Source of the DNA: Halarchaeum nitratireducens
GTDB lineage: Archaea; Halobacteriota; Halobacteria; Halobacteriales; Halobacteriaceae
DNA: 64,000 nucleotides
Direction: 5' to 3'
Assembly (NCBI RefSeq): GCF_014647155.1
Contig: NZ_BMOQ01000002.1
Coordinates: forward strand, 1-64,000
Under the pieces are notes generated by a model that saw only the letters and a program-made list of their open reading frames with translations, was not told where the DNA came from and did not search any database. Shown here piece after piece: positions 1 to 64,000 of this stretch (its first letter is position 1; each line of letters begins with the position of its first letter). A program made the position numbers and the translations under genes.

Positions 1-41
1 ACGCCTACCGACCCCGACGTGTGCGAGGACGGCAGTAGCAC
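1..41 (-). CDS. Possible 5' end of a leftward gene (partial)
   Basis: On the minus strand a TATA-like TTTAAG (61-67 on the plus strand) is followed about 25 bases later by a GTG, which opens a frame running off the left edge of the window. That spacing is the usual haloarchaeal leaderless arrangement. Only about 13 codons are visible, so no product can be named. The call rests on promoter spacing alone and could easily be wrong. Confidence 0.2.
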   Translation of the reverse strand, partial: MLLPSSHTSGSVG

Positions 42-347
42 AGGATACGGCGCGGGCGGTCTTAAAGGTGCGCGAACGCCCTTCCTCTCCGCCCTACTCG
101 CTTCGCTCGCTGAGGACGGAGGCTCCGCGCTACCGACGACTGAAACGGTTCGTCTTCTCGCACCCCTCTCGCTTCGTCCCCGGTTCGGTACGTCGTCGTA
201 CCGGCTCCGCCGTCGACTCCCGTCGATCGTTATCGCGTCCGCTGTCCGCTCTCCGTGCCCGTTGCCCGCTGCCACTGATACGCGTACGTCTCGAACGTCG
301 ACGCGGAAACCGCGAGAGAGAAGTCGGGGGTTCGGTGACGGTCGGCG
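42..347. other. Intergenic stretch, no gene seen
   Basis: About 300 bases that hold only the TATA-like box of the putative leftward gene near 61-67. The open frames crossing it have arginine-rich translations typical of off-frame reading of GC-rich DNA. I see no RNA gene, repeat or clear hairpin. Confidence 0.5.
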
Positions 348-542
348 TTACGCTTCGGGAACGACGGTGAAGTCGGTCGAGATCCAGCCCTCGCTGTTCC
401 CGTCCTCGGTGAAGACTCGGCGCTCGGAGTGTAGCTCGCGGCAGTTGACTGTCGGTGCCTCGTTCTCCGACTCGTCCGTCCTGCTCCGACCGTCGGGGTC
501 GTCCGACCGCTCGACCCGAGACGAACGACGCGATGGTGACAT
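348..542 (-). CDS. Small acidic haloarchaeal protein (64 aa), unknown function
   Basis: A 64-residue cytoplasmic protein with a disordered Arg/Ser/Asp/Glu-rich first half. The second half looks like a compact beta element, ending in RRVFTEDGNSEGWISTDFTV. I recognise this C-terminal pattern (VFTEDGN, then GWI-TD) from small uncharacterised haloarchaeal proteins, but know no function. There are no cysteines except one near the middle and no membrane segment. It lies on the same strand downstream of the OFA carrier, 127 bases after its stop, so it may be co-transcribed or have its own promoter. The start is uncertain because the N-terminal third is low complexity. Confidence 0.55.
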   Translation of the reverse strand: MSPSRRSSRVERSDDPDGRSRTDESENEAPTVNCRELHSERRVFTEDGNSEGWISTDFTVVPEA

Positions 543-669
543 ACGCCTCGTTTAGGGACACCTAAAGAAAAAGGTACGGGTCTCGTCGCGAGCGCGGCGC
601 ACTCGACGGGTCGTCGGCCGAAGAAACCGAGTCCGCGTGATTCGCGCGCGATGCGGGGCGAGGACGCCG

Positions 670-1971
670 TTAGTTCGCCGCGGCCGCCGCGCTCTGCTCG
701 CCGACCTTCCCGATCCGCCAGCGCAGGATGAGGACGATGGCGAGGCCGACGACGAGGACGGCGTTGATGATGTAGAGCGCCGTCGTGTAGCTCCCCGTGG
801 ATTCGAGGATGGTCGAGGCGAGGGTCGGACCGGCGACGCCGGCGAGACCCCACGCGGTGAGCGCGTAACCGTGGATCGCGCTGACCTCCTTCGTGCCGAA
901 CAGGTCGCTGAGGTACGCCGGCAGACACGCGAAGCCGCCGCCGTAACACGTGATGATGATGAACAGCGTGATGGCGATGATCCAGACGCCCGTGACCTGC
1001 GGGAGCATGAAGAACGCGAGGATCTGGATGACGAAGAACGCACCGTAGGTCGTCGTCCGGCCGATGTAGTCGGAGAGGCTCGACCAGAAGATGCGGCCGC
1101 CGCCGTTGAAGATCCCGATGTAGCCGGTGATGAACGCGGCCGTCGTCGCGGACGCGCCGCCGAGCGTCTGCAGGATCGGGGAGGCGTACGCGAGGAGCAT
1201 GATGCCCGCGGAGACGTTGATGAAGATGATGAGCCAGATCATGTAGAAGCGCGGCGTCTTCCGCGCTTCCGCGGCGGTGAGGTTCGAGAGACCGGAGATG
1301 GCGGACTTCGCCTTCTCCTGTGCCGCTTCGGTCTGCTCCATGCCCGACGGGAGCCACCCCTCGTTCGGCTTGGCGAGGTAGCTCGCGCCGAGCGCCATGA
1401 GGACGAAGTAGAGCGCACCGAGCACGTAGAACGTCGTGGCGATGCCGGACTGCGTGTACTGCGCGGAGCCGGTGCTGAAGTTCAACATCAGCGCGTTACC
1501 GAGCGGGCTGGTGAGGAGCGCGCCGGCACCGAAGCCCATGACGGCGAGACCGGTCGCCATCCCGCGGCGATCCGGGAACCATTCGAGGAGCGTCCCGATC
1601 GGGGAGATGTAACCGAGCCCGAGCCCCATCCCGCCGATGATGCCGAAGGTGGCGAAGAACAGGTAGAGGCTCCCGATCTGTACGGAGAGACCGGCACCGA
1701 TGATCCCGACTCCGTAGAGGACGGCGGCCGCGAGGCCGGACTTCCGCGGGCCGTACTTCTCGACGTAGCTGCCGAGGAACGCCGCCGTCATCCCGAGCAC
1801 GAAGATGGCGATGGAGAACGCCAGCGAGACGCTCGAGGTATCCCAGCCGAGCGCGCTCTGGAGCGGGTTCTGGTAGATGCTGTACGCGTAGATTCCACCG
1901 ATGGAGAGGTGGATGGCGACCGCACCGACCGCGATCAGCCATCTGTTCTTGTCTGCACCGTTATTACCCAT
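670..1971 (-). CDS. MFS transporter, OFA (oxalate/formate antiporter) family
   Basis: A 433-residue membrane carrier with about twelve hydrophobic segments. The N-terminal features fit the OFA branch of the major facilitator superfamily: a first helix with GGIYAYSIY, then GPRKSG between helices 2 and 3, and a glycine-rich stretch GGMGLGLGYISP before the DRRG motif. Family members exchange small carboxylates such as oxalate and formate, but the substrate here cannot be read from sequence. The ATG at 1971 is preceded on the minus strand by a TATA-like TTTATGG about 30 bases upstream. A short central loop, residues about 215-240, is charged and probably cytoplasmic. Confidence 0.88.
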   Translation of the reverse strand: MGNNGADKNRWLIAVGAVAIHLSIGGIYAYSIYQNPLQSALGWDTSSVSLAFSIAIFVLGMTAAFLGSYVEKYGPRKSGLAAAVLYGVGIIGAGLSVQIGSLYLFFATFGIIGGMGLGLGYISPIGTLLEWFPDRRGMATGLAVMGFGAGALLTSPLGNALMLNFSTGSAQYTQSGIATTFYVLGALYFVLMALGASYLAKPNEGWLPSGMEQTEAAQEKAKSAISGLSNLTAAEARKTPRFYMIWLIIFINVSAGIMLLAYASPILQTLGGASATTAAFITGYIGIFNGGGRIFWSSLSDYIGRTTTYGAFFVIQILAFFMLPQVTGVWIIAITLFIIITCYGGGFACLPAYLSDLFGTKEVSAIHGYALTAWGLAGVAGPTLASTILESTGSYTTALYIINAVLVVGLAIVLILRWRIGKVGEQSAAAAAN

Positions 1972-2065
1972 GATCTTTGGTCTGAACTGCGGGGACCATA
2001 AACCCTCTCGATTCGGAATTACTAACCGGCGTTAAAGCGGCCGTAACTGCCGGATCTTTCTCGTG

Positions 2066-3295
2066 TTATGTATCTCGACTGCGCCCGAGGACGTCGAGCC
2101 GGAGGAACGCGGGGAGCGTGAGGAGGACGATGCCGGCCTCGAGCACCCCCGCGGTCAGGAACGCGGCGGTGTAGCCGGCCGCGTCGGCGACGACGCTCCC
2201 GACGACGAACCCGGCGAGGAAGCCGAGGTTGCCGAAGACGTTGAAGCCGCCCATGGCGACGCCGCGCTCGTCGTCCGCGGCGATGTCCGTGACGAGCGCC
2301 ATCGTCGCCGGGGAGACGAGCGCCCCGCAGACCCCGAGGACGACCATCGCGCCCGCGGCGAGCGCGAGCGTCGGCGCGAGCGCGACGGCGATCACGACGG
2401 CCCCGTAGCAGACCGAGCCGACGACGATAGGGACCGTCCGTCCCACGCGGTCCGAGACGACGCCGAGCGGGTACTGGAGGAGCGCGAACGGCGCGAAGAA
2501 GAGCCCGAGGACGAGGCCCGCGCCGCCCGCGTCGAGGCCGAACGTCTCGCGGAAGTAGACGGTGCCGACGAGCGCGAAGAACCCCGCGGTGAGCCGGTCC
2601 ATGAAGCCGAAGGCGTACGGGAAGCTGAGATCGGGAGTCGCGCGGACGCGCGCGGCGACGTCGCGCAGTCCGACCGCCCGGCCGTCCCCGCTCGGCGCGC
2701 GATCGGCCACGCGCGTCGCCAACAGCGCCGCGACGAGGAGTCCCGCGCCGGCGGTCCAGAGCGGGACGAGGACGCCCCGCTCGTAGAGCTGTCCCCCGAG
2801 CGGTGCGCCGAGCGCCGTCCCCGAGCCGATCGCGATGCCCGCCGCGCCCATGTTCTTCCCGTGGCCGCCCTCTAAGTCCATCAGCATCGTCATCGCCAGG
2901 GAGAGCGCGCCGATGGTGAACGCGCCCTGCGCGAAGCGGACGACGAGCAGGAGGGCGAACGGAACGTCGCCACCGCGGCCGAGGGCGGCGAGCGAGAGGT
3001 AGCCGAGCGCGCCGCCGAGCGCGCCCGCGACGATGAACGCCGTCCGGCGGCCGGTGCGGTCGCTCAGGTAGCCCCAGAGTCCGGCGAAGAGGACGAAGGC
3101 GACGAACTCGGCCCCGAGGAACCACGTGCCGGCGTCGAGCGACGGCGCGCGCCCGAGCGCGGCGACGAGATCGGTGATCCCCGGATAGAGGAGCACCTGG
3201 GCGAACAGGACGACGAAGACGACGAGGGCGAGGACCGCTCGGTCGCGCTGTACGGCCGAGGGGGCCCACCGATGCGCGTCGACGCCGAGGTCCAT
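2066..3295 (-). CDS. MFS transporter
   Basis: A 409-residue carrier with twelve predicted membrane segments. The cytoplasmic loop after helix 2 has the MFS signature GYLSDRTGRRTAF, and the second half repeats it as GVVSDRVGRTVPI. It resembles drug/metabolite efflux members, but no substrate can be assigned. The start at 3295 has a TATA-like GTATAAT about 30 bases upstream on the minus strand. It is divergent from the MATE exporter at 3441, so the two share a 145-base promoter region and could be co-regulated. Confidence 0.87.
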   Translation of the reverse strand: MDLGVDAHRWAPSAVQRDRAVLALVVFVVLFAQVLLYPGITDLVAALGRAPSLDAGTWFLGAEFVAFVLFAGLWGYLSDRTGRRTAFIVAGALGGALGYLSLAALGRGGDVPFALLLVVRFAQGAFTIGALSLAMTMLMDLEGGHGKNMGAAGIAIGSGTALGAPLGGQLYERGVLVPLWTAGAGLLVAALLATRVADRAPSGDGRAVGLRDVAARVRATPDLSFPYAFGFMDRLTAGFFALVGTVYFRETFGLDAGGAGLVLGLFFAPFALLQYPLGVVSDRVGRTVPIVVGSVCYGAVVIAVALAPTLALAAGAMVVLGVCGALVSPATMALVTDIAADDERGVAMGGFNVFGNLGFLAGFVVGSVVADAAGYTAAFLTAGVLEAGIVLLTLPAFLRLDVLGRSRDT

Positions 3296-3440
3296 CCGAG
3301 CCGTCGTACACGCTCGACCCGATTATACGCGTCGCCTCGCGCGCCGCGGGCGCTGTCGGCGTGTTGTCGGTCCGGTCCGGCGGGGCGGCCGATGTGCGAA
3401 CGGCCAAAGGGCCCCCCGACCTACCGTCCGGGACGCCACC

Positions 3441-4883
3441 GTGTCCTCTCTCCCGAACCCCGTCCGCGCCGTCCTCCTCCGGCTCGGCCTCGCGCTCTCC
3501 CGACTCGGGCTCGTCGAGCCCGCGAACGTCCGCCGCACGGCCGACCTCGCGTGGCCCCGCATCGTCACCGGCCTCGCGCGGATGTCGAAGGGGGCGGCGG
3601 ACGTGGCGATGGTCGGCGTCGCCCTCGGCGCGAGCGCCATCGCGGGCGTCGGCTACGCCAGCCCCTACTGGGGGCTCGTGTTCGCGCTCGGCGGCGGTCT
3701 CGCCGCGGGCACCATCGCGCTCGTCTCCCAACGGTACAGCGCCGGCGCGACGGACGAACTCGCGCAGGCCGTCCGGACGAGCGCGCTCCTCGTCGTCCTC
3801 CTCTCCCTCCCGCTCGCCGCGCTGTTCGTCGCCGTCCCCGCGGACCTCGTCGGCCTCCTCACGGACGACGCGGCGGCGATCGGCTACGGGGCGGCCTACC
3901 TCCGCGCGCTCGGCGTCGGCGTTCCGCTCGCCGCGCTGAACCTCGTCGGCAGTCGCGCGCTCGTCGGCGCGGACGACGCGTGGACGCCGATGGTCGTCCG
4001 CGCGGGCGGCGCGGCCGCGAACATCGCGCTGAACGCCGTCCTCGTCTTCGGCTTCGATCTGGGCGCCGCCGGCGCCGGCTACGGCACCACAGTCTCGAAC
4101 GCCATCGTCGCCGTCGTCTTCGTCGTCGGGTTCGCGCGCGGCGGGCTCCCGGGGCTCGTCGACTTCCCCGTGACCGTCTCCCCGCGCGGCCCGTACCTCC
4201 GCCCGGGGTTCGTCCGCGACGTCCTCACGATCGGCGTGCCGGTCGTCGGCCGAAACGGCATCTGGACGGTCGCGCGCTTCCCGATGCTCGCGTTCGTCGG
4301 TCTCCTCGGGAGCGACGTCCTCGCGGCGTACGTCGTCACTCGACGCGTCTGGGGTCTGTTGAACACGCCGGGTTGGGGGTTCGGCCTCGCCGCGAGCAGC
4401 CTCGTCGGACAGGCGCTCGGCCGCGACGACGAGGCCACAGCCGAGGTCCACGGCCGCGAGATCGCCGTCTTCTCGGCCGCCACCTACCTGCTCGCGGGCC
4501 TCCTCGTCGTCGCGTTCGCCGGACCGATCGTCCGCCTGTTCGTCGACGATCCCACCGGTCCCGTCGTTCCGATCGCCCGCGACCTCGTCCGCGTCGCCGC
4601 GGTCGCCGTCGTTCCGCAGGGGGTCGCCCGCGCCCTCGACGGCGCTCTCGACGCCACCGGTGACACCCGCTGGCCGTTCTACGGGCGCGTCGTCGGGATG
4701 TTCGTCCTCGCCGTCCCGCTCACCTATCTCGGCGCGACGACGCCGCTCGGGATCGGCGGGATCTACCTCGCGCTCTTCGCCGAGACGACCGTTCCCGCCC
4801 TCGTCAACTACTACCGCTTTCGCACCGGCGCGTGGCGCGCCATCAGCCGCGGCTACCGACCAGACGACACCGCGGGCGACTGA
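3441..4883 (+). CDS. MATE family efflux transporter
   Basis: A 480-residue polytopic protein of the multidrug and toxic compound extrusion superfamily, with two similar bundles of six helices. Supporting stretches are the N-terminal DLAWPRIVTGLARMSKGAAD with the following GASAIAGVGYASP, and the matching second-half helix GVPVVGRNGIWTVARFP. Family members expel organic cations in exchange for Na+ or H+. I chose the GTG at 3441 because the predicted N-terminus then begins a short amphipathic stretch before helix 1. It is divergent from the MFS carrier at 2066-3295. The next gene, copA, starts 87 bases after the stop, too far for tight coupling. Confidence 0.87.
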   Translation: MSSLPNPVRAVLLRLGLALSRLGLVEPANVRRTADLAWPRIVTGLARMSKGAADVAMVGVALGASAIAGVGYASPYWGLVFALGGGLAAGTIALVSQRYSAGATDELAQAVRTSALLVVLLSLPLAALFVAVPADLVGLLTDDAAAIGYGAAYLRALGVGVPLAALNLVGSRALVGADDAWTPMVVRAGGAAANIALNAVLVFGFDLGAAGAGYGTTVSNAIVAVVFVVGFARGGLPGLVDFPVTVSPRGPYLRPGFVRDVLTIGVPVVGRNGIWTVARFPMLAFVGLLGSDVLAAYVVTRRVWGLLNTPGWGFGLAASSLVGQALGRDDEATAEVHGREIAVFSAATYLLAGLLVVAFAGPIVRLFVDDPTGPVVPIARDLVRVAAVAVVPQGVARALDGALDATGDTRWPFYGRVVGMFVLAVPLTYLGATTPLGIGGIYLALFAETTVPALVNYYRFRTGAWRAISRGYRPDDTAGD

Positions 4884-4918
4884 TCGACCTTCGAAGCCGA
4901 AGTCGGACGGCCGTCTCG

Positions 4919-4933
4919 CTTACGTTCCGTAAG
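4919..4933. promoter_or_regulatory. Inverted repeat before copA
   Basis: CTTACG-TTC-CGTAAG is a perfect 6-bp inverted repeat ending 37 bases before the copA ATG. It sits where a promoter or operator is expected. It may bind a metal-responsive repressor or activator, but I recognise no known copper-box consensus and one instance is weak evidence. Confidence 0.35.
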
Positions 4934-4970
4934 GGCAAGCCCGTTGAACCGGGAGGACGTAGACGCACGC

Positions 4971-7595
4971 ATGCCCAGAACCGAGCGGATAGACGTCCAG
5001 GGGATGTCCTGCGCCAACTGCTCGGCGACCATCGAGGACGCCCTCTCCGACCTCGACGGCGTCGTCGAGGCGAGCGCGAACTTCGCCACCGACGAGGCGA
5101 GCGTCACGTACGACTCGGAGTCGGTGTCGATCGCGGCGATTTACGGCGCGATCGCGGACGCGGGATACGATCCCGTTGACGAGACGGTGACGATCACGAT
5201 CACCGACATGTCGTGTGCGAACTGTTCGCAGACCGTCCACGACGCGCTCCTCGGGACGCCCGGCGTGATCGAGGCGGACGTGAACTTCGCGACCGACGAG
5301 GCGCGCGTCCGCTACAACCCCGCGACGGCGTCGATAGCGGATCTCTACGACGCGATCGCGGACGCGGGCTACTCGCCCGTCCGCGAGGCGGAGACGGAGC
5401 GCGACCGAGACGACGACGAGAGCGCGGCGACGGCCGCGCGGCGCGCCGAGACGCGCAGACAGCGGAACCTCACGCTGTTCGGCGCGGCGTTCGCCCTCCC
5501 ACTGTTCGCGCTGATGCTCGAAGGACTGTTCGCGCCCGACGCGCTCCCGGCGACGATCCCCGGGACGGACCTCCCGATGGACGTCGTCGGCTTCGTCCTC
5601 GCCACGCCGGTCCAGTACGTCCTCGGGAAGGAGTTCTACGAGAACTCGTACACGGCGCTCGTGACGAACGGCCGGGCGAACATGGACGTCCTCATCGCGC
5701 TCGGGTCGTCCACGGCGTACGTCTACAGCGTGGCGACCCTCGTGGGACTCGTCGCCGGCGGGACGTACTTCGACAGCGCCGTGTTCATCCTCACGTTCAT
5801 CACGCTCGGCAACTACCTCGAGGCGCGCTCGAAGAGCCGCGCCGGCGAGGCCATCCAGTCCCTCCTGGAGATGGAGGCCGACACCGCGCGCGTCCTCCGG
5901 GACGGCGAAGAGCGCGAGGTCGAAGTCTCCGTGGTCGCGGTCGGCGATCGCCTCGTCGTCAAGCCCGGCGAGAAGGTGCCGACTGACGGCGTCGTCGTCG
6001 AGGGGGAGTCGGCGGTCGACGAGTCGATGGTGACCGGCGAGTCCGAACCCGTCGGTAAGACGCCCGGCGACGATGTCGTCGGGGGAACCGTCAACGAGAA
6101 CGGCCGGCTCGTCGTCGAGGCGACGAAGGTCGGCTCGGAGACCGCGCTCCAGCAGATCGTCGAGACGGTCCGCGAGGCCCAATCGCGCCAGCCCGAGGTG
6201 CAGAACCTCGCCGACCGCATCAGCGCGTACTTCGTCCCCGCGGTGATCGCCAACGCCCTCCTCTGGGGGATCCTCTGGTACGCCGCGCCCGCGACGCTCG
6301 CGGGGTTCGTCGACTGGCTTCCGCTCTGGGGGCTCGTCGGCGGCGGACCGGTCGTCGCCGGCGGGACGGTGAGCGTCTTCGAGTTCGCCGTCGTCGTCTT
6401 CGCTTCCGCGGTGCTCGTCGCGTGCCCCTGCGCGCTCGGCCTCGCCACGCCCGCGGCGACGATGATCGGCACGTCGATCGGCGCGACCAACGGCGTCCTC
6501 TTCACCGGCGGCGACGTCCTCGAACGCGTCCGCGACGTCGACACCGTCGTCTTCGACAAGACCGGGACGCTCACCGAGGGCGAGATGACGCTCACGGACG
6601 TCGTGGCGCTCGATCGCACCGCGGCCGACGGCGGCCGACCGGAGGGCGAGACGCGTGCCGACGGCGCCGGCGCCACCGCGGCCGCGGAAGGCGGCGATGG
6701 CGCGACACCCACTGCTCCCGAAACGGACCTGCTCTACGCGGCCGCGAGCGCGGAGTCCGGAAGCGAACACCCGCTGGCCGACGCCGTCGTCGACGGCGCC
6801 GCGGAGCGCGGCATCGATCCGACGACGCCGACCGGCTTCGAGAACGCCGCCGGGAAGGGCGTGCGCGCGACGGTCGACGGCCGCGACGTGCTCGTTGGCA
6901 ACCCCGCGCTCCTCGCGGACGCCGGCGTCCCGGTCGACGCCGCCGCGGACGTCCGCGAACGCCTCGAATCCGAAGGGAAGACGGCGATGCTCGTCGCCAT
7001 CGACGGCCGGCTCGCCGGCGTCGTCGCGGCCGCGGACACGGTGAAACCCTCCGCGAAGCGCGCCGTCGACGGCCTGCAGGAGCGCGGCCTCACGGTGCGG
7101 ATGCTCACCGGCGACAACGAGCGGACGGCGCGCGCCGTCGCCGACGAGCTCGGCATCCCCGCCGAGAACGTCCGCGCCGAGGTGCTCCCGGACGAGAAGG
7201 CAGACGCCGTCGACGCCATCCAGTCGGACGGCTCGCGCGCCATGATGGTCGGCGACGGCGTGAACGACGCGCCCGCGCTCGCCGCCGCGTACGTCGGCGC
7301 GGCCATCGGCTCCGGGACGGATGTCGCCATCGAGGCCGCGGACGTCACGCTGATGCGCGACGACCCCGCGGACGTCCTGAAGGCCGTCAACATCTCGGAC
7401 GCGACGCTCCGGAAGATCGAACAGAACCTCTTCTGGGCGCTCGGCTACAACACCGTCCTCATCCCGCTGGCCTCGCTCGGGCTGATGATGCCCGCGCTCG
7501 CCGCCGCCGCGATGGCGTTCAGCAGCGTGAGCGTGCTCTCGAACAGTCTCCTGTTCCGGCGATACGATCCGTCCGAGGAGTACTCGGTGCTCTGA
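4971..7595 (+). CDS. copA: Cu(I)-exporting P1B-type ATPase CopA
   Basis: An 874-residue copper-translocating ATPase that exports Cu(I) across the cytoplasmic membrane. Two N-terminal HMA domains each carry MSCANC (Cys14/Cys17 and Cys82/Cys85). The transmembrane metal site is Cys485-Pro-Cys487. Other motifs are the actuator TGES, the phosphorylation site DKTGT (Asp529), SEHPL in the nucleotide domain, [10 protein letters not shown], and late-helix YN and MAFSS, which mark the Cu(I) subclass (1B-1). A 60-residue Ala/Gly/Asp-rich insert lies between the phosphorylation site and SEHPL. I chose the ATG at 4971 because GGGAGG lies 15 bases upstream; an in-frame TTG at 4944 is less likely. A strong hairpin follows the stop. 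Confidence 0.95.
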
Positions 7596-7609
7596 GAGAC
7601 GTCGCGCTC

Positions 7610-7630
7610 AGCGGGACCAGTCCCGCTTTG
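7610..7630 (+). terminator. Hairpin after copA
   Basis: AGCGGGAC-CA-GTCCCGCT is a perfect 8-bp stem followed by TTTG, 15 bases after the copA stop. It is a plausible terminator, although the T run is short. Confidence 0.55.
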
Positions 7631-7684
7631 CGCACGTGACAGTCGACGGAAACGCTTAGGCCCGGGCCGTCGCTATCCCCCGAT

Positions 7685-7750
7685 ATGTCGATCTCGATTC
7701 AACGCCGACGGTATCGCTTCGCAGTCACTCCCGTCCGCGGCGCGCGATGA
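7685..7750 (+). CDS. Candidate 21-aa leader ORF coupled to the MFS gene
   Basis: An ATG frame of 21 codons whose stop overlaps the next gene's start in CGATGA, so TGA (7748-7750) and ATG (7747-7749) share bases. A promoter-like GAAACGCTTAGG lies about 25 bases upstream of this ATG, so a leaderless transcript would begin here rather than at the MFS start. The peptide is basic (five Arg in the first half and after). It could serve for translational coupling or control. It may also be a chance frame. Confidence 0.35.
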   Translation: MSISIQRRRYRFAVTPVRGAR

Positions 7751-8952
7751 CGCGACGCGCGTCCGGCGTCCTCGGCGTGACGACGCTCGTGAGCGCCGAT
7801 CACCTCCTCTCGCACGTCTACCTCCTCGCGTTCCCGCCGCTGTTCCCGCTCATCGCGGGGACCTTCGACGTCTCGGTGACGCGTCTCGCGGTGAGCGTGA
7901 CGCTCATCTACGCCGCGCAGTTCCTCTGTCAGGTGCCCGCGGGCGAGCTCGTCGATCGAGTCGGGGGTAAGCGCGCCGTCGTCGCCGGCCTCGCGGTGAC
8001 CGCGGCGAGCATCGTGGCCGCGGGGTTCGCCACCACCTACCTCCACGTTCTCGTCTGCGCGTTCCTCTCCGGCGTCGGCCAATCGCCGTTCCACCCGGGG
8101 AACTACGCGCTCCTCGACGCGGCCGGCGACGCCGACCGCGAGGGCAAACAGTTCAGCGTCCACTCCTTCGGCGGCTTCGTCGGCTTCGCCGCCGCGCCCG
8201 TGCTCACGACGGGCATCGCCGCGCTCGCCGACTGGCGCACCGCGCTCGTCGTCGTCGGGGCCGTCGGCCTCGTCTACGCCGGCGTGCTCGCCGTCGCGCT
8301 CGCCCCCGTCCACCGCCGCGCGCTCCGCGCCGTGAACGCCGCCGGTCCGTCCGACGACGACGCGGGGCGCGGGTCGCTCTTCGCCAGCGTCGGGTTGCTC
8401 ACGCGCCCGCTCGTCGCCGGGATGTTCGCGTTCTTCCTGCTGGTGACGCTCGCAGACACCGGCCTTCAGACGTACACGACGGCGTTCGCGGTGGAACACC
8501 TCAGCCTCTCGACGGTCGTCGGGAACACGGCGCTGACCGCGCTCCTCGGCGTGACCGCGGTCACGGTTCTGATCGGCGGGTGGCTCGCGGACCGGTACGA
8601 CGCCTTCGCGATCATCGTCGTCGGCCTCTCGTGGACGGCGCTCGTCCTCGGCGCGAGCGTCGCGTTCGACCTCGGCCGGACGGCGTTCGTCGCGGTGTGG
8701 GCGGTCGCCGGCGCGGGCTTCGGCGTCTCGCTCCCCGCCCGCGATCGCATCACGAACGCCCTCTCGGGCACCGAGGACACCGGCAAGAGCTTCGGCCTCG
8801 TCTACACCGGTCTGCCGATCGGCGGCGCGGTCGCGCCCGTCGTCCTCGGCGGGGTCATCACCCGCTTCTCCTACCTCGACGCCGTCGTCGCCATCGCCGG
8901 GTGTTTCTTCCTCGGCGCCGTGGTCGTCGCGGCGATGCGACGCAGACGCTGA
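7747..8952 (+). CDS. MFS transporter
   Basis: A 401-residue carrier with twelve predicted helices. The helix 2-3 loop has GELVDRVGGKRAVV and the central loop is short and acidic. The second half repeats the motif as GGWLADRYDAF. A stretch QSPFHPGNYALLDAAGD in helix 4-5 resembles members near fosmidomycin-resistance (Fsr-type) carriers, in which a conserved FHP is common. That subfamily reading is inference. The start overlaps the stop of a 21-codon upstream frame in CGATGA, which may couple their translation. Confidence 0.85.
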   Translation: MTRRASGVLGVTTLVSADHLLSHVYLLAFPPLFPLIAGTFDVSVTRLAVSVTLIYAAQFLCQVPAGELVDRVGGKRAVVAGLAVTAASIVAAGFATTYLHVLVCAFLSGVGQSPFHPGNYALLDAAGDADREGKQFSVHSFGGFVGFAAAPVLTTGIAALADWRTALVVVGAVGLVYAGVLAVALAPVHRRALRAVNAAGPSDDDAGRGSLFASVGLLTRPLVAGMFAFFLLVTLADTGLQTYTTAFAVEHLSLSTVVGNTALTALLGVTAVTVLIGGWLADRYDAFAIIVVGLSWTALVLGASVAFDLGRTAFVAVWAVAGAGFGVSLPARDRITNALSGTEDTGKSFGLVYTGLPIGGAVAPVVLGGVITRFSYLDAVVAIAGCFFLGAVVVAAMRRRR

Positions 8953-9003
8953 GTCGGCCGTCGAGCGAACCGCTCTTCTCGCTCGCTCTCCTCATCGACG
9001 CGC

Positions 9004-9399
9004 GTGCGACTCTCCATCGACACCACCGATCGCCTCGCCGTGACGGACGTCACCGCGCGCGTCGCGGACGCGGTTCCGTCCGATGTCGAGCGCGGCGTCT
9101 GCACCGTCTTCGTCCCGCACACGACCGCCGGCGTCGTCGTCAACGAGGCCGAATCGGGGCTGTTGGACGACGTCGAGGCCGCGCTCGCGCGCCTCGTCCC
9201 GGACGACGACTACGCGCACGACGCGATCGACGACAACGCGGACGCCCACCTCCGCGCGCTCCTCCTCGGATCGAGCGTCAGCGTCCCCGTCGCCGACGGG
9301 TCGCTCGACCTCGGGACGTGGCAGTCGGTGCTCTTCGTGGAGTGCGACGGCCCGCGGACGCGCTCGATCGACGTCCGCGTCGCGCCGACGATCGCGTGA
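9004..9399 (+). CDS. YjbQ/UPF0047 family protein
   Basis: A 131-residue protein of the YjbQ (UPF0047) family, whose bacterial members form trimers and have weak thiamine-phosphate synthase activity. Supporting stretches are VFVPHTTAGVVVNEAESGL near residue 37 (invariant His, TT and NE), and near the end GTWQSVLFVECDGPRTRSID, where the GTWQ-ECDGPR pattern is diagnostic. His/Asp residues DNADAHLRALLLG lie between them. The start is a GTG. The true cellular role in archaea is not settled. It is 51 bases after the MFS gene on the same strand and may be read through from it. Confidence 0.9.
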   Translation: MRLSIDTTDRLAVTDVTARVADAVPSDVERGVCTVFVPHTTAGVVVNEAESGLLDDVEAALARLVPDDDYAHDAIDDNADAHLRALLLGSSVSVPVADGSLDLGTWQSVLFVECDGPRTRSIDVRVAPTIA

Positions 9400-9466
9400 C
9401 CGCGCCGCTCAGCCGCCCGCCGATACGTCGTCGCGTGAGGCGAGTCGGCTCGCCGCCCGCCGACGC

Positions 9467-10315
9467 TCAGGACTGCGGATTGCCGGCCTCGACGTCGAGG
9501 ACCGTCACCGCGTCGCCGACGGTGAGGGTCGCTCCCACCGTCGCTTCGGGAACCGCGGTGTTCACCGCGAGGCGATAGTGGTGATCGAACCACGCTTCGT
9601 CGGCCCACGCGGGCCGGGTCGCCTCGCGGCGCTCGACGAACGTCTCGCGGAACCCCTCGATCGCGTCGCCCGTCTCGGGATCGCGCGAGGGCACGGCGCA
9701 GCGCGAACAGGGGTTCGTCCCGAGGAACTCGGCGTCCCCGATTCGGAAGCGAACGACGTGCTCGCGGTCCGCGTACAGGCGGTCCTCCCAGAACGCGGGG
9801 ACGCCGCCGATCTCCAGCGTCGGACGAAAGCGCCGGCGCACGCTCTCCGTCCCGAGGTCGAACCAGTCGCCGATCGCGTCGAGCGTCGCCGTCGAGACGA
9901 CGGTCGGGCCGTGCGCCGTCGTGTCGTCGGGGAAGCCGCCCGTCCCGTCGTGGTCGAGCGTCACGGGATAGTCGAAATACGTCGAGAGCCAGTCGGCGGC
10001 GGCGTCGCGTCCGGACTCGTCGGCGAGCGAGACGGTAGTCGCTGAGAGCGCCCCGTCGGGTCGGGACTCGCGGTCGCGAGAGCGCGTGCGGAGGGCGAGC
10101 GCGTGATCGGCCGGGTCGAACGTCGCGTCGATCCCGTGGACCGCGGGCTCTCGCTTCCCGTTGACGTACCGGCCGTCGGCGTCGCGGATCGCGTACGCCC
10201 GGTCGTGGGTGAGCCCGCCGTCGGCGAGGACGCGTGCCCGCGTTCGCGGGTCCGGATCGAGTGACTTCACCGGATAGACCCGGATCCCGGCGAGGTGAGG
10301 ATCGGCGTCGGTCAT
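9467..10315 (-). CDS. MOSC domain protein (MOSC N-terminal beta-barrel)
   Basis: A 282-residue protein with an N-terminal beta-barrel (IRVYPVKSLDP, then GLTHDRAYAIRDADG) followed by a MOSC domain. MOSC domains occur in molybdenum-cofactor sulfurases and in mARC/YcbX-type molybdoenzymes. In this domain a Cys ligates the cofactor: NPCSRCAVPSRDPETGD carries the NPC-RC-V pattern with two candidate Cys. The protein lacks the C-terminal 2Fe-2S ferredoxin domain found in YcbX. I chose the ATG at 10315 because it overlaps the thioesterase stop by ATGA. The frame is open further upstream, but the translation there is off-frame in character. Confidence 0.85.
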   Translation of the reverse strand: MTDADPHLAGIRVYPVKSLDPDPRTRARVLADGGLTHDRAYAIRDADGRYVNGKREPAVHGIDATFDPADHALALRTRSRDRESRPDGALSATTVSLADESGRDAAADWLSTYFDYPVTLDHDGTGGFPDDTTAHGPTVVSTATLDAIGDWFDLGTESVRRRFRPTLEIGGVPAFWEDRLYADREHVVRFRIGDAEFLGTNPCSRCAVPSRDPETGDAIEGFRETFVERREATRPAWADEAWFDHHYRLAVNTAVPEATVGATLTVGDAVTVLDVEAGNPQS

Positions 10316-10818
10316 TCTGCCTCGGCGTTCGTCCCTTCCGCGTCGAGTCGTTCGAGCAGGTCCTCGCGGTGCTCGCGGCGCCGATCGAGGGCGCGTTCGC
10401 GGAGCGCACGCTCGTTCTCGCTCGGGCAGTCGAGCGACGGGACGGCCGTCGGCCGATCGTCGTCGTCGACGGCGACGAAGGTGAAGAACGCGCCCGTGAC
10501 GTCCCACTCCTCGTCGTTCTCGGGGTCCTCCGCCCGCACGGTCGTCCGGACGGTGAGACTCGTCCGCCCGGCGTCGAAGACGTACGCCTCGATGGTGACC
10601 ACGTCGCCGACGGCGATGGGCGCGTGGAAGTCGACGTGGTCGATGCTCGCGGTGACGACCTGCGTGCCGGCGAAGCGCCGGCAGGCGACCGAGGCGACGA
10701 CGTCCATCCACTCGAGGATGCGACCGCCGAACGCGCGACCCAAGTGATTCGTTCCCTCCGGCATCAGGACCTCCGTCCGCTCGGTGAGCGACGACCCGAG
10801 CGTCGCCGAGTCTGTCAT
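10312..10818 (-). CDS. Acyl-CoA thioesterase (hotdog fold, YciA/BACH type)
   Basis: A 168-residue single-hotdog protein that should hydrolyse acyl-CoA thioesters. The YciA-like pattern is clear: MPEGTNHLGRAFGGRILEWMD (Asn-His and the GG before the long helix, with the catalytic Asp at its end), then HVDFHAPIAVGDVV. The last 40 residues are an Arg/Glu-rich helical tail seen in archaeal and bacillar homologues. The ATG at 10818 has a TTAAAT box about 30 bases upstream on the minus strand. Its stop overlaps the MOSC start by four bases, so the two form an operon. Any link between them is unknown. Confidence 0.88.
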   Translation of the reverse strand: MTDSATLGSSLTERTEVLMPEGTNHLGRAFGGRILEWMDVVASVACRRFAGTQVVTASIDHVDFHAPIAVGDVVTIEAYVFDAGRTSLTVRTTVRAEDPENDEEWDVTGAFFTFVAVDDDDRPTAVPSLDCPSENERALRERALDRRREHREDLLERLDAEGTNAEAE

Positions 10819-10937
10819 GTTCGGACCGTACGTCGTCGCCCCATTTAACTCGGTGGTGTTCCGCGGGCGTGGCCGCCGGCGGCCGCCCGCTCCCGCGCCC
10901 GCGCCCGCGCTCGCGCGACCGACGCGGCCGTCTCTCG

Positions 10938-13244
10938 TCACGCGGTCCGGATCTCGAAGCGCGCACCGCCCGCCGCGCTCTCGGTCACCTCGATCGTCCA
11001 GCCGTGCGCGTCGACGATCTCCGCGACGATGGCCAGCCCGAACCCGACGCCGTCGCCGCCCGTCGAGTGCCCGGGTTCGAGGACGACGTCGCGTTGGTCC
11101 GGCGGGATGCCGGCCCCGTCGTCCGCGACGTAGAACCCTCCCCCGTCGTCGAGCGTGCCCACGGTCACCGTCACGTCGTCGCCGCCGTGCTCGACGGCGT
11201 TCCGGAAGAGGTTCTCGAAGACGTGCTGGAGCCGATCGCGGTCCCCGCGAAGCGCTCGGTCGCTCTCGACGTCGAGCGTGGCGGCGCCCGTCTCGACGCG
11301 CTCCCAGCACCGGCGCGCGAGCTCGCTCAACCCGACGTCCTCCATCTCGCCGACCGTCCGGCCCTGTCGGGCGAGCGTCAGCGTCTCCTCGATGATCCCG
11401 TCCATCCGATCGAGCGCGTCCCGGGCTTTCGCGATCCGCTCGTCGTCGACGTCCGCCGCCATGAGCTCGAGGTAGCCGTCCGCGACGTTGAGCGGCGTGC
11501 GGAGGTCGTGGGAGACGACGCCCGCGAACGCGTCGAGGCGGTCGTTCTGCCGTTCGAGCTCCGCCCGCTGCGCGCGTAGCTCCTCCTCCCGATGGGTTTG
11601 CGCGAGCGCGGACTCGACGGTCCGCGCGAAGAGTCGAGCACGCCACGTCTCCTCGTCGTCGAACGCGTCGGTCTCGCGCGACCCGATCGTCAGCACGCCG
11701 TACGGTCCGAGCGGGAGCGTGATCTCACTCCCGACCACCGTCTCCGCGTTGTACCGCCCCTCCTCCGCTCCGAGGTCGTCGTAGACGGCCACCTCGCCGT
11801 TCTGGAACGCCTCCCACGCGAGGCTCTCGCCGCCCGTGTACGTGGGGAGTCCGTCGAACACGGCGCGCGTCTCCGCCGTGGTCGCGGCCGGCCGGAGAGC
11901 GTCCGCGTCCTCGTCGTACAGCCAGAGGGTGTTGAGCGGGCGATCGAGGACGCTTCGTGCCGTCTCGACGGCCTCGTCCGCGACCGCCTGCTGATCGGCC
12001 GCGTCCATCAGCGACTGCGTGGACTGGTAGAGCGCGCGAAGCGTCTCCTCGCGGCGCTTCTGCTCGGTGACGTCGCGGATGACGGACACGAACCGCCGCT
12101 CGCCGTCGACGTCGAACCGGATCAGGTGGACTTCGACGGGGAACGTCGACCCGTCGTCCCGTTCGAGCTCTCCCTCGAAGCGCCGGCGATCGCCGTCGTC
12201 CATCCCCGCCAGTCGCTCGCGGACCTCGTCCGGCGTCGTCAGCCGGTCGGTCTCCCACACGGCCGTGTCGAGCAGCGTCGACTCCTCGTAGCCGAGTTCC
12301 TCGCACAGCCGGCGGTTCACCGCGCGGCGTCCCCCCGCGGCGTCGAGGACCTCGATCATGTCCGGGGAGTTCTCGAAGAGCGCTTCCAGTTTCGCCGCGT
12401 CGGCCTCCACGCGCGCCTCGTGTTCGTGGCGCTCGGTGACGTCCCGCTGGAAGCCGACGAAGTGCGTCAGCTCCCCCGCGTCGTCGTACAGGGGGGCGAC
12501 GTCGACCTGATTCCAGAACGTCGTCCCGTCCTTCCGGTAATTCAGCACCTCGACGCTGACGTGCTCCTCGGCGTCGATCCCCGCCCGGAGCTCGGCGACG
12601 GCCGCCTCCGCGGTCTCCTCGCCCTGCAGGAACCGACAGTTCCGTCCGAGTATCTCCGACTCGTCGTAGCCAGTCAGCGCCTCGAAGCGCTCGTTGACGT
12701 AGACGAGGGGGTTGTCCGCCCGGTGGGGGTCGCTGATGGCGATCCCCACCGGTGCGGCCTCGATCGCCGGCAGTTTCATCTCGACGGCCCGATCGTCCCC
12801 CGCTGCGACGTCGAGGTCGCGGACGCGGTCGGCGAGCACGGCGTACTGCTCGGTCCCCCCGCTCTTCGGGAGGTAGTCGGTGACGCCGCGCGCGATGGCC
12901 TCGCTGGCGAGCTCCTCGCTGCCCGCTCCCGTGAAGAGGACGAACGGGAGGCGTTCGTCGCGTTCGCGGACGGCGTCGAGGAGTGCGAGGCCGTCCATCG
13001 TCGACATCTCGTAGTCGCTCACGACGCAGTCGAACTGCCTCGGGTCCTCGCGGACGCGTTCGAGCGCTTCCTCGGGGGCCGTCTCGATCGTGACCGCGAA
13101 CCGCTCGTCGTGGCGGGTGAGCTGCGCCGCGGCCAGCTCGGCGACGGCCCGGTCGTCGTCGACGTAGAGGACGCGGATCTGCCGCGGCGGCGACCGTCGC
13201 TCGGAGGACGGCACGCGCGACGTCGATGGTGGTGTCCCGGACAT
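10938..13244 (-). CDS. Hybrid sensor histidine kinase REC-LOV-PAS-GAF-HisKA-HATPase
   Basis: A 768-residue soluble signal-transduction kinase. Residues about 22-143 form a receiver (acidic DDD at 29-31, phospho-acceptor Asp77, Lys127). Residues about 152-270 form a PAS domain with the full LOV signature GRNCRFLQG, in which Cys203 is the residue that forms the flavin photo-adduct in known LOV proteins. A second PAS (about 285-395) and a GAF domain (about 405-550) follow. The kinase core has SHDLRTPL with His579, and an ATPase with the N-box NLFRNAVEHG and DDGAGIPP. There are no membrane segments. It is therefore probably a blue-light or redox sensor with phosphorelay input. No output regulator adjoins it. 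Confidence 0.92.
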   Translation of the reverse strand: MSGTPPSTSRVPSSERRSPPRQIRVLYVDDDRAVAELAAAQLTRHDERFAVTIETAPEEALERVREDPRQFDCVVSDYEMSTMDGLALLDAVRERDERLPFVLFTGAGSEELASEAIARGVTDYLPKSGGTEQYAVLADRVRDLDVAAGDDRAVEMKLPAIEAAPVGIAISDPHRADNPLVYVNERFEALTGYDESEILGRNCRFLQGEETAEAAVAELRAGIDAEEHVSVEVLNYRKDGTTFWNQVDVAPLYDDAGELTHFVGFQRDVTERHEHEARVEADAAKLEALFENSPDMIEVLDAAGGRRAVNRRLCEELGYEESTLLDTAVWETDRLTTPDEVRERLAGMDDGDRRRFEGELERDDGSTFPVEVHLIRFDVDGERRFVSVIRDVTEQKRREETLRALYQSTQSLMDAADQQAVADEAVETARSVLDRPLNTLWLYDEDADALRPAATTAETRAVFDGLPTYTGGESLAWEAFQNGEVAVYDDLGAEEGRYNAETVVGSEITLPLGPYGVLTIGSRETDAFDDEETWRARLFARTVESALAQTHREEELRAQRAELERQNDRLDAFAGVVSHDLRTPLNVADGYLELMAADVDDERIAKARDALDRMDGIIEETLTLARQGRTVGEMEDVGLSELARRCWERVETGAATLDVESDRALRGDRDRLQHVFENLFRNAVEHGGDDVTVTVGTLDDGGGFYVADDGAGIPPDQRDVVLEPGHSTGGDGVGFGLAIVAEIVDAHGWTIEVTESAAGGARFEIRTA

Positions 13245-13427
13245 ACGGAGGTCGATACGAGACGTACGCTCCCGGCCACTTAACGTCCTTCGCCCGTCTC
13301 ATCGTTGGATCTCGTTCGTCTACGATCTCGACCTCGGAGGCAACTGACCGCCTGCGCCCGCCCGCCCGTCCGCGTGCCGTGGGATCTTCGTCCGTCGTCC
13401 CGTCCGCGTGCCGGATTCCTCCCCGCG

Positions 13428-14267
13428 TCACGCCGCGTCGTGTGCGTCCGGGTCGGTCTTCCGGATCAGCGGATGTCGGACGTAGTCGTCGACCTCCACG
13501 TCGTCGAGCGACCGGAGGCCGCCGAGGCGCGCCATCTCGCGGAGACCGAGGTCGGGGACGTCGTCGGGGGAGACCGTGAGCACGTGGGCGTGCATCCGGT
13601 CGATGCCGGCGCGGGCCGCGGCGAGCGCCCGGTGGTGCCCGTCCACGAGCAGCGTCTCGTAGCCGTAGTCGACGACGATGAGCGGCTCCGCGAGCCCGTT
13701 TTCGAGCTCGTATCGTCGCCCCTCCAGCTCGTCCGCGTAGACGGAGCGTTGGGTCGGCACCAACTCGGAGACGGTGACGTCGCGCTCGGAGACCGGCACC
13801 TCGACGTCGTGCGTCCGTTCGAGGAGCTCGCGCGTGCTCTCCACTTTCGACGGCGTCGTGCGCTCGATCTGGCTGCGGACGGCGTCGCCGTTCGAGAACA
13901 TCCCGAGGAGCCGGTCGTCCTCGTCGACGACCGGGAGGAACTGGTGGCCGGTGCGGAAGATGACGCGCGCGGCGTCCTTCACGGACATCTCCGGGCCGAC
14001 GACGATCAGCTCGCGGGTCATCACCTCGTGCACGTGGACGTCGCCGTACACCTCCAAGAGGTCGATCGCGCCGACGAACCCGAGGAGGTGGTCGTCCCCG
14101 TCGACGACCGGGAGTCCGGTGTACCGCGCGCCGGCCGTCAGCCGGTCGACGACGTCCGTCACCCACGCCTCGGGCCCCACGGTGTCGACGTCGGTCCGCA
14201 TGTAGGCGTCGACGCTGATCTCGTCGAACTCCATCGGCGTGAGCGTCGCGTCTCGATCGTCCGTCAT
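13428..14267 (-). CDS. CBS domain pair fused to a ParB-like domain
   Basis: A 279-residue protein. The N-terminal half has two CBS motifs (YMRTDVDTVGPEAWVTDVV to DDHLLGFVGAIDL, then VMTREL to DDRLLGMFSNGD), which usually bind adenine nucleotides. The C-terminal half has a ParB/sulfiredoxin-like fold with PTQRSVYADELEG and the diagnostic VDGHHRALAA, the nucleotide-binding motif of this superfamily. CBS-ParB fusions occur in archaea, but their function is not established. It starts seven bases after the TetR gene's stop, so the two are probably one transcription unit. The protein may transduce energy status to a nucleotide-dependent activity, which is inference. Confidence 0.88.
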   Translation of the reverse strand: MTDDRDATLTPMEFDEISVDAYMRTDVDTVGPEAWVTDVVDRLTAGARYTGLPVVDGDDHLLGFVGAIDLLEVYGDVHVHEVMTRELIVVGPEMSVKDAARVIFRTGHQFLPVVDEDDRLLGMFSNGDAVRSQIERTTPSKVESTRELLERTHDVEVPVSERDVTVSELVPTQRSVYADELEGRRYELENGLAEPLIVVDYGYETLLVDGHHRALAAARAGIDRMHAHVLTVSPDDVPDLGLREMARLGGLRSLDDVEVDDYVRHPLIRKTDPDAHDAA

Positions 14268-14273
14268 GGCGCG

Positions 14274-14891
14274 TTACGCCTCGTCGGGTTCGAGCGCCGG
14301 GAGGACGAACTCGTCGATCGCTCGGCGCGACTGGGCGGGCGCGTCGTCGTGGCCGAGCGAGATCTTCCGTGCGCGCGCGGCGTGGATGACGTCGGTGATG
14401 AGCTGGGTCATGTCGTCGACGTCGACGTCGGCGAAGACGCCGCGCTCGATCCCGGCTTCGAGGACGCGCGAGATGTTGCCGCGGATCGTCTCGTAGTGCT
14501 CGTTGAACGTCTCCCGGTGGCGCTCGTCGTGGCGGGCGTGCGAGAAGAGCTCGTGGTAGACGCGCATCCGCTCCCAGTGATCGAAGTCGCCGACGTCGGG
14601 CCCGAAGAGGCACTGATCGAGGCGCTCGTCGAGGACGGCCCACGGATCGGCGTCCGCGGGCACCTCCGGATCGCTCTCGTACTGCGCGACGAGGTATTCG
14701 AGGAAGGCGGAGATGAGATCGTGCTTCCCGTCGAAGTGGTAGTGGATGAGCGTGCGGCTCTTCTCGAACTCCTCGCCGATGTCACGGACGCGGAGGTTGC
14801 TGTACCCGTGCTCGCTGAGCGCCCGAAACGTCGCCTCCATGATCGCCTCCCGCGTGTCGGTCGAGGATTGGGACGTACTCGAAGCGGTCAT
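14274..14891 (-). CDS. TetR/AcrR family transcriptional regulator
   Basis: A 205-residue repressor-type protein. The DNA-binding domain covers residues about 14-60 (AIMEATFRALSEHGYSNLRV, then the helix-turn-helix ending in TLIHYHFDGKHDLISAFLEY, the TetR hallmark). The rest is an all-helical ligand domain. I chose the ATG at 14891 because the promoter GTATAAGG ends about 20 bases upstream, which gives a leaderless start; an in-frame upstream start at 14960 would precede the promoter. It is the first gene of a unit with the CBS-ParB protein. A paralogue with a closely similar N-terminal domain lies at 63196-63801. Confidence 0.9.
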   Translation of the reverse strand: MTASSTSQSSTDTREAIMEATFRALSEHGYSNLRVRDIGEEFEKSRTLIHYHFDGKHDLISAFLEYLVAQYESDPEVPADADPWAVLDERLDQCLFGPDVGDFDHWERMRVYHELFSHARHDERHRETFNEHYETIRGNISRVLEAGIERGVFADVDVDDMTQLITDVIHAARARKISLGHDDAPAQSRRAIDEFVLPALEPDEA

Positions 14892-14910
14892 ACGAGAACG
14901 TACGGCTGAG

Positions 14911-14920
14911 AGCCTTATAC
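14911..14920 (-). promoter_or_regulatory. TATA box of the tetR unit
   Basis: GTATAAGGCT read on the minus strand, centred about 25 bases before the ATG at 14891. It is a good match to haloarchaeal leaderless promoters. Confidence 0.6.
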
Positions 14921-14985
14921 GAGTTGTGAGGTTCGCGTGACTCCCCTCCGCGGGCGACACCGCACGATGGGGCGGCTCGCGCGTC

Positions 14986-15399
14986 TCAGAAGAGGCCGAC
15001 GCCGAGCCCCATCGCCCACCCGTCCGCGGCGACCGAGGCGAGGATGAGCGCGCCGCCCGCCATAGCGACGTTCTTCTGGAAGTTGTTCACCTCGCTCTGC
15101 CGCTGCTCCTCATCGACGTTCCAGAAGTCGTGCATCAGAACAGCGGATACGACGAGGAAGACGGCGAGCACGATCGCGGCGATGACGGGGAAGATCCCGA
15201 CGACGACCCCGATCCCGCAGGCGACGAGGAGGGCGCCGGAGGCGAGCACGGAGAGCTTCGGCGCCGGCAGTCCCTTGTACTCGGCGTACTGCGCCATCCC
15301 CTCGGTGCCGGTGAAGTGCCCGATGCCGGTGTAGGCGAGGACGCCACCGAAGAGGAGGCGGCCGACGACGAGCAGGACGGCTTCGAGGCCCGTGCTCAT
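14986..15399 (-). CDS. DoxX family membrane protein
   Basis: A 137-residue membrane protein with four predicted helices. The pattern matches DoxX: GRLLFGGVLAYTGIGHFTG in helix 1, AEYKGLPAPKLSVLASGALL before helix 2, and a MHDFW motif after helix 3. DoxX-like proteins are linked to quinone or thiosulfate redox chemistry and to oxidative stress, but the reaction is often unknown. I chose the ATG at 15399 because it begins just before helix 1 and overlaps the stop of a short upstream frame (ATGA). An in-frame GTG at 15474 would add a polar 25-residue extension. A second DoxX gene lies at 18105-18497. Confidence 0.85.
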   Translation of the reverse strand: MSTGLEAVLLVVGRLLFGGVLAYTGIGHFTGTEGMAQYAEYKGLPAPKLSVLASGALLVACGIGVVVGIFPVIAAIVLAVFLVVSAVLMHDFWNVDEEQRQSEVNNFQKNVAMAGGALILASVAADGWAMGLGVGLF

Positions 15400-15494
15400 C
15401 GCTCGCCCACCGTCGTTGTTCCGTGTGCGCCGTCCGTTCCGATCGGTCGTGTCGCGGCTGTCGTCATACTCCACCTCACGGCGGGTTCAGTCAT
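15396..15494 (-). CDS. Candidate 32-aa upstream ORF coupled to doxX
   Basis: An ATG frame of 32 codons whose TGA overlaps the doxX ATG in CGATGA. It has the same arrangement as the short frames at 7685, 27741 and 33374. No convincing TATA box lies 25-30 bases before this ATG, so the case is the weakest of the four. It could be a leader or chance. Confidence 0.2.
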   Translation of the reverse strand: MTEPAVRWSMTTAATRPIGTDGAHGTTTVGER

Positions 15495-15670
15495 CCGTCT
15501 TACGATTGGCCCCGGACGCGCGACGACCTCGCCCCTCGATTCCGGAGACGGCGGTTCGACTGGTCGCCTCTCCCGGACTCGTAGAACGTATCACCTAACC
15601 CGGCATTCGACGCCATTCTCGTCGTCAGTCGTTCACTCGCCGGTGAGATCGTCGCTCGCGACGCGAAAAG

Positions 15671-15687
15671 TTGACCGTATGGTACAA
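15671..15687. promoter_or_regulatory. ACC-GTAT-GGT palindrome upstream of doxX
   Basis: TTGACCGTATGGTACAA, with arms TTG-ACC and GGT-CAA. It matches the palindromes at 16142, 16371, 17184 and 24529. It lies in the 331-base gap between the doxX and Rieske genes, which holds no convincing gene, and overlaps a possible minus-strand TATA (GTATTG). It is probably a repressor site for doxX. Confidence 0.5.
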
Positions 15688-15730
15688 TACGCTCGCCGGT
15701 CATCCGCTCGCGGGACGACGACCGGACGCG

Positions 15731-16147
15731 TCAGAAGGAGAGGTGGGACGTCGACCCGGGTCCCTCGTCGTCGTCCATCGGGCCCGCGTGGAGGAAGGTG
15801 TAGTCGTCGTCGGTGAGGTAGATCGTTTCGCCGTCGACGGCGACGTCGACGGACGGTAGGGTGGTGCCCGCGGCCTCGCCGTTGTCGCACTCGCCGGTGC
15901 ACCTGTCGAAGAGCGACCCGTGCTTCGGGCAGATGATCTCGCCGTCGCGCATCGGCGCGCCGTCGCCCCGGTCGAAGCGCTGGCTCTCGTGCGGGCAGTT
16001 GTTGACCCACGCCTCGACGCCCGGGTCGTCCTCGCAGCGGACGAGGATCACCTCCTCCTCGTTCGTGAACAGATCCTCCGCGGTGAAGAGGTACGATCCG
16101 AGCTCGGGCACGTCGTCGAGCGACGCGATCTCGGTTCCGTCGACCAT
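15731..16147 (-). CDS. Rieske 2Fe-2S domain protein
   Basis: A 138-residue soluble protein built almost entirely of one Rieske domain. The cluster ligands are Cys51-Pro-His53 (NNCPHESQ) and Cys73-x-x-His76 (IICPKHGSLFD). This is the small stand-alone type seen in dioxygenase and nitrite-reductase ferredoxins rather than the membrane-bound bc1 subunit, since there is no transmembrane helix or Tat signal. It should carry single electrons, but no partner oxygenase is nearby. The start ATG lies inside the palindrome GACCATACGGTC, so binding there would block initiation. It is divergent from pirin. Confidence 0.92.
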   Translation of the reverse strand: MVDGTEIASLDDVPELGSYLFTAEDLFTNEEEVILVRCEDDPGVEAWVNNCPHESQRFDRGDGAPMRDGEIICPKHGSLFDRCTGECDNGEAAGTTLPSVDVAVDGETIYLTDDDYTFLHAGPMDDDEGPGSTSHLSF

Positions 16148-16153
16148 ACGGTC
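16142..16153. promoter_or_regulatory. Palindrome over the Rieske gene start
   Basis: GACCATACGGTC has perfect outer arms GACC/GGTC and overlaps the start codon of the minus-strand Rieske gene. With flanks it reads TCGACCATACGGTCAAC. It is one of five related sites in the window. Confidence 0.5.
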
Positions 16154-16370
16154 AACCGACGAGCGACGCGGCCAAAAGCGTGCTGCTCGGGGACGCCGGG
16201 CGGGCCCCGGGGCGATCCCGTGTGTATGCCAAACCCGGTGTTTGCCCGTCGTCCCCGATCGCAGCACATGCCGGCGTTCCGACGAACGCCATTCCTCCGT
16301 AGTTTAGTGGCGCGGAAAAAGCTTACTGTCTGATTAGTCAACGCCGACGCGACCGCCCGGGCCCGACAGG

Positions 16371-16387
16371 CTTTACCATCTGGTCAA
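16371..16387. promoter_or_regulatory. ACCA-TC-TGGT palindrome before pirin
   Basis: CTTTACCATCTGGTCAA lies 14-30 bases before the pirin ATG, where the TATA box and transcription start are expected. The core ACCA-TC-TGGT matches the perfect palindrome at 17184-17197. The 253-base gap between the Rieske gene and pirin also holds a CAAAC-CCGGT-GTTTG inverted repeat at 16230-16244. Confidence 0.55.
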
Positions 16388-16400
16388 CGTAGGCGAGCGC

Positions 16401-17153
16401 ATGGCACGTAACCAGACGCCGCGCGACCGGGCGGACCCGGTCGCCGGCCAGACCGTCCGGCACGGGACGGGCGTCCGGTCCACTCGCGCGTTCCCGACCG
16501 AGGCGTACCCCCACCACCTCGATCCGTTCGTCCTCTTCGAGCGCTTCTACATCGACCCCGACAAGGGGTTCCCGATGCACACGCACAAGGGGTTCGAGAT
16601 CGTCTCGTACATGATCGAGGGCGGGATGGAGCACGAGGACTCCCTCGGCGTCGAGCACACCGCCTACGAGGACGAAGCGATGCGGATCACGACGGGCCGC
16701 GAGATCAGCCACTCCGAGTTCCCCGCCGACGAACGGGCCTGCAACGGCCTCCAGCTCTGGGTGAACCTCCCGCGCGAGAAGAAGGACGTCGAGCCCGACT
16801 ACGTCGACGCGAGCGCGGACGAACTCCCGACCGCGACGGACGACGGCGCGACCGTGACCACCGTCGTCGGCGAGGGCTCGCCCATCGCCCTCCACACAGA
16901 GATGGAGTACCTCGACGTCCGCGTCTCCGACACCTGGACGTGGTCGGTCCCCGACGGGTGGACCGGGTTCCTCTACGGCGTCGACGGCGAGGGAACGGTC
17001 GACGGCCGCGCGTTCGGCGCCGGGGACGTCCTGCCGGTCACGGACGCCCGCGACGTCACCGCCGCGGCCGACGACGGCACGTTCCGGTTCGTCGCCGTCG
17101 CCGGCCGGCCCCACGACGAACCGATCCAGCAGCGCGGCCCCTTCGTCCTCTGA
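16401..17153 (+). CDS. Pirin family protein
   Basis: A 250-residue bicupin. The N-terminal metal site is intact: His60 and His62 in PMHTHKGFE, His104 and Glu106 in REISHSEF, the same spacing as the iron ligands of human pirin. Bacterial and human pirins include quercetinase activity and redox-dependent regulatory roles; which applies here is unknown. The C-terminal cupin (from about residue 165) lacks an equivalent His set. The ATG at 16401 is directly preceded by the shared palindrome. The neighbours are redox proteins, which supports a part in an oxidative or electrophile response. Confidence 0.92.
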   Translation: MARNQTPRDRADPVAGQTVRHGTGVRSTRAFPTEAYPHHLDPFVLFERFYIDPDKGFPMHTHKGFEIVSYMIEGGMEHEDSLGVEHTAYEDEAMRITTGREISHSEFPADERACNGLQLWVNLPREKKDVEPDYVDASADELPTATDDGATVTTVVGEGSPIALHTEMEYLDVRVSDTWTWSVPDGWTGFLYGVDGEGTVDGRAFGAGDVLPVTDARDVTAAADDGTFRFVAVAGRPHDEPIQQRGPFVL

Positions 17154-17181
17154 GGGGCGAGCGCGCCGACCGCGCGCCCGA

Positions 17182-17212
17182 CTTTACCATATGGTAAGGC
17201 TCTTTACCAAGG
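17182..17212. promoter_or_regulatory. Perfect TTACCATATGGTAA operator plus half-site
   Basis: TTACCAT-ATGGTAA (17184-17197) is a perfect 14-bp palindrome 33-46 bases before the flavoprotein ATG. A half-site TTTACCAAGG follows at 17203-17212, about two helical turns downstream. This is the best copy of the motif in the window, and the paired layout suggests cooperative dimer binding. Confidence 0.65.
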
Positions 17213-17229
17213 CGGTGTGAGTGACGTGT

Positions 17230-17793
17230 ATGGTAAACGTCGCGATCGTCGGCGGCGGCCCCGCCGGCCTCAGTGCCGCACAGTTCGCCGCGAAGAACGA
17301 CCTCGAAACGGTCGTCTTCGACACCGGCGAGTCGTGGATGTACCGCGCGCACCTGTTCAATTACCCCGCGGTCCGTTCGATCAGCGGCGAGGAGTTCCTC
17401 CTCATCGCCCGCGATCAGGCCCGCGATCGCGGCGCCGACGTCCACGAGGACACCGAGGTCACGGCCGTCGAGCAGGACGGCGACGGCTTCGTCGTCTCCA
17501 CCGACGACGAGGCGTACGACGCGGACTACGTCGTGCTCGCCACGGGCGCGAACCGCGACCTCGCCGAGAACCTCGGTTGCGAGTTCACCGACGAGGACGT
17601 CGTGGACGTGAACGTCGACATGCAGACGAGCGTCGACGGCGTTTACGCGACCGGCGCGATGGGCCGCGACACGAAGTGGCAGGCCGCCATCGCCGTCGGC
17701 GACGGGGCCTCCGCAGTCCTCGACATCCTCTCGAAGGAGAAGGGCGAGTACTACCACGACTTCGACGTGCCCGACGACGTCCCCGAACTCTGA
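17230..17793 (+). CDS. Thioredoxin-reductase-like FAD protein without CxxC
   Basis: A 187-residue flavoprotein. The FAD site opens at residue 1 (VNVAIVGGGPAGLSAAQFAA, then VVFDTGES), with the ATG motif in VVLATGANRD and a closing stretch DGVYATGAMGRDTKWQAA typical of the thioredoxin reductase fold. It is much shorter than the usual 300-350 residues. It lacks a separate NADPH domain and has no CxxC pair, its only Cys being in LGCEF. It therefore cannot act as a classical thioredoxin reductase. I chose the ATG at 17230 over the GTG at 17221. The palindromic operator lies just upstream, and a small regulator gene follows 64 bases after the stop. Confidence 0.82.
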   Translation: MVNVAIVGGGPAGLSAAQFAAKNDLETVVFDTGESWMYRAHLFNYPAVRSISGEEFLLIARDQARDRGADVHEDTEVTAVEQDGDGFVVSTDDEAYDADYVVLATGANRDLAENLGCEFTDEDVVDVNVDMQTSVDGVYATGAMGRDTKWQAAIAVGDGASAVLDILSKEKGEYYHDFDVPDDVPEL

Positions 17794-17857
17794 GCCGGGA
17801 CGGAACGACGCGGGCGCATCGGCTTCGAACGACCACGCGAGTATTCAGTACACAGGG

Positions 17858-18088
17858 ATGGACGATCAGACGGCGAAGCGACTGCCACCGAGCGCGAAAC
17901 TCGTATTGAAGGTGCTCGAACACGAGGGCGCGCTGACGCAGAAAGACATCATCGAACGCACCCGCCTCTCACAGCGGACGGCCCGCGAGGCGCTCGAACG
18001 CCTCCAAGAGAACGACGTCGTCGAGAAGGAGATGTACATCCCCGACGCCCGTCAGGACCTCTACAGCCTGACGACGAGCGAGGAGTAG
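17858..18088 (+). CDS. Small winged-helix regulator (MarR/TrmB-like)
   Basis: A 76-residue protein that is just a winged helix-turn-helix: KLVLKVLEHEGALTQKDIIE, then RLSQRTAREALERLQENDVVE and a wing ending YIPDARQDLYSL. It resembles the MarR/TrmB-type minimal regulators of haloarchaea, but has no effector domain and no cysteine, so a direct thiol switch is excluded. It lies downstream of the flavoprotein and inside the redox cluster, which makes it the obvious candidate to bind the TTACCATATGGTAA sites. That link is inference from position. Confidence 0.8.
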   Translation: MDDQTAKRLPPSAKLVLKVLEHEGALTQKDIIERTRLSQRTAREALERLQENDVVEKEMYIPDARQDLYSLTTSEE

Positions 18089-18104
18089 CCGACGCGCCCG
18101 ACGC

Positions 18105-18497
18105 TCAGCGCCGCCACGCCTCGCGAAGCGCGATCAGGACGCCGCCGAGCATCGCCACGTTCCCGAAGAACGCGAGTCGCTCGCCGCCGCGCCCCTCGTC
18201 GGGGTCTTTCGTCCAGAAGTCGTGCATCGTCAGCGTCACGACCGAGAGGAACGTCGCGGCGGCCCCCGTGGCGAGCCGCGGCAGCCGCCAGAGGGCGATC
18301 CCGACCCCCGCCGACACCATCGTCCCCGAGGCCAGCGGCGCGAGCACCGACGGCGCGGGAACGCCGGCCGATTCGGCGTACTCGATCGTGTCCTCCATGT
18401 CCCGGAAATCCTCGGTCGCTTGCAGCGCGAGACCGAGTCCGAGTGCGAGTCGTCCCAGCCGGGAGAGCGACGTGCTCGCGTCGTCGTTAGTCGTCAT
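18105..18497 (-). CDS. DoxX family membrane protein
   Basis: A 130-residue four-helix membrane protein, paralogous to the DoxX protein at 14986-15399. Shared features are a MHDFW motif after helix 3 and the closing FFGNVAMLGGVLI stretch (KNVAMAGGALIL in the other). The SAGVPAPSVLAPLASGTMV segment matches the pre-helix-2 motif. I chose the ATG at 18497 because a TATA-like CTTTTGG lies about 30 bases upstream on the minus strand. Between them is an inverted repeat, CCCGCC-AGTAC-GGCAGGG, in the place where its neighbours have the ACCA-TGGT palindrome. It converges with the small regulator gene. Confidence 0.82.
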   Translation of the reverse strand: MTTNDDASTSLSRLGRLALGLGLALQATEDFRDMEDTIEYAESAGVPAPSVLAPLASGTMVSAGVGIALWRLPRLATGAAATFLSVVTLTMHDFWTKDPDEGRGGERLAFFGNVAMLGGVLIALREAWRR

Positions 18498-19117
18498 ACC
18501 CTGCCGTACTGGCGGGAGACCCAAAAGCGTACGTGCGGGTACAGTCGACTCGATGGGTCTGAAAGTGTAAAATAATACATAAGTATTGATGGGTTATACG
18601 TCGTTCGACTAGAACCGCCTTTCCGTGCGTATTCTGCCACTGATGCGCCTGCGAAGCACTGTCCGAGAGAAGCGGCACACGCTCACATATAATTGATACA
18701 TTATATATCAGGTATATCATTCGGAAATCCACATGTCTCACGCGCTCCACGGCTGGCGGTAGCGTCGCGTCATTCTCGACGATTGGGTGGAGTGGTCTCG
18801 CTCTCAGGTCTCCGCGCCCCGACGGCCCGATCAACGCGCCGTTTGCGTATCGTAGACGAACACGTGGGTGATTCGGACCCTTTACGCGAATACGTCCGTA
18901 ATCAAATCGCTTCGATACGGGGCCGAAACCCCGTCCTGTGCGTCGGTACTCCGATTCGGGTCCGACGCCGCGACGTGGCGTTCGGATATAACAGACGATA
19001 CGGACGGGTCTCGGATCCGCCACTCGGCGTTTTACCGCCGCCTGCGGCGATTGATCGACCCGTTCCGCCGCCCTATCCATAACAATCTTTATATGCACAC
19101 ATTCGGATTACCGTGGT
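18498..19117. other. 620-base gap with AT-rich inverted repeats before the liv operon
   Basis: No gene is convincing here. Two AT-rich islands stand out: AATAC-ATAA-GTATT at 18574-18587, and 18690-18720, where TGATA (18694-18698) pairs with TATCA (18706-18710), with another TATCA at 18715-18719. The remainder to 19080 is GC-rich with no codon-like bias in the open frames. It may hold a regulator site, an untranslated RNA or a decayed gene. The liv promoter is at the right end. Confidence 0.45.
19087..19095 (+). promoter_or_regulatory. TATA box of the liv operon
   Basis: CTTTATATG centred about 27 bases before the ATG at 19118. This spacing implies a leaderless transcript. Confidence 0.6.
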
Positions 19118-20380
19118 ATGCCGAAGATTACCAGACGACGCGCTCTCGAAGGGCTCGGTGCGGCGGGTATCGCCGGTCTCGCGGGCTGCTCCAGCGGTCC
19201 CGCCGGCGACGGCTCCGGCTCGGAGGGGACCACGACCGGGAGTACGGGGGCGATGGAGATCACGCTCGGCCTCTTCACGCCGAACAGCGGAGCGTTCGCG
19301 CCGTGGGGGCCGTCGCTCGAGACGGGCACCCGGCTCGCCATCCGGGACCTCGAAAACGAACTCGACGTCTCGGTCGACCTCAACGTCTACGACACGAAGA
19401 CGGACCCGAGCGGCGCGCTCGACGCGATGAAACGCGCCGTCACCGCGGACGGCATCGACTTCGCGCAGGGCGGCATCAACTCCTCCGTCTGCACGAAGAT
19501 CGGGACGTGGGCGTCCGACAACAACGTCTCGTACATCGGACAGGGCGCCTCCGACTCCCTGCGCGGGGAGGCCTGTCAACCGTTCATGTACATGGTCTAT
19601 CAGACGAACCACATGATGGCGACGACGATCGGCCGCGAGATGGCGGACGTCACCGACCGCTGGTACGTCCTCTACGCCGACTACGTGTGGGGACACAACG
19701 CGGAACAGGTGGTCACCAGCGCCGTCGAGGAGAACGGCGCGACGGTCGTCGGCACGGACGCGACGCCGTTCCCGAACGACGACTACACCCAGTACATCAA
19801 CAACGTCGCCAACTCCGAGGCCGACGGCGTCGCGCTCCTCATCCCGGGCCCGGACGCCTCGCGCGCCGTGAAACAGATGCGAAATCAGGGGCTCACCGAC
19901 GTCAAGATCGGCGCGCAGATGCTCGAAGACATGGTCTTCTGGGGCCTCGATCACGAGGCCGCCGCGATGGTCGACATCGCATCGATGGGGTGGGTGAACA
20001 CCATCGACGGCGTCGGAGACTTCAACGACCGCGTCGCCGAGGCGGGCGAACTCGATCCGTTCGTGCGCCACGCGAAGTCCTACACCTCCGCCGACCAGCA
20101 GATCCGCGCGGCGGTCCGCGCCGGCTCCACGCGCGCCGAGGACGTCCGCGAGGAACTCGAAGGCCACGAGATCCAGAGCGCCGCGAGGGACATCCACGGC
20201 GGCGGCGAGATGTACTGGCGCGCGTGCGACCACGAACTCGTCTCGCCCGTCTTCAGCGCCACCGCGCGGGACGCGAGCGAGATGCAGGACGACCCGTACA
20301 AGCAGTGGTTCGACGTGACGGACACGACCCCGGGCGACGACGTCGTCCGCTCGTGTGCGGAGACCGGCTGTACGCTCTGA
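19118..20380 (+). CDS. ABC transporter substrate-binding lipoprotein (branched-chain/amide type)
   Basis: A 420-residue exported binding protein of the Leu/Ile/Val-amide family. The N-terminus is a Tat lipoprotein signal: TRRRALEGLGAAGIAGLAGC, with the lipobox LAGC, followed by a Gly/Ser/Thr-rich tether. The mature part begins ITLGLFTPNSGAFAPWG, the usual ligand-domain start, and includes YADYVWGHNAEQV and LLIPGPDASRAVKQM. The ligand could be a branched-chain amino acid, urea, amide or aromatic acid and cannot be told from sequence. It is the first gene of a five-gene operon, and the permease starts six bases after its stop. Confidence 0.92.
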   Translation: MPKITRRRALEGLGAAGIAGLAGCSSGPAGDGSGSEGTTTGSTGAMEITLGLFTPNSGAFAPWGPSLETGTRLAIRDLENELDVSVDLNVYDTKTDPSGALDAMKRAVTADGIDFAQGGINSSVCTKIGTWASDNNVSYIGQGASDSLRGEACQPFMYMVYQTNHMMATTIGREMADVTDRWYVLYADYVWGHNAEQVVTSAVEENGATVVGTDATPFPNDDYTQYINNVANSEADGVALLIPGPDASRAVKQMRNQGLTDVKIGAQMLEDMVFWGLDHEAAAMVDIASMGWVNTIDGVGDFNDRVAEAGELDPFVRHAKSYTSADQQIRAAVRAGSTRAEDVREELEGHEIQSAARDIHGGGEMYWRACDHELVSPVFSATARDASEMQDDPYKQWFDVTDTTPGDDVVRSCAETGCTL

Positions 20381-20386
20381 TCTCAG

Positions 20387-21409
20387 ATGTCCACGTCTTC
20401 GCTTCGAACGCTCGGACTCGCACGCCTCTCAGCCGGCGGTGCGGCCGTCTGGGGCGCTATCGCGCTCCTCCTCCTCGTCGCCTTCGCGGTGGAGCCTGGG
20501 CTGTTCGTGGATCAGTTCGTCGGCGGCCTCGTCTACGGGATGACCCTCGTCCTCATCGCCCTCGGACTCTCCATCATCCTCGGACTGCTCGGCATCGTGA
20601 ACTTCGCGCACGGCGCGCTGTTCATGCTCGGCGCGTACTTCACGTACCAGCTCATGGCGCTCTGGGGCCTATCGTTCTGGATCGCGCTCGTCGTCGCGCC
20701 CCTACTGGTCGGCCTCGTCGGCGTGGCGATGGAGCGACTGGTCCTCCAGTGGCTCTACGACGAACCGCCGCTCGCCGGCCTGCTCGCCGCCTTCGGCCTC
20801 GCGCTGATGATCCAGGAGGCGACCCGCGCGATCTGGGGCGATACGCCCCTCTCGGTCGTCACGCCGGCCGTCCTCGCGCAGAGCGCCGACCTCGCCGTCA
20901 CGACCGTCGCGCGCGTCCGCCTGTTCAGCGTCGTCGTGGCCGCGCTCGTGATCCTCGCCGTCTACCTCCTCATCGAGCGCACTGACTTCGGGCTCTCCGT
21001 CCGCGCGGGCGTCCAAGACCGCGAAATGGCGGGCTTCCTCGGTATCGACATGCCGCGTCGCTTCGTCCTCATGTTCTTCCTCGGCGCCGTCATCGCCGGC
21101 ATCGGGGGCGTCCTCCAGGGCACCGCTGTCGGCATGAACCCGACCATGGGACAGCAGTACATCATCATCACGTTCGTCGTGGTGGTCGTCGGCGGCATCG
21201 GCAGCCTCTTCGGGAGCGTCGTCGCCGGCCTCCTCATCGGCGAAGCCGTCTTCCTGACGCCTCTCGTCCTCCGATCGCTCGCGGACGTCACGGGGATCGG
21301 CGCGCTCGCCGTCCCCGGCATCGGCGGGCTGGTCCCGTACCTCGTGATGATCCTCGTGCTGCTCGTCCGCCCGCGCGGGCTCTACGGTCAGGAGGGGTTC
21401 ATGGAATGA
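20387..21409 (+). CDS. livH: Branched-chain/amide ABC permease, LivH type
   Basis: A 340-residue permease with eight or so helices. The early QFVGGLVYGMTLVLIALGLS segment and the cytoplasmic coupling loop around VQDREMAGFLGIDMPRRF match LivH, the first of two pore subunits. The family's NPTMG-type motif appears as VGMNPTMGQQYIIITFVVVVVGG. The stop overlaps the next start by ATGA (21406-21409), so the two pore subunits are made from coupled translation. The gene follows the binding-protein gene directly, so it takes its specificity from that protein. Confidence 0.92.
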   Translation: MSTSSLRTLGLARLSAGGAAVWGAIALLLLVAFAVEPGLFVDQFVGGLVYGMTLVLIALGLSIILGLLGIVNFAHGALFMLGAYFTYQLMALWGLSFWIALVVAPLLVGLVGVAMERLVLQWLYDEPPLAGLLAAFGLALMIQEATRAIWGDTPLSVVTPAVLAQSADLAVTTVARVRLFSVVVAALVILAVYLLIERTDFGLSVRAGVQDREMAGFLGIDMPRRFVLMFFLGAVIAGIGGVLQGTAVGMNPTMGQQYIIITFVVVVVGGIGSLFGSVVAGLLIGEAVFLTPLVLRSLADVTGIGALAVPGIGGLVPYLVMILVLLVRPRGLYGQEGFME

Positions 21410-22509
21410 GCCGAGACTCCACCGCCGGCGTCCTCGAACGCGTCGGTGCGATCGACCTCGGCGTCTGGCAGGTCCCGCTGGGTCTCCTCGCGGTCGCCGT
21501 CCTCCTCCGTCCGGTCGTCTCGCACGACCTCATGCTCGGCTACCCGCAGGTGGCGAGCTCCTTCCTCATCTGGATGATCATCGTCGCGTCGTTCAATCTC
21601 CTCATGGGGTACACGGGGCTGATCTCCTTCGGGCACGCGATGTTCATGGGGATCGGGACGTACTCGGTCGCCATCGCCCTCTCCAGTCTCGCGGTGCCGT
21701 TCCTGCTCGCCGCGCCGCTCGGCATCCTGTTCTCCGCGGGCGTCGCCTACCTCATCGGCCGCCTCATCGCGCACAAGGGCGAGATCTACTTCGCCATGCT
21801 GACGCTCGCGTTCGCCAAATCCGCGCACTTCGTGGCGAACTACAACCCCGGTGGCCTGACCGGCGGGACGACCGGCCTCGCCGACGGGACGACGCCGGCG
21901 TGGATCGAGACGTCGCGGGGATTCACGTACGTCGTACTCGGCGGGTTCCGGATCGACTGGTACTGGGCGGTCGCCGCCGTCTTCGTCGTCGGACTGCTGT
22001 TGTTGTGGCAGCTCGTTCGCTCGCCGTTCGGTCGGACGCTCGTCGCCGTCCGAGAGAACGAGGCGCTCGCGCGCTCGATGGGCGTGAACGTCCGCCGCTA
22101 CAAGGTGTGGGCGTTCACGTTCGCGGCCGCGTTCGCCGCGCTCGGTGGCGTCCTCCTCGAGATCAACAATCAGGGCGCCACGCTCTCCGAACTCTCCATC
22201 GTCACCAGCGGGAACATCATCATCATGGCCGTGCTCGGGGGGGCGAACTACTTCTTCGGTCCGCTCGCCGGCGTGTTCGTCTGGATGTTCGTCGAGGAGT
22301 ACCTCACGGACTTCCACACGCTCGTCCTCCCGCTCACCGAGGTGCCGCTCCTCCGGATCGAACTGACGGGCGTCCTCGCCTACTGGCAGTTCTTCCTCGG
22401 CCTCCTGTTCGTCGTCGCGGTCCTCGTCTCGCCGCGCGAGGGCGTCCTCGGACTGGCGAAGGCGACGGTCGCGCGTCTCTCGGCCCGAATCCGGGGTGAG
22501 AGCGAATGA
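21406..22509 (+). CDS. livM: Branched-chain/amide ABC permease, LivM type
   Basis: A 367-residue second pore subunit. Supporting stretches are NLLMGYTGLISFGHAMFMGIG (the LivM signature around helix 2), then MLTLAFAKSAHFVANYNPGGLTGGTTGL with the family's TGGTxG motif, and the coupling loop VRENEALARSMGVNVRRYK. A long periplasmic-side stretch after the TGG motif is usual. It overlaps livH upstream and livG downstream by four bases each. The C-terminal tail is short and basic (VARLSARIRGESE). Confidence 0.92.
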   Translation: MSRDSTAGVLERVGAIDLGVWQVPLGLLAVAVLLRPVVSHDLMLGYPQVASSFLIWMIIVASFNLLMGYTGLISFGHAMFMGIGTYSVAIALSSLAVPFLLAAPLGILFSAGVAYLIGRLIAHKGEIYFAMLTLAFAKSAHFVANYNPGGLTGGTTGLADGTTPAWIETSRGFTYVVLGGFRIDWYWAVAAVFVVGLLLLWQLVRSPFGRTLVAVRENEALARSMGVNVRRYKVWAFTFAAAFAALGGVLLEINNQGATLSELSIVTSGNIIIMAVLGGANYFFGPLAGVFVWMFVEEYLTDFHTLVLPLTEVPLLRIELTGVLAYWQFFLGLLFVVAVLVSPREGVLGLAKATVARLSARIRGESE

Positions 22510-23288
22510 GCGACGACGTCGACCCGCGCTCGGCCGCCCTCGGGACCGAGGGGTTGAGCAAGCACTTCGGCGGCATCGTCGCCGTCGACGAGGTCGACCT
22601 CGCCGTCCCCGCCGGGGAGCTCCGCGCCATCATCGGCCCGAACGGCGCGGGGAAGACGACGCTGTTCAACGTCGTCACGCACGCGCTGGCGCCGACGTCG
22701 GGATCCGTGTACCTCGGCGGCGAGGACATAACGGACGTCCCGCAGGAGCGTCGCCCCCACCTCGGACTCGCGCGCTCCTTCCAGAGCAACGAACTGTTCG
22801 CCGAACTCAGCGTGCTGGAGAACGTCCGCGTCATCGCCCAGACGGCAGCGGCCGGGACGTTCTCCTTCTCTCTCCTCGGCGACGGGCGTTCCGTTCGCGC
22901 GGAGGCGGCCCGCGACATCCTGGCTCGCGTCGGCCTGAGCGAGCACGCCGCGACGGAGGCGACGAACCTCTCCCACGGCGACCAGCGTCGCCTCGGCATC
23001 GCGATGGCCGTCGCGACCGAGCCGTCGGTGTTACTCCTCGACGAGCCGACGAGCGGGATGGGCCCCGGCGAGAGCCGCGAGACGGTCGAGCTCGTCCAGT
23101 CGCTGCAGGACGACCTCGGACTGACGGTACTCATGATCGAACACGACATGGAGATCGTGCTGTCGGTGAGCGACCGCATCACGGTGTTGAACCGCGGCTC
23201 CGTCCTCGCCACGGGCACGCCGGACGAGATTCAGGGCGACGACGACGTACAGGACGCCTATCTCGGCGGCGTCCGGGAGGAACTATGA
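22506..23288 (+). CDS. livG: Branched-chain/amide ABC ATPase, LivG type
   Basis: A 260-residue ATPase. Walker A is GPNGAGKTT, and Walker B reads VLLLDEPTSGMG followed by the switch His in IEHDME. In place of the usual LSxGQ the signature reads NLSHGDQRR, as in many LivG proteins. The insert between Walker A and the signature is long, with the LivG-type RSFQSNELFAELSVLENV. It pairs with LivF to power the importer. Its stop overlaps livF by ATGA. Confidence 0.93.
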   Translation: MSDDVDPRSAALGTEGLSKHFGGIVAVDEVDLAVPAGELRAIIGPNGAGKTTLFNVVTHALAPTSGSVYLGGEDITDVPQERRPHLGLARSFQSNELFAELSVLENVRVIAQTAAAGTFSFSLLGDGRSVRAEAARDILARVGLSEHAATEATNLSHGDQRRLGIAMAVATEPSVLLLDEPTSGMGPGESRETVELVQSLQDDLGLTVLMIEHDMEIVLSVSDRITVLNRGSVLATGTPDEIQGDDDVQDAYLGGVREEL

Positions 23289-23992
23289 GCCTCCTCGAAG
23301 TCCGCGACCTCGATGCCGGCTACGAGACCGGACAGGTCCTCTTCGGCGTGGATCTCGACGTCGAGCGCGACGAGGTCGTCTCCCTGCTCGGGCGCAACGG
23401 GGCGGGGAAGACGACGACGATGCGCTCCATCGTCGGGGCGGACGAGCCGACCGTTCGCGGGGGCTCCATCACGTTCGACGGCCACGACCTGCTCGCCACG
23501 GAGGCTCACGATATCCCGCGTCTCGGGCTCTCGCTCGTCCCCGAAGCCCGTCGCTGCTTCGGCGACCTCACGGTCACGGAGAACATCCGATTGGCGGCGC
23601 ATCACGCCACGAACCCGCGCGACGTCGCGGCGATGTTCGAGCGCTTCCCGGAACTCGACGACATGCGCGATCGGCCGGCGAGGCACATGAGCGGCGGCGA
23701 ACAGCAGATGCTCGCCATCGCGCGCAGCCTCGTGACGAACCCCCAGATGATCCTGCTCGACGAGCCCTGTGAGGGCCTCGCGCCCTACATCGTGCGCCGC
23801 ATCGAGGACATCATCCACGAGATCAGCGAGAACGAGGGCGTCACGATCCTGCTCGTCGAGCAGAACGTCGCGGTCGCGCTCGCCACGGCCGACCGGCACT
23901 ACCTCATCGACGAGGGCCACATCGTGGACGAGGTGACGACGGAACGCCTCCGCGAGGACGAAACGCTCCGTCAGCGCTACCTCGGCGTCTAG
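23285..23992 (+). CDS. livF: Branched-chain/amide ABC ATPase, LivF type
   Basis: A 235-residue ATPase. Walker A is GRNGAGKTT, the signature is MSGGEQQM and Walker B is MILLDEPCEGLAP, where the EGLAP tail is diagnostic of LivF. The switch His is replaced by Gln in LLVEQNVAVAL, as is normal for LivF. It is the last gene of the operon. I chose the ATG at 23285 because it overlaps livG's stop by four bases. No downstream hairpin with a T run was found, and the next 555 bases hold no gene. Confidence 0.93.
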   Translation: MSLLEVRDLDAGYETGQVLFGVDLDVERDEVVSLLGRNGAGKTTTMRSIVGADEPTVRGGSITFDGHDLLATEAHDIPRLGLSLVPEARRCFGDLTVTENIRLAAHHATNPRDVAAMFERFPELDDMRDRPARHMSGGEQQMLAIARSLVTNPQMILLDEPCEGLAPYIVRRIEDIIHEISENEGVTILLVEQNVAVALATADRHYLIDEGHIVDEVTTERLREDETLRQRYLGV

Positions 23993-24548
23993 CACCGCTT
24001 TTCGACTCGATTCCCGTCGGTCCCGCGTTCCGACGCTCCCCCGCCCGAGCGCGAGCGAGCGCCCGCAGTCGAGACCGGTGACTTAGCGGGACGCGTCGTG
24101 ACGTGGATCGCCCCGATCGATATCTATCGGACTGAGTAGAACGAGAAGCAATCAGAGAGCACTACATAGCAGAAATCCACGAAAACGATTTATCCGGCCC
24201 CGATTTACTTCCTCTCCTTGGGATTATCGCGTACCGTTCGACGCCTGAATACGATCTAAAAACGATCGACTTATCTATAACCCTGGTATCATATAAGCGA
24301 AAAACAATTTTATCCGTGCCGATAGGACCTCTCGACGGTGGGCCGTCGAACGACGCCTCGTCGTCTCCCGACTCGACAGCGCGCGGCCGGGTGGACGTCG
24401 GGCGGGCCCGAATCCGCCGTGCGGCCACCGACGAAACCGACCGGTCGGAGCCGTTCACCGTCGCTCGCACACCCGTCGGGTGCGAATCGGTAACACCTTG
24501 CCCCTTCCTCTCACCTTTTAACCGATTGGTCCATATGGTCAGAGTACG
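23993..24548. other. 555-base gap between livF and the aldehyde dehydrogenase
   Basis: The stretch 24120-24320 is clearly less GC-rich than its surroundings and contains AT-rich words such as ATCATATAAGCG and AATTTTATCC, each of which could be a promoter. No frame has haloarchaeal codon character. The right end is the promoter and operator of the aldehyde dehydrogenase. An untranslated RNA or a lost gene is possible. Confidence 0.4.
24515..24540 (+). promoter_or_regulatory. Promoter and CCATATGG operator of the aldehyde dehydrogenase
   Basis: CTTTTAACC (24515-24523) is a TATA-like box about 30 bases before the ATG. Directly downstream, GGTCCATATGGTC (24528-24540) contains the perfect palindrome CCATATGG. 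It matches the sites before pirin and the flavoprotein and sits between TATA and start codon, where a bound repressor would block transcription. Confidence 0.55.
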
Positions 24549-26039
24549 ATGTCGAACGACTTATCCATCGACGCGGAGTGGGACAAGCTCTATATCGACG
24601 GCGAGTGGACGGATAGCGAGAGCGGCGAGACGATCCCCAACGAGGATCCCTCGACGCGCGAGGTCTTCACCGAAGTCGCCGCCGCGACCGAATCGGACGT
24701 CGATGCGGCGTACGAGGCCGCCGCGGCCGCCCAAGAGGAGTGGGCTGAGGCGCCGCCCGCACAGCGACAGGCGGCCGTCGAGCAGCTCGACGAGGCCATT
24801 CACCAACACAGCGACGAGATCATCGAACTCCTCGCCCACGAGGTCGGCGGATCGGCGATCATGGGCGAGACCTCGATACACATCGCGGCCGACCACGCGG
24901 GCGAGGCCGCGACGCTGCCCCGCCGGATGAAGGGCGAACACGCCACCTCCAACATCCCCGGGAAGGAGAACCTCGTACAGCGCGAGCCGAAGGGCGTCGT
25001 TACCGTCATCTCACCGTGGAACTTCCCGCTGAACCTCTCGATGCGCGCCGTCGCGCCCGCCATCGCCGCCGGGAACGGCGTCGTCCTCAAACCCTCGACC
25101 GAGTCGCCGATCACCGGCGGCCTCCTCTTCGCCAAGCTCCTGGAGGAGACGGACGTCCCCGACGGCCTCGTCAACGTCGTCACGGGACGCGGCTCCGATA
25201 TCGGCGACCACATCGCCTCCCACCCGGAGAGCGACGTCGTCTCCTTCACCGGGAGCACGGAAGTCGGCCAGCACGTCGCCGGTCTCGCCGGCGAGAACCT
25301 CGCCGTACCCGCCATGGAACTCGGTGGCAACAACGCGTTCGTCGTCACCGACGACGCCGACCTCGACCGCGCCCTCGACGGCGCCACGTTCGGCTCGTTC
25401 GTCCACCAGGGACAGGTCTGCATCTCGATCAACCGCCACATCGTTCACGAGGACGTCTACGACGAGTACGTCGAGCGTCTCACGGAACGCGCCGAATCCC
25501 TCCCGCTCGGGAGCGCGCACGACGACGACACCATCGTCGGTCCCATCGTCAACGAGAGCCAGCGCGATCAGATGATGGGGTACGTCGAGCGGACCGTCGA
25601 GGCCGGTGCGACGCTCGAAACCGGCGGCGAGATCGCCGACCTCGAAGGAGTCGATGACTCCCTCGTCGTGAAGCCCACCGTCCTCTCAAACGTCACGAAC
25701 GACATGGCGGCCGCGTGCAACGAACACTTCGGCCCCATCGCCCCCGTCATCCCCTTCAGCGACGTCGACGAGGCCGTCGAACTCGCCAACGACACCGAGT
25801 ACGGTCTCTCCGGCGCCGTCCACTCCGGCGACCTCGAAGTCGCAAAGGACATCGCCGACCGCATGGAGACCGGGAACGTCCACATCAACGACCAGCCGAT
25901 CAACGACGAGGCCCACGTCCCCTTCAGCGGCATCGGCGCCTCCGGGGTCGGGACGTACAACAGCGACGCCTTCCTCCACGAGATCACCGAGACGAAGTGG
26001 ATCTCCATCCAGCACGACGCGCGCGACTACCCCTTCTAA
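24549..26039 (+). CDS. Aldehyde dehydrogenase (NAD(P)-dependent, benzaldehyde/vanillin-like)
   Basis: A 496-residue ALDH-superfamily enzyme that oxidises aldehydes to acids. Catalytic residues are present: Asn158 in SPWNFP, Glu257 in MELGGNN, and nucleophile Cys291 in HQGQVCISINRH. The nucleotide loop is FTGST at about 233-237. The MELGGNNAF and QGQVC-I-INRH pattern is nearest to benzaldehyde/vanillin-type dehydrogenases as I recall them, so an aromatic aldehyde is a reasonable but unproven substrate. Length is normal. It has its own promoter with a CCATATGG operator, which ties it to the redox cluster at 15-18 kb. A hairpin follows the stop. Confidence 0.93.
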   Translation: MSNDLSIDAEWDKLYIDGEWTDSESGETIPNEDPSTREVFTEVAAATESDVDAAYEAAAAAQEEWAEAPPAQRQAAVEQLDEAIHQHSDEIIELLAHEVGGSAIMGETSIHIAADHAGEAATLPRRMKGEHATSNIPGKENLVQREPKGVVTVISPWNFPLNLSMRAVAPAIAAGNGVVLKPSTESPITGGLLFAKLLEETDVPDGLVNVVTGRGSDIGDHIASHPESDVVSFTGSTEVGQHVAGLAGENLAVPAMELGGNNAFVVTDDADLDRALDGATFGSFVHQGQVCISINRHIVHEDVYDEYVERLTERAESLPLGSAHDDDTIVGPIVNESQRDQMMGYVERTVEAGATLETGGEIADLEGVDDSLVVKPTVLSNVTNDMAAACNEHFGPIAPVIPFSDVDEAVELANDTEYGLSGAVHSGDLEVAKDIADRMETGNVHINDQPINDEAHVPFSGIGASGVGTYNSDAFLHEITETKWISIQHDARDYPF

Positions 26040-26058
26040 CGGACTCTTTTACCGAGCG

Positions 26059-26077
26059 GGGTCGCCACTGGCGACCC
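26059..26077 (+). terminator. Hairpin after the aldehyde dehydrogenase
   Basis: GGGTCGCC-ACT-GGCGACCC is a perfect 8-bp stem 19 bases after the stop, inside a longer imperfect GAGCGGG/CCGCTC pairing. No long T run follows on the plus strand. Confidence 0.5.
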
Positions 26078-26099
26078 GCTCACTGTACACACCTCCACT

Positions 26100-26127
26100 A
26101 AAAACCCCGAGCGGCGAAGCCGCTCGG
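26100..26127 (-). terminator. Terminator of the leftward NAD(P)-binding protein gene
   Basis: On the minus strand CCGAGCGGC-TTC-GCCGCTCGG is a perfect 9-bp stem followed by GG and TTTTT. This is close to a classical intrinsic terminator and lies 57 bases after the stop of the gene ending at 26184. Confidence 0.65.
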
Positions 26128-26183
26128 TGTGGTTCGGGTGCGCGGTTGATCGCCCCGTGCCGCCGGCCGCACCCGCCGCCGCT

Positions 26184-26822
26184 TCAGTAGCCCGTGGCGA
26201 GATAGGTGTGGACGCCCTGCGGCTCTTCGAGTTCGTCGACGAGCGCGACCGCGAAGTCTTCCATCGAGATGTAGCTCTCGCCCTCCTCGTCGGTGACGAG
26301 TTCTCCCTCGGCGGTGCGGTAGTCGCCGGTTCGCTCGCCGGGTTCGATGAGCGCCGCGGGCGCGAGATACGTCCAGTCGAGGTCGTCGGCCTCTCGGAGG
26401 ATGTCGAGCGCGTCGATGGCGGCGCTCGCCACCGGCTTCCACTCCTCGGGGAACTCCGGCGTCTCGATGAGCGGCGTGCCGTCGCCGGCGTCGAGGCCGC
26501 CCGCGCCGCCCGTCCAGACGAGTCGCGTGACGCCGGCGCGGCGCGCCCCGTCGACGGCGGCGCGCATCATCCCCGAGAGGATCGCCGGGTCCTCGTCGTC
26601 GCTCGGACCGAGCGTCGACGCGATCGCGTCGTGGCCCGTCGCGAGCTTCGCGACGTCGTCGGCGTCGGTCGCGTCACCGGCGACCGCCACGAAGTCCTGC
26701 CCTTCGATGTCGTCGATCTCACCGCTCCGCGAGACGCCGGTCACGCGGTGTCCGCGCGACAGGAGTTCGTCCGCGACTCGGTGGCCGATACGTCCGCTCG
26801 CGCCGAGGAGGAGCACGTCCAT
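26184..26822 (-). CDS. NAD(P)-binding protein (NmrA/SDR-like)
   Basis: A 212-residue atypical short-chain dehydrogenase with a Rossmann fold. The nucleotide motif is at the very start: LLGASGRIGHRVADELLSRGH, the GxxGxxG form of NmrA-like and biliverdin-reductase-B-like proteins. The usual YxxxK catalytic pair is absent, which suggests a redox sensor or a flavin reductase-like role rather than a classical dehydrogenase. VWTGGAGGLDA and TYLAPAALIEPGERTGDY follow the pattern of this group. The start at 26822 gives the motif a short N-terminus; the frame is open upstream but not protein-like. It shares a strand with the nitroreductase 119 bases upstream. Confidence 0.85.
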   Translation of the reverse strand: MDVLLLGASGRIGHRVADELLSRGHRVTGVSRSGEIDDIEGQDFVAVAGDATDADDVAKLATGHDAIASTLGPSDDEDPAILSGMMRAAVDGARRAGVTRLVWTGGAGGLDAGDGTPLIETPEFPEEWKPVASAAIDALDILREADDLDWTYLAPAALIEPGERTGDYRTAEGELVTDEEGESYISMEDFAVALVDELEEPQGVHTYLATGY

Positions 26823-26941
26823 CTCGGCTGATTCCTCCACGTCCGAGCCTATAGCGTTTCGCCAAACGGCTGACGTCGCGGGTTTCCGCGCCCCCGATGA
26901 GACGGCCTCCTCAACGGTCCGCGGTCGGGTTCGCCGGTCGC

Positions 26942-27550
26942 TCAGAACCCGCCGCGGTTGATGACTTCGTCGAGCGGCTTTCGCCCCTTCGGGACCTCCT
27001 GCTCGCGGAGGTCCTCCGGGAGCGACTCCGGCGGCGCGCGCTCGCCGATGGCGATCATCGCCTCGACGTCGTACGACGACGGTGCGTCCAGTTCCGCCGC
27101 CGCCGCTTCGTGATCGAAGCCACCCATCGGGTGGACGACGAGTCCGCGACGCGCCCCTTCGAGCGCGAGGTTCTCCCACGCCGCGCCCGCGTCGAAACTG
27201 TGCGACTGGAGGGATCTGTCCTTCTCGTCCGTCGTCTCGGAGAAGAGGACGGCGAGCACCGCAGCGTTGGCCGCCCACGAGCGGTTGAACTCGTTGAGGA
27301 GGCCGGCGAACGTCTCCCACGCCTCGTCGCCGCGCGCGGCGTACGCGAACCGCCACGGCTGGCTGTTGCGCGACGACGGCGCCCAGCGCGCCGCCTCGAA
27401 CAGCGGGCGGTACTCCGACTCGTCGAGCGGCTCACCGGTCATCGCGCGCGGCGACCACCGGTTGACGAACAGCGCGCCGACGTCCTCGCTCGGCTCGCGG
27501 TGCGCGGCGACCTCGTCAGTGAGCGACCGCGACGGATCGGTGTCTGTCAT
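26942..27550 (-). CDS. Nitroreductase family protein
   Basis: A 202-residue FMN-dependent nitroreductase-fold oxidoreductase. The early VNRWSPRAMTGEPLDESEYR and ARWAPSSRNSQPWRF match the FMN phosphate and ribityl site (R-SxR and APSSxNxQPW). Later GAAWENLALEGARRGLVVHPMGGFD covers the AAxNL and G-G-FMN region. The C-terminus is IGERAPPESLPEDLREQE. Substrates of the family include nitroaromatics, quinones and flavins. The ATG at 27550 is divergent from the promoter of the membrane protein at 27806. Confidence 0.92.
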   Translation of the reverse strand: MTDTDPSRSLTDEVAAHREPSEDVGALFVNRWSPRAMTGEPLDESEYRPLFEAARWAPSSRNSQPWRFAYAARGDEAWETFAGLLNEFNRSWAANAAVLAVLFSETTDEKDRSLQSHSFDAGAAWENLALEGARRGLVVHPMGGFDHEAAAAELDAPSSYDVEAMIAIGERAPPESLPEDLREQEVPKGRKPLDEVINRGGF

Positions 27551-27740
27551 ACTCCGAGGTAGCCCGTTCGTCGGCATATCGCCTTCGGCTTCGCGGTCGG
27601 GGCTTCGCGGAGACGCGCGCCGGACATCCCACGGCATCGTCCGTGACGGGCGCGTCGACGGCGCTCTCGTGACGACGGGGGTGTGGCGACGAAATCGCAA
27701 CGACGGGATATATACGCGTGGCCGCGAAAATATCGGCGTG

Positions 27741-27809
27741 ATGACGCGCCCTCCACGGCTATCGAGACCGTCCGCCGCACGGGACGACGCCGGCGGTGAT
27801 CGCCGATGA
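27741..27809 (+). CDS. Candidate 22-aa leader ORF coupled to a membrane protein gene
   Basis: An ATG frame of 22 codons, rich in Arg and Pro, whose TGA overlaps the next ATG in CGATGA. A clear TATA box, GGATATATACG (27706-27716), lies about 30 bases before this ATG, so a leaderless transcript would start at this frame and not at the large gene. This is the best-supported of the four similar short frames. Confidence 0.45.
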   Translation: MTRPPRLSRPSAARDDAGGDRR

Positions 27810-29407
27810 GCTCGCGAGACCCCGATCCGTTCACGATCGAGAGCGACGTCGAGCGCTGGCAGGTGGTCGCCGGTGCGCTCGCGGCCGTCGTGCTCGGGAT
27901 CCTCTACTTCCCGAGCGTTCACGGCGCGCTCTACGGCCTCCTCGTCGGGACGCCCGCCCTGATCCAGTGGGGGGCCGTCGCGCTCGTCCTCGGTGCGGTC
28001 GGCTACCGCCGGCGGAGTCGCCCGCTCGTGATGGCCGCGATCGCGGTCTTCGTCGTCCTCGGCCTCTTCGCGGGGCCGATCGTCGGCGGCATCTACGCCC
28101 ACGAGGACGTCGCGGCGAGCATGAGCGAGGACGCGACGCAGCTCGACACGCTGCCGAACACCTCCGCGGAGAACGTCCGGATGCTCCCGCGGAGCGTCGC
28201 GGACAACTACGCCCAGTCCTCGATGCAGTACCCGCAGTACCGCCTCACCGGTTCGGACATCGCGTATCGGAACGGCACCTACGAGTGGTCGTACGGCATC
28301 GTCCCCGACGCCTTCCTCGTCTCCGTCCTCGGGAATCAGCGCGGCACGATGTACGTGAACATGACGACGACGGACAAGGACATCGAGACGGAGGATACGC
28401 GCTTCGAGAACGGGCGCGGCCAGCTCTTCTTCGACTCCTATCGGTACCAGAGCGTCCTTGACGCGCCGCTCGAACGACACGACTGGGAGACGACGTTCAA
28501 CGCCCGCGCGAACGGGACGAGCTACATCGCCCACTCGACGACGACGTACGAGTGGAAGGTCCGGCTCTTCCCGCTCCCGCAGCTCTACGCCGTCCCCCAG
28601 TTCGGCGGCGTCGAGGTGATGCGCCCGGACGGCTCGATCAGCCACCTCACGCCCGCGGAGGCCGACGCGTCGACGCTCCTCGACGGGCAGAACGTCTACC
28701 CCTACTCGCTGTCGACCTACCGCGTCCGGTCGATGCAGTACGTCCACGGCCCGCTCAACAAGTGGTTCTGGAAGGAGGACGTCCTCCGGATCGCGGAGCT
28801 CCCCGAGGGCGGGAACGAGTGGCCGCTCGTCGTCCCGACGGACACGCAGAACGGCCTGACGTACTTCGTGGCGACCGAACCGACGGGCAGCGGGAACGGC
28901 GTCTACCAGATCTGGACGTTCGACGGGCAGACCGGCGCGGCGAGCGTCCAGCAGTACGACGACGCCCAGATCGGCCCGCAGCGCGCGATCGACTTCGTCT
29001 CGCGTAACCCCGAGGTGAACCGCCTCTCGAACGCGCAAGCGGTCTCGCCGATCCCGATCGTGAAGGACGACGCCCTCTACTGGCACGTGAAGGTCGTCCC
29101 GCGCAGCGACTCCGGGGTCACGTACACGGCGTTCGTGAACGCCGGGACCGGAACCGTGACGATCCTCGAAGGCGACGCGCCGGTCTACGCCTTCATGACG
29201 CGTGCGGAAGTCGCGGCGATCGAGAACGAGACGGACGGCTCGGGGCCGGCGGCGAGCGACACGACCGTCCGCGTCGTCGTCACGGACGCGAACGGCACGA
29301 TCACCGGGACGCAGAACGTCACCGTCCCAGAGGGCGGCGACGTGCAGGTGACCGTCGAGAACGAGGCCGACGGGAACGCGAGCGCCGGCGGAAACGCGAC
29401 GGCCTGA
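27806..29407 (+). CDS. Large membrane-anchored protein of unknown function
   Basis: A 533-residue protein I do not recognise. Three hydrophobic segments lie near residues 18-40, 45-65 and 72-95. They are followed by a large domain of about 420 residues that is probably outside the membrane, with seven or more N-x-S/T sites (NGT, NMT, NTS, NAT) that could be glycosylated. The final 60 residues are Asp/Asn/Gly-rich (GTQNVTVPEGGDVQ), like a stalk or tail. The frame starts in CGATGA, overlapping a 22-codon upstream frame. The segments RLFPLPQLYAVPQFGG and LNKWFWKEDVLRIAELPEGG are distinctive. It is flanked by a nitroreductase and an HTH_10 regulator, with no obvious partner. Confidence 0.75.
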   Translation: MSSRDPDPFTIESDVERWQVVAGALAAVVLGILYFPSVHGALYGLLVGTPALIQWGAVALVLGAVGYRRRSRPLVMAAIAVFVVLGLFAGPIVGGIYAHEDVAASMSEDATQLDTLPNTSAENVRMLPRSVADNYAQSSMQYPQYRLTGSDIAYRNGTYEWSYGIVPDAFLVSVLGNQRGTMYVNMTTTDKDIETEDTRFENGRGQLFFDSYRYQSVLDAPLERHDWETTFNARANGTSYIAHSTTTYEWKVRLFPLPQLYAVPQFGGVEVMRPDGSISHLTPAEADASTLLDGQNVYPYSLSTYRVRSMQYVHGPLNKWFWKEDVLRIAELPEGGNEWPLVVPTDTQNGLTYFVATEPTGSGNGVYQIWTFDGQTGAASVQQYDDAQIGPQRAIDFVSRNPEVNRLSNAQAVSPIPIVKDDALYWHVKVVPRSDSGVTYTAFVNAGTGTVTILEGDAPVYAFMTRAEVAAIENETDGSGPAASDTTVRVVVTDANGTITGTQNVTVPEGGDVQVTVENEADGNASAGGNATA

Positions 29408-29448
29408 CGCTCCCCGGAGCGGTCGACCGGTCGCCTCTCCGCTCCCCC

Positions 29449-29478
29449 GTTGGAACATACCAACCGAACCGATATATA
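29449..29478 (+). promoter_or_regulatory. GTTGG-N6-CCAAC element and TATA of the HTH_10 gene
   Basis: GTTGG-AACATA-CCAAC (29449-29464) is a perfect inverted repeat, followed eight bases later by TATA box ATATATA (29472-29478), 24-30 bases before the ATG at 29502. The first 13 bases recur exactly before the amidohydrolase at 30476. This placement, just upstream of TATA, suits an activator. Confidence 0.55.
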
Positions 29479-29501
29479 CGGACGCGCGCCACCCGATACG
29501 T

Positions 29502-30257
29502 ATGCGCGAGTTCGCCTTCACCGTCACCTACGAACGGGGTGCGGACGAACTGATGGACGTCTTCATCGACCACCCGGATCTCTCCTCGCGGACGGTCTCC
29601 TGTCACGCCACCGCCGAGTCGATGTGGCGGGTCGACGAAGTGACCGGTCCGGAGGAGGCGCTCGCGGCGTACGACGCGGTGCTCGCCGGTCTGACCCGCT
29701 GTTCGAACCTCCGCGGGATGGGCGGGTGCACGCTCGACTGGCGCTACGAGGTGTTGGAGGAGACCCCGACGAGTCGGCTCATCTACTCCCAGCAGTCCGA
29801 GGGGCCCGGCTGTCGCTCCATCCCCTACCTCGTCGCGGACCACCTCGGCGACGGCGTGCTCATCCACGCCGAACAGCACGGAAACGAGTACGTCTGGCGC
29901 GTCCTCGCCCCCGACGACGCCGCGCTCAGCGCGGTGTACGACGAACTCGAACGCCACCTTCGCGAGGGGCTCTCCATCGACTTCGATCACATCGAGCGCG
30001 CGACGAACTGGTCGAAACACGGCGTCGACGACGCCGGGCTCTCACCGAAGCAGCGCGCGGCGCTCGAACTCGCCGTCGAACACGGCTACTACGAGCAACC
30101 GCGACGCCACTCCCTCCAAGAGATCGCCCAACTGGCCGACATCCCCACTTCGACCCTCCAGTACCGTCTCACCAGCGCCGAGCGCCACGTCGTCGAATCG
30201 TTCGTCGACGACGCCCGCTTCGACCCCGCCTCGATCGCTTCCGCGGCCTCGCAGTAG
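29502..30257 (+). CDS. Bat-type HTH_10 transcriptional regulator
   Basis: A 251-residue regulator. The C-terminal 60 residues match the bacterio-opsin-activator HTH: LSPKQRAALELAVEHGYYEQ, then HSLQEIAQLADIPTSTLQYRL, the recognition helix. The N-terminal 150 residues are the uncharacterised beta-rich domain that accompanies this HTH in many haloarchaeal proteins. Cys residues (SCHAT, RCSNL, GCTLD, GCRSI) are more numerous than usual for a haloarchaeal protein and could bind metal or sense redox. No kinase or PAS domain is present. It has its own TATA and palindromic element, and the same element precedes the amidohydrolase downstream, so it is likely to control both. Confidence 0.87.
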   Translation: MREFAFTVTYERGADELMDVFIDHPDLSSRTVSCHATAESMWRVDEVTGPEEALAAYDAVLAGLTRCSNLRGMGGCTLDWRYEVLEETPTSRLIYSQQSEGPGCRSIPYLVADHLGDGVLIHAEQHGNEYVWRVLAPDDAALSAVYDELERHLREGLSIDFDHIERATNWSKHGVDDAGLSPKQRAALELAVEHGYYEQPRRHSLQEIAQLADIPTSTLQYRLTSAERHVVESFVDDARFDPASIASAASQ

Positions 30258-30475
30258 CGCCGCCGACCGCCCCGACGATCCGCGCTGTGTCCCGTTCCTC
30301 GTCTCTCTCTCACTCGGCGTTCCCCGATTCTCGTCGCTCGCGTCTCGTCCTCGTGGCTCCGCGTCCTTCGCCCGCGCGTACCGCGATCGCCGGCGCGCCG
30401 TACCGGCCCGCTGTACCGCCCCGGCGGCGGTGCCGTCCCCGGATTCGCGGCGACGCTCGCCGGCGTCGGCCCGGA

Positions 30476-30504
30476 GTTGGAACATACCGAACGAGGCCAT
30501 ATCT
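30476..30504 (+). promoter_or_regulatory. GTTGGAACATACC element and TATA of the amidohydrolase
   Basis: GTTGGAACATACC-GAAC (30476-30491) repeats the element of the HTH_10 gene, with a one-base insertion in the right arm. A TATA-like CATATCT (30498-30504) follows, about 30 bases before the ATG at 30532. Confidence 0.55.
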
Positions 30505-30531
30505 CTCTCCCCCCGCAAGCAGCACTCGTTC

Positions 30532-32004
30532 ATGGCAGACGACACCGACGCATCGAAAGCTGGCGTATCGCGGCGGAGCTACCTGAAGGCGGGCGCGGCC
30601 GGCCTCGCGTCGCTCTCGTTCGCTTCGGGGGCCGCCGCGGGACAGGAAACGGAGGCGGCCGGCACCGCGAACGCCGGCGGCGCGACGTTGATCACGGACG
30701 GGACGGTCGTCACCGTCGACCCCGACCACGGCGTCTACGACACCGCGGACGTCCTCGTGCGCGGCGGGGAGATCCGGCGGATCGAGCCGAACATCGCCGC
30801 ACCCGGCGCGGACGTCATCGACGCGAGCGGCGCCATCGTCGTTCCCGGGTTCGTCAACGCCCACCTTCACACGTGGGAGTCCGGCGTCCGCGGCGTCGCG
30901 GGCAACTGGACGTTCATGGAGTACCTGGAGAAGATGTTGGGAAACATCAGCAGCCACTACCGCCCGGAGGACGCCTACCTCGGCAACCTCTTCGGCGCGG
31001 TCCAGCAGCTCAACGCCGGGACGACGACGATCCTCGACTGGTTCCACATCGCCAACACGCCCGACCACACCGACCGCGCCATCGACGGCCTGCAGGACGC
31101 CGGCGTCCGCGCGCTGTTCACCCACGGCCCGCCCGGCGACAACAGCGCGAAGTGGTGGGAGAACAGCGACGTCCCGCACCCCGACGACATCCGGCGGCTC
31201 GCCCGCGAGCGCTTCCCGAGCGACGACGGTCTGCTCACGCTCGCCATGGGGGCGCGCGGTCCGGATTACTCCACCGACGAGGTCACCCGTCACGACATCG
31301 AACTCGCGCGCGAACTCGGCATCCCGGTGTCCATGCACATCGGATCGCTCGGCCCGGGCGGCGTCGCGAAACTCGACGACCTCGACCTCCTCGGGAGCGA
31401 CCTCAACTACGTCCACGCGAACCGCCTCACCGACGAGGAGTTCCGCCTCATGGGCGCCTCCGGTGGCTCCATCTCGACGACCGCGGAGGTCGAACTCCAG
31501 ATGGGGATGGGGATGCCCGCCATCGGCGACGCCGTCGACGCGGGCGCGACGCCCTCCGTCGGCGTCGACATCGTCTCGAACGTCAGCGACGACCTCTTCA
31601 CGCAGCTCCGGACGGCCGTCCAGGTCGAGCGCGGCCTGCGCAATCAGCCCGCCGTCGAGCGCGGCGAGCAGATTCAGGACGTCACGCCGACGGCGCACCG
31701 CGCGCTGGAGTACGCGACGATCGAGGGCGCGCGTGCGCTCGGTCTCGCCGACCGCATCGGATCGCTGACGCCCGGCAAGCGCGCCGACATCACCATCATC
31801 GACGGCGAGGACCTCAACACCGCCCCGGTGCACGACCCCGTCGAGACCGTCGTCTTCCAGGCCGGCGTCGAGAACGTCGACACCGTCCTCGTCGACGGGA
31901 CCGTCGTCAAGCGCAACGGCCTCGTCCACAACGCGACCGCGCAGAACCACCTCGACCGCCTCGAACAGTCCGGCCGCCGCATCCTCCGCGAAGCCGGCCT
32001 CTGA
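30532..32004 (+). CDS. Tat-exported amidohydrolase (cytosine-deaminase/chlorohydrolase type)
   Basis: A 490-residue metal-dependent hydrolase. The N-terminus has a Tat signal, SRRSYLKAGAAGLASLSFAS, ending AAA for signal peptidase. The amidohydrolase metal ligands are present: HLH in NAHLHTW, His in VSMHIGS, His in YVHANRLTDEE and Asp in GVDIVSN. The layout resembles ATZ/TRZ and cytosine-deaminase family members that remove amino or chloro groups from heterocycles. Export is unusual for this family, which is otherwise mostly cytoplasmic. I chose the ATG at 30532 because it follows the promoter at proper distance and starts the Tat motif; the earlier in-frame codons lie upstream of the promoter. 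The substrate is unknown. Confidence 0.9.
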   Translation: MADDTDASKAGVSRRSYLKAGAAGLASLSFASGAAAGQETEAAGTANAGGATLITDGTVVTVDPDHGVYDTADVLVRGGEIRRIEPNIAAPGADVIDASGAIVVPGFVNAHLHTWESGVRGVAGNWTFMEYLEKMLGNISSHYRPEDAYLGNLFGAVQQLNAGTTTILDWFHIANTPDHTDRAIDGLQDAGVRALFTHGPPGDNSAKWWENSDVPHPDDIRRLARERFPSDDGLLTLAMGARGPDYSTDEVTRHDIELARELGIPVSMHIGSLGPGGVAKLDDLDLLGSDLNYVHANRLTDEEFRLMGASGGSISTTAEVELQMGMGMPAIGDAVDAGATPSVGVDIVSNVSDDLFTQLRTAVQVERGLRNQPAVERGEQIQDVTPTAHRALEYATIEGARALGLADRIGSLTPGKRADITIIDGEDLNTAPVHDPVETVVFQAGVENVDTVLVDGTVVKRNGLVHNATAQNHLDRLEQSGRRILREAGL

Positions 32005-32183
32005 AGGGTACGCGCTCGCTCTCACCGCCGCCCACGGGAGCGCTTTCGCCCCGGCCTTCGCGGTCGTTCTCGCTCTCGTCTTCGCGATCACTCCCGGATC
32101 TCGCCCTCGCGGCCGCGCTCTCCCTCGACTACCTTTGCGCTGCCGCCGTTCGCGGCCGGCTCCTCTCGTCGTCCCGGGTCCGT

Positions 32184-33236
32184 TCAGCTCTCGTACTCGT
32201 GGAGCGGCCGGCGTTCGATCCGCGCCCGCAGGTCGCCCAGCGACGGGCTGGCGTCGTCGGCGAACTGCGCGCAGACGGCCGCGACCTCGGCGTGCGTGAT
32301 CTTCACGTTCCCCTCGGTGACGACGTCCGCGGGGCGCGCTTTGAGCTCGCGTAGCGTCCCCACCGCGAGCAGGTAGGGGATCGCCCACGCCGCGATGGTG
32401 TTTCCACGCGTCTCCGGCATCGCGTCGAGCCACGTCTTCGCGCCGTCGAGGTAGCCCTCGGCGTGCTCGACGACGCGCCCGATAACGGACGCGACCGCGG
32501 CGCTCTGCTCGGGATCGGCGAGCGCTCCCGGGGTGACGCCGTGCGCGTCGAGCAGCTCCGTGGGGAGGTACACGTTGTTCTCGTCCTCGAAGTCGCGCGC
32601 GGCGTCCTTCGCCACGTTGACCAGCTGGAGGACCATCGCGAACGCCGTCGCGTTCTCCTCCAGCGATGCCCGCGTCGCCCGCGTCGCGCCGCGCGAGACG
32701 AGGCCCGTGACGAGCTCCCCGACCGTCCCGGCGGCGTACCAGCAGTACTCCTCCAGCTCGTCGAGCGTCCGGATACGGAGACCGCCCGCGTCGGCGTACC
32801 GCTCGACGAACATGGCCATCCCCTCGGTGAGTTCGCGGACCGCCGGTCGGATCGTCTCCCGGGACGCCGGTTCGAGGTCGCGGAAGACGCCGACGATCCG
32901 GGCCGCGTTCGCCACGACCGTCCAATCCGCGTCGGGATCGTCCGGAACCCACTCGTCGACCGCCTCCCGGAACGCGTCGACGCCGGTGTCGTCGTCGGGG
33001 TCGAGCGCTCTGCTGTACAGTTCGAGGAGTCGCGCCTGCGCCGCCGGGGGGACGTGGGTCGCGTCCTCGACGGTGTCGGCGACGCGACAGAGCAGATAGC
33101 CGACACAGATCTCGCGCGCCATCGGCTCGTCGAGCTCCTCGATCGTCAGGCTGAACGTACGCGATACGCCGTGCACGGCATCGTAACACCACGCGACGTC
33201 GTCCGCGAGCGACCGATTGGGGCGGTTCGGCGGCAT
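32184..33236 (-). CDS. Squalene/phytoene synthase family protein
   Basis: A 350-residue head-to-head prenyl synthase that couples two isoprenoid diphosphates into squalene or phytoene, feeding haloarchaeal neutral lipids or carotenoids. The first Asp motif is DTVED (LCRVADTVEDA) and the second is LVNVAKDAARDFEDENNVYL, with the Asp spaced as usual. YCWYAAGTVGELVTGL is the family motif in helix F. Whether it makes squalene or phytoene cannot be told with certainty; the length and the EEYCWY context are nearer to squalene synthases. The N-terminus lacks a signal. It is divergent from the MATE exporter unit. Confidence 0.9.
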   Translation of the reverse strand: MPPNRPNRSLADDVAWCYDAVHGVSRTFSLTIEELDEPMAREICVGYLLCRVADTVEDATHVPPAAQARLLELYSRALDPDDDTGVDAFREAVDEWVPDDPDADWTVVANAARIVGVFRDLEPASRETIRPAVRELTEGMAMFVERYADAGGLRIRTLDELEEYCWYAAGTVGELVTGLVSRGATRATRASLEENATAFAMVLQLVNVAKDAARDFEDENNVYLPTELLDAHGVTPGALADPEQSAAVASVIGRVVEHAEGYLDGAKTWLDAMPETRGNTIAAWAIPYLLAVGTLRELKARPADVVTEGNVKITHAEVAAVCAQFADDASPSLGDLRARIERRPLHEYES

Positions 33237-33345
33237 TCGATCCTACACAGACGCCGTCCGAAGAAAAATGAGCGGGGTCTGCACTCGCCCGCACCGTCCC
33301 GTCGCGACGGCGGGCGGCCCGTGCCGTCGCCCCTCACGGAAGACC

Positions 33346-33365
33346 TTTGACTGACCGGTCAGTAA
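33346..33365. promoter_or_regulatory. Palindromic operator before the MATE exporter unit
   Basis: ACTGACC-GGTCAGT (33350-33363) is a perfect 14-bp palindrome, inside TTTGACTGACCGGTCAGTAA. It lies 11-24 bases before an ATG at 33374, where transcription would begin. The form is typical of TetR-family operators, but no tetR gene adjoins it. Confidence 0.55.
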
Positions 33366-33373
33366 CATCGGTA

Positions 33374-33499
33374 ATGCGAGACGAGTCCGGTACCGGGACG
33401 CGACCGCATCGAGGGCGCGGAGACACGGGAGACGCGGGGCGCGCGACGCGCCACGCGCACGCCACCGGTGGGCGACCGACGCGGGAGGAGACCCGATGA
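33374..33499 (+). CDS. Candidate 41-aa ORF coupled to the MATE exporter
   Basis: An ATG frame of 41 codons, rich in Arg, Gly and Thr, whose TGA overlaps the MATE ATG in CGATGA. It begins directly after the palindromic operator, and a TTTGA box lies about 27 bases upstream. A GGGAGGAG motif inside it, 8-15 bases before the MATE ATG, could also serve as a ribosome-binding site. It resembles no protein I know and may be only a leader or chance. Confidence 0.3.
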   Translation: MRDESGTGTRPHRGRGDTGDAGRATRHAHATGGRPTREETR

Positions 33500-34932
33500 C
33501 GGGCGTCCGTGAGCGGATCGAGCGCCTGTTCAAGGGCCCCGACGCGTTCGATCTGACGAGCGGTGGGATCGCCCGCCCGCTGTTCTTCCTCTCCCTCCCG
33601 ATCGTCATCACGAACCTCTTTCAGACCGCCTACAACCTCGCCGACACCTTCTGGCTCGGCCAGTACAGCACCGACGCGCTCGCCGCGATCAGCTTCGCGT
33701 TCCCGATGGTCTTCCTCCTCATCTCTCTCGGGTTGGGGATCTCCGTCGCCGGCAGCGTCCTCGTCGCCCAGTACACCGGCGCGGGCGCGGATGCCGAAGC
33801 CGAGTACGCCGCCTCGCAGACGGTCACGTTCGCGGTTCTCGCCTCCCTCCTCCTCGGCGCCGTCGGCTACGTCTTCGTCGACGAGTTCCTCGCGGTCATG
33901 GGCGCCTCGGCGGACGTCCTCCCGATGGCGACCGGCTACATGGAGTACATCTCCCTCGGGCTCTTCGCCATGTTCGGGTTCGCCGTCTTCGTCTCCCTCA
34001 TGCGCGGCTACGGCGACACCGTGACGCCGATGCTCGTCATGTTCGGGTCCGTCGTCCTCAACATCGTCATCGATCCGTTCCTCATCTTCGGCTGGGGGCC
34101 CTTCCCCGCCCTCGGGATCGAGGGCGCGGCCATCGCCACCGTCTTCTCGCGCGCGCTCGCCTTCGCCATCGGCCTCGCGATCATGTTCCGCGGAACGCGC
34201 GGCGTCCGCATCCGCCTGCGCGATATGGCCCCCGACTTCGACTACCTCCGACGACTCGCGCGCATCGGCGTCCCGGCGTCCGTCGAGGGGACGGGGCGTG
34301 CGCTCTCGATGAACCTCCTCCTCCTCATCGTCGCGTTCTTCCCGGACACCGTCGTCGCCGGCTACGGTATCGGGACGCGGGTCTTCTCCGTCGTCTTCCT
34401 CCCCGCGATCGCCGTCGCGCGCGGCGTCGAGACGATGACCGGGCAGAACATCGGCGCCGGCGAGCCCGAGCGCGCGGCGCGGGCCGCGGGGCTCGCGGCG
34501 AAGACCCTCTTCTGCGTCCTCACCGCCGTCGGGGTCCTCGCGTGGGTCTTCGCCGGTCCGATCGTCGGCGTCTTCACGACCGATTCCGCGGTCGTCGACG
34601 CCGCCGCGACCTTCGTCCGGTACGTCGCGCTGACGTTCGGATTCATGGGCGTGATGCGCGCGTACACGGGCAGTTTCCGCGGCGCCGGCGAGACGCTGAC
34701 CGCCGCCGCGCTCTCCGTGGTGATGCTCGGCTTCGTCCGGTTCCCCATCGCGTGGGTCGCGTCCGGGTGGGTCGGCGAGACCGGGATCTGGATCGCGTTC
34801 GCCGTCTCGAACGTCCTCGGTGCCCTCGTCGCCTACGCGTGGTACCGCCGCGGCGGGTGGCGCGGCGGCGACCTCACCCGCGAGCGCGTCGACGTCGAAG
34901 AGGATGCGCTTGACGGTGCATCGACCGACTGA
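33496..34932 (+). CDS. MATE family efflux transporter (DinF/NorM-like)
   Basis: A 478-residue exporter with twelve predicted helices in two bundles. SGGIARPLFFLSLPIVITNL leads into helix 1, and the second bundle opens with RRLARIGVPASVEGTGRALS. ETMTGQNIGAGEPERA is the MATE signature loop after helix 8, mirrored in the first bundle by AQYTGAGADAEAEYAA. It is a clear paralogue group member distinct from the MATE at 3441. Substrates are typically cationic drugs or dyes. The start lies eight bases after GGGAGGAG. A perfect palindromic operator about 130 bases upstream suggests inducible repression. Confidence 0.9.
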   Translation: MTGVRERIERLFKGPDAFDLTSGGIARPLFFLSLPIVITNLFQTAYNLADTFWLGQYSTDALAAISFAFPMVFLLISLGLGISVAGSVLVAQYTGAGADAEAEYAASQTVTFAVLASLLLGAVGYVFVDEFLAVMGASADVLPMATGYMEYISLGLFAMFGFAVFVSLMRGYGDTVTPMLVMFGSVVLNIVIDPFLIFGWGPFPALGIEGAAIATVFSRALAFAIGLAIMFRGTRGVRIRLRDMAPDFDYLRRLARIGVPASVEGTGRALSMNLLLLIVAFFPDTVVAGYGIGTRVFSVVFLPAIAVARGVETMTGQNIGAGEPERAARAAGLAAKTLFCVLTAVGVLAWVFAGPIVGVFTTDSAVVDAAATFVRYVALTFGFMGVMRAYTGSFRGAGETLTAAALSVVMLGFVRFPIAWVASGWVGETGIWIAFAVSNVLGALVAYAWYRRGGWRGGDLTRERVDVEEDALDGASTD

Positions 34933-34968
34933 GGCGACCGTCCGACCCCACCGTGTCCGCCGTTCCGC

Positions 34969-35550
34969 TCACTCGGGGGCCGCGAGATCCCGGTAGAGCG
35001 CCGCCGAGCGCGCGCGGTCCTCGACGATGGCGGTCGGGGCCGTGACGCTCGTTCGGAGCTCCTCGAGTTCCGCGATCAACGACGCGTACCGCTCGTCGTC
35101 GCGGAGCGCGTCCGGATCGTGGGTCGCCTCGAGGGCGGCGCGCCGGGACGCGAGCGCGTAGTAGCGCGCGACGTCGGACTCGTAGTGTCGTCGCTCGTCG
35201 AGGGCGTCGACCGTCTCGACGAGCCGATCGCCGTCGACGGGCTTGACGAGGTAGTCGTCGACGTCGACGGTCGCGATCTCCAGTTCGGGATCGACGCCGG
35301 TGACCGCGGCGACGAACGCCCCGTCCGTCCGTTCGTCGAGGTGGTCGAGGTAGTCGAGTCCGTCCCCGTCGGGGAGCCGGCGATCGAGTACGACGACGGC
35401 GACGGACGGATCCGCCACGTCGATCGCCTCCGCCCCGGTGCCGGCGGTTCGGACGGTGTACCGGCTCTCCAGGCGCGCCGCGTACAGTGCCCGGAGCTCC
35501 GGATCGTCCTCGGCCACGAGCACCACGGGCCCCGTGTCATCCTCTCCCAT
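34969..35550 (-). CDS. HalX-domain response regulator
   Basis: A 193-residue receiver protein. The receiver (residues about 9-120) has the acidic pair in VAEDD, phospho-acceptor Asp in VVVLDRRLPDGDG, and Lys in VDDYLVKPVDGD. The C-terminal 70 residues are the helical HalX domain (ERRHYESDVARYYALASRRAALE), which is confined to haloarchaea and of unknown output. There is no DNA-binding domain. The ATG at 35550 has a TATA-like CTATATC about 45 bases upstream on the minus strand. No kinase is adjacent, so its partner is unknown. Confidence 0.9.
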   Translation of the reverse strand: MGEDDTGPVVLVAEDDPELRALYAARLESRYTVRTAGTGAEAIDVADPSVAVVVLDRRLPDGDGLDYLDHLDERTDGAFVAAVTGVDPELEIATVDVDDYLVKPVDGDRLVETVDALDERRHYESDVARYYALASRRAALEATHDPDALRDDERYASLIAELEELRTSVTAPTAIVEDRARSAALYRDLAAPE

Positions 35551-35715
35551 GAGACGGACTATGTGCCTGGGCGGGGAGGTATCTTTCCCTGATATAGAAT
35601 GCCTATTAAGTGTCACCACGGCCTCCGTCTCAATCACGAACGATACGTCGGGACGCGCGGCGACGCCGCGTCCGATCTCGTTTCGCACGCCGCACCGGTC
35701 ACGGGCCGCGTCGGC

Positions 35716-37086
35716 TCACGCGGTGCCCCGAACGGCGTCTGCGACGCGGTCGAGAACGGGCGGCGCGGCGGCCGCGACGCGGTGCGCGTACGCGTAGTCG
35801 GCGTACACGTCGTCCGCGAGAGAGCGGTCGTCGACCCCGTCGCGGACGTCGCGGTCCGCCCAGCGCATCCGAGCGCGGACGCTCGACGCGACGCGCGAGG
35901 CGAGCGGCGCGGGCCCGTCCTCACGGAGCGTCCGGAGCGCGTCGACGGCCGCCTCGCGCTCGGCCGCGATGACGTCGATCGCGTCGGGTCTCGCGTACGC
36001 CCCGTCTCGGATCGCGGCCGTGGCGTCCGCGAGTGCGGCCCCCTCGACGAGCGCACGCATCGCCGACGCCACGGCCAGCGGAGACCGCCCCGCCGATCGC
36101 TCCTCGGCGACGTCGGTCGCGTTCTGCCAGCGCGATCGGCGGAGCTCGCGCAGCAGGGTCGCCGCCGCCGTGTCCGCGATGCCGCGCTCTATCGTCGTCC
36201 CGGCGGCGTCGAAGTCGGGACGCGCCGTCGCGTCGTCCGGGAGCGCGTCGGCGAGCGCGGCGGCCGCGGCGGCGAACCGGCCCCCGTAGTCGACGGGGTC
36301 GGATAGCGTCCCGCGGTAGCGCGCCGCGAGCCGTCGGGCGTCCGCGAGCGTCGCCCGCCCCCACTCGACGTCCTTCGCGTGCTCGGCGACGCCGAGGACG
36401 TCGTTCTCGGGATCGTGTGCGTCCGGCACGGTCGAGGCGAGGACGCTGTGCGCGTCGGCTCGCCACGAGCCGATTTCGACGTGCTCGACGAGCGCGGCCA
36501 CGGGGTCGTCGCCGCCGACGTAGCGCCGGTTCGCCTCGAACGCGTCCAGCGCTCCCGTGACGCGCTCGCGACGCGCGGCGACGTCCGACCGGGTCAGGTC
36601 GCCGTCGAAGGCCGCCAGTCCCGCGCGAACGAACATCGCTTCCCCGCGCGGGTGGGCGAGTCCGGAGACGGCGTCGAGGCGACTCGACGGGGAGTCGGCG
36701 AGCGCGTCGCGGGCGTCCTCGCGCTCCGCCGCGAGGCGATCCCGGACGACGGCGTTCGGGACGCGCGAGACGTCGCCGTCGAGGAGCGCTCGAACGCGCT
36801 CGCGGGCGGCCGAGACGTGCTCGCGCGAGGGCTGAACGGGGACCGCGACGGGCACGTCCGGCAGCGGATCGAGCGTCGCGGCGAGCGCGTCCACGTCGTA
36901 GTCCGGCGCGGGATCGCCGCCGCCGAACCGGCCGCCACAGCCGGCGAGCGACGCGGCGAGTGCGGCCCCGGTCGCGGTGAGGAACCCGCGTCGGCCGACT
37001 CCCGACCCGCCCGGCGACGCCGCGCGCGAGTCGTGGCCGTCCTGGCGCGATTCGCGGCCGTCGCGGTACGACTCGTCGTCGCTCAC
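35716..37086 (-). CDS. Tat lipoprotein, unknown helical protein
   Basis: A 456-residue exported protein I cannot assign. A Tat lipobox signal, GRRGFLTATGAALAASLAGC, follows a 30-residue polar N-terminus. The mature part is strongly Ala/Arg/Asp-rich and almost all helical by composition (for example DARRLAARYRGTLSDPVD), with one invariant-looking segment ARMRWADRDVRDGVDD. No catalytic motif is visible. The start is a GTG whose first bases overlap the TGA of the upstream lipoprotein (GTGA at 37083-37086), so the two are translated together. They probably act as a pair outside the membrane. Confidence 0.75.
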   Translation of the reverse strand: MSDDESYRDGRESRQDGHDSRAASPGGSGVGRRGFLTATGAALAASLAGCGGRFGGGDPAPDYDVDALAATLDPLPDVPVAVPVQPSREHVSAARERVRALLDGDVSRVPNAVVRDRLAAEREDARDALADSPSSRLDAVSGLAHPRGEAMFVRAGLAAFDGDLTRSDVAARRERVTGALDAFEANRRYVGGDDPVAALVEHVEIGSWRADAHSVLASTVPDAHDPENDVLGVAEHAKDVEWGRATLADARRLAARYRGTLSDPVDYGGRFAAAAAALADALPDDATARPDFDAAGTTIERGIADTAAATLLRELRRSRWQNATDVAEERSAGRSPLAVASAMRALVEGAALADATAAIRDGAYARPDAIDVIAAEREAAVDALRTLREDGPAPLASRVASSVRARMRWADRDVRDGVDDRSLADDVYADYAYAHRVAAAAPPVLDRVADAVRGTA

Positions 37087-37676
37087 GGCGACTCACTCCC
37101 GTTTTGGTAGCGTTCGGGTACGGGACCGCATCGCCCGCCGCTCCCCACGGAGTAGCCGTCGTACTCGTCGGCGGCGAGCGGGAGGCGGACGAGCGCCGCC
37201 ACGTGGTCGGTCTCGTCGCGCTCGCAGGGCGCGTGCGCATCGCGGACGACTCGACAGAACTGGACGTCCGGGTCCCCGTCGGCGTCGAGCGCGACGTAGT
37301 GCAGCCGGCGGCGGTAACACGCGCCGATGGCGGTCTGGGAGACGACGACGGACTCGTGATCGAAGTCCGTCTCGGCGACGAGGCGGCGGGCGGCGGTCAC
37401 GTCGGTCGATTCGAGCGCGTCGGTCGCGTACGACAGCTCGGCGGCGTCGGCGTCGCTCTCGACCGTCCCGATCGAGGGCTCGCCGCGGTCGTCGGTCGGC
37501 GCGACGATCGGCGGGCGATCTCCCGTCGTGCGCAGCGTCGCGTGCGGAACGTCGCCGAGGAGTCGGCCGCGTTCGGTTCCGTCGTCGGTGTCGCTCGCGC
37601 TACAGCCCGCGAGGGCCGCGGCGAGCGCGACACCGGTCGCGTGGAGGGCGGACCGTCTGGAGGGCGTGCGGACCAT
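37083..37676 (-). CDS. Small Tat lipoprotein of unknown function
   Basis: A 197-residue exported protein. The signal SRRSALHATGVALAAALAGC has the twin Arg and lipobox. The mature domain has three Cys (GACYRRR, QFCRVV, APCERD) plus one near the end (GRCGPV), which could form two disulfides. SVVSQTAIGACYRRRLHYV and YVALDADG suggest a beta-sandwich. I do not recognise the family. I chose the ATG at 37676 because the signal's twin Arg then sits at residues 7-8. It is the first gene of a two-gene unit with the larger lipoprotein. Confidence 0.75.
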   Translation of the reverse strand: MVRTPSRRSALHATGVALAAALAGCSASDTDDGTERGRLLGDVPHATLRTTGDRPPIVAPTDDRGEPSIGTVESDADAAELSYATDALESTDVTAARRLVAETDFDHESVVVSQTAIGACYRRRLHYVALDADGDPDVQFCRVVRDAHAPCERDETDHVAALVRLPLAADEYDGYSVGSGGRCGPVPERYQNGSESP

Positions 37677-37724
37677 CGCGGGTGAACGCTGCGCCCGAGT
37701 CGACAAGAAACGTGGTGTCTCAGC

Positions 37725-39260
37725 TCAGGCGTCGTCGCCGGCGCCGGGCGCGGGCGTCTCGACCCCCTCTGCCGGGCGGATGCACCACCCGGTGAACCCC
37801 ATCACGAGGAGGATCGCGGGGCTGAGGAAGCCGAAGAAGTAGTAGGGCGCGTAGCCGAGGAGGTGGAACCCGAGGCCTCCCGAGGTGAGTTCGAGGCCGA
37901 TGGGGACGACCCCGAGGACGCCCGCCATGTAGACGCCGCCGGAGTTCCACGGGACGAAGGCGCTCGTGGTGGTACCGGCGGCCTCGACGGCGCGAGAGAG
38001 GTTCGCCGAGTCGAGTCCGAAGTCCTCGTAGAGGCCGCGATAGGTCATCCCGGGGACGACGATGCTGATGTACTGATCGGCGGCGAGGACGTTCATCGAA
38101 AACGCGGTGACGGCCGTCGTCGCGGTGAGCGACCCGACGGAGCGAGCGCGCGCGGCGATGGCGTTCGCGACGGCGGCGAGGACGCCCGCGCGGGTGAGCA
38201 TCCCGCCGAGCGCGAGCGCGGCGAGGACGATCGTGACGACCCACGACGCGCCCGTGAGCCCCGAGGAGGAGAGGAGGTTGTTCACGAGGTCGGAGGACGT
38301 GCTCGGGCTCGTCCCCGACTGGGCGACGGTGAACGCGTGCGTGACGGGCCCGCTGTGGAAGGCGAGCGGGGCGGTGGTGACGACGGGCCCCTCCTGGAAG
38401 ACGATCGTCGTGGCGATCCCCGCGAAGACCCCGGTCCCGAGCGAAGGGAGCGCCGGGATCCCGTAGAGCGCGAGCGCGAACGTGAGGACGAGCGGGAGGA
38501 GGACGACGAGGCCGACGTCGTAGCTCCCGACGATCGCGGTGCGGATGGCCTCCACCTGCCCCACGGGGATGTCGCCGCCCGCGTGGAGGCCGAGGGCGGC
38601 GTAGGCGACGAGCGCGACGAGGAACGCGAGCCCCGTGCCGACGCGCATCGCGTCGACGTGCTCGAAGAGGTCCGTCTCGGTCGCGGCGGCGGCGAGGTTC
38701 GTCGTGTCGGAGAGCGGGCTCTGCTTGTCGCCCGCGTAGGCACCGGAGAGGATCGCGCCCGCGGTCATCGGGGCGGGGATGCCGAGGCCGTGACCGATGC
38801 CGATGAACGCGACGCCGAGCGTGCCGGCGGTCGTCCACGAGGAGCCGATGGAGAACGAGACGACGGCGGCGAGGACGCACGCCGCGGGCAGGAACACCTT
38901 CGGCGTCAGGACGCCGAGGCCGTAGTACATGATCGCGGGGATGGTGCCGGCGGCGATCCACGTCGAGATCAACGCGTAGACGATGAAGAGGATGAGGACC
39001 GCCTGCAGTCCCATCGTGATGCTGTCGGCCGCGCCGTCGTAGAGGTCCCGCCACCCGAGGTCGAACCACCGGCGCGCGCAGAGCGCGGTGAACGCGACGC
39101 CGAGGAGCAGCGGGAACTGCGGGTCGAGGCCGAAGACGAGTCGCCCGGCGCCGAGGAAGACCAGCATCCCGGCGACGGGGACGAGCGCCTGCGCGAGCGA
39201 GGGGCGCCGCTCCGGTGGTAGTTCCTCGTAGGACAGCGGATCGAAGTCGAGGTCGCTCAT
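37725..39260 (-). CDS. nhaC: Na+/H+ antiporter, NhaC family
   Basis: A 511-residue antiporter with about eleven membrane segments. The NhaC signature GDKQSPLSDTTNLAAAATETD (here split by a helix break) is intact, as are SIGSSWTTAGTLGVAFIGIG near residue 140 and SMNVLAADQYISIVVPGMTY later. Family members exchange Na+ for H+, which is important to haloarchaea that exclude sodium. The last 25 residues are polar and Pro/Gly-rich. The start at 39260 puts an acidic 30-residue cytoplasmic N-terminus before helix 1. It ends 48 bases before the lipoprotein pair begins, on the same strand. Confidence 0.92.
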   Translation of the reverse strand: MSDLDFDPLSYEELPPERRPSLAQALVPVAGMLVFLGAGRLVFGLDPQFPLLLGVAFTALCARRWFDLGWRDLYDGAADSITMGLQAVLILFIVYALISTWIAAGTIPAIMYYGLGVLTPKVFLPAACVLAAVVSFSIGSSWTTAGTLGVAFIGIGHGLGIPAPMTAGAILSGAYAGDKQSPLSDTTNLAAAATETDLFEHVDAMRVGTGLAFLVALVAYAALGLHAGGDIPVGQVEAIRTAIVGSYDVGLVVLLPLVLTFALALYGIPALPSLGTGVFAGIATTIVFQEGPVVTTAPLAFHSGPVTHAFTVAQSGTSPSTSSDLVNNLLSSSGLTGASWVVTIVLAALALGGMLTRAGVLAAVANAIAARARSVGSLTATTAVTAFSMNVLAADQYISIVVPGMTYRGLYEDFGLDSANLSRAVEAAGTTTSAFVPWNSGGVYMAGVLGVVPIGLELTSGGLGFHLLGYAPYYFFGFLSPAILLVMGFTGWCIRPAEGVETPAPGAGDDA

Positions 39261-39332
39261 GGTCCGTTCACGCGCATTCGGGAATCGGCGCTCTTGTGGG
39301 TGTCGTCTCGAACGCGCGGGAACGTCGCGGTT

Positions 39333-39461
39333 TCAGGATCCGAACGCGATTCCGTCGTCGACCGTCGGGTGACAGTCCGCGCAGACGAACCCGTCGAACC
39401 CGGTATCGGTGTGTTTCCAGAGCTGTCGTGGCGAGCCACCGCAGCGGTCACACGTGGGCAT
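39333..39461 (-). CDS. Zinc-finger microprotein (42 aa)
   Basis: A 42-codon frame with the pattern of haloarchaeal zinc microproteins: Cys4-x-x-Cys7 (TCDRCGG) and Cys27-x-x-Cys30 (VCADCHP), joined by a short beta segment LWKHTDTGFDGF. The Cys pairs are spaced to bind one zinc ion. An in-frame ATG ten codons upstream (39491) is an alternative start. It lies between nhaC and tfb, divergent from tfb. Such proteins have been shown to affect motility or biofilm formation in haloarchaea, but this one is not characterised. Confidence 0.7.
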   Translation of the reverse strand: MPTCDRCGGSPRQLWKHTDTGFDGFVCADCHPTVDDGIAFGS

Positions 39462-39637
39462 CGCAGTCCCTGCTTCACCATTGTGATACATAGTCGTTGC
39501 GCTCGGCTCTCCTCCCGCCGGAACCGGACGCCTGATCGACTCGCACTCACCCGATTCCCACGCCGTGGGAACCGGGTTGCGGTACTATGTGACAGGGGTG
39601 TGTCTCGGTAGTCACGCAAGCGTTGGGTGACCTAACG

Positions 39638-40585
39638 ATGCAAGCAACGACCACGGCCGTCGGCCGAGAACGCGAAACGAACGAGACGACGACCGAGCGC
39701 GAGGACGCCTGTCCGGAATGCGGTTCCGCGCTCGAACACGACGACAGCCGCGGCGAGGTGTCGTGTCGTGAGTGCGGGCTCATCGTCGACGAAGACGTCG
39801 TCGATCGCGGGCCCGAGTGGCGCTCGTTCGAGGACGGCGACGGCGAGAACCGCTCGCGCGTCGGCGCGCCCACCACGAACCTGATGCACGATAAGGGACT
39901 GAGCTCCGTCATCGGCTGGCAGGACAAGGACGCCTACGGCAAGCGCCTCTCCGGCCGCAAGCGTCGACAGCTCGCCCGGCTTCGCAAGTGGGACGAGCGC
40001 TTCCGCGCCCGCGACGACCAAGAGCGGAACCTCAAGCAAGCGCTCGGCGAGGTCGAGCGGATGACCTCGGCGCTCGGCCTCCCCGAGACCGTCGGTGAGA
40101 CGGCGGGCGTGGTCTACCGGCGCGCACTCGACGAGGACCTCCTCCGCGGGCGCTCGATCGAGGCCGTCGCCACCGCGAGCGTCTACGCCGCGGCCCGACA
40201 GGCCGGCGTCCCGCGCAGCCTCGACGAGGTGGCGACCGTCTCCCGCGTCGATCGTCTCCGCGTCCAGCGCGCCTACCGGCAGGTGAGCCGCGAGCTCGGG
40301 CTCGAAGTCCCGCCCACCGACCCCCGCGAGTACGTCGAGCGCTACGCGAGCGATCTCGACCTCCCGGGCGAGACGGCGCGACGCGCCCGCGAGCTCCTCG
40401 ACGCCGCCATCGAGGAGAACGTCCACAGCGGCAAGAGCCCGACGACGATGGCGGGCGCCGCCGTCTACGCCGCCGCGCGCCTCACGAACCACTCGGTGAC
40501 GCAGGCCGACGTGAGCGAGGTGGCGAACGTCGCCCGCGTCACCATCCGGTCGCGCTACAAGGAGCTCCTCGAAGCCCAGGAGTGA
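39638..40585 (+). CDS. tfb: Transcription initiation factor B (TFB)
   Basis: A 315-residue general factor that recruits RNA polymerase to the TBP-TATA complex. The N-terminal zinc ribbon uses Cys25, Cys28, Cys43 and Cys46 (ACPECGS, SCRECGL). The B-reader/linker region includes GPEWRSFEDGD and GLSSVIGWQDKDAYG. Two cyclin-like repeats follow; VRRARELL-type helices and SPTTMAGAAVYAAARLTN mark the second repeat and the BRE-contacting helix. Haloarchaea carry several TFBs with distinct promoter preferences, so this need not be the housekeeping copy. I chose the ATG at 39638; an in-frame TTG at 39623 is less likely. Confidence 0.95.
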   Translation: MQATTTAVGRERETNETTTEREDACPECGSALEHDDSRGEVSCRECGLIVDEDVVDRGPEWRSFEDGDGENRSRVGAPTTNLMHDKGLSSVIGWQDKDAYGKRLSGRKRRQLARLRKWDERFRARDDQERNLKQALGEVERMTSALGLPETVGETAGVVYRRALDEDLLRGRSIEAVATASVYAAARQAGVPRSLDEVATVSRVDRLRVQRAYRQVSRELGLEVPPTDPREYVERYASDLDLPGETARRARELLDAAIEENVHSGKSPTTMAGAAVYAAARLTNHSVTQADVSEVANVARVTIRSRYKELLEAQE

Positions 40586-40630
40586 CCCCGCACCGAACGG
40601 CCTAACAGCGTCGCCACCGAACCCGACGGT

Positions 40631-41059
40631 ATGACCGGTCGTGACCTCTCGCCCGGCCGCGCCGCGGCCGCCGTCGCCGCCGCCGTCGTCGGGCTGTTCG
40701 CGCTCTACTTCGTCGCCACGACGCTCGTCCCCGATCTCTTCGGACGATGGCCGCGGATCGGCGTCGGCGTCGGCGTCGGCCTCGCCGCCGCCTGCTTCGT
40801 CGGCTGCTTCGCCGCGCGGGCGCGACTCTCCGGCCCGCCACTGCGGCGCCTCGTCGACGCCGCCGTCGCCGCGATCTCCGCGCTCCTCCTCGCTCAGGGG
40901 GTCTCGTTCGCCGTCGGCCTCCCGCTCGCCGTCACCGCCGACGTCCTCCCGCTGGCGTTCGTCCATCTCCTCCTCTGGATCGGCACGCTGAGCACGCTCG
41001 TCCTCGTCGGCACCGCGCTCCGCGCCATCGGCCCCGACCTCCCCGATCCGGCACCCTGA
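40631..41059 (+). CDS. Small membrane protein, four helices
   Basis: A 142-residue hydrophobic protein with four predicted helices (about 11-32, 42-62, 75-97 and 105-132). Charged residues are confined to loops (GRDLSPGR, AARARLSGPPLRR). No family motif is visible. It lies 45 bases after tfb on the same strand and 63 bases before the glycosyltransferase. It could be co-transcribed with either, but neither start overlaps. Confidence 0.65.
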   Translation: MTGRDLSPGRAAAAVAAAVVGLFALYFVATTLVPDLFGRWPRIGVGVGVGLAAACFVGCFAARARLSGPPLRRLVDAAVAAISALLLAQGVSFAVGLPLAVTADVLPLAFVHLLLWIGTLSTLVLVGTALRAIGPDLPDPAP

Positions 41060-41122
41060 GGGTCGTCGCCCGCGCCCGACCGGCCGCACGTTTCATACCG
41101 CTGTCGCTCCTTCGGTCCGTCG

Positions 41123-42355
41123 ATGCGCGCGTCACCGTCCGCTCCGGACCGGCTCCTCGCCGGCGCGTTCGCGCTCGCGCTCGCCGTGGCCGCCGTCGTC
41201 GTCCTCCACGGTGACATCCATCCGTTCGTCGACGTCGTCCTCCGACCGATCGCGTACGCCTCGCTGTGGGGATTCCTCGGCATCTACGCGTTCGCCGCGC
41301 TCTTTTGGACCTACGAGGTCCTCACCTCGTGGCGCGACTACGAGCCCCCCGACGTCTCGTACGCCCCCACGGAGTGCCAACTCCGGATTCTCACCGTCGA
41401 CGCCGAGGCCGTCGTCCAGAAGACCGTCGACGCCCTCCCGGCGGACGTCGCGCCCGGCGACAGACACGTCATCGCCGAGGCCCCCATCGACGTCGACGGT
41501 GCGACGGTCCACGTCGTCCCCGACGACTTCGAGAGTCGCGCCTCGGATAAGGGCCGGGCGCTGGAGTGGGCGCGCCGCAACGTCCCCTGCGAGCGCGAGT
41601 TCGTCCTCTTCCTCGACGAGGACTCGCACGTTCGGCCCTTCGACGGCTTCCCGGACGCCGACATCGTCCAGTTCCGCGAGTGGCCCGAGTACACCGGCTC
41701 GACGCTCGCCTTCTGGTGCGAACTCGTCCGGATCGGCTATCAGGCCGAACAGCAGGGGTTCGGGCTCCCCGGCGTCCCGCTCTACGCGTGGGGCGGCGGC
41801 ATCGCCGTCCGCGCCGACCTCGAGGACCTCGTGACGTGGGACTACCCGACGCTCATCGAGGACACCGTCTTCGTCTGGCGCGCGGTGTTGGAGCACGACG
41901 CCGAGTACGTCGTCACCACCGATCGATTCCGGAATCAGGCCCCACCGTCCGTCCGCGAGCTGATCGAACAGCGCCGCCGGTGGCTCTCCGGCGGCCTCCG
42001 CGACGAACCGGTCCTCCCGAACCGCTACTGGGCGCTCTACGCCTTTCGAAACGTCACGTGGGCGTTCTCGCCGATCACGCCCTTCCTCCTCCTCACCGTC
42101 GGCTACCTCCCCGGGTCGATGCCCGGCGTCGGCCTCTACCGCGTCCTCTCGTGGGGGCTGCTCGTCTACGCGCTCGTCTGGTTCGTCCGCGGCTGGCGTT
42201 ACTACGACGACCCCGCCTACCACCACTGGCTCGCCGTTCCGCTCTACCCGCTCGTCGTCGCCGTCCACTCCCTCGGGGCCGCGTGGGGCCTCGTCGACGA
42301 ACCCGACACCTTCCGCGCCACCGAGAAGACCACGCGAGAGCGCGACCCCGACTGA
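41123..42355 (+). CDS. Membrane glycosyltransferase, family 2
   Basis: A 410-residue processive-type glycosyltransferase. Two N-terminal helices (about 12-30 and 44-66) precede the catalytic domain. FLDEDSHV gives the metal-binding Asp165-Glu-Asp167, TLIEDTVFVW the catalytic acidic residue, and IEQRRRWLSGG the QxxRW motif shared with cellulose- and chitin-synthase-like enzymes. Three or four helices follow to residue 390. The layout resembles egghead/beta-1,4-mannosyltransferase-like proteins. The nucleotide sugar and acceptor are unknown. The RHVIAEAPIDVDG stretch replaces the classical N-terminal nucleotide loop. Confidence 0.88.
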   Translation: MRASPSAPDRLLAGAFALALAVAAVVVLHGDIHPFVDVVLRPIAYASLWGFLGIYAFAALFWTYEVLTSWRDYEPPDVSYAPTECQLRILTVDAEAVVQKTVDALPADVAPGDRHVIAEAPIDVDGATVHVVPDDFESRASDKGRALEWARRNVPCEREFVLFLDEDSHVRPFDGFPDADIVQFREWPEYTGSTLAFWCELVRIGYQAEQQGFGLPGVPLYAWGGGIAVRADLEDLVTWDYPTLIEDTVFVWRAVLEHDAEYVVTTDRFRNQAPPSVRELIEQRRRWLSGGLRDEPVLPNRYWALYAFRNVTWAFSPITPFLLLTVGYLPGSMPGVGLYRVLSWGLLVYALVWFVRGWRYYDDPAYHHWLAVPLYPLVVAVHSLGAAWGLVDEPDTFRATEKTTRERDPD

Positions 42356-42445
42356 GACGCCGCTCGTCGTTTCGTCGGCCCTCGCATCGCTCGGCCCGAC
42401 GCTACCCCCCACTTTCGTGTACCCCCCACACGTTCTTCCGAACGT

Positions 42446-43252
42446 ATGCCCGCACACCCGGAGCTGTTCCGACGCCGCGCCGACGTCCTCGCCGACGACC
42501 GCGGCTCGGGGTCCCCCGTCGTCTTCGCACACGGGACGCTCATGGACCGAACGATGTTCGACCCGCAGATCGCCGAGCTGACCCCGGATTATCGCTGCGT
42601 CGCCTACGACTCCCGCGCCCGGACCGACGCCTACGCCGACGGCTACGACCTCGACGACCTCGCGGCGGACTGCGTCGAGCTCCTGAACGGCAAGGGCATC
42701 GACTCCTGCGTCCTCGTCGGCATGAGCGTCGGCGGCTTCACCGCGCTCCGCGTCGCCCTCGACTATCCCGACCGCGTCGACGGCCTCGTCCTGATCGACG
42801 CGCCCGCGGGCCCGACCACCGACGCCGAGCGCGACACGTACGAGCGCATCGTCGCCGACCTCCGCGAGAACGACCTCGTCCCGGGGACGCTCGCCAGACA
42901 GATCGCCGAGCGCGTGACGAGCGAGACGACCCACGAAGAGCGCCCCGAACTGCTGGAGACGTGGGCCGAGCGGTGGGAGACCTACCCCGGCGACGCCGTC
43001 GCGAACGAGTACGAGTCGTGGTACGCGAAAGCGGGCGTCGCGGACCGCCTCGACGAGATCGACGTCCCGTCCCTCGTCGTCCACGGGGAGGAGGACGTCT
43101 TCGACATCGAACGCGCCGAGGCGACGGCCGCGGGCCTCCCGGACGCCGACCTCGTGCGCGTCCCCGAGGCGGGCCATCTCTCCAACCTCGAACGCCCCGC
43201 CGTCGTGTCCGACGCCCTCGGGGACTTCCTCGCCGACGTGTACGCCGACTGA
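42446..43252 (+). CDS. Alpha/beta hydrolase
   Basis: A 268-residue single-domain hydrolase. The oxyanion strand is VVFAHGTLMDRTMFDPQ, the nucleophile elbow GMSVGG (Ser in G-x-S-x-G), the acid Asp in VHGEEDVFD, and the catalytic His in PEAGHLSNLERP. The set is complete, so it should be active as an esterase, lactonase or peptidase-type enzyme. There is no signal peptide. The gene ends 53 bases before the start of the iron-regulated lipoprotein. It stands alone otherwise, and the substrate is not predictable. Confidence 0.88.
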   Translation: MPAHPELFRRRADVLADDRGSGSPVVFAHGTLMDRTMFDPQIAELTPDYRCVAYDSRARTDAYADGYDLDDLAADCVELLNGKGIDSCVLVGMSVGGFTALRVALDYPDRVDGLVLIDAPAGPTTDAERDTYERIVADLRENDLVPGTLARQIAERVTSETTHEERPELLETWAERWETYPGDAVANEYESWYAKAGVADRLDEIDVPSLVVHGEEDVFDIERAEATAAGLPDADLVRVPEAGHLSNLERPAVVSDALGDFLADVYAD

Positions 43253-43277
43253 CGCGGCCGACGCGAACCGGAGGAGA

Positions 43278-43302
43278 TTTATTGTTTTAGGCTAGCCTAA
43301 AA
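43278..43302 (+). promoter_or_regulatory. DtxR-type iron box and TATA of the substrate-binding lipoprotein
   Basis: TTTTAGGCTAGCCTAAAA (43285-43302) is an 18-bp perfect palindrome ending three bases before the ATG at 43306. It has the TTAGGC-GCCTAA form of DtxR/IdeR-family sites. TTTATT (43278-43283) just upstream is the likely TATA box. A bound iron-loaded repressor would cover the transcription start, so the gene should be on when iron is scarce. Confidence 0.75.
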
Positions 43303-43305
43303 GAC

Positions 43306-44475
43306 ATGGCCGAACGAACGCGGACGCGACGCGACTACCTCCTCGGGACCGGGGCCGTCGTCGGGAGCGGGCTGCTCGCCGGCTGTGGTGGCTCCGGCGG
43401 TGGCTCGACGACGACGGGCGACGGTGCGACCACGACGGAGGCGAGCGAGTCGGGCGAGCCGGACGCCGACGGCGACGATACGCACACCGTCTCGATGGCG
43501 CCCGTCGGGGACGTCGCCTTCGAGGACGTGCCGGAGACGTGGTTCCCGTACACCGCCGACTACGCCGACATGGGCGTCGCGCTCGGACGGGCGGACGGCC
43601 TCGAAGCCATCGGCGTCCGCGCGCGCTACGCCGCCTACTACTACGATGAGATCCCGGAGCTCTCCCTCGACACGGAGGACCTCACGCAGCTCTATCAGGA
43701 CGGGACGGGCAAGGAGGTGTTCTACTCGCTCGACGCCGACGTCCACGTCATCGATCCGAACTTCATGGTGAACCGCCTCCAGTGGAATCAGAGCGACATC
43801 GCGGAGGTCCGGGAGAACGTCGCGCCCTTCTTCGGGAACACCGTCTTCACGCGGGTCTACGACTGGCACGACTACCGGTACTACTCGCTCTACGAGGCCT
43901 TCGAGAAGATGGCCGAGCTCTTCGACGAGCGCGAGCGCTACGAGGCGTTCAGCGCCTACCACGACGAGGTCGTCGCGGACGTGAAGGATCGCCTCCCGGC
44001 GTCGACGCCCGACATCGCGCTCCTCTATCCCGCCGGCATCCCGCCCGAGTCCTTCTACCCCTACCTCCTCGGCGACGGGACGCAGTCCGAGCAGTGGCAG
44101 ACCCTCGAAGTCGGCGATGCGCTCGCGCAGAACGACGTCACGGACGCGCAGGCGGGCGGCGCGACGCTCGACTACGAGGCGCTCCTCGACATCGACCCCG
44201 ACGCCATTGCCGTCCGCATTCAGGGCGAGATAACGGACGCGTACTTCCAAGAGAATATCGTCGCGCACATGGAGCAACACGAGGTCGCGAGCGAACTCAC
44301 CGCCGTCCAGGAGGGCCGCGTCTTCTACGGCGGACACACCTATCAGGGTCCCATCATTCACCTCTTCCACCTCGAACAGGCCGCACGAGGTCTCTACCCC
44401 GACGAGTTCGGCGGCGAGCAGCTCTTCGACCGCCAGCGCGTCGCGGACATCGTCGCCGGGGAGCTCGACGCATGA
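43306..44475 (+). CDS. Iron-regulated ABC substrate-binding lipoprotein
   Basis: A 389-residue binding protein of the FecB/BtuF (class III) type. The signal is a Tat lipoprotein form, TRRDYLLGTGAVVGSGLLAGC, followed by a Gly/Ser/Thr tether. GDVAFEDVPETWFPYTADYA opens the mature lobe; LYPAGIPPESFYPYLLGDG and IDPDAIAVRIQGEITDAYF lie in the second lobe. The iron box over its promoter indicates a siderophore or haem ligand. No ABC permease or ATPase gene is adjacent, so it must use one encoded elsewhere. Its stop overlaps the following flavoprotein by ATGA, so the two are co-translated. Confidence 0.88.
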   Translation: MAERTRTRRDYLLGTGAVVGSGLLAGCGGSGGGSTTTGDGATTTEASESGEPDADGDDTHTVSMAPVGDVAFEDVPETWFPYTADYADMGVALGRADGLEAIGVRARYAAYYYDEIPELSLDTEDLTQLYQDGTGKEVFYSLDADVHVIDPNFMVNRLQWNQSDIAEVRENVAPFFGNTVFTRVYDWHDYRYYSLYEAFEKMAELFDERERYEAFSAYHDEVVADVKDRLPASTPDIALLYPAGIPPESFYPYLLGDGTQSEQWQTLEVGDALAQNDVTDAQAGGATLDYEALLDIDPDAIAVRIQGEITDAYFQENIVAHMEQHEVASELTAVQEGRVFYGGHTYQGPIIHLFHLEQAARGLYPDEFGGEQLFDRQRVADIVAGELDA

Positions 44476-45467
44476 GCGAGCACGCGGCCCGGACCGTCGA
44501 CGTCGCGGTCGTCGGAGGTGGACCGAGCGGCGCGAGCGCCGCGGTCTTCACCGCACGCTACGGCCTCGATACGCTCGTCTTCGACCGCGGCGTCGCCGCG
44601 CTCTTCACCGCACGCTACGGCCTCGATACGCTCGTCTTCGACCGCGGCGTCGCCGCGCTCCCCCGCTCGGCGTTCCTCGAGAACTACCCGGGCTTCCCCG
44701 CGGGCATCGACGTCGAGACCTACCGGGCCCTTCTGCGCGATCACCTCGACGAGGCGGGTGCCGACCTCGCCGCCGACACCGTCGAGGCGGTCGAGCACGC
44801 GGCGGACGCGGACGAGCGCGAAGACGGAGAGAGCGGGAACGACGACGCCGAAGACGGCGCGCGCTTCGTCGTCACCACAGCGGACGGCCGCCGCGTCCGC
44901 GCGCGCCACGTCGTCGCGGCGTCGTGGTACGACGGCGCCTACCTCCGACCCGTCGTCGGTGACGGCGCGTACGAGGCCCACGAGCACGACGGCGACGATC
45001 ACGAGCACTTCGACGGCGACTACCCCGACGCCGACGGTCGCACCGAGGTGACGGGTCTCTACGTCGTCGCGCCCGCGGGCCAGCGCAACGCGCAGGCCGT
45101 GGTCGCGGCCGGACAGGGCGCGCACGTCGCCCGCCGCCTCGTCAAGGACGTCCGACTCGCGGACGGCTACCCCGAGGAGCTCGCCGAGCACTACGACTGG
45201 CTGCGCTCCGCGAGCGAGTTCTCGGGCGACTGGGGCGAGCGCGAGCGCTGGCGCGAGTGGTTCGACGAGCGCGTCCCCGAAGAGCGCGAAGGGGACGACG
45301 ATATCGCCGACCTGCGCGAGTCCTACGTCGACGCCGCCTTCGAGACGCGACGCGATCCTGACGAGGTCGAGGACCTGCGCGAGCGCGCGCACGACCGCCT
45401 CCTCGACCACCTCGACGACGACCGCATCCGCGCGTACGCCGCCGAGCACGACCTCCGCGACGGCTGA
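44472..45467 (+). CDS. FAD-dependent oxidoreductase with a fresh internal duplication
   Basis: A 331-residue flavoprotein of the thioredoxin reductase-like type without any Cys. The FAD motif is VVGGGPSGASAAVFTARYG. The following beta strand and loop, FTARYGLDTLVFDRGVAAL, occur twice in succession because 57 bases are exactly repeated. A late TGLYVVAPAGQRNAQAVVAAG replaces the usual GD motif, as in the flavoprotein at 17230. A central Glu/Asp-rich stretch (AADADEREDGESGNDDAED) is a flexible insert. It is coupled by ATGA to the iron-regulated lipoprotein, so a role in releasing or reducing imported ferric chelate is plausible but not shown. Confidence 0.82.
   Translation: MSEHAARTVDVAVVGGGPSGASAAVFTARYGLDTLVFDRGVAALFTARYGLDTLVFDRGVAALPRSAFLENYPGFPAGIDVETYRALLRDHLDEAGADLAADTVEAVEHAADADEREDGESGNDDAEDGARFVVTTADGRRVRARHVVAASWYDGAYLRPVVGDGAYEAHEHDGDDHEHFDGDYPDADGRTEVTGLYVVAPAGQRNAQAVVAAGQGAHVARRLVKDVRLADGYPEELAEHYDWLRSASEFSGDWGERERWREWFDERVPEEREGDDDIADLRESYVDAAFETRRDPDEVEDLRERAHDRLLDHLDDDRIRAYAAEHDLRDG
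44547..44660 (+). repeat. Perfect 57-bp in-frame tandem duplication
   Basis: Bases 44547-44603 and 44604-44660 are identical in all 57 positions. The repeat encodes 19 residues, keeps the frame, and lies in the FAD-binding fold of the oxidoreductase. Identity in every third position shows that it arose very recently or is kept uniform. Confidence 0.95.
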
Positions 45468-45577
45468 CGCGCTCGGATCGCGTCGACGCGTGCCCCGTCG
45501 GACCGATCGGCCGCGCGTCGCCGTGCCCTCCGACGTCGGCGGTGCCTATTACTACCCGCCGCACCACATTCTAGCAG

Positions 45578-46714
45578 ATGCGCAAGTTCACCGTCGGGCG
45601 GGTCTGGGACATCCCGATCCGCATCGACCTGTCGCTCGTCCTCTTTCTCCCGCTCCTCGCGTGGCTCCTCGGGAGCGAAGCGCAGATCGACACGTACGCG
45701 GGCGTCGTCAACGCCGTCGCGCCCCGTGCCGTCGACGTGGCGACGCTCCACGTCGGCTCGAACCCGTGGATCGTCGGCGTGCTCGCCGCCGTCGGTCTCT
45801 TCGTCGGCGTCGCGATCCACGAACTCGGGCACGCGTACGCCGGCGCGCGCTACGGCGTCGAGACCGAGGCCATCACCCTCTGGCTCCTCGGCGGTCTCGC
45901 CAGTCTCTCCTCGATCCCGCGCGACCCGGAACAGGAGTTCGGCATCGCCATCGCCGGCCCGGTGACGAGCCTGCTCGTCGCCGCGCTCTGCTACGCCGCC
46001 CTCTACGTCGTGCCGGCGTCGCTTCCGGTCCTCGGGTTCGTGGTCGGCTGGCTGGCGATCAGCAACGCCCTTCTCGCGGGCTTCAACCTCCTGCCCGCGT
46101 TCCCGATGGACGGCGGCCGCGTCCTCCGCGCGTATCTCGCGCGCTCGCGTCCATACGGCGTCGCCACGCGTACGGCCGCACGGATCGGCGTCGGTTTCGC
46201 CGTCGCGTTCGCGGTCTTCGGGATCCTCAGCTTCGCGCCGCTGTTCCTCCTGCTCGCGTGGTTCGTCTACAGCGCCGCGACGGGCGAGTCCCGGACCGTC
46301 CTCATCGACGACCTCTTGGAGGGGTTGACGGTCGGTGACGTCCTCGCCGACACGCCGACCATCGACGCCCGAGCGAGCGTTCAGTCGTTCGCGGATCGGG
46401 TGCTCGCGGACCAACGCACCGAGTACGCCGTCACCGAGGACGGCCGGGTCGTCGGCGTCGTCACCCTCGACGCGCTCCGGCGGGTCCGCGAGGTCGAACG
46501 CGACGCCTACCGCGTCGAGGAAGTGATGCAACGCGACCTCCCGACGGTCTCCCACGACGCCGACGCCTTCGACGCGCTCGCCGTCCTGAACGACGGGGAC
46601 GCCGGCGCCGCGTTCGTCGAACACGACGGCGAGCGCGCCGGAATCGTCACTCGGAGTGACTACGCCAGCGTCCTCCAGGCCCGACAGGCCTTCGACGTGA
46701 CCGTGCCCGCCTAG
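45578..46714 (+). CDS. Site-2 protease-type zinc metalloprotease with CBS domains
   Basis: A 378-residue intramembrane protease (M50). Zinc ligands are His81 and His85 in HELGH and Asp178 in FPMDGGR. Six or so helices precede a C-terminal pair of CBS domains, about residues 245-370 (VGDVLADTPTIDARASV, then EEVMQRDLPTVSHDAD), likely ligand sensors. The family cleaves membrane-bound regulators or signal fragments. The standard LDG is replaced by MDG, as is common in M50B. The promoter CCTATTAC lies about 27 bases upstream. No anti-sigma-like substrate adjoins the gene. Confidence 0.92.
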   Translation: MRKFTVGRVWDIPIRIDLSLVLFLPLLAWLLGSEAQIDTYAGVVNAVAPRAVDVATLHVGSNPWIVGVLAAVGLFVGVAIHELGHAYAGARYGVETEAITLWLLGGLASLSSIPRDPEQEFGIAIAGPVTSLLVAALCYAALYVVPASLPVLGFVVGWLAISNALLAGFNLLPAFPMDGGRVLRAYLARSRPYGVATRTAARIGVGFAVAFAVFGILSFAPLFLLLAWFVYSAATGESRTVLIDDLLEGLTVGDVLADTPTIDARASVQSFADRVLADQRTEYAVTEDGRVVGVVTLDALRRVREVERDAYRVEEVMQRDLPTVSHDADAFDALAVLNDGDAGAAFVEHDGERAGIVTRSDYASVLQARQAFDVTVPA

Positions 46715-46962
46715 AGCATCGGGGGAGAAAGCCTCCACGCGCCGCGCCCGTCGCGTCCGTCAGCGCGCGTCACGCACCGACGGTCGGCGCTAGCTTGGCT
46801 AATGACACCCGCCCTCACTCACTATGGCCGCGGCGTCGTCGGACGATCGGCTGAAAACACCGCCTGTCCATCACTCGACCGGACGCGGGGGCCGAGCTCG
46901 GGCCGCGGCCGGACGGCGCTGCGCTCGCCGGTCGCCGATCGAGCGGGCCGCTCGCGCGAGCG

Positions 46963-47955
46963 CTACCAGTCGAGGCTCCCGCCGGACTGGTACTCGGTGA
47001 CCTGCGTCTCGAAGAAGTTCTTCTCCTTGTTCAGGTCGACCTGCTCGCTCATCCACGGGAAGGGGTTCGTCGTCCCGTACTCCTCGGCCATGTCGAGCTG
47101 GCCGAGGCGGCGGTCGGCGACGTACTCGACGTACTCGGCGAACTGCTCGGGGCTCATCCCGAAGACCTCCTGGGGGCAGGCCTCGCGGGCGTAGACCTGT
47201 TCGAGGTCGACGGCCTCCGTGATCATCTCGCGGACCTCCGCGTCGAAGTCGTCCGTCCAGACGCCGGGGTTCTCCTCGCGGATCTGGTTGATCAGGTCGA
47301 CGCCGAAGCCGACGTGGAGGGACTCGTCGCGCATGATGTACTCGAACTGCTGGCCGACGCCAACCATCTTGTTCTGCCGCTTGAGCCCGAGCATCATCGC
47401 GAAGCCCGCGTAGAAGAACACGCCCTCCATGACGACGTAGAAGCCGACGAGGTCGCGCAGGAGCTCGCGGACGTCGTCCTCGGTCTCCAATTCGAAGTCG
47501 GGGTCGTCGACGGCGCGCGTCAGGTCGACGACGAACTCGTCTTTCGCCTCGATGGCGGGGATGCGGTCGTACATCCCGTAGAGGTAGTCCGGCTCGAAGC
47601 CCAGCGAGTCACAGCAGTAGATGAACGTGTCGGTGTGAATCGCCTCCTCGTAGGCCTGCCGGAGGAGATACTGGCGACACTCGGGGGCGGTGACGTAGTC
47701 GTAGATGGCGAGGACGATGTTGTTCGCGGTGAGCGACTCCGCGGTCGAGAAGAACCCGAGGTTCCACTCGACGAGTCGGCGCTCGGCCTCGGAGAGCGCG
47801 TCGCCCTGCCACTGGGCGACGTCGTCCTGCATCGGGATCTCCTCGGGTACCCAGTTGTTGTTCACGCCGGCCTCGTAGTACTCGCGCGCCCAGTCGTAGT
47901 CGATGGGCAGGATCTTGTTCGGGTCGTGCTCGCCGTCGTGGTTCAGGACAGGCAT
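46963..47955 (-). CDS. nrdB: Ribonucleotide reductase small subunit, class Ic-like
   Basis: A 330-residue ferritin-like subunit that generates the radical for the large subunit. Metal ligands by position are Glu73, Glu104, His107, Glu177, Glu211 and His214. The radical-Tyr position, in EEAIHTDTF, is Phe111. The intervals (31, 3, 4, 66, 34, 3) match the chlamydial class Ic enzyme, in which a Mn(IV)/Fe(III) site replaces the tyrosyl radical. The ATG at 47955 follows the large-subunit stop by 17 bases, so the genes form an operon. The C-terminal tail (ETQVTEYQSGGSLDW) should dock on the large subunit. Confidence 0.93.
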   Translation of the reverse strand: MPVLNHDGEHDPNKILPIDYDWAREYYEAGVNNNWVPEEIPMQDDVAQWQGDALSEAERRLVEWNLGFFSTAESLTANNIVLAIYDYVTAPECRQYLLRQAYEEAIHTDTFIYCCDSLGFEPDYLYGMYDRIPAIEAKDEFVVDLTRAVDDPDFELETEDDVRELLRDLVGFYVVMEGVFFYAGFAMMLGLKRQNKMVGVGQQFEYIMRDESLHVGFGVDLINQIREENPGVWTDDFDAEVREMITEAVDLEQVYAREACPQEVFGMSPEQFAEYVEYVADRRLGQLDMAEEYGTTNPFPWMSEQVDLNKEKNFFETQVTEYQSGGSLDW

Positions 47956-47972
47956 AGCGGTGTGTATGTGTG

Positions 47973-50423
47973 TTACTGGCAGGCGTCGCAGGTCGGGTCC
48001 TCGACGGCGCAGAGGTCGGTGTCGTCGTCGCGCGTCCCGCCGTCCGTCGCGGCTTCCGCGTCGTCGTCGCGGTGCTGGGTCTTCCCGTACTCGGCCATGT
48101 CGAGCGTCGATTTCTCGATCTGGGAGGCGCCGAGCGTCCGCAGGTAGTACGTCGTCTTCACGCCCATCTCCCACGCGCGGGTGTAGACGTCGTCGAGCAG
48201 GCTCCCGTCCGTGCTCGGGAAGAAGACGTTGTGCGAGACCGACTGGTCGATCCACGTCCCCCGGTGGGCGGTGAGGTCGAGCTGGTGGCGCGGGTCGATC
48301 TCGAAGGCGCCGCGATAGAGCTCCTTCAGCTCCGCGGGGATCGCGTCGATCTCCTGGATCGAGCCGTCGTGGTACTTGATCCGGTCGCGGATCTCCTCCG
48401 TCCAGAGGTCGCGCTCCTTCAGGTCGTCGACGAGGCGATCGTTGACGACGGTGAAGTCACCGCTCATGTTCGACTTCACGTAGAGGTTCGAGTAGATCGG
48501 CTCGATGGAGGGCGACGTGCCGTTGATCGTCGAGACCGTGGCGGTGGGGGCGATCGCCATCGTGTTCGAGTTGCGCATCCCGTGCTCCTCGATGGCCTCT
48601 CGGACGACGAACCAGTCCATCGTCTCCGTCCTGTCCGTGGGGATCTCGCGGCCGCGCTCGTCTTCGAGCAGGTCGACGGTGTCCTGCGGGAGGATCCCAC
48701 GGTCCCACTTCGAGCCCTCGTAGGAGTCGTACGCGCCGCGCTCGCCGGCGAGCTTCGCGGAGTTCAGAATCGCGTGATAGGAGACGAACTCCTGCCAGCG
48801 GTTCGCCGCCTCGACCGCCTCCTCGCTCCCCATCGGGATGTCACACTCCATCAGCGCGGCGTGGAACCCCATCGTCCCGAGACCGATGGGACGGTGACGC
48901 ATGTTCGAGCGCTCGGCCTTCTCGGTCGGGTAGAAGCAGAGATCGACGACGTTGTCGAGCATCCGCATCGCCGTCTTGATGGTGTCCCCGAGGCGCTCGC
49001 GGTCGAGTTCCCCGCTCTCGACGTGCGTCTCGTAGTTGACGCTCCCGAGGTTGCAGACGGCGGTCTCCTCGTCGCTCGTGTTCAGCGTGATCTCCGTGCA
49101 GAGGTTCGAGGAGTGGATCGTCCCCTCGTGGTCCTGTGGCGAGCGGACGTTACAGGGGTCCTTGAACGTGATCCACGGGTGGCCGGTCTCGAAGAGCCGC
49201 GTGAGGGTCTTGCGCCAGAGGTCCGCGGCGTCGACGACTTCGTACTCGTCGATCTCGCCCTCGCGGGCGGCCTCCTCGTAGGCCTCGTAGTGCTCGCGGA
49301 ACTCCTCGCCGTAGGTCTCGTGGAGCTCCGGCACCTCGTCGGGCGAAAAGAGCGTCCACTCCTCGTCGTTCTGGACGCGCTCCATGAAGAGGTCGGGCAC
49401 CCACGCCGCCGTGTTCATGTCGGGGGTGCGCCGACGCTCGTCGCCCGTGTTGCGCTTGAGGTCGAGGAAGTCCGGGTAGTCGGCGTGCCACGCGGCGAGG
49501 TAGGCGGCGGCGGCGCCGCGGCGCTTCCCCGAGCGGTTGATGGCGCCCGTGACGTCGTTCGAGATGCGGAGGAACGGCACCGTCCCCGTGGACTCGACGC
49601 CCGTCGAGGAGATGCGCGCGCCGGCGGCGCGGACATTCGTCCAGTCGTTGCCCAACCCCCCGGACCACTTCGAGAGCGTCGCGTGTTCCTTGTACGCGTC
49701 GAAGATCCCTTCCAGATCGTCCGGGACGGTCGTGAGGTAGCAGGAGGAGAGCTGCGGGTGCGTCGTGCCCGCGTGGAAGAGCGTCGGCGAGGAGGGCGTG
49801 AACTCGAGCTTCGAGAGGACGTCGTAGAACTCCTCGGCGCGGGCGTTCGGGTCGTCCTCTTCCAGCGCGAGCCCCATGGCGACGCGCATCCAGAAGGCCT
49901 GTGGGAGTTCCAGACGCTCGTCGTCGGCGGTCTTGAGGAAGTAGCGCTGATAGAGGGTGTCGAGCGCCATGTACTCGAACTTCCCGTCGCGCTCGGGGTC
50001 GAGGGAGTCGGCGAGGCGTTCGAGGTCGAAACGCGTGCGCATCCGCTCGTCGAGGATCTCCGCCTCGACCATCGCCTCGACGTTCTCGCGGAACGTCTCC
50101 CGGTACGCGCGGTCGCGCTCGAAGCCGGTGAGGTCCTCGCCGACGACCTCGCGGAAGTACGTCTGGAGGAAGACCTCCGCGGCGGCGCGCTTGTAGGCGG
50201 GGTCGCGATCGACGCGCGCGGTCAGCGCGTCGATGACGGCCTCGTAGACCTCCTCCGTGCTCGCGCCGTCGTAGAGTGCGTGGTCGGCCTCGTCGACGAG
50301 GTCGGCGAACGTTTCGTCCGTCAGCACGTCCCCGTCGCCCTCGTCGTCGAGGCGCGATCGGGCGCGCTCGAGGACGGCGTGGACGGTGTCTCGCGGATCG
50401 TCGTGTGTCTGTGTCTGACTCAT
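47973..50423 (-). CDS. nrdA: Ribonucleotide reductase large subunit, class I
   Basis: An 816-residue catalytic subunit that reduces ribonucleoside diphosphates. Active-site Cys are in LSSCYLTTV, SSNLCTEI and CNLGSV. NTMAIAPTATVSTINGTSPSIEP is the family's phosphate-binding signature. The redox-relay Cys pair is at the extreme C-terminus, DPTCDACQ. The N-terminal 90 residues are helical and do not show a recognisable ATP-cone, so dATP inhibition by that domain is not evident. It is followed at once by nrdB. An inverted-repeat element lies about 150-180 bases upstream, near a PadR-like gene. Confidence 0.95.
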   Translation of the reverse strand: MSQTQTHDDPRDTVHAVLERARSRLDDEGDGDVLTDETFADLVDEADHALYDGASTEEVYEAVIDALTARVDRDPAYKRAAAEVFLQTYFREVVGEDLTGFERDRAYRETFRENVEAMVEAEILDERMRTRFDLERLADSLDPERDGKFEYMALDTLYQRYFLKTADDERLELPQAFWMRVAMGLALEEDDPNARAEEFYDVLSKLEFTPSSPTLFHAGTTHPQLSSCYLTTVPDDLEGIFDAYKEHATLSKWSGGLGNDWTNVRAAGARISSTGVESTGTVPFLRISNDVTGAINRSGKRRGAAAAYLAAWHADYPDFLDLKRNTGDERRRTPDMNTAAWVPDLFMERVQNDEEWTLFSPDEVPELHETYGEEFREHYEAYEEAAREGEIDEYEVVDAADLWRKTLTRLFETGHPWITFKDPCNVRSPQDHEGTIHSSNLCTEITLNTSDEETAVCNLGSVNYETHVESGELDRERLGDTIKTAMRMLDNVVDLCFYPTEKAERSNMRHRPIGLGTMGFHAALMECDIPMGSEEAVEAANRWQEFVSYHAILNSAKLAGERGAYDSYEGSKWDRGILPQDTVDLLEDERGREIPTDRTETMDWFVVREAIEEHGMRNSNTMAIAPTATVSTINGTSPSIEPIYSNLYVKSNMSGDFTVVNDRLVDDLKERDLWTEEIRDRIKYHDGSIQEIDAIPAELKELYRGAFEIDPRHQLDLTAHRGTWIDQSVSHNVFFPSTDGSLLDDVYTRAWEMGVKTTYYLRTLGASQIEKSTLDMAEYGKTQHRDDDAEAATDGGTRDDDTDLCAVEDPTCDACQ

Positions 50424-50570
50424 CGTGGCTGTGGTGTGTCCCGCTCGACGGCGTCGCCACTGCTCGGGCGCCGTCTCCGTCGAACGGGGATGTATCTATC
50501 CGGCGGAACGGCCGCCAGTGGGGTTCGTGGGCCGTCTCCGGCGGTAGTACGTGTGTCTCCCTACGGGCGA

Positions 50571-50604
50571 ATAAAGTTTTGCAACTCGTGTTGTAGAACT
50601 ACAA
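50571..50604. promoter_or_regulatory. TATA and nested inverted repeats upstream of nrdA
   Basis: On the minus strand a TATA-like AACTTTAT (50578-50571) follows TTGTAG-TT-CTACAA (50604-50591), a 6-bp inverted repeat with a 2-base spacer, and an overlapping CAAC-ACGA-GTTG. This is the likely promoter and control site of the reductase operon, with an untranslated leader of about 120 bases. A second possibility is that it marks the end of the upstream PadR gene, which stops at 50616. Confidence 0.45.
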
Positions 50605-50615
50605 TCTGATTTTAA

Positions 50616-50954
50616 TTACGGTGCGGAGCGGTCGTTCAGCCACGCGAGCCGGCGATCGAGGGTCGTCCGCGCGAACGACGTGAGTCGGTACTCGTTGGCG
50701 CGGCCGTCCCCGTCGCGCTTGTCGACGAAGCCCGCGTCGACGAGGCGATCGAGGTTCGCGTAGACGTGACTGTGGTTGACGATCTCCCCGTAGTACTCCT
50801 CCAAGTGCGTCTCGACGTCGAGCCCGTTGCACGGCTGGTGCTCGTAGAGCCGCCAGAGGAGGTCGCGCTGGAAGCCGGAGAGGTCCGCCATCGCCGCGTC
50901 GTGCTCGCGGCCGCCCGGTAGCGATCGGCGCTGTGTGGTGTCGTCAGGTGCCAT
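50616..50954 (-). CDS. PadR-like winged-helix regulator
   Basis: A 112-residue regulator. FQRDLLWRLYEHQPCNGLDV, ETHLEEYYGEIVNHSHVYANLDRLVDAGFV and the wing KRDGDGRANEYRLTSFAR match the PadR/phenolic-acid-repressor fold, without the long C-terminal dimer helix of classical PadR. The start ATG at 50954 was chosen because upstream codons are off-frame in character. It has one Cys (QPCNG). It lies directly upstream of the ribonucleotide reductase promoter on the same strand, so it may control it, but this is position only. Confidence 0.82.
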   Translation of the reverse strand: MAPDDTTQRRSLPGGREHDAAMADLSGFQRDLLWRLYEHQPCNGLDVETHLEEYYGEIVNHSHVYANLDRLVDAGFVDKRDGDGRANEYRLTSFARTTLDRRLAWLNDRSAP

Positions 50955-51121
50955 TACTGTAAGGGGTCCGGCCGAGGCCGGCGTCGACCGGACCGTCGAC
51001 GGCCGCACGGATCAATCTTGCAGTGAAACCGACCGAGCCACCCGACGAGCAGTACGTTCATGTGGGGCGATACGCTATTGATGCGCATATCATGACTACT
51101 CTTGGATGCATGAAATAAAAT

Positions 51122-52174
51122 ATGGACGAAAACACACCGATCGGTCGCGCGGACGGCGGCGATCGATACGGGCACCTCATCGAGCACATCCAAGACGCGG
51201 TGGTCGAGTTCGAACTGACCGACGGCGTGCCGGTCGTCGTCGGCGTCAATCGGGCGTTCACGGAGACATTCGGGTACGAGGCGGCGGACGCGCGCGGCGA
51301 GGTGCTGAACGACCTGATCGTCCCGGTGTGGCTCCGGGACGAGGCGCACGCGCTCGACGACCGGACGTCCGCCGGCGAGATCACCTATCAGCGCGTGAAG
51401 CGCGAGACGGCCGACGGCCTCCGCGAGTTCCTCTATCGCGGGATCCCGTACGCCGACGACCGCTCGGACGAGGGCGGCTTCGCCGTCTACACGGACCTGA
51501 GCGGGTTCGTGCAGAACGAGCGCCGCGCTCGCGTGATGAACCGCGTGCTCCGGCACAATCTGCGAAACAAAGCGAACGTCATCGTCTCGCACACGGCGCG
51601 GCTCCTCGACGCGTTCGACGGGCAGTCCGCCGAGCGGACGGACGCCGTGGCGGCGGTCGAGCGGGCGGCGGACGCCCTCCAGCGGCTCACCGAGGAGGCC
51701 GGCGAGATCCACCGCGTCCTGAACGCCGCCGAGGTGACGAAGACGATCGACTGCGTTCCGACGGTTCGACGCGTCGTCGAGACCCATCGACGGGAGTCGC
51801 CGGACGCGGCCATCGACACGGACCTCCCCACGTCGATGGCCGTTCGAGCGACCGGGCACCTCGACGTCGCTCTCGATAGCCTCGTCGACAACGCGATCCG
51901 GCACAACCCGAGCGAGACGCCGCGCGTCCGCGTCCGAGTCGTCGCCGAGGCGCCGGGGTGGACGACCGTCCACGTCGAGGACGACGGTCCGCCGATCCCG
52001 GCCGACGAGCGCGACGTCGTCACCGGCGACGCGGAGATCACGCCGACGCGTCACGGCAGCGGACTCGGGCTGTGGCTCGTCAAGTGGACCGTCGAGACCT
52101 TCGGTGGCGAACTCTCCTTCGACGAGAGCGATCTCGGCGGGAACGACGTCCGCGTTCGCCTCCCGCGCCCGTAG
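51122..52174 (+). CDS. PAS-domain sensor histidine kinase
   Basis: A 350-residue soluble kinase. A PAS domain occupies residues about 15-130 (DAVVEFELTDGVPVVVGVNR, then FGYEAADARGE). The phospho-acceptor region is MNRVLRHNLRNKANVIVSH, a haloarchaeal H-box variant in which RHNLRN replaces SHELRTP. The ATPase has the N-box SLVDNAIRHNP, VEDDGPPIP and GSGLGLWLVKW. There is no membrane segment. The start lies after ATG-rich, AT-rich sequence, and the chosen ATG gives the PAS domain a short N-terminus. It converges with a single-domain receiver gene, nine bases apart, which is the obvious partner. Confidence 0.9.
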   Translation: MDENTPIGRADGGDRYGHLIEHIQDAVVEFELTDGVPVVVGVNRAFTETFGYEAADARGEVLNDLIVPVWLRDEAHALDDRTSAGEITYQRVKRETADGLREFLYRGIPYADDRSDEGGFAVYTDLSGFVQNERRARVMNRVLRHNLRNKANVIVSHTARLLDAFDGQSAERTDAVAAVERAADALQRLTEEAGEIHRVLNAAEVTKTIDCVPTVRRVVETHRRESPDAAIDTDLPTSMAVRATGHLDVALDSLVDNAIRHNPSETPRVRVRVVAEAPGWTTVHVEDDGPPIPADERDVVTGDAEITPTRHGSGLGLWLVKWTVETFGGELSFDESDLGGNDVRVRLPRP

Positions 52175-52182
52175 CGTCCCCA

Positions 52183-52554
52183 TCAGCCCTCGAGGGTCTC
52201 GCCGAGCGTGTCCGCGAGCGCGTCCACGCCGCCCGGTCCCTTTCGGACGAACGCGTCGGCGCCCGCCTCGATCACCGCGTCCACCGTCTCCGGGTCGCCG
52301 ATCCCCGTGAAGAAGACGACGGGCACGTCGGGGTGACGGGCGCGCGCGTCGCGGAGGACGGACAGCGGGTCCTCGCCCGGGATGCGGTAGTCGAGCACGA
52401 GGCAGTCGACCCGCCCGTCGTCGAGACGATCGAGGGCGTCCTCGGCGCTCTCGACCGTCTCCACCCCTCGGTCGAAGCGGGTGCGTAAGCGCCGACTAAC
52501 GACGTCCGCGAGCGCGCGGTCGTCGTCGACGTAGACGATCGAACCCCAAGCCAT
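52183..52554 (-). CDS. Single-domain response regulator
   Basis: A 123-residue receiver with no output domain. Phosphorylation residues are present: DDD in VYVDDDRALAD, the phospho-acceptor Asp in CLVLDYRIPGED, Thr in VFFTGIGD, and Lys in AFVRKGPGG. It probably receives phosphate from the PAS kinase that ends nine bases away on the opposite strand, and passes it to another protein or acts as a phosphate sink. The ATG at 52554 was chosen because the frame upstream is not protein-like. Confidence 0.88.
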   Translation of the reverse strand: MAWGSIVYVDDDRALADVVSRRLRTRFDRGVETVESAEDALDRLDDGRVDCLVLDYRIPGEDPLSVLRDARARHPDVPVVFFTGIGDPETVDAVIEAGADAFVRKGPGGVDALADTLGETLEG

Positions 52555-52597
52555 AGCGAATTGACACGAGGATCGATATTCAGTGTTCCGGGCGGTT

Positions 52598-52614
52598 CCG
52601 GCACGTAGTGCCGG
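52598..52614. promoter_or_regulatory. Hairpin CCGGCAC-GTA-GTGCCGG
   Basis: A perfect 7-bp inverted repeat in the divergent region between the receiver and the CysD-like gene, overlapping a second palindrome, GTGCCGGCAC (52608-52617). It could be an operator for either gene. A TATA-like CCTTTACG (52707-52714) about 30 bases before the CysD-like ATG marks that promoter. Confidence 0.35.
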
Positions 52615-52742
52615 CACACTCACCGACCGTCCTGTCCGACCACACAGGTACCGGCCACATGCTCCGCATTCGCGGTCCCCCGGTGAACGCTGACCGCACA
52701 CGCAAGCCTTTACGTGGGACGGTATTCGAGGAGGACACAACG

Positions 52743-53714
52743 ATGTCAGCGGACTTCCCCGACTACCTCGACGTCGACTACGCGGACGGCGAGGGCGAGA
52801 CCCCGGAGGATTATCCGACGCTCGAAGACAAGATCGAGAAAGCCGTGGCGGTCGTACGAACGGGCCTCGAAGAGTACGAGAACCCCGCGATCATGTGGAC
52901 GGGCGGGAAGGACTCGACGCTCACCCTCTACTTCGTCAAGGAGGTCGCCGAGGAGTACGGCTACGAGATGCCGCCCGCGATCTTCATCGACCACTACCAG
53001 CACTTCGAGGACCTCCTGGATTTCGCCGAGCACTGGGCCGACGAGTGGGACTTCGAGCTCATCTACGCCCGGAACGAGGACGTCGGCGACTACGTCGAGG
53101 CCAACGACCTCAACCCCGGTGACGACATCGACATCTCCGCCCTCTCCGAACACAACCGACACCACGTTCGGGACATCCTCGACTACCAAGAGGACACCTT
53201 CCCCTTCCTCCTCGACACGTACGTCGGCAATCACCTGCTCAAAACCGTGGCGCTCAACGACGCGCTCGAGGAGTACGATGTCGACGGGATCTTCTCGGGG
53301 ATCCGCTGGGACGAACAGGAAGCCCGCGCCGACGAGACGTTCTTCTCTCCTCGGCATGACCCCGACATCTACCCGCCGCACGACCGCATCCAGCCGATCC
53401 TCCAGTTCGACGAATCGGCGGTGTGGGACGCCTTCTGGCACTACGTCGTCCCCGAGAGCGTCGAGGGGTACCCCGAGGAGGGGTACGTTCCGCAGGCCTA
53501 CGACGACCTGCCCGAGGGCATCACCCACGAGGACATCCCCGTCTCCCCCAAGTACTTCAAGGGCTTCCGCTCGCTCGGTAGCGAAGTGAGCACTGATAAG
53601 GCCGACGACGAGCCCGCCTGGCTCCAGGACCTCGACAACACCACCGAGCGCGCCGGCCGCGCTCAGGACAAAGAGGACCTCATGGAGCGCCTCCGCGACC
53701 TCGGCTACATGTAA
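52743..53714 (+). CDS. PAPS reductase/CysD-like ATP pyrophosphatase-fold protein
   Basis: A 323-residue protein of the PAPS-reductase/sulfate-adenylyltransferase subunit 2 (CysD) superfamily. The PP-loop is IMWTGGKDSTLTLYF. IFIDHYQHFEDLLDF and FSGIRWDEQEARADET are typical of the nucleotide end. The C-terminal Cys used by PAPS reductases is absent and the whole protein contains no Cys, so a reductase role is unlikely. A CysD role would need CysN, which is not nearby. I chose the ATG at 52743 because GAGGAGG lies nine bases upstream and a TATA box about 30 bases upstream. Confidence 0.87.
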   Translation: MSADFPDYLDVDYADGEGETPEDYPTLEDKIEKAVAVVRTGLEEYENPAIMWTGGKDSTLTLYFVKEVAEEYGYEMPPAIFIDHYQHFEDLLDFAEHWADEWDFELIYARNEDVGDYVEANDLNPGDDIDISALSEHNRHHVRDILDYQEDTFPFLLDTYVGNHLLKTVALNDALEEYDVDGIFSGIRWDEQEARADETFFSPRHDPDIYPPHDRIQPILQFDESAVWDAFWHYVVPESVEGYPEEGYVPQAYDDLPEGITHEDIPVSPKYFKGFRSLGSEVSTDKADDEPAWLQDLDNTTERAGRAQDKEDLMERLRDLGYM

Positions 53715-53751
53715 CGCCCGCCGGATACACGCCCCTCACTCTCCCCTCTCG

Positions 53752-53964
53752 ATGACCCAGACAGACGCGAGCGAGCGCACGCTCCCCGCCGGTATCGACC
53801 GCCCCGACGCGGTGCTCGGTGCCATCACCGTCCTGCTCGTCGCCGCCCTCGCGGCGACCGTCGTCGCACCCTACGCGGCGATGCCGACGCTCGCCGTCGG
53901 CTGTCTCGGGTGTCTCTGTCTCATCGGCGAAGCGGTGTTCGTCAACCCGCCGATCGAGGGCTAA
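53752..53964 (+). CDS. Small membrane protein (70 aa)
   Basis: Two hydrophobic segments near residues 20-40 and 43-63 (VLGAITVLLVAALAATVVA and LAVGCLGCLCLIGEAVF) with an acidic N-terminus. Three Cys in the second segment are notable. The family is unknown. It ends in convergent overlap with the next gene: its TAA and the other gene's TAG share CTAA. Confidence 0.55.
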   Translation: MTQTDASERTLPAGIDRPDAVLGAITVLLVAALAATVVAPYAAMPTLAVGCLGCLCLIGEAVFVNPPIEG

Positions 53965-54179
53965 CGCGAACGCCCGACGCGTGCCGGTACGCCGGCCACG
54001 AGCAGCGCGCCGCCGAGGACGGCGACGGCGAGCGCGCCCGCGACGAGCGCCGTCCCGCCGTACGGTCCCGGATACGTCCCGAAGATCCCACCGACGACGA
54101 GCGACGCCGTCGCGGCGACGAGCGCGAGCCAGCAGACGACGCCGCCGGCCGCCCGGACGATGCGGTCGTAACGCGTCAC
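53961..54179 (-). CDS. Small membrane protein (72 aa)
   Basis: Two hydrophobic segments near residues 10-30 and 42-65 (AGGVVCWLALVAATASLVVGG and TALVAGALAVAVLGGALLVAG) joined by a loop FGTYPGPYG. The GTG start at 54179 was chosen because the peptide then opens VTRYDRIVR, a reasonable cytoplasmic lead; the frame is open further upstream. Function is unknown. It overlaps the previous gene at the stops. Confidence 0.55.
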   Translation of the reverse strand: MTRYDRIVRAAGGVVCWLALVAATASLVVGGIFGTYPGPYGGTALVAGALAVAVLGGALLVAGVPARVGRSR

Positions 54180-54280
54180 GATCGTCCGGTTCGCGGCCGG
54201 GTGACAAAAACCGGCCGATCCGGGCGCCGAACGCTTTTGCGGACACGGAGCGTACGAACGACGAATTCGAGGTGTCACGA

Positions 54281-55741
54281 ATGAACAGGGGCGTCAGCAG
54301 CGTCGTCGGCACGATCCTCATGACCGGTATCGTCGTCGTCGCAGTGACGGTCGGCGGCGCTGCCATGCTGGATCGCGCGTACGGCGGTGGCGGCGCGGCC
54401 AGCGCGCCCGTCGCGGCCGTGGACGTCGGGGTCGATGGGACGAACGTCACCGTCACGCACTGCGGCGGCGACTCCCTCGCCAGCGACGACCTCGCCGCCG
54501 TACTTGACGGGACGAACGGGCTGCGACGCGTCGCGTTCTCCGAAGGACAGTGGGCGAGCGGCGGGCCCGCGAGCGGGACGTTCGCCCCGGGCATGACGTG
54601 GCTGTTCGAGAACGCGAGCGTCGGCTCCCTCGCCGAGGACGACGTCTCCGTCGCTCACACGCCCTCGAACACGCTCGTCGACACGACGCAGTGTGGTGGA
54701 GACTCGGTGAGAAGTCCCTCGACATCCACGGCGACGACGAGTACGACCACGACGACATCCACGACGAGTACGGCGAGTACGACCACGACGACATCCACGA
54801 CGAGCACGGCGAGTACGACCACGACGACATCCACGACGATGACCACCACCACGACCGACGATGATAGCTCGCCGCCGACGAGTGACGGGGTCGCCGATCC
54901 CGGATTCGCGTACGCGGACGCGAACGCAAACGGTGTCTACGACGGCGGGGACACTAGGGTGAACGAGAGTGAACTCGTCGATGGGTACTCGTCGGATATC
55001 CCGCTCGTCGTCCCGAAGAGCGTCTCCCTTAGCGTTGATAATCCGCTCTTCATCGCCGCGGACGGAATCACGCTCAACGGGAGCGTCGAATCGTCGGCAC
55101 AGAGCGCCCACATCACGCTCGACGCGAAGAGCGGGGCTCTGACCGTCGACGGGGCGTCCATCGAGACGACGGGCTACGACGCCCACGTGTCGCTCGCCGG
55201 GACCGGCCTCACCCTCCGCGATAGCACCGTTTCCACTACCGCACAGAGTTCGAGCATTGACGTTAATAGCTCGAACGGCGTCTTCGACGCCGAGAACACC
55301 ACTATCGAGACGGCCGGGTACGATGCCGAAGTGATACTGACCGGCGCGAGCGTCGACTTGGAGAACGGAACGGTCACGACGCAACAGCAGGACGCGCCGG
55401 TGAGTATCGACGCGACGACCGGCGACGCGAACCTACGTAACGCCACCCTCGCCGGATACGGCTACAGCGTGGATATCTCGGTGAGCGGTGCGTCGCTCGA
55501 TCTCTGTGGCGCCCGCGTCACGACGGAGCAACAGGGGGCGATGATCACGCTCACGGCCAGATCCGGACCCCTCGGCCTTCGCGACGGGAGCGTCGAAACG
55601 AGCGGGTACGAAGCCGACATCGCACTCACCGGCGATCCGATCGACCTCCGGAACGCGACGGTCCGTGCGAGCGATTCGAGCGCGACCGTCACGACGACGG
55701 GCGAGACACGGACGAACGCGAACACGACCGTTTCGGACTGA
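54281..55741 (+). CDS. Type IV pilin-like surface protein with Thr-rich stalk and beta-solenoid
   Basis: A 486-residue surface protein. The N-terminus is a class III (type IV pilin) signal, NRGVSSVVGTILMTGIVVVA, cleaved after the Gly by pilin peptidase. A small domain (about 40-140) with Cys61 and Cys138 precedes a Thr/Ser-rich stalk (about 146-192). Then comes a calcium-loop-like DANANGVYDGGD (213-224). Residues about 250-475 are a repeat with exact spacing of 24: Gln274, Gln322, Gln370 and Gln418 alternate with GY at 298, 346, 394 and 442. This is the pattern of a right-handed beta-solenoid, about nine coils. Haloarchaeal pilins are usually 120-200 residues. GAGGTG lies six bases before the ATG. 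Confidence 0.85.
   Translation: MNRGVSSVVGTILMTGIVVVAVTVGGAAMLDRAYGGGGAASAPVAAVDVGVDGTNVTVTHCGGDSLASDDLAAVLDGTNGLRRVAFSEGQWASGGPASGTFAPGMTWLFENASVGSLAEDDVSVAHTPSNTLVDTTQCGGDSVRSPSTSTATTSTTTTTSTTSTASTTTTTSTTSTASTTTTTSTTMTTTTTDDDSSPPTSDGVADPGFAYADANANGVYDGGDTRVNESELVDGYSSDIPLVVPKSVSLSVDNPLFIAADGITLNGSVESSAQSAHITLDAKSGALTVDGASIETTGYDAHVSLAGTGLTLRDSTVSTTAQSSSIDVNSSNGVFDAENTTIETAGYDAEVILTGASVDLENGTVTTQQQDAPVSIDATTGDANLRNATLAGYGYSVDISVSGASLDLCGARVTTEQQGAMITLTARSGPLGLRDGSVETSGYEADIALTGDPIDLRNATVRASDSSATVTTTGETRTNANTTVSD
54740..54838 (+). repeat. 36-bp tandem repeat encoding the Thr-rich stalk
   Basis: Units 54740-54775 and 54776-54811 differ at one base, and a third partial unit of 27 bases follows to 54838. 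Each unit encodes 12 residues of STTTTTSTTSTA form. The near identity suggests that stalk length varies by copy-number change. Confidence 0.9.
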
Positions 55742-55760
55742 CCTGACCGATCGGTCCACC

Positions 55761-56747
55761 TCAGTCGCCGTCCGGGATACCCTCGATGTCGCCGCCGTCG
55801 TCGCCGACGACGAACTGGCCGGCGGCGCGCTGTGCGCTGTTGACGAGCGTCACACGGAGGACGTAGGTGGCGACGAGGACGAACGGGGCGAACGCGACGG
55901 CTTCGACGGCGACGACGAGGAGGTTGCTGTCCGGGAGATCGGTGAGGAAGTGCATGAACGCCGCGACGATCGCGGCGGTCGGGACGGCCGTGAGGACGAG
56001 GTCACGGGAGAGGTCGGCGAGATCGCGGCGCGTGTAGAGCGTCTTGAAGTATTCGCGGGCGGTCGCGGCGTACTGGAGGAGCCGAAGCATCTCCTCGATG
56101 CGCTCGGCGGTCCCGTCGTCCAGCTCGTCGCCGTGCGCGGCGCGGATCGCGCGGAGGTCGTGGATCTGCCTGTCGTGGTCGTAGTCGATTGTCGCCAGCA
56201 CGACGTCGAGGGTGTCCTCCGCGCTTTCGAGCCCGCGGTTCATCTCGCCGGTCTCCTCCGCGAGAGTCTCGACGTACCCCTCCAAGTCCTCGCGTAGCTC
56301 GAAGTCCGCGGCGCCGAGGTCCTCTTCGAGGCGCTGGGCGCGTTCGAGGATACTTCCGGAGAGGAGTCGAAGGAGCGCCTCGGGTTCCGCCGGAACGTGC
56401 TCGGTGTCGACGACGGTCTCCAACTGGCGGCGGTACTCGACGACGCTCTGCACGCGACCGAACTGCTGTGCGAGCGGGTGCTGTTGTTGGGAGACGAACA
56501 GCGTGTTGACGGTGACGACGATACTGAAGAGGAAGAACGTCCCGCTGAGGAGCGCCGAGACGAGCGATATCGTGGGACTGGAGTCCGCGAGCGGGTTCTT
56601 CGCGCTCGCAAGGAGGGCGCCGGCGACGGGCCCGAAGGTGGTGAACCCGACGAGGAGGACGATCGTCGTCAGGACCCGTCGGTCGGCGGTGAACGCCATC
56701 CACCGGTACCAGTCGCGGCGCCATCTGTCGAACTCCCGCTCTCCCAT
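55761..56747 (-). CDS. Membrane protein with coiled-coil-like middle
   Basis: A 328-residue protein with hydrophobic pairs at both ends (about 23-50 and 60-85, then 240-262 and 270-298) and a soluble helical middle of about 150 residues that is rich in Glu/Leu/Arg (LLRLLSGSILERAQRLEEDLG, split). The conserved-looking TLFVSQQQHPLAQQFG follows helix 2. I believe this arrangement is found in other haloarchaea, but I know no function. It converges with the pilin-like gene, 19 bases apart. Confidence 0.7.
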   Translation of the reverse strand: MGEREFDRWRRDWYRWMAFTADRRVLTTIVLLVGFTTFGPVAGALLASAKNPLADSSPTISLVSALLSGTFFLFSIVVTVNTLFVSQQQHPLAQQFGRVQSVVEYRRQLETVVDTEHVPAEPEALLRLLSGSILERAQRLEEDLGAADFELREDLEGYVETLAEETGEMNRGLESAEDTLDVVLATIDYDHDRQIHDLRAIRAAHGDELDDGTAERIEEMLRLLQYAATAREYFKTLYTRRDLADLSRDLVLTAVPTAAIVAAFMHFLTDLPDSNLLVVAVEAVAFAPFVLVATYVLRVTLVNSAQRAAGQFVVGDDGGDIEGIPDGD

Positions 56748-56828
56748 CGAGCGACCGAACGGCCCTCATCGCCAAAAGACGCACGGGACACCGGAACGGA
56801 TAACGCGCTGGCGCGACACTGGATCGGC

Positions 56829-57431
56829 GTGCCCTCCATCGAGTCGTTCGCCACGAAGCGCGGCACCGCGCGCTTCGAGGACAGCAAGATTCTCCTCGAA
56901 TCGTCCGTCGCCGGCTACCTCCGATCGCTCTACCGCGACTACTGGAAGAGCGACGCGTGGTGGCGTCGGGCGATCTTCCTCGGGTACGTCCTATGGGTCG
57001 TCTTCGCGATCGGGTGGTCGGCGCGACTGGTCGTCCTGCTCGTCCAGCGCGACGCCGACCCGATCTGGGCCGCCGGCGGCGCGGGCGTCGTCGCCGCGCT
57101 CTTGGTCGCGCTGTGGCTCGCGAACTACCTCCGGGGGTATCGCTCGCCCGACCGGATCGCGCTCGACGACGTCGAGTCGGTGACCGCGACGCGGGGCGAG
57201 CGGGGGCTGACGCGCCCGCGGCTCGTACTCGCGTACCGCGACGGCGACGCGACGCGCAAGCGCCGCGTGAACCTCCCGTCGCTCCTCATGCCGGACGGCG
57301 CGGAGACGTACGAGCGCGCGGTGACGGCGTTCGTCGAGCGCGGCATCGACGTCACGGGCGACCGGGCTGGCGTCGTGGACCCCGACGCGGGCGACGGGAA
57401 CGACGCGGCGGCCCCTGACGCGGGTCCCTGA
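56829..57431 (+). CDS. Membrane protein with two helices, unknown
   Basis: A 200-residue protein. Two helices (about 45-68 and 72-92: FLGYVLWVVFAIGWSARLVV and IWAAGGAGVVAALLVALWLA) are followed by a soluble domain of about 85 residues with a beta-rich look (DRIALDDVESVTATRGERGL), reminiscent of PH-like domains. The GTG start at 56829 was chosen because it lies after the divergent promoter; earlier codons are less protein-like. The C-terminus is Asp/Gly/Ala-rich. Unknown function. Confidence 0.65.
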   Translation: MPSIESFATKRGTARFEDSKILLESSVAGYLRSLYRDYWKSDAWWRRAIFLGYVLWVVFAIGWSARLVVLLVQRDADPIWAAGGAGVVAALLVALWLANYLRGYRSPDRIALDDVESVTATRGERGLTRPRLVLAYRDGDATRKRRVNLPSLLMPDGAETYERAVTAFVERGIDVTGDRAGVVDPDAGDGNDAAAPDAGP

Positions 57432-57534
57432 GTCGCGCGCCCGCCTCCGTCGTCCCCGTTCCGCCTCCGTCGCGGTCCACGACGCGGCCCGCCGCCTGTC
57501 GGGCATTTATCAACGCCCGCGCCCACTCGGGAGT

Positions 57535-59517
57535 ATGGACGACGGTGGCGCCGATGGCGCCGATCCCCGGAACCCGATGTGGCGGCTGTACGCGGAGCAC
57601 GGCCGCGGCAACTGGGAGTGGGTGGCCGGCGGCGCGCTCGCCACCGTCGCGGGCCGCCTGCTCGGCCTCGTCCCCGCGTACATCGTCGGTCTCGCCGTCG
57701 ACTCGATCTTCCTCGGCGCGCGGCCGTTCGGGCTCCCGTTCGTTCCCGCCGACTGGCTCCCCGCGGCGACGGCCCGGTGGGCTCAGGTGGAGGTCGCGGT
57801 CGGCGTGTTGCTCGCCGCGACGCTCGCGGGCGCGGCGCTCTCGTGGATCGACGACTACGCGTGGAGCGTCTTCGCCCAGCGCACCCAACACGACCTCCGC
57901 GCGGCGACGTTCGAGCGTCTCCAAGCGCTCGATCTCGCCTTCTTCACGCACCGCCGAACGGGCGAACTGATGAGCGTGCTGAACAACGACGTGAACGCCC
58001 TGGAGACCTTCCTCGCGGACGCGGTGAGCTCCTCGCTGTGGATCCTCGCGACCGTCGGCGGCATCGGCGCGGTGATGCTCTCCCTGAACGCGCCGCTGAC
58101 GCTCGCCGCGCTCCTCCCGATCCCGCTGCTCGCGGTGTTCACGCTCGTCTTCGCGCGCGTCATCGAGCCGCGGTACCTCGCCGTCCGCGAGGAGATCGGC
58201 GACCTGAACGCGCGTCTGGAGAACACGGTGAGCGGGATCGAGACCGTGAAGACGGCGAACGCGGAGACGTACGAGGCCGCGCGGACGCGCGAGGCGTCGC
58301 TCGCCTATCTCGCGTCGAACCTCTCGGCGATCCGCGCGCGCATCACGTTCTTCCCGGGGCTGAACGTCATCTCCGGCGTCGGCTTCGCCGTCACCTTCCT
58401 GCTCGGGAGCTACTGGGTGCTCTTCGGTCCGCCGTTCGGCCTCGCGGCGACGCTCACCCCCGGCGAGTTCGTGACGTTCGTCATCTACGCCCAGCAGTTC
58501 GTCTGGCCGATCGTCCAGTTCGGCGACATCGTCGACGACTACGAGCGCGCGAAGGCGGCCGGCACGCGCGTCTACGGGCTCTCGACGCGCGAGCGCGAGA
58601 TCCGCGACGCCCCCGACGCGACACCCCTCGACGTCGGTGCGGGCCGCGTCGCGTACGACGACGTCTCGTTCTCGTATCACCGGCCGGGCGGGAACGGCGA
58701 CGACGGGGACGGCGACGGCACGAACGGCGGCGGGAGCGCTGTCGACGACACCGACGGCGGCACGCGCGTCCCGGTCCTCCGCGACGTCTCGTTCGCGGCC
58801 GAGGGCGGGGAGACGATCGGCGTCGTCGGGCCGACGGGCGCGGGGAAGTCCACGCTGCTCAAGCTCCTCCCGCGGCTCTACGACGTCGACTCGGGGGCGG
58901 TCCGCGTCGACGGCCGGGACGTCCGGAACGTGACCGTCGACAGCCTCCGGGGCGCGATCGGCTACGTCGGGCAGGACCCCTTCCTCTTCTACGGGACGGT
59001 GCGCGAGAACGTTCGCTACGGGTCGTTCGAGGCGAGCGACGCGGCCGTCGAGGCGGCGGCGAAGCGCGCGCAGGCCCACGCGTTCATCGAGCGCCTGCCG
59101 GACGGCTACGAGACGATGGTGGGCGAGCGGGGCGTGAAGCTCTCGGGCGGCCAGCGCCAGCGTCTCGTCGTCGCGCGTGCGATCCTGAAGGACCCCGACA
59201 TCATGATCCTCGACGAGGCGACGAGCGCGGTCGATACGGAGACGGAGGCGCTCATCCAGCGCGCGCTCGCGGACTTCGCGGCGGACCGGACGACGTTCGT
59301 CATCGCCCACCGCCTCTCGACGGTCCGCCACGCGGACCGGATCCTGGTCGTCGACGACAGCGAGGTCGTCGAACGCGGGACCCACGAGGACCTCCTCGAA
59401 CGGGACGGACTGTACGCGAACCTCTGGCGCGTCCAGGCCGGCGAGATCGCGTCGCTCCCGGCGTCGTTCCTCGAACGCGCGCGAGAACGGGGCGACGCCC
59501 TCTCCGACGAGGACTGA
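57535..59517 (+). CDS. ABC exporter, fused permease and ATPase
   Basis: A 660-residue half-transporter that should act as a homodimer. Six helices occupy about residues 30-330, with the coupling-helix region RTGELMSVLNNDVNALETFL. The ATPase has Walker A GPTGAGKST, Q-loop VGQDPFLFYG, signature LSGGQRQR, Walker B IMILDEATSAVD and the switch His in IAHRLST, so it is complete. A 25-residue Gly/Asp-rich linker (GGNGDDGDGDGTNGGG) interrupts the start of the ATPase, which is unusual. Substrate unknown; lipid or drug export is typical. A TATA-like CATTTATC lies 26-30 bases before the ATG. Confidence 0.93.
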   Translation: MDDGGADGADPRNPMWRLYAEHGRGNWEWVAGGALATVAGRLLGLVPAYIVGLAVDSIFLGARPFGLPFVPADWLPAATARWAQVEVAVGVLLAATLAGAALSWIDDYAWSVFAQRTQHDLRAATFERLQALDLAFFTHRRTGELMSVLNNDVNALETFLADAVSSSLWILATVGGIGAVMLSLNAPLTLAALLPIPLLAVFTLVFARVIEPRYLAVREEIGDLNARLENTVSGIETVKTANAETYEAARTREASLAYLASNLSAIRARITFFPGLNVISGVGFAVTFLLGSYWVLFGPPFGLAATLTPGEFVTFVIYAQQFVWPIVQFGDIVDDYERAKAAGTRVYGLSTREREIRDAPDATPLDVGAGRVAYDDVSFSYHRPGGNGDDGDGDGTNGGGSAVDDTDGGTRVPVLRDVSFAAEGGETIGVVGPTGAGKSTLLKLLPRLYDVDSGAVRVDGRDVRNVTVDSLRGAIGYVGQDPFLFYGTVRENVRYGSFEASDAAVEAAAKRAQAHAFIERLPDGYETMVGERGVKLSGGQRQRLVVARAILKDPDIMILDEATSAVDTETEALIQRALADFAADRTTFVIAHRLSTVRHADRILVVDDSEVVERGTHEDLLERDGLYANLWRVQAGEIASLPASFLERARERGDALSDED

Positions 59518-59520
59518 TCG

Positions 59521-59907
59521 TCAGAGCGCGACGAAGACGACGGTCGTGACGAGCGCGGCCGCGACGACCGCGGTCGCGGTGATCCGGACGGCGTACTGCT
59601 GGTCGGCCGCCCGGTTCGCGGGGTCCTCGACGGTCCCGCGATCGTCCGACTCCTCGAAGCTGTACCGGCCCAAGAGGGCGAGGAACGCGCAGAACGACTT
59701 CGAGGCTTGGAGATACCACTCGGTCGCGAGCGCGAGCGGCACGAAGAGGGCGGGGACGAGCTCCTGCGGGACGATGCCGACCACGACGCCGAGCACGAAC
59801 GCGCCCGCGGCGACGAGGGCGGCCGCAGCGTACGTGTATCGCCGGCGACGCTCTCGCTGACCGATATTGCACACGCCGGCCCGGTAACGGGACTGAGACG
59901 TTGCCAC
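59521..59907 (-). CDS. Small haloarchaeal membrane protein
   Basis: A 128-residue protein. The opening RAGVCNIGQRERRRRYTYAA is a pattern I recognise from haloarchaeal membrane proteins of unknown function, with a Cys near residue 13. Two helices follow (about 31-50 and 52-72: LVAAGAFVLGVVVGIVPQEL), then an acidic loop and a C-terminal helix. I chose the GTG at 59907 because a TTTTAGG box lies about 25 bases upstream on the minus strand. The ABC exporter ends three bases away, converging. Confidence 0.7.
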   Translation of the reverse strand: MATSQSRYRAGVCNIGQRERRRRYTYAAAALVAAGAFVLGVVVGIVPQELVPALFVPLALATEWYLQASKSFCAFLALLGRYSFEESDDRGTVEDPANRAADQQYAVRITATAVVAAALVTTVVFVAL

Positions 59908-60048
59908 GTCCGTTCGGACGGTCGTGGAGCGCCTAAAAGACTGGGTCCCGCCACTCACTGCCGGTAGGGGGCGGGAACGTCGGCCCGTGCCGACGGCGGT
60001 CGTCACGGCACCGTCTGGTGCGCGTCGAAACGATTCGAACGGAACGAC

Positions 60049-60627
60049 TTACTTCGGGAGCGCCCAGCCGAGCCCGATGTCGAGGGTGACGGCGTAGGTG
60101 AGGTACATCAGCCAGATCCCGGTGAGCACCTGGAAGAGCGCGACGGACTTCTCGCCGGTCTCCGAGCCGGTGAAGCGCGCCCAGATCTCGGAGAGGTAGA
60201 CGAGCGTCAGCCCGAAGAAGAGGACGGCGACCGGGAGGACGCCGCCCAGGTAGAAGTTCACCGTCCCGAGAATGGAGAGCAACAGGAACGCGATCGCCAT
60301 CCACGCGTCCGGCCGGGGATCGAATCCCTTGTACATCTTCCACCCGAGGACGAACCAGTGGACGCCGTACGCGGTAAACGCCAGCGCTGCCATGTAGAGC
60401 AGGTGGTCATCGCGGAAGGCGTCGAACCAAGTGAGGCCGCCCCAGAGGAGGATCCCGGTGACGAACTGGAGGAACCCCGGCATCCAGATACCCCAAGAGC
60501 CGAGGGTCTGTCGCGTCGTTTCGCCCTTTTCGGGGAACTCGAAGAGGTTCGTACCGCCGATGATGAAGTACCCGGTCCCGAGCCCGAAGAAGCCGAGGGC
60601 GACGGGAGCGAGTGCGCTTGCGACCAT
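60049..60627 (-). CDS. Six-helix membrane protein (possibly YaaH/GPR1-like)
   Basis: A 192-residue protein with six predicted helices. ALGFFGLGTGYFIIGG in helix 1 and GFLQFVTGILLWGGLTWF in helix 2-3 recall the acetate/succinate transporter family GPR1/FUN34/YaaH in size and topology, but the family's NPAPLG signature is not present. I therefore leave the function open. A TATA-like ACTAAAAGC lies about 20 bases before the ATG. It is on the same strand as the MFS gene upstream. Confidence 0.65.
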   Translation of the reverse strand: MVASALAPVALGFFGLGTGYFIIGGTNLFEFPEKGETTRQTLGSWGIWMPGFLQFVTGILLWGGLTWFDAFRDDHLLYMAALAFTAYGVHWFVLGWKMYKGFDPRPDAWMAIAFLLLSILGTVNFYLGGVLPVAVLFFGLTLVYLSEIWARFTGSETGEKSVALFQVLTGIWLMYLTYAVTLDIGLGWALPK

Positions 60628-60710
60628 GTCCGTCCCGTGCTTTTAGTGTCCGTGTATTAACGCTTCGAGAAGAAGCGAGGAAGTCGACTACACAAGAACG
60701 CCGGTTTATC

Positions 60711-62054
60711 TCACGTGCTCGTCGCGTCGGCCGCGGCCGCCGGTCCGTCGGAGAGCCGTCGCGCGCCGTAGACGACGGCCGCGCCGACGACGCAGAGGCC
60801 GGCGGCGACGACGAACGCGACGTCGAAGCGGTAGGCGGCGAGCCACCCGCCGAGGAGGCCGCCGACCGCGCCGGCGACCGCGGCGAGCGCGGCGTAGGCC
60901 CCCAAGATGCTCCCCCGTGCGCCCTGCGGCGCGAACCGCGAGACGATCGCCGTTCCGGTGACGGCGATGAACGCCCACGTGACGCCCACGACGAAGAGGA
61001 GCGCACCGACGGTGGCGAGCGCGCCGAGCGTCCCCGTGAGCGCGTCCGCGCCGAAGAGGCCGACGCCGGCGACGCCGGTGAACGCGGCGGCCCGGAGGCC
61101 GAGCGCGCCGCCCTGTACGAACCGGACGTCGCGCGCGCTGCTGACGTGACCCGCACGGCCGAAGAGGAGCGTCGAGGCGGCGTTGTTCACGAGGTAGAGC
61201 GCGAACACCATCCCGGAGGAGAAGCTGAGACTCGAATCGAGGTAGAGCGGGAGCGGTGCCCAGAAGACGGAGAAGCCGGTGAAGAACAGGAACGCCGCCC
61301 CGAAGTAGAGCCAGAGCGTCGGCGGGAGCTCCGACCCGATCCGACGGAGGCGAGCGAGCGACAGCGAGCGCGTCGCCCAGAAGAGCCGGTTCGTCCCGTA
61401 CGCGAACGTCGCGTCCGGCGCGTTCCGAGAGGTCCGCGAGAGGATGGCGGCGACGCGGCTCGCGCGCCGCGGGCCGACGTGGAGGTCGTCGTGACGCGGG
61501 AGCGAACGCGCGGCGAGCACGGCGGCCCCGACCCCGAAGAGCGCCGCGACGGCGAACAGCGACCCCTGTACGACGTCCGTCGACGCGACCGTCGCCACCC
61601 CGACCGTCCACACCGTCCCGAGGACGAGCCCCGCGGTCGATCCGTACCCCTGAAAGACGTTCAGACGGGCGATCCGACCGTTCCACGCCTGCTCGGGCGT
61701 GTCACCGACAACGAGCATCGTAACGACGGGCGAGATCGCCGCGACGGCGAACGCGAGGACGGCGTAGACGGCGATCACCGACCAGACGCTGTGCAGGAAC
61801 GGGAGGGCGACGAGGGCGACGGCGGCGACGGCGAGCGCGGCGACGACGACGCCGCGGCGGTCCCCGGTGCGGTCGGCGTAACGACCCGCGAGTATCGCCC
61901 CGGGGGCGCCGACGAGCGACGACAGCGACGCGGACACGCCGAGCGCGCCCGGCCCGCCGCCGAGATACACGACGTAGAGCGGGACGAGCAGTCCGGCGAC
62001 GCTGGAGGCGACCGCGGAGAGCGAGAGCGCGTAGAGCCAGCGATCCGAGGGCAT
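60711..62054 (-). CDS. MFS transporter
   Basis: A 447-residue carrier. GAILAGRYADRTGDRRGVVV is the helix 2-3 motif, with the second-half equivalent LFGRAGHVSSARDVRF. Twelve helices are predicted with a long central loop (about 195-250) that is basic. The N-terminus starts directly at helix 1 after seven residues. The substrate is unknown. It is divergent from the alpha/beta hydrolase at 62172. Confidence 0.86.
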   Translation of the reverse strand: MPSDRWLYALSLSAVASSVAGLLVPLYVVYLGGGPGALGVSASLSSLVGAPGAILAGRYADRTGDRRGVVVAALAVAAVALVALPFLHSVWSVIAVYAVLAFAVAAISPVVTMLVVGDTPEQAWNGRIARLNVFQGYGSTAGLVLGTVWTVGVATVASTDVVQGSLFAVAALFGVGAAVLAARSLPRHDDLHVGPRRASRVAAILSRTSRNAPDATFAYGTNRLFWATRSLSLARLRRIGSELPPTLWLYFGAAFLFFTGFSVFWAPLPLYLDSSLSFSSGMVFALYLVNNAASTLLFGRAGHVSSARDVRFVQGGALGLRAAAFTGVAGVGLFGADALTGTLGALATVGALLFVVGVTWAFIAVTGTAIVSRFAPQGARGSILGAYAALAAVAGAVGGLLGGWLAAYRFDVAFVVAAGLCVVGAAVVYGARRLSDGPAAAADATST

Positions 62055-62171
62055 GAGCGTGGCGTCGCGCGGCGGCGTCTAAACGTTTCTCACACGACAC
62101 CGCCGACGGCCCTCCCGATCCGCCGTTCTCCTCCACCCGAACTTTTGTCGCTCGCGGGCCAACGCTCACCC

Positions 62172-63104
62172 ATGCGACTCTTCCGAACCATCGGCGTGGC
62201 GGCGGGCGCGGTCGGTCTCGCGGCCGTCGCGGACCGCGCGCTCGGCGCGTACGCCGGCGACCTCGAACCGCCGCTCGACGGCCGCCGCGGGACGTTCCGC
62301 TGGCGCGGGATGGACGTGGCGTACACCGAGGCCGGCGACGCCTCGGACCCGACTGTCGTCTGCCTCCACGGCGTGAACGCCGCGGGATCGAGCGGCGAAT
62401 ACCGGGCGGTCTGGGACGCGCTCGCCGAGGAGTACCACGTCGTCGCGCCCGACTTCCCGGGCTTTGGCTGCTCGGATCGGCCGCCGATCGACTACGACGG
62501 CGACCTCTACACGGCGTTCGTCGCGGCGTTCCTCGAACGGTACGACGAGCCGGCGGTGATCGCGGCCTCGCTCGCGGGCGGCTACGTGGCGAACGCGCTC
62601 GCGCGCGACGAGATCGATCCGCGGGCGCTCGTCCTCGTCTGCCCCTCCTCGGGCGCGATGCCCGGTCCGAACCCGTGGGCTCGCGGGGTCGTCCGCGCGC
62701 CGCTGCTCGGCGACCTCCTCGTCGATCTCGCCACCTCGCGCTACTCGATCCGGCGCTCGAACGCCGACCACGGCTACTACGACGTCGAGGCGGCCGACGA
62801 CGCGTGGCTCGACTACCAGTGGCGGAGCGCCCACCAGCGCGGCGCGAAACACGCCGTCGCGGCGTTCGTCGGCGGCTATCTGAACGTCGACGTGGACCTC
62901 GAAGCCGCGCTCGCGGACGCCGACGGCCCGGTCACGCTCGTCTGGGGGTCGGCCGCGGAGACGACGACGCCCGCGGAGGGGCGCGCGCTCGCCGACGCCG
63001 CGGGAGCCGACTTCGTCGAGCTCGACCGGACGGCCCTCGTCCCGCACGCGGAGCGGCCCGCGGCGTTCCTCGACGTGATCGCCGGGCGCCTCGTTCCCCT
63101 CTGA
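62172..63104 (+). CDS. Alpha/beta hydrolase
   Basis: A 310-residue hydrolase. TVVCLHGVNAAGSSGEYR is the oxyanion strand. The nucleophile elbow reads AASLAGGY, with Ser in A-x-S-x-G form rather than GxSxG. The final catalytic His may be in LVPHAERPAAF, and the acid residue in WGSAAETTTP is not obvious. The first 28 residues are hydrophobic (FRTIGVAAGAVGLAAVADRAL), either a membrane anchor or a signal. It lies 117 bases from the MFS gene, divergent, and 91 bases before a TetR gene on the same strand. Confidence 0.83.
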   Translation: MRLFRTIGVAAGAVGLAAVADRALGAYAGDLEPPLDGRRGTFRWRGMDVAYTEAGDASDPTVVCLHGVNAAGSSGEYRAVWDALAEEYHVVAPDFPGFGCSDRPPIDYDGDLYTAFVAAFLERYDEPAVIAASLAGGYVANALARDEIDPRALVLVCPSSGAMPGPNPWARGVVRAPLLGDLLVDLATSRYSIRRSNADHGYYDVEAADDAWLDYQWRSAHQRGAKHAVAAFVGGYLNVDVDLEAALADADGPVTLVWGSAAETTTPAEGRALADAAGADFVELDRTALVPHAERPAAFLDVIAGRLVPL

Positions 63105-63195
63105 CTCGCCCGCGACGCGGCTCGACTCACCCGTGACCGCCGCCGTCGGGCGCCGAATCGACGCATCCAAACCCCCACGCACCCACGTACTACCA

Positions 63196-63801
63196 ATGGC
63201 CGACACGCCGACGGATCGGGAGTCCACGGACGTCGAGGTGGCCATCATGGAAGCGACCTACCGCGCGCTCCGCGAACACGGGTACGCGGACCTCACGATG
63301 CGCGCCATCGCCGAGGAGTACGGGAAGACGACGGCGGCCATCCACTACCACTACGACACGAAGGACGACCTCCTCGTCGCGTTCCTCGAATACCTCCTCG
63401 ATAAGTTCCTCGATCACGTCCATGACGCCCGCGAGGCGGAGGCGGAGCCGGAGCGTCACCTCGGCGACCTCCTCGACGGTCTCCTGATCGACCGCGAGGG
63501 CGACTACGATCTCGTCTGCGCGCTCCTCGAGATGCGCGCACAGGCGCCCTACCACGACGCCATCCGCGAGCAGCTCGTCCGGAACGACGAGTACATCCGC
63601 GACGTCTTCGCCACCGTCATCGCCGACGGCGTCGAGCGCGGCGTCTTCCGCGACGACGTCGACCCCGACGCCGCCGCCTCGGCCCTCATCACGATCGTGA
63701 AGGGCGCGCGCACTCGGTTCGTCGTCCTCGCCGACCCGTCCGTCCTCCACGTGGCGCGCGACGTCGCCGGCACGTACGTCGCGGACGTTCTCGAAGTCTG
63801 A
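63196..63801 (+). CDS. TetR/AcrR family transcriptional regulator
   Basis: A 201-residue regulator. The HTH covers about residues 15-60 (AIMEATYRALREHGYADLTM, then TAAIHYHYDTKDDLLVAFLE). It is a paralogue of the TetR protein at 14274-14891, close in the DNA-binding half and divergent in the ligand half (GDLLDGLLIDREGDYDLVCA). The ATG at 63196 was chosen; the frame is open upstream but the segment KPPRTHVLP is not protein-like. Likely targets are the neighbouring hydrolase and MFS carrier, by position. Confidence 0.88.
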   Translation: MADTPTDRESTDVEVAIMEATYRALREHGYADLTMRAIAEEYGKTTAAIHYHYDTKDDLLVAFLEYLLDKFLDHVHDAREAEAEPERHLGDLLDGLLIDREGDYDLVCALLEMRAQAPYHDAIREQLVRNDEYIRDVFATVIADGVERGVFRDDVDPDAAASALITIVKGARTRFVVLADPSVLHVARDVAGTYVADVLEV

Positions 63802-63950
63802 GGCGCGTCCTCGGAGCGCTCGCGTCGTTCGGTGTTCGCCGCGTCTGTCTCACTTCGTTCGAGCTACCTGCTCGCGGGCCGCCGTGCTCCTCGCTCGCTG
63901 TTCCGCGGTCGCTCCGCGATCACGTTGACGCGAACGGCGACGCCGTAAGC

Positions 63951-63975
63951 AACGCGGTCGCTTCGCGACCGCGTT
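63951..63975. terminator. Perfect 11-bp stem hairpin near the right edge
   Basis: AACGCGGTCGC-TTC-GCGACCGCGTT is a perfect 11-bp stem with a 3-base loop about 150 bases after the TetR stop. It may be a terminator for either direction or part of a dispersed short repeat. The rest of 63802-64000 has no gene that I can see. Confidence 0.45.
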
Positions 63976-64000
63976 CAGGCAAACGGTGGAGCCGTGAGCA

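Follow-up and report, generated by a model that had tools for sequence, protein, structure and literature searches.

The 64,000-nucleotide stretch of Halarchaeum nitratireducens DNA analysed here (the window) encodes a 486-residue protein. It is most likely a modular type IV pilin-like protein of the cell surface whose ectodomain can be exchanged, and it would probably serve in adhesion or cell recognition. The protein combines an N-terminal pilin module with a module that is not specific to pilus biology, as modular type IV pilins do. A preliminary description of this DNA had suggested that a pilin signal anchors a surface protein in which a stalk is combined with a calcium-type loop and a β-solenoid. 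This architecture is well supported, and the open reading frame and its coordinates are real (Table 1). Two further results, the unnamed module formed by the cap and the solenoid and the exchange of the ectodomain at a constant locus, are more interesting than the original observation. The window genome (G000) was compared with four relatives from the same genus, namely G001, G002, G003 and Halarchaeum sp. CBA1220.

Table 1 Features of the pilin-like gene and its flanking genes in the window
Feature	Residues	Positions	Strand	Basis
Whole gene, modular pilin-like protein, 486 aa		54281–55741	+	Open reading frame and translation; kept in genus genomes
Class III signal peptide, membrane helix and pilin head	1–143	54281–54709	+	PF07790, TIGR02537
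Thr-rich stalk, 48 residues	145–192	54713–54856	+	Composition
Cap region	206–265	54896–55075	+	Family signature AYDDANGNGxYDxGE...LVVP
EF-hand-like loop DANANGVYDGGD	213–224	54917–54952	+	Conserved loop positions
Predicted β-solenoid, alternating 25-/23-residue coils	268–486	55082–55738	+	Autocorrelation, AlphaFold2 models, coil table
Exchanged segment, stalk end to 18 bases past the stop codon		54857–55758	+	No DNA similarity to G003, blastn of syntenic loci
Upstream flank, PAPS-reductase-family gene		52740–53714	+	Name from annotated Halarchaeum record
Downstream flank, 328-aa membrane protein		55761–56747	−	85–93% identity in four relatives

The N-terminal region is that of an archaeal type IV pilin, with a class III signal peptide, a hydrophobic helix and a Pilin_N domain. 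PF07790 spans residues 3–79 (E 1.1e-9, 39.4 bits versus the curated Pfam cut-off of 25.2) and TIGR02537 also matches the protein (E 1.8e-5, 24.2 bits versus a cut-off of 20), and the type IV pilin signal recognised earlier is thereby borne out by two models, each above its cut-off. The motif predicts prepilin cleavage after Gly4. Residues 1–143 are 63–71% identical in G001 and G003. The pilin head is bracketed by Cys61 (54461–54463) and Cys138 (54692–54694), which are present in G001 and G003 and absent from G002, CBA1220 and the genome G013; the two residues may form a disulfide in this lineage. The window genome encodes a prepilin peptidase (Peptidase_A24) and gives five domain matches to PilC-type platform proteins, so that the means to export and process the protein, and possibly to assemble it into a pilus, are present, although the gene itself does not adjoin pilus assembly genes. 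Given the signal and these machinery genes, the N-terminus would be exported, cut by the prepilin peptidase and would then remain in the membrane or become part of a pilus. Two pilin open reading frames of the same genome, of 143 and 167 aa, are matched on contig C5. A search of this genome for silent copies of the solenoid found none, and besides the gene itself just two N-terminal matches in small pilin open reading frames were recovered.

The pilin head is followed by the stalk, whose Thr-rich character, already pointed out in the preliminary description, is evident from its composition. A 36-bp tandem repeat (54720–54839, 3.4 copies, 93% matches by TRF) accounts for most of the coding sequence of the stalk. 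The stalk comprises 48 residues in the window genome, 17 in G001 and 72 in G003, and in view of the repeat and of these differences among relatives it may change its length by slippage. It is probably O-glycosylated. Together, the pilin head and the stalk would raise the ectodomain through and above the S-layer.

The cap region lies between the stalk and the solenoid, and its DNA is 76% identical to that of G001. It contains the calcium-type loop that had been placed ahead of the solenoid, a conserved 12-mer with ligand-type residues at positions 1, 3, 5, 9 and 12 and a glycine at position 6, as in EF-hand-like loops; the window protein has D-N-N-G-D-D at the six positions. Positions 1, 6 and 9 (D, G and D) are invariant in all 16 aligned members, and in 24 of the 31 family members every one of the six positions examined fits. 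The loop is probably filled with Ca2+ and would cap the rod-like solenoid of 25- and 23-residue coils seen in the model.

The C-terminal half of the protein is built of a two-coil repeat. The preliminary description had reported a strict 24-residue spacing, with Gln at 274, 322, 370 and 418 and Gly-Tyr at 298, 346, 394 and 442. These residues are located exactly at the positions given, and the regularity lies far above chance. In the BLOSUM autocorrelation of residues 256–486, the highest peak is 1.34 at lag 48 (z 12.8). When the sequence was shuffled 1000 times, the maximum over all lags had a 99.9% quantile of 0.28. The strongest lags are 48, 96, 23, 71, 57 and 25, which identifies a 48-residue unit of two coils with 25 and 23 residues. 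An exact 24-residue period is rejected, since lag 24 is not among the strongest and the coil table alternates between 25 and 23. The apparent spacing of 24 arose from measuring from Gln to the Gly that precedes Tyr, whereas Gln and Tyr share the structural register (25, 23, 25, 23). The units are 27–42% identical among themselves in protein and 43–54% in DNA, indicating an old repeat. At one corner of the coils, column 7 of the coil table alternates Gln and Tyr, forming a ladder. Even the G001 ortholog does not keep this ladder, an argument against a catalytic site or a universal binding site at this corner.

Structure prediction gave a confident β-solenoid for this region. In the AlphaFold2 (AF2) model of the whole protein, most of residues 1–235 have low confidence, making the Foldseek result for the whole protein hard to interpret, and the solenoid domain was therefore refolded alone. 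From the single sequence, the domain is predicted with a mean pLDDT of 84, and of about 90 across the coils. The first strands of successive coils start at residues 268, 293, 316, 341, 364, 389, 412, 437 and 460, a spacing of 25/23 throughout, and the ninth and last coil is degenerate. The model has the parallel strands of successive coils stacked on each other and a hydrophobic core pointing inward. The inward columns 2, 9, 11, 13, 20 and 22 are nearly all Val, Ile, Leu or Ala and are uncharged in the four full units; one Asp, in the turn-side column 19 of the coil table, is not counted as inward. On the basis of these models, the C-terminal half is likely a β-solenoid. Most Foldseek matches to the domain model are β-helix proteins (polygalacturonase, PfbA, SRRP, AlgE4, pertactin). 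The best match to the PDB has an E-value of 0.0098, and the TM-score is at most 0.35 among the matches listed; viral structure models give a similar picture, with weak matches in BFVD. Residues 203–486 had no match when the PDB was searched by sequence. Of the right-handed β-solenoid with one coil per 24 residues that had been suggested earlier, the predicted solenoid stands and the coil length is replaced by 25/23, while its handedness and cross-section are tentative, since solved β-helices match at low TM-score only.

AF2 is known to give confident false solenoids on perfect or near-perfect repeats (PMC11795689), and this, together with the low TM-scores against the PDB, raises the question of whether the C-terminal half is no solenoid and the model an artefact of the repeat. 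The units of the window protein are, however, diverged to the degree given above, their inward columns carry no charge in the four full units, and the 25/23 alternation of the model agrees with the independent autocorrelation. Moreover, relatives match curated β-helix models. No curated β-helix family matches the window protein itself in the Pfam search, but in the distant relative L065 PF13229 (Beta_helix) reaches 29.2 bits versus a cut-off of 25.9, and Fil_haemagg_2 is also above its cut-off. We consider an artefact highly improbable, and the solenoid reading is kept below.

The cap and the solenoid together form a module that is widespread in haloarchaea and is named by no Pfam or NCBIfam model. 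A profile of the cap and solenoid finds it in 61 of 392 sampled haloarchaeal genomes and in 22 of 86 genera; the domain of the window protein as query, without a profile, finds it in 31 of the 392, including members with other anchor types. Carriers include Haloarcula, Halosimplex, Halomicrobium, Salinadaptatus and Halobaculum. The module follows N-terminal anchors of at least four kinds. The first is Pilin_N, in the genus of the window and in G013 and G007. The second comprises SipW-type signals, assigned by eye in L056–L060, L064, L066, L077 and L079, with TIGR04088 above its cut-off in L058 and L077. The third consists of long pilin-like proteins, some with Big_1-like matches (for example, L061, L069, L071 and L074), and the fourth is a IAGDRPVDVAVA-like segment (L062, L065, L072 and L075). 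The module is thus not pilin-specific. The preliminary description had expected homologues to keep both the pilin signal and a fixed repeat spacing. Many homologues lack the signal, and an obligate pilin–solenoid unit is rejected because SipW-type and other anchors bear the module; this leaves the architecture of the window protein untouched. The spacing differs as well: the two-coil period is constant within each protein but varies between proteins. Where the signal is clear, most members have a period of about 43 to 48, and L070 has one of 65. Very regular 43-residue two-coil units occur in L065, L072 and L075, with copies closer to each other than those of the window protein and an autocorrelation of up to 2.14 in L072.

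The domain order of pilin, cap and solenoid recurs outside the genus. It is found in G013 and G007, including another genus of the Halobacteriaceae, and in the methanogen Methanohalophilus profundi, where Pilin_N (E 4.4e-14) is followed by the cap and a short solenoid-like stretch. In a phylum-wide sample, only two weak matches lie outside the order of the window organism, and no relative was found among viral contigs when a viral source was sought. G013 encodes a second protein (L037, 5132–5980) with Pilin_N and a Thr-rich stalk that ends in a PKD domain (PF22352, E 1.4e-11), indicating that the pilin-and-stalk chassis bears other ectodomains too.

Comparison of the DNA shows block-wise exchange of the ectodomain among close relatives that retain the anchor and the neighbouring genes. 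The locus is syntenic in all five genus genomes, and the flanking proteins are mostly 85–95% identical; the PAPS-reductase-family protein has 94–95% identity in G002, G003 and CBA1220, and 91% over its main part in G001. Between the window genome and G003, which has the most similar flanks of the relatives compared, blastn aligns the DNA at 84% up to 54855 at the stalk end, finds no similarity until 55759 and then resumes at 89.5%. The outer part of the window protein consists of stalk, cap and solenoid, whereas in G003 the stalk is followed by five Ig-like repeats, which are named by their sequence pattern and unrecognised by Pfam. No solenoid was detectable across the whole G003 genome. In G001, the cap and solenoid come after three Ig-like repeats. 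G002 has a cap with a different solenoid, and CBA1220 combines a single Ig-like repeat with a degenerate cap and a short solenoid. The junctions between the window genome and G001, at DDDSSPP and DPGFAY, are module boundaries. Upstream, G002 and CBA1220 share 94.4% DNA identity along 3.4 kb that end near position 460 of the gene; no blastn match follows for about 1 kb inside the gene, and identity returns at 96% from about position 1467. Their proteins agree at 114 of the first 120 aligned residues and at 26 of the last 28, whereas identity in the middle is roughly 30%. Reading frames are intact in all five genomes. When a donor for the G002 ectodomain was sought, the best matches outside G002 were only 27–32% identical. 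The simplest history, drawn from few genomes, would start from an ancestor that had Ig-like repeats and a solenoid as well as the stalk; the sister lineages would then have lost one or the other, and G002/CBA1220 would have undergone block replacement.

A small open reading frame and a gene nearby also differ among the relatives. A small open reading frame of about 73 aa with hydrophobic segments lies between the PAPS-reductase-family and pilin genes (53961–54182, minus strand); its identity is 80% in G003, 62% in G001 and below 50% in G002 and CBA1220. An ABC transporter gene (57535–59517) is present at this place in the window genome, G002 and CBA1220 and absent from the locus in G001 and G003, where the alignment jumps from about 57360 to 59505–59521.

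The exchange could have come about without selection if the protein were purely structural, a membrane-held spacer or an S-layer-associated rod whose outer part drifts under weak constraint. The low-complexity stalk and the repetitive rod agree with such a role, as do the variable stalk length and the failure to find a donor for the G002 ectodomain. Similarity nevertheless ends and restarts abruptly at module borders, with anchors ~97% identical over the first 120 residues in G002 and CBA1220; in addition, all five frames are intact and the cap loop is strongly conserved throughout haloarchaea. We therefore regard a purely structural protein as unlikely. A surface protein for adhesion or recognition that changes fast would be expected to show this pattern.

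Catalysis fits the data less well still. Polysaccharide lyases, hydrolases and epimerases with β-helices form their active sites from long loops. A surface-displayed enzyme of one of these types is brought to mind by the many weak Foldseek matches to polygalacturonases, alginate epimerases and lyases, but their TM-scores are low, and the coils of the window protein are short and regular without long active-site loops. Furthermore, no polar cluster is conserved and the Gln/Tyr ladder is lost in G001, Pfam gives no enzyme family for the window protein, and G003 is wholly without the solenoid. An enzyme is thus highly improbable. A regular rod that lacks conserved polar clusters, sits on interchangeable anchors and is swapped with Ig-like repeats suits contact rather than catalysis. 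The preferred reading is that of a contact protein, which would most likely mediate adhesion to surfaces or cells, or strain-specific recognition. Binding is also known for modular pilins and for the solenoid-bearing pilin ComZ (PMC8179133, PMC6561018). In a more specific version, the locus encodes a variable recognition receptor, in which solenoid, Ig-like repeats or both are swapped onto a constant pilin anchor by recombination in the conserved flanks, under selection by viruses or partner recognition, and in which the haloarchaeal pool of cap–solenoid modules is shared with SipW-type and other anchors. Haloarchaeal cell-surface variation is generally attributed to virus pressure (PMC6011602). 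We put this version forward tentatively, as a possibility worth keeping in mind.

These results extend modular pilins to archaea; the solenoid module concerned has no name in the family libraries searched and recurs in the 61 haloarchaeal genomes mentioned above. The locus is compact, consisting of a single gene, and the exchange of its ectodomain could be linked to phenotypes of adhesion, mating or virus resistance. If the exchange is selected, placing another ectodomain on the unchanged anchor would be a direct test of what determines the adhesion partners of haloarchaeal cells and the viruses that enter them.

Several known systems share parts of this arrangement. Modular type IV pilins have many architectures, and an adhesive role has been shown for PilB of Streptococcus sanguinis (PMC8179133). 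S. sanguinis PilB and PilC likewise use a small pilin module to display an extra functional module on the filament (PMC8179133), but these carry bacterial vWA or lectin modules on a short loop, whereas the window protein has an archaeal Pilin_N, a long Thr-rich stalk and an exchanged solenoid. ComZ of Thermus thermophilus is a pilin with a large β-solenoid, proposed as a tip receptor for DNA (PMC6561018; PMC8179133). It resembles the window protein in architecture by combining a pilin with a β-solenoid, although the ComZ solenoid is inserted within the pilin module and that of the window protein is placed after the stalk. Haloarchaeal PilA-type pilins and archaeal minor pilins have the same N-terminal signal and Pilin_N and are processed by PibD, and larger FlaFind-positive pilins have been mentioned (PMC4371748, PMC4858521). 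Compared with the two short pilins matched on contig C5, the window protein adds stalk, cap and solenoid.

Other systems are comparable in their variation. VARTIG of the Thermococcales is likewise a recurring locus where the outer part of a surface protein varies by recombination between strains or species (PMC8416519). It is a large, hypervariable protein with Ig domains only and a variable C-terminus, is not pilin-anchored and is accompanied by a variable downstream gene set, whereas the window locus has a pilin anchor and constant immediate flanks, and its gene carries no Ig-like repeat; it thus falls outside VARTIG. UpsA of the Sulfolobales is a pilin with a variable part that sets species-specific cell recognition (PMC7064770), but it is crenarchaeal and its variable region lies inside the pilin head, in contrast to the separate exchanged ectodomain of the window protein. 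In the cell-wall islands of Haloquadratum walsbyi, haloarchaeal surface proteins, some with parallel β-helix repeats, vary via homologous recombination (PMC4535781). Those islands span tens of kb and many genes, whereas the exchange in the window concerns one ectodomain within one gene.
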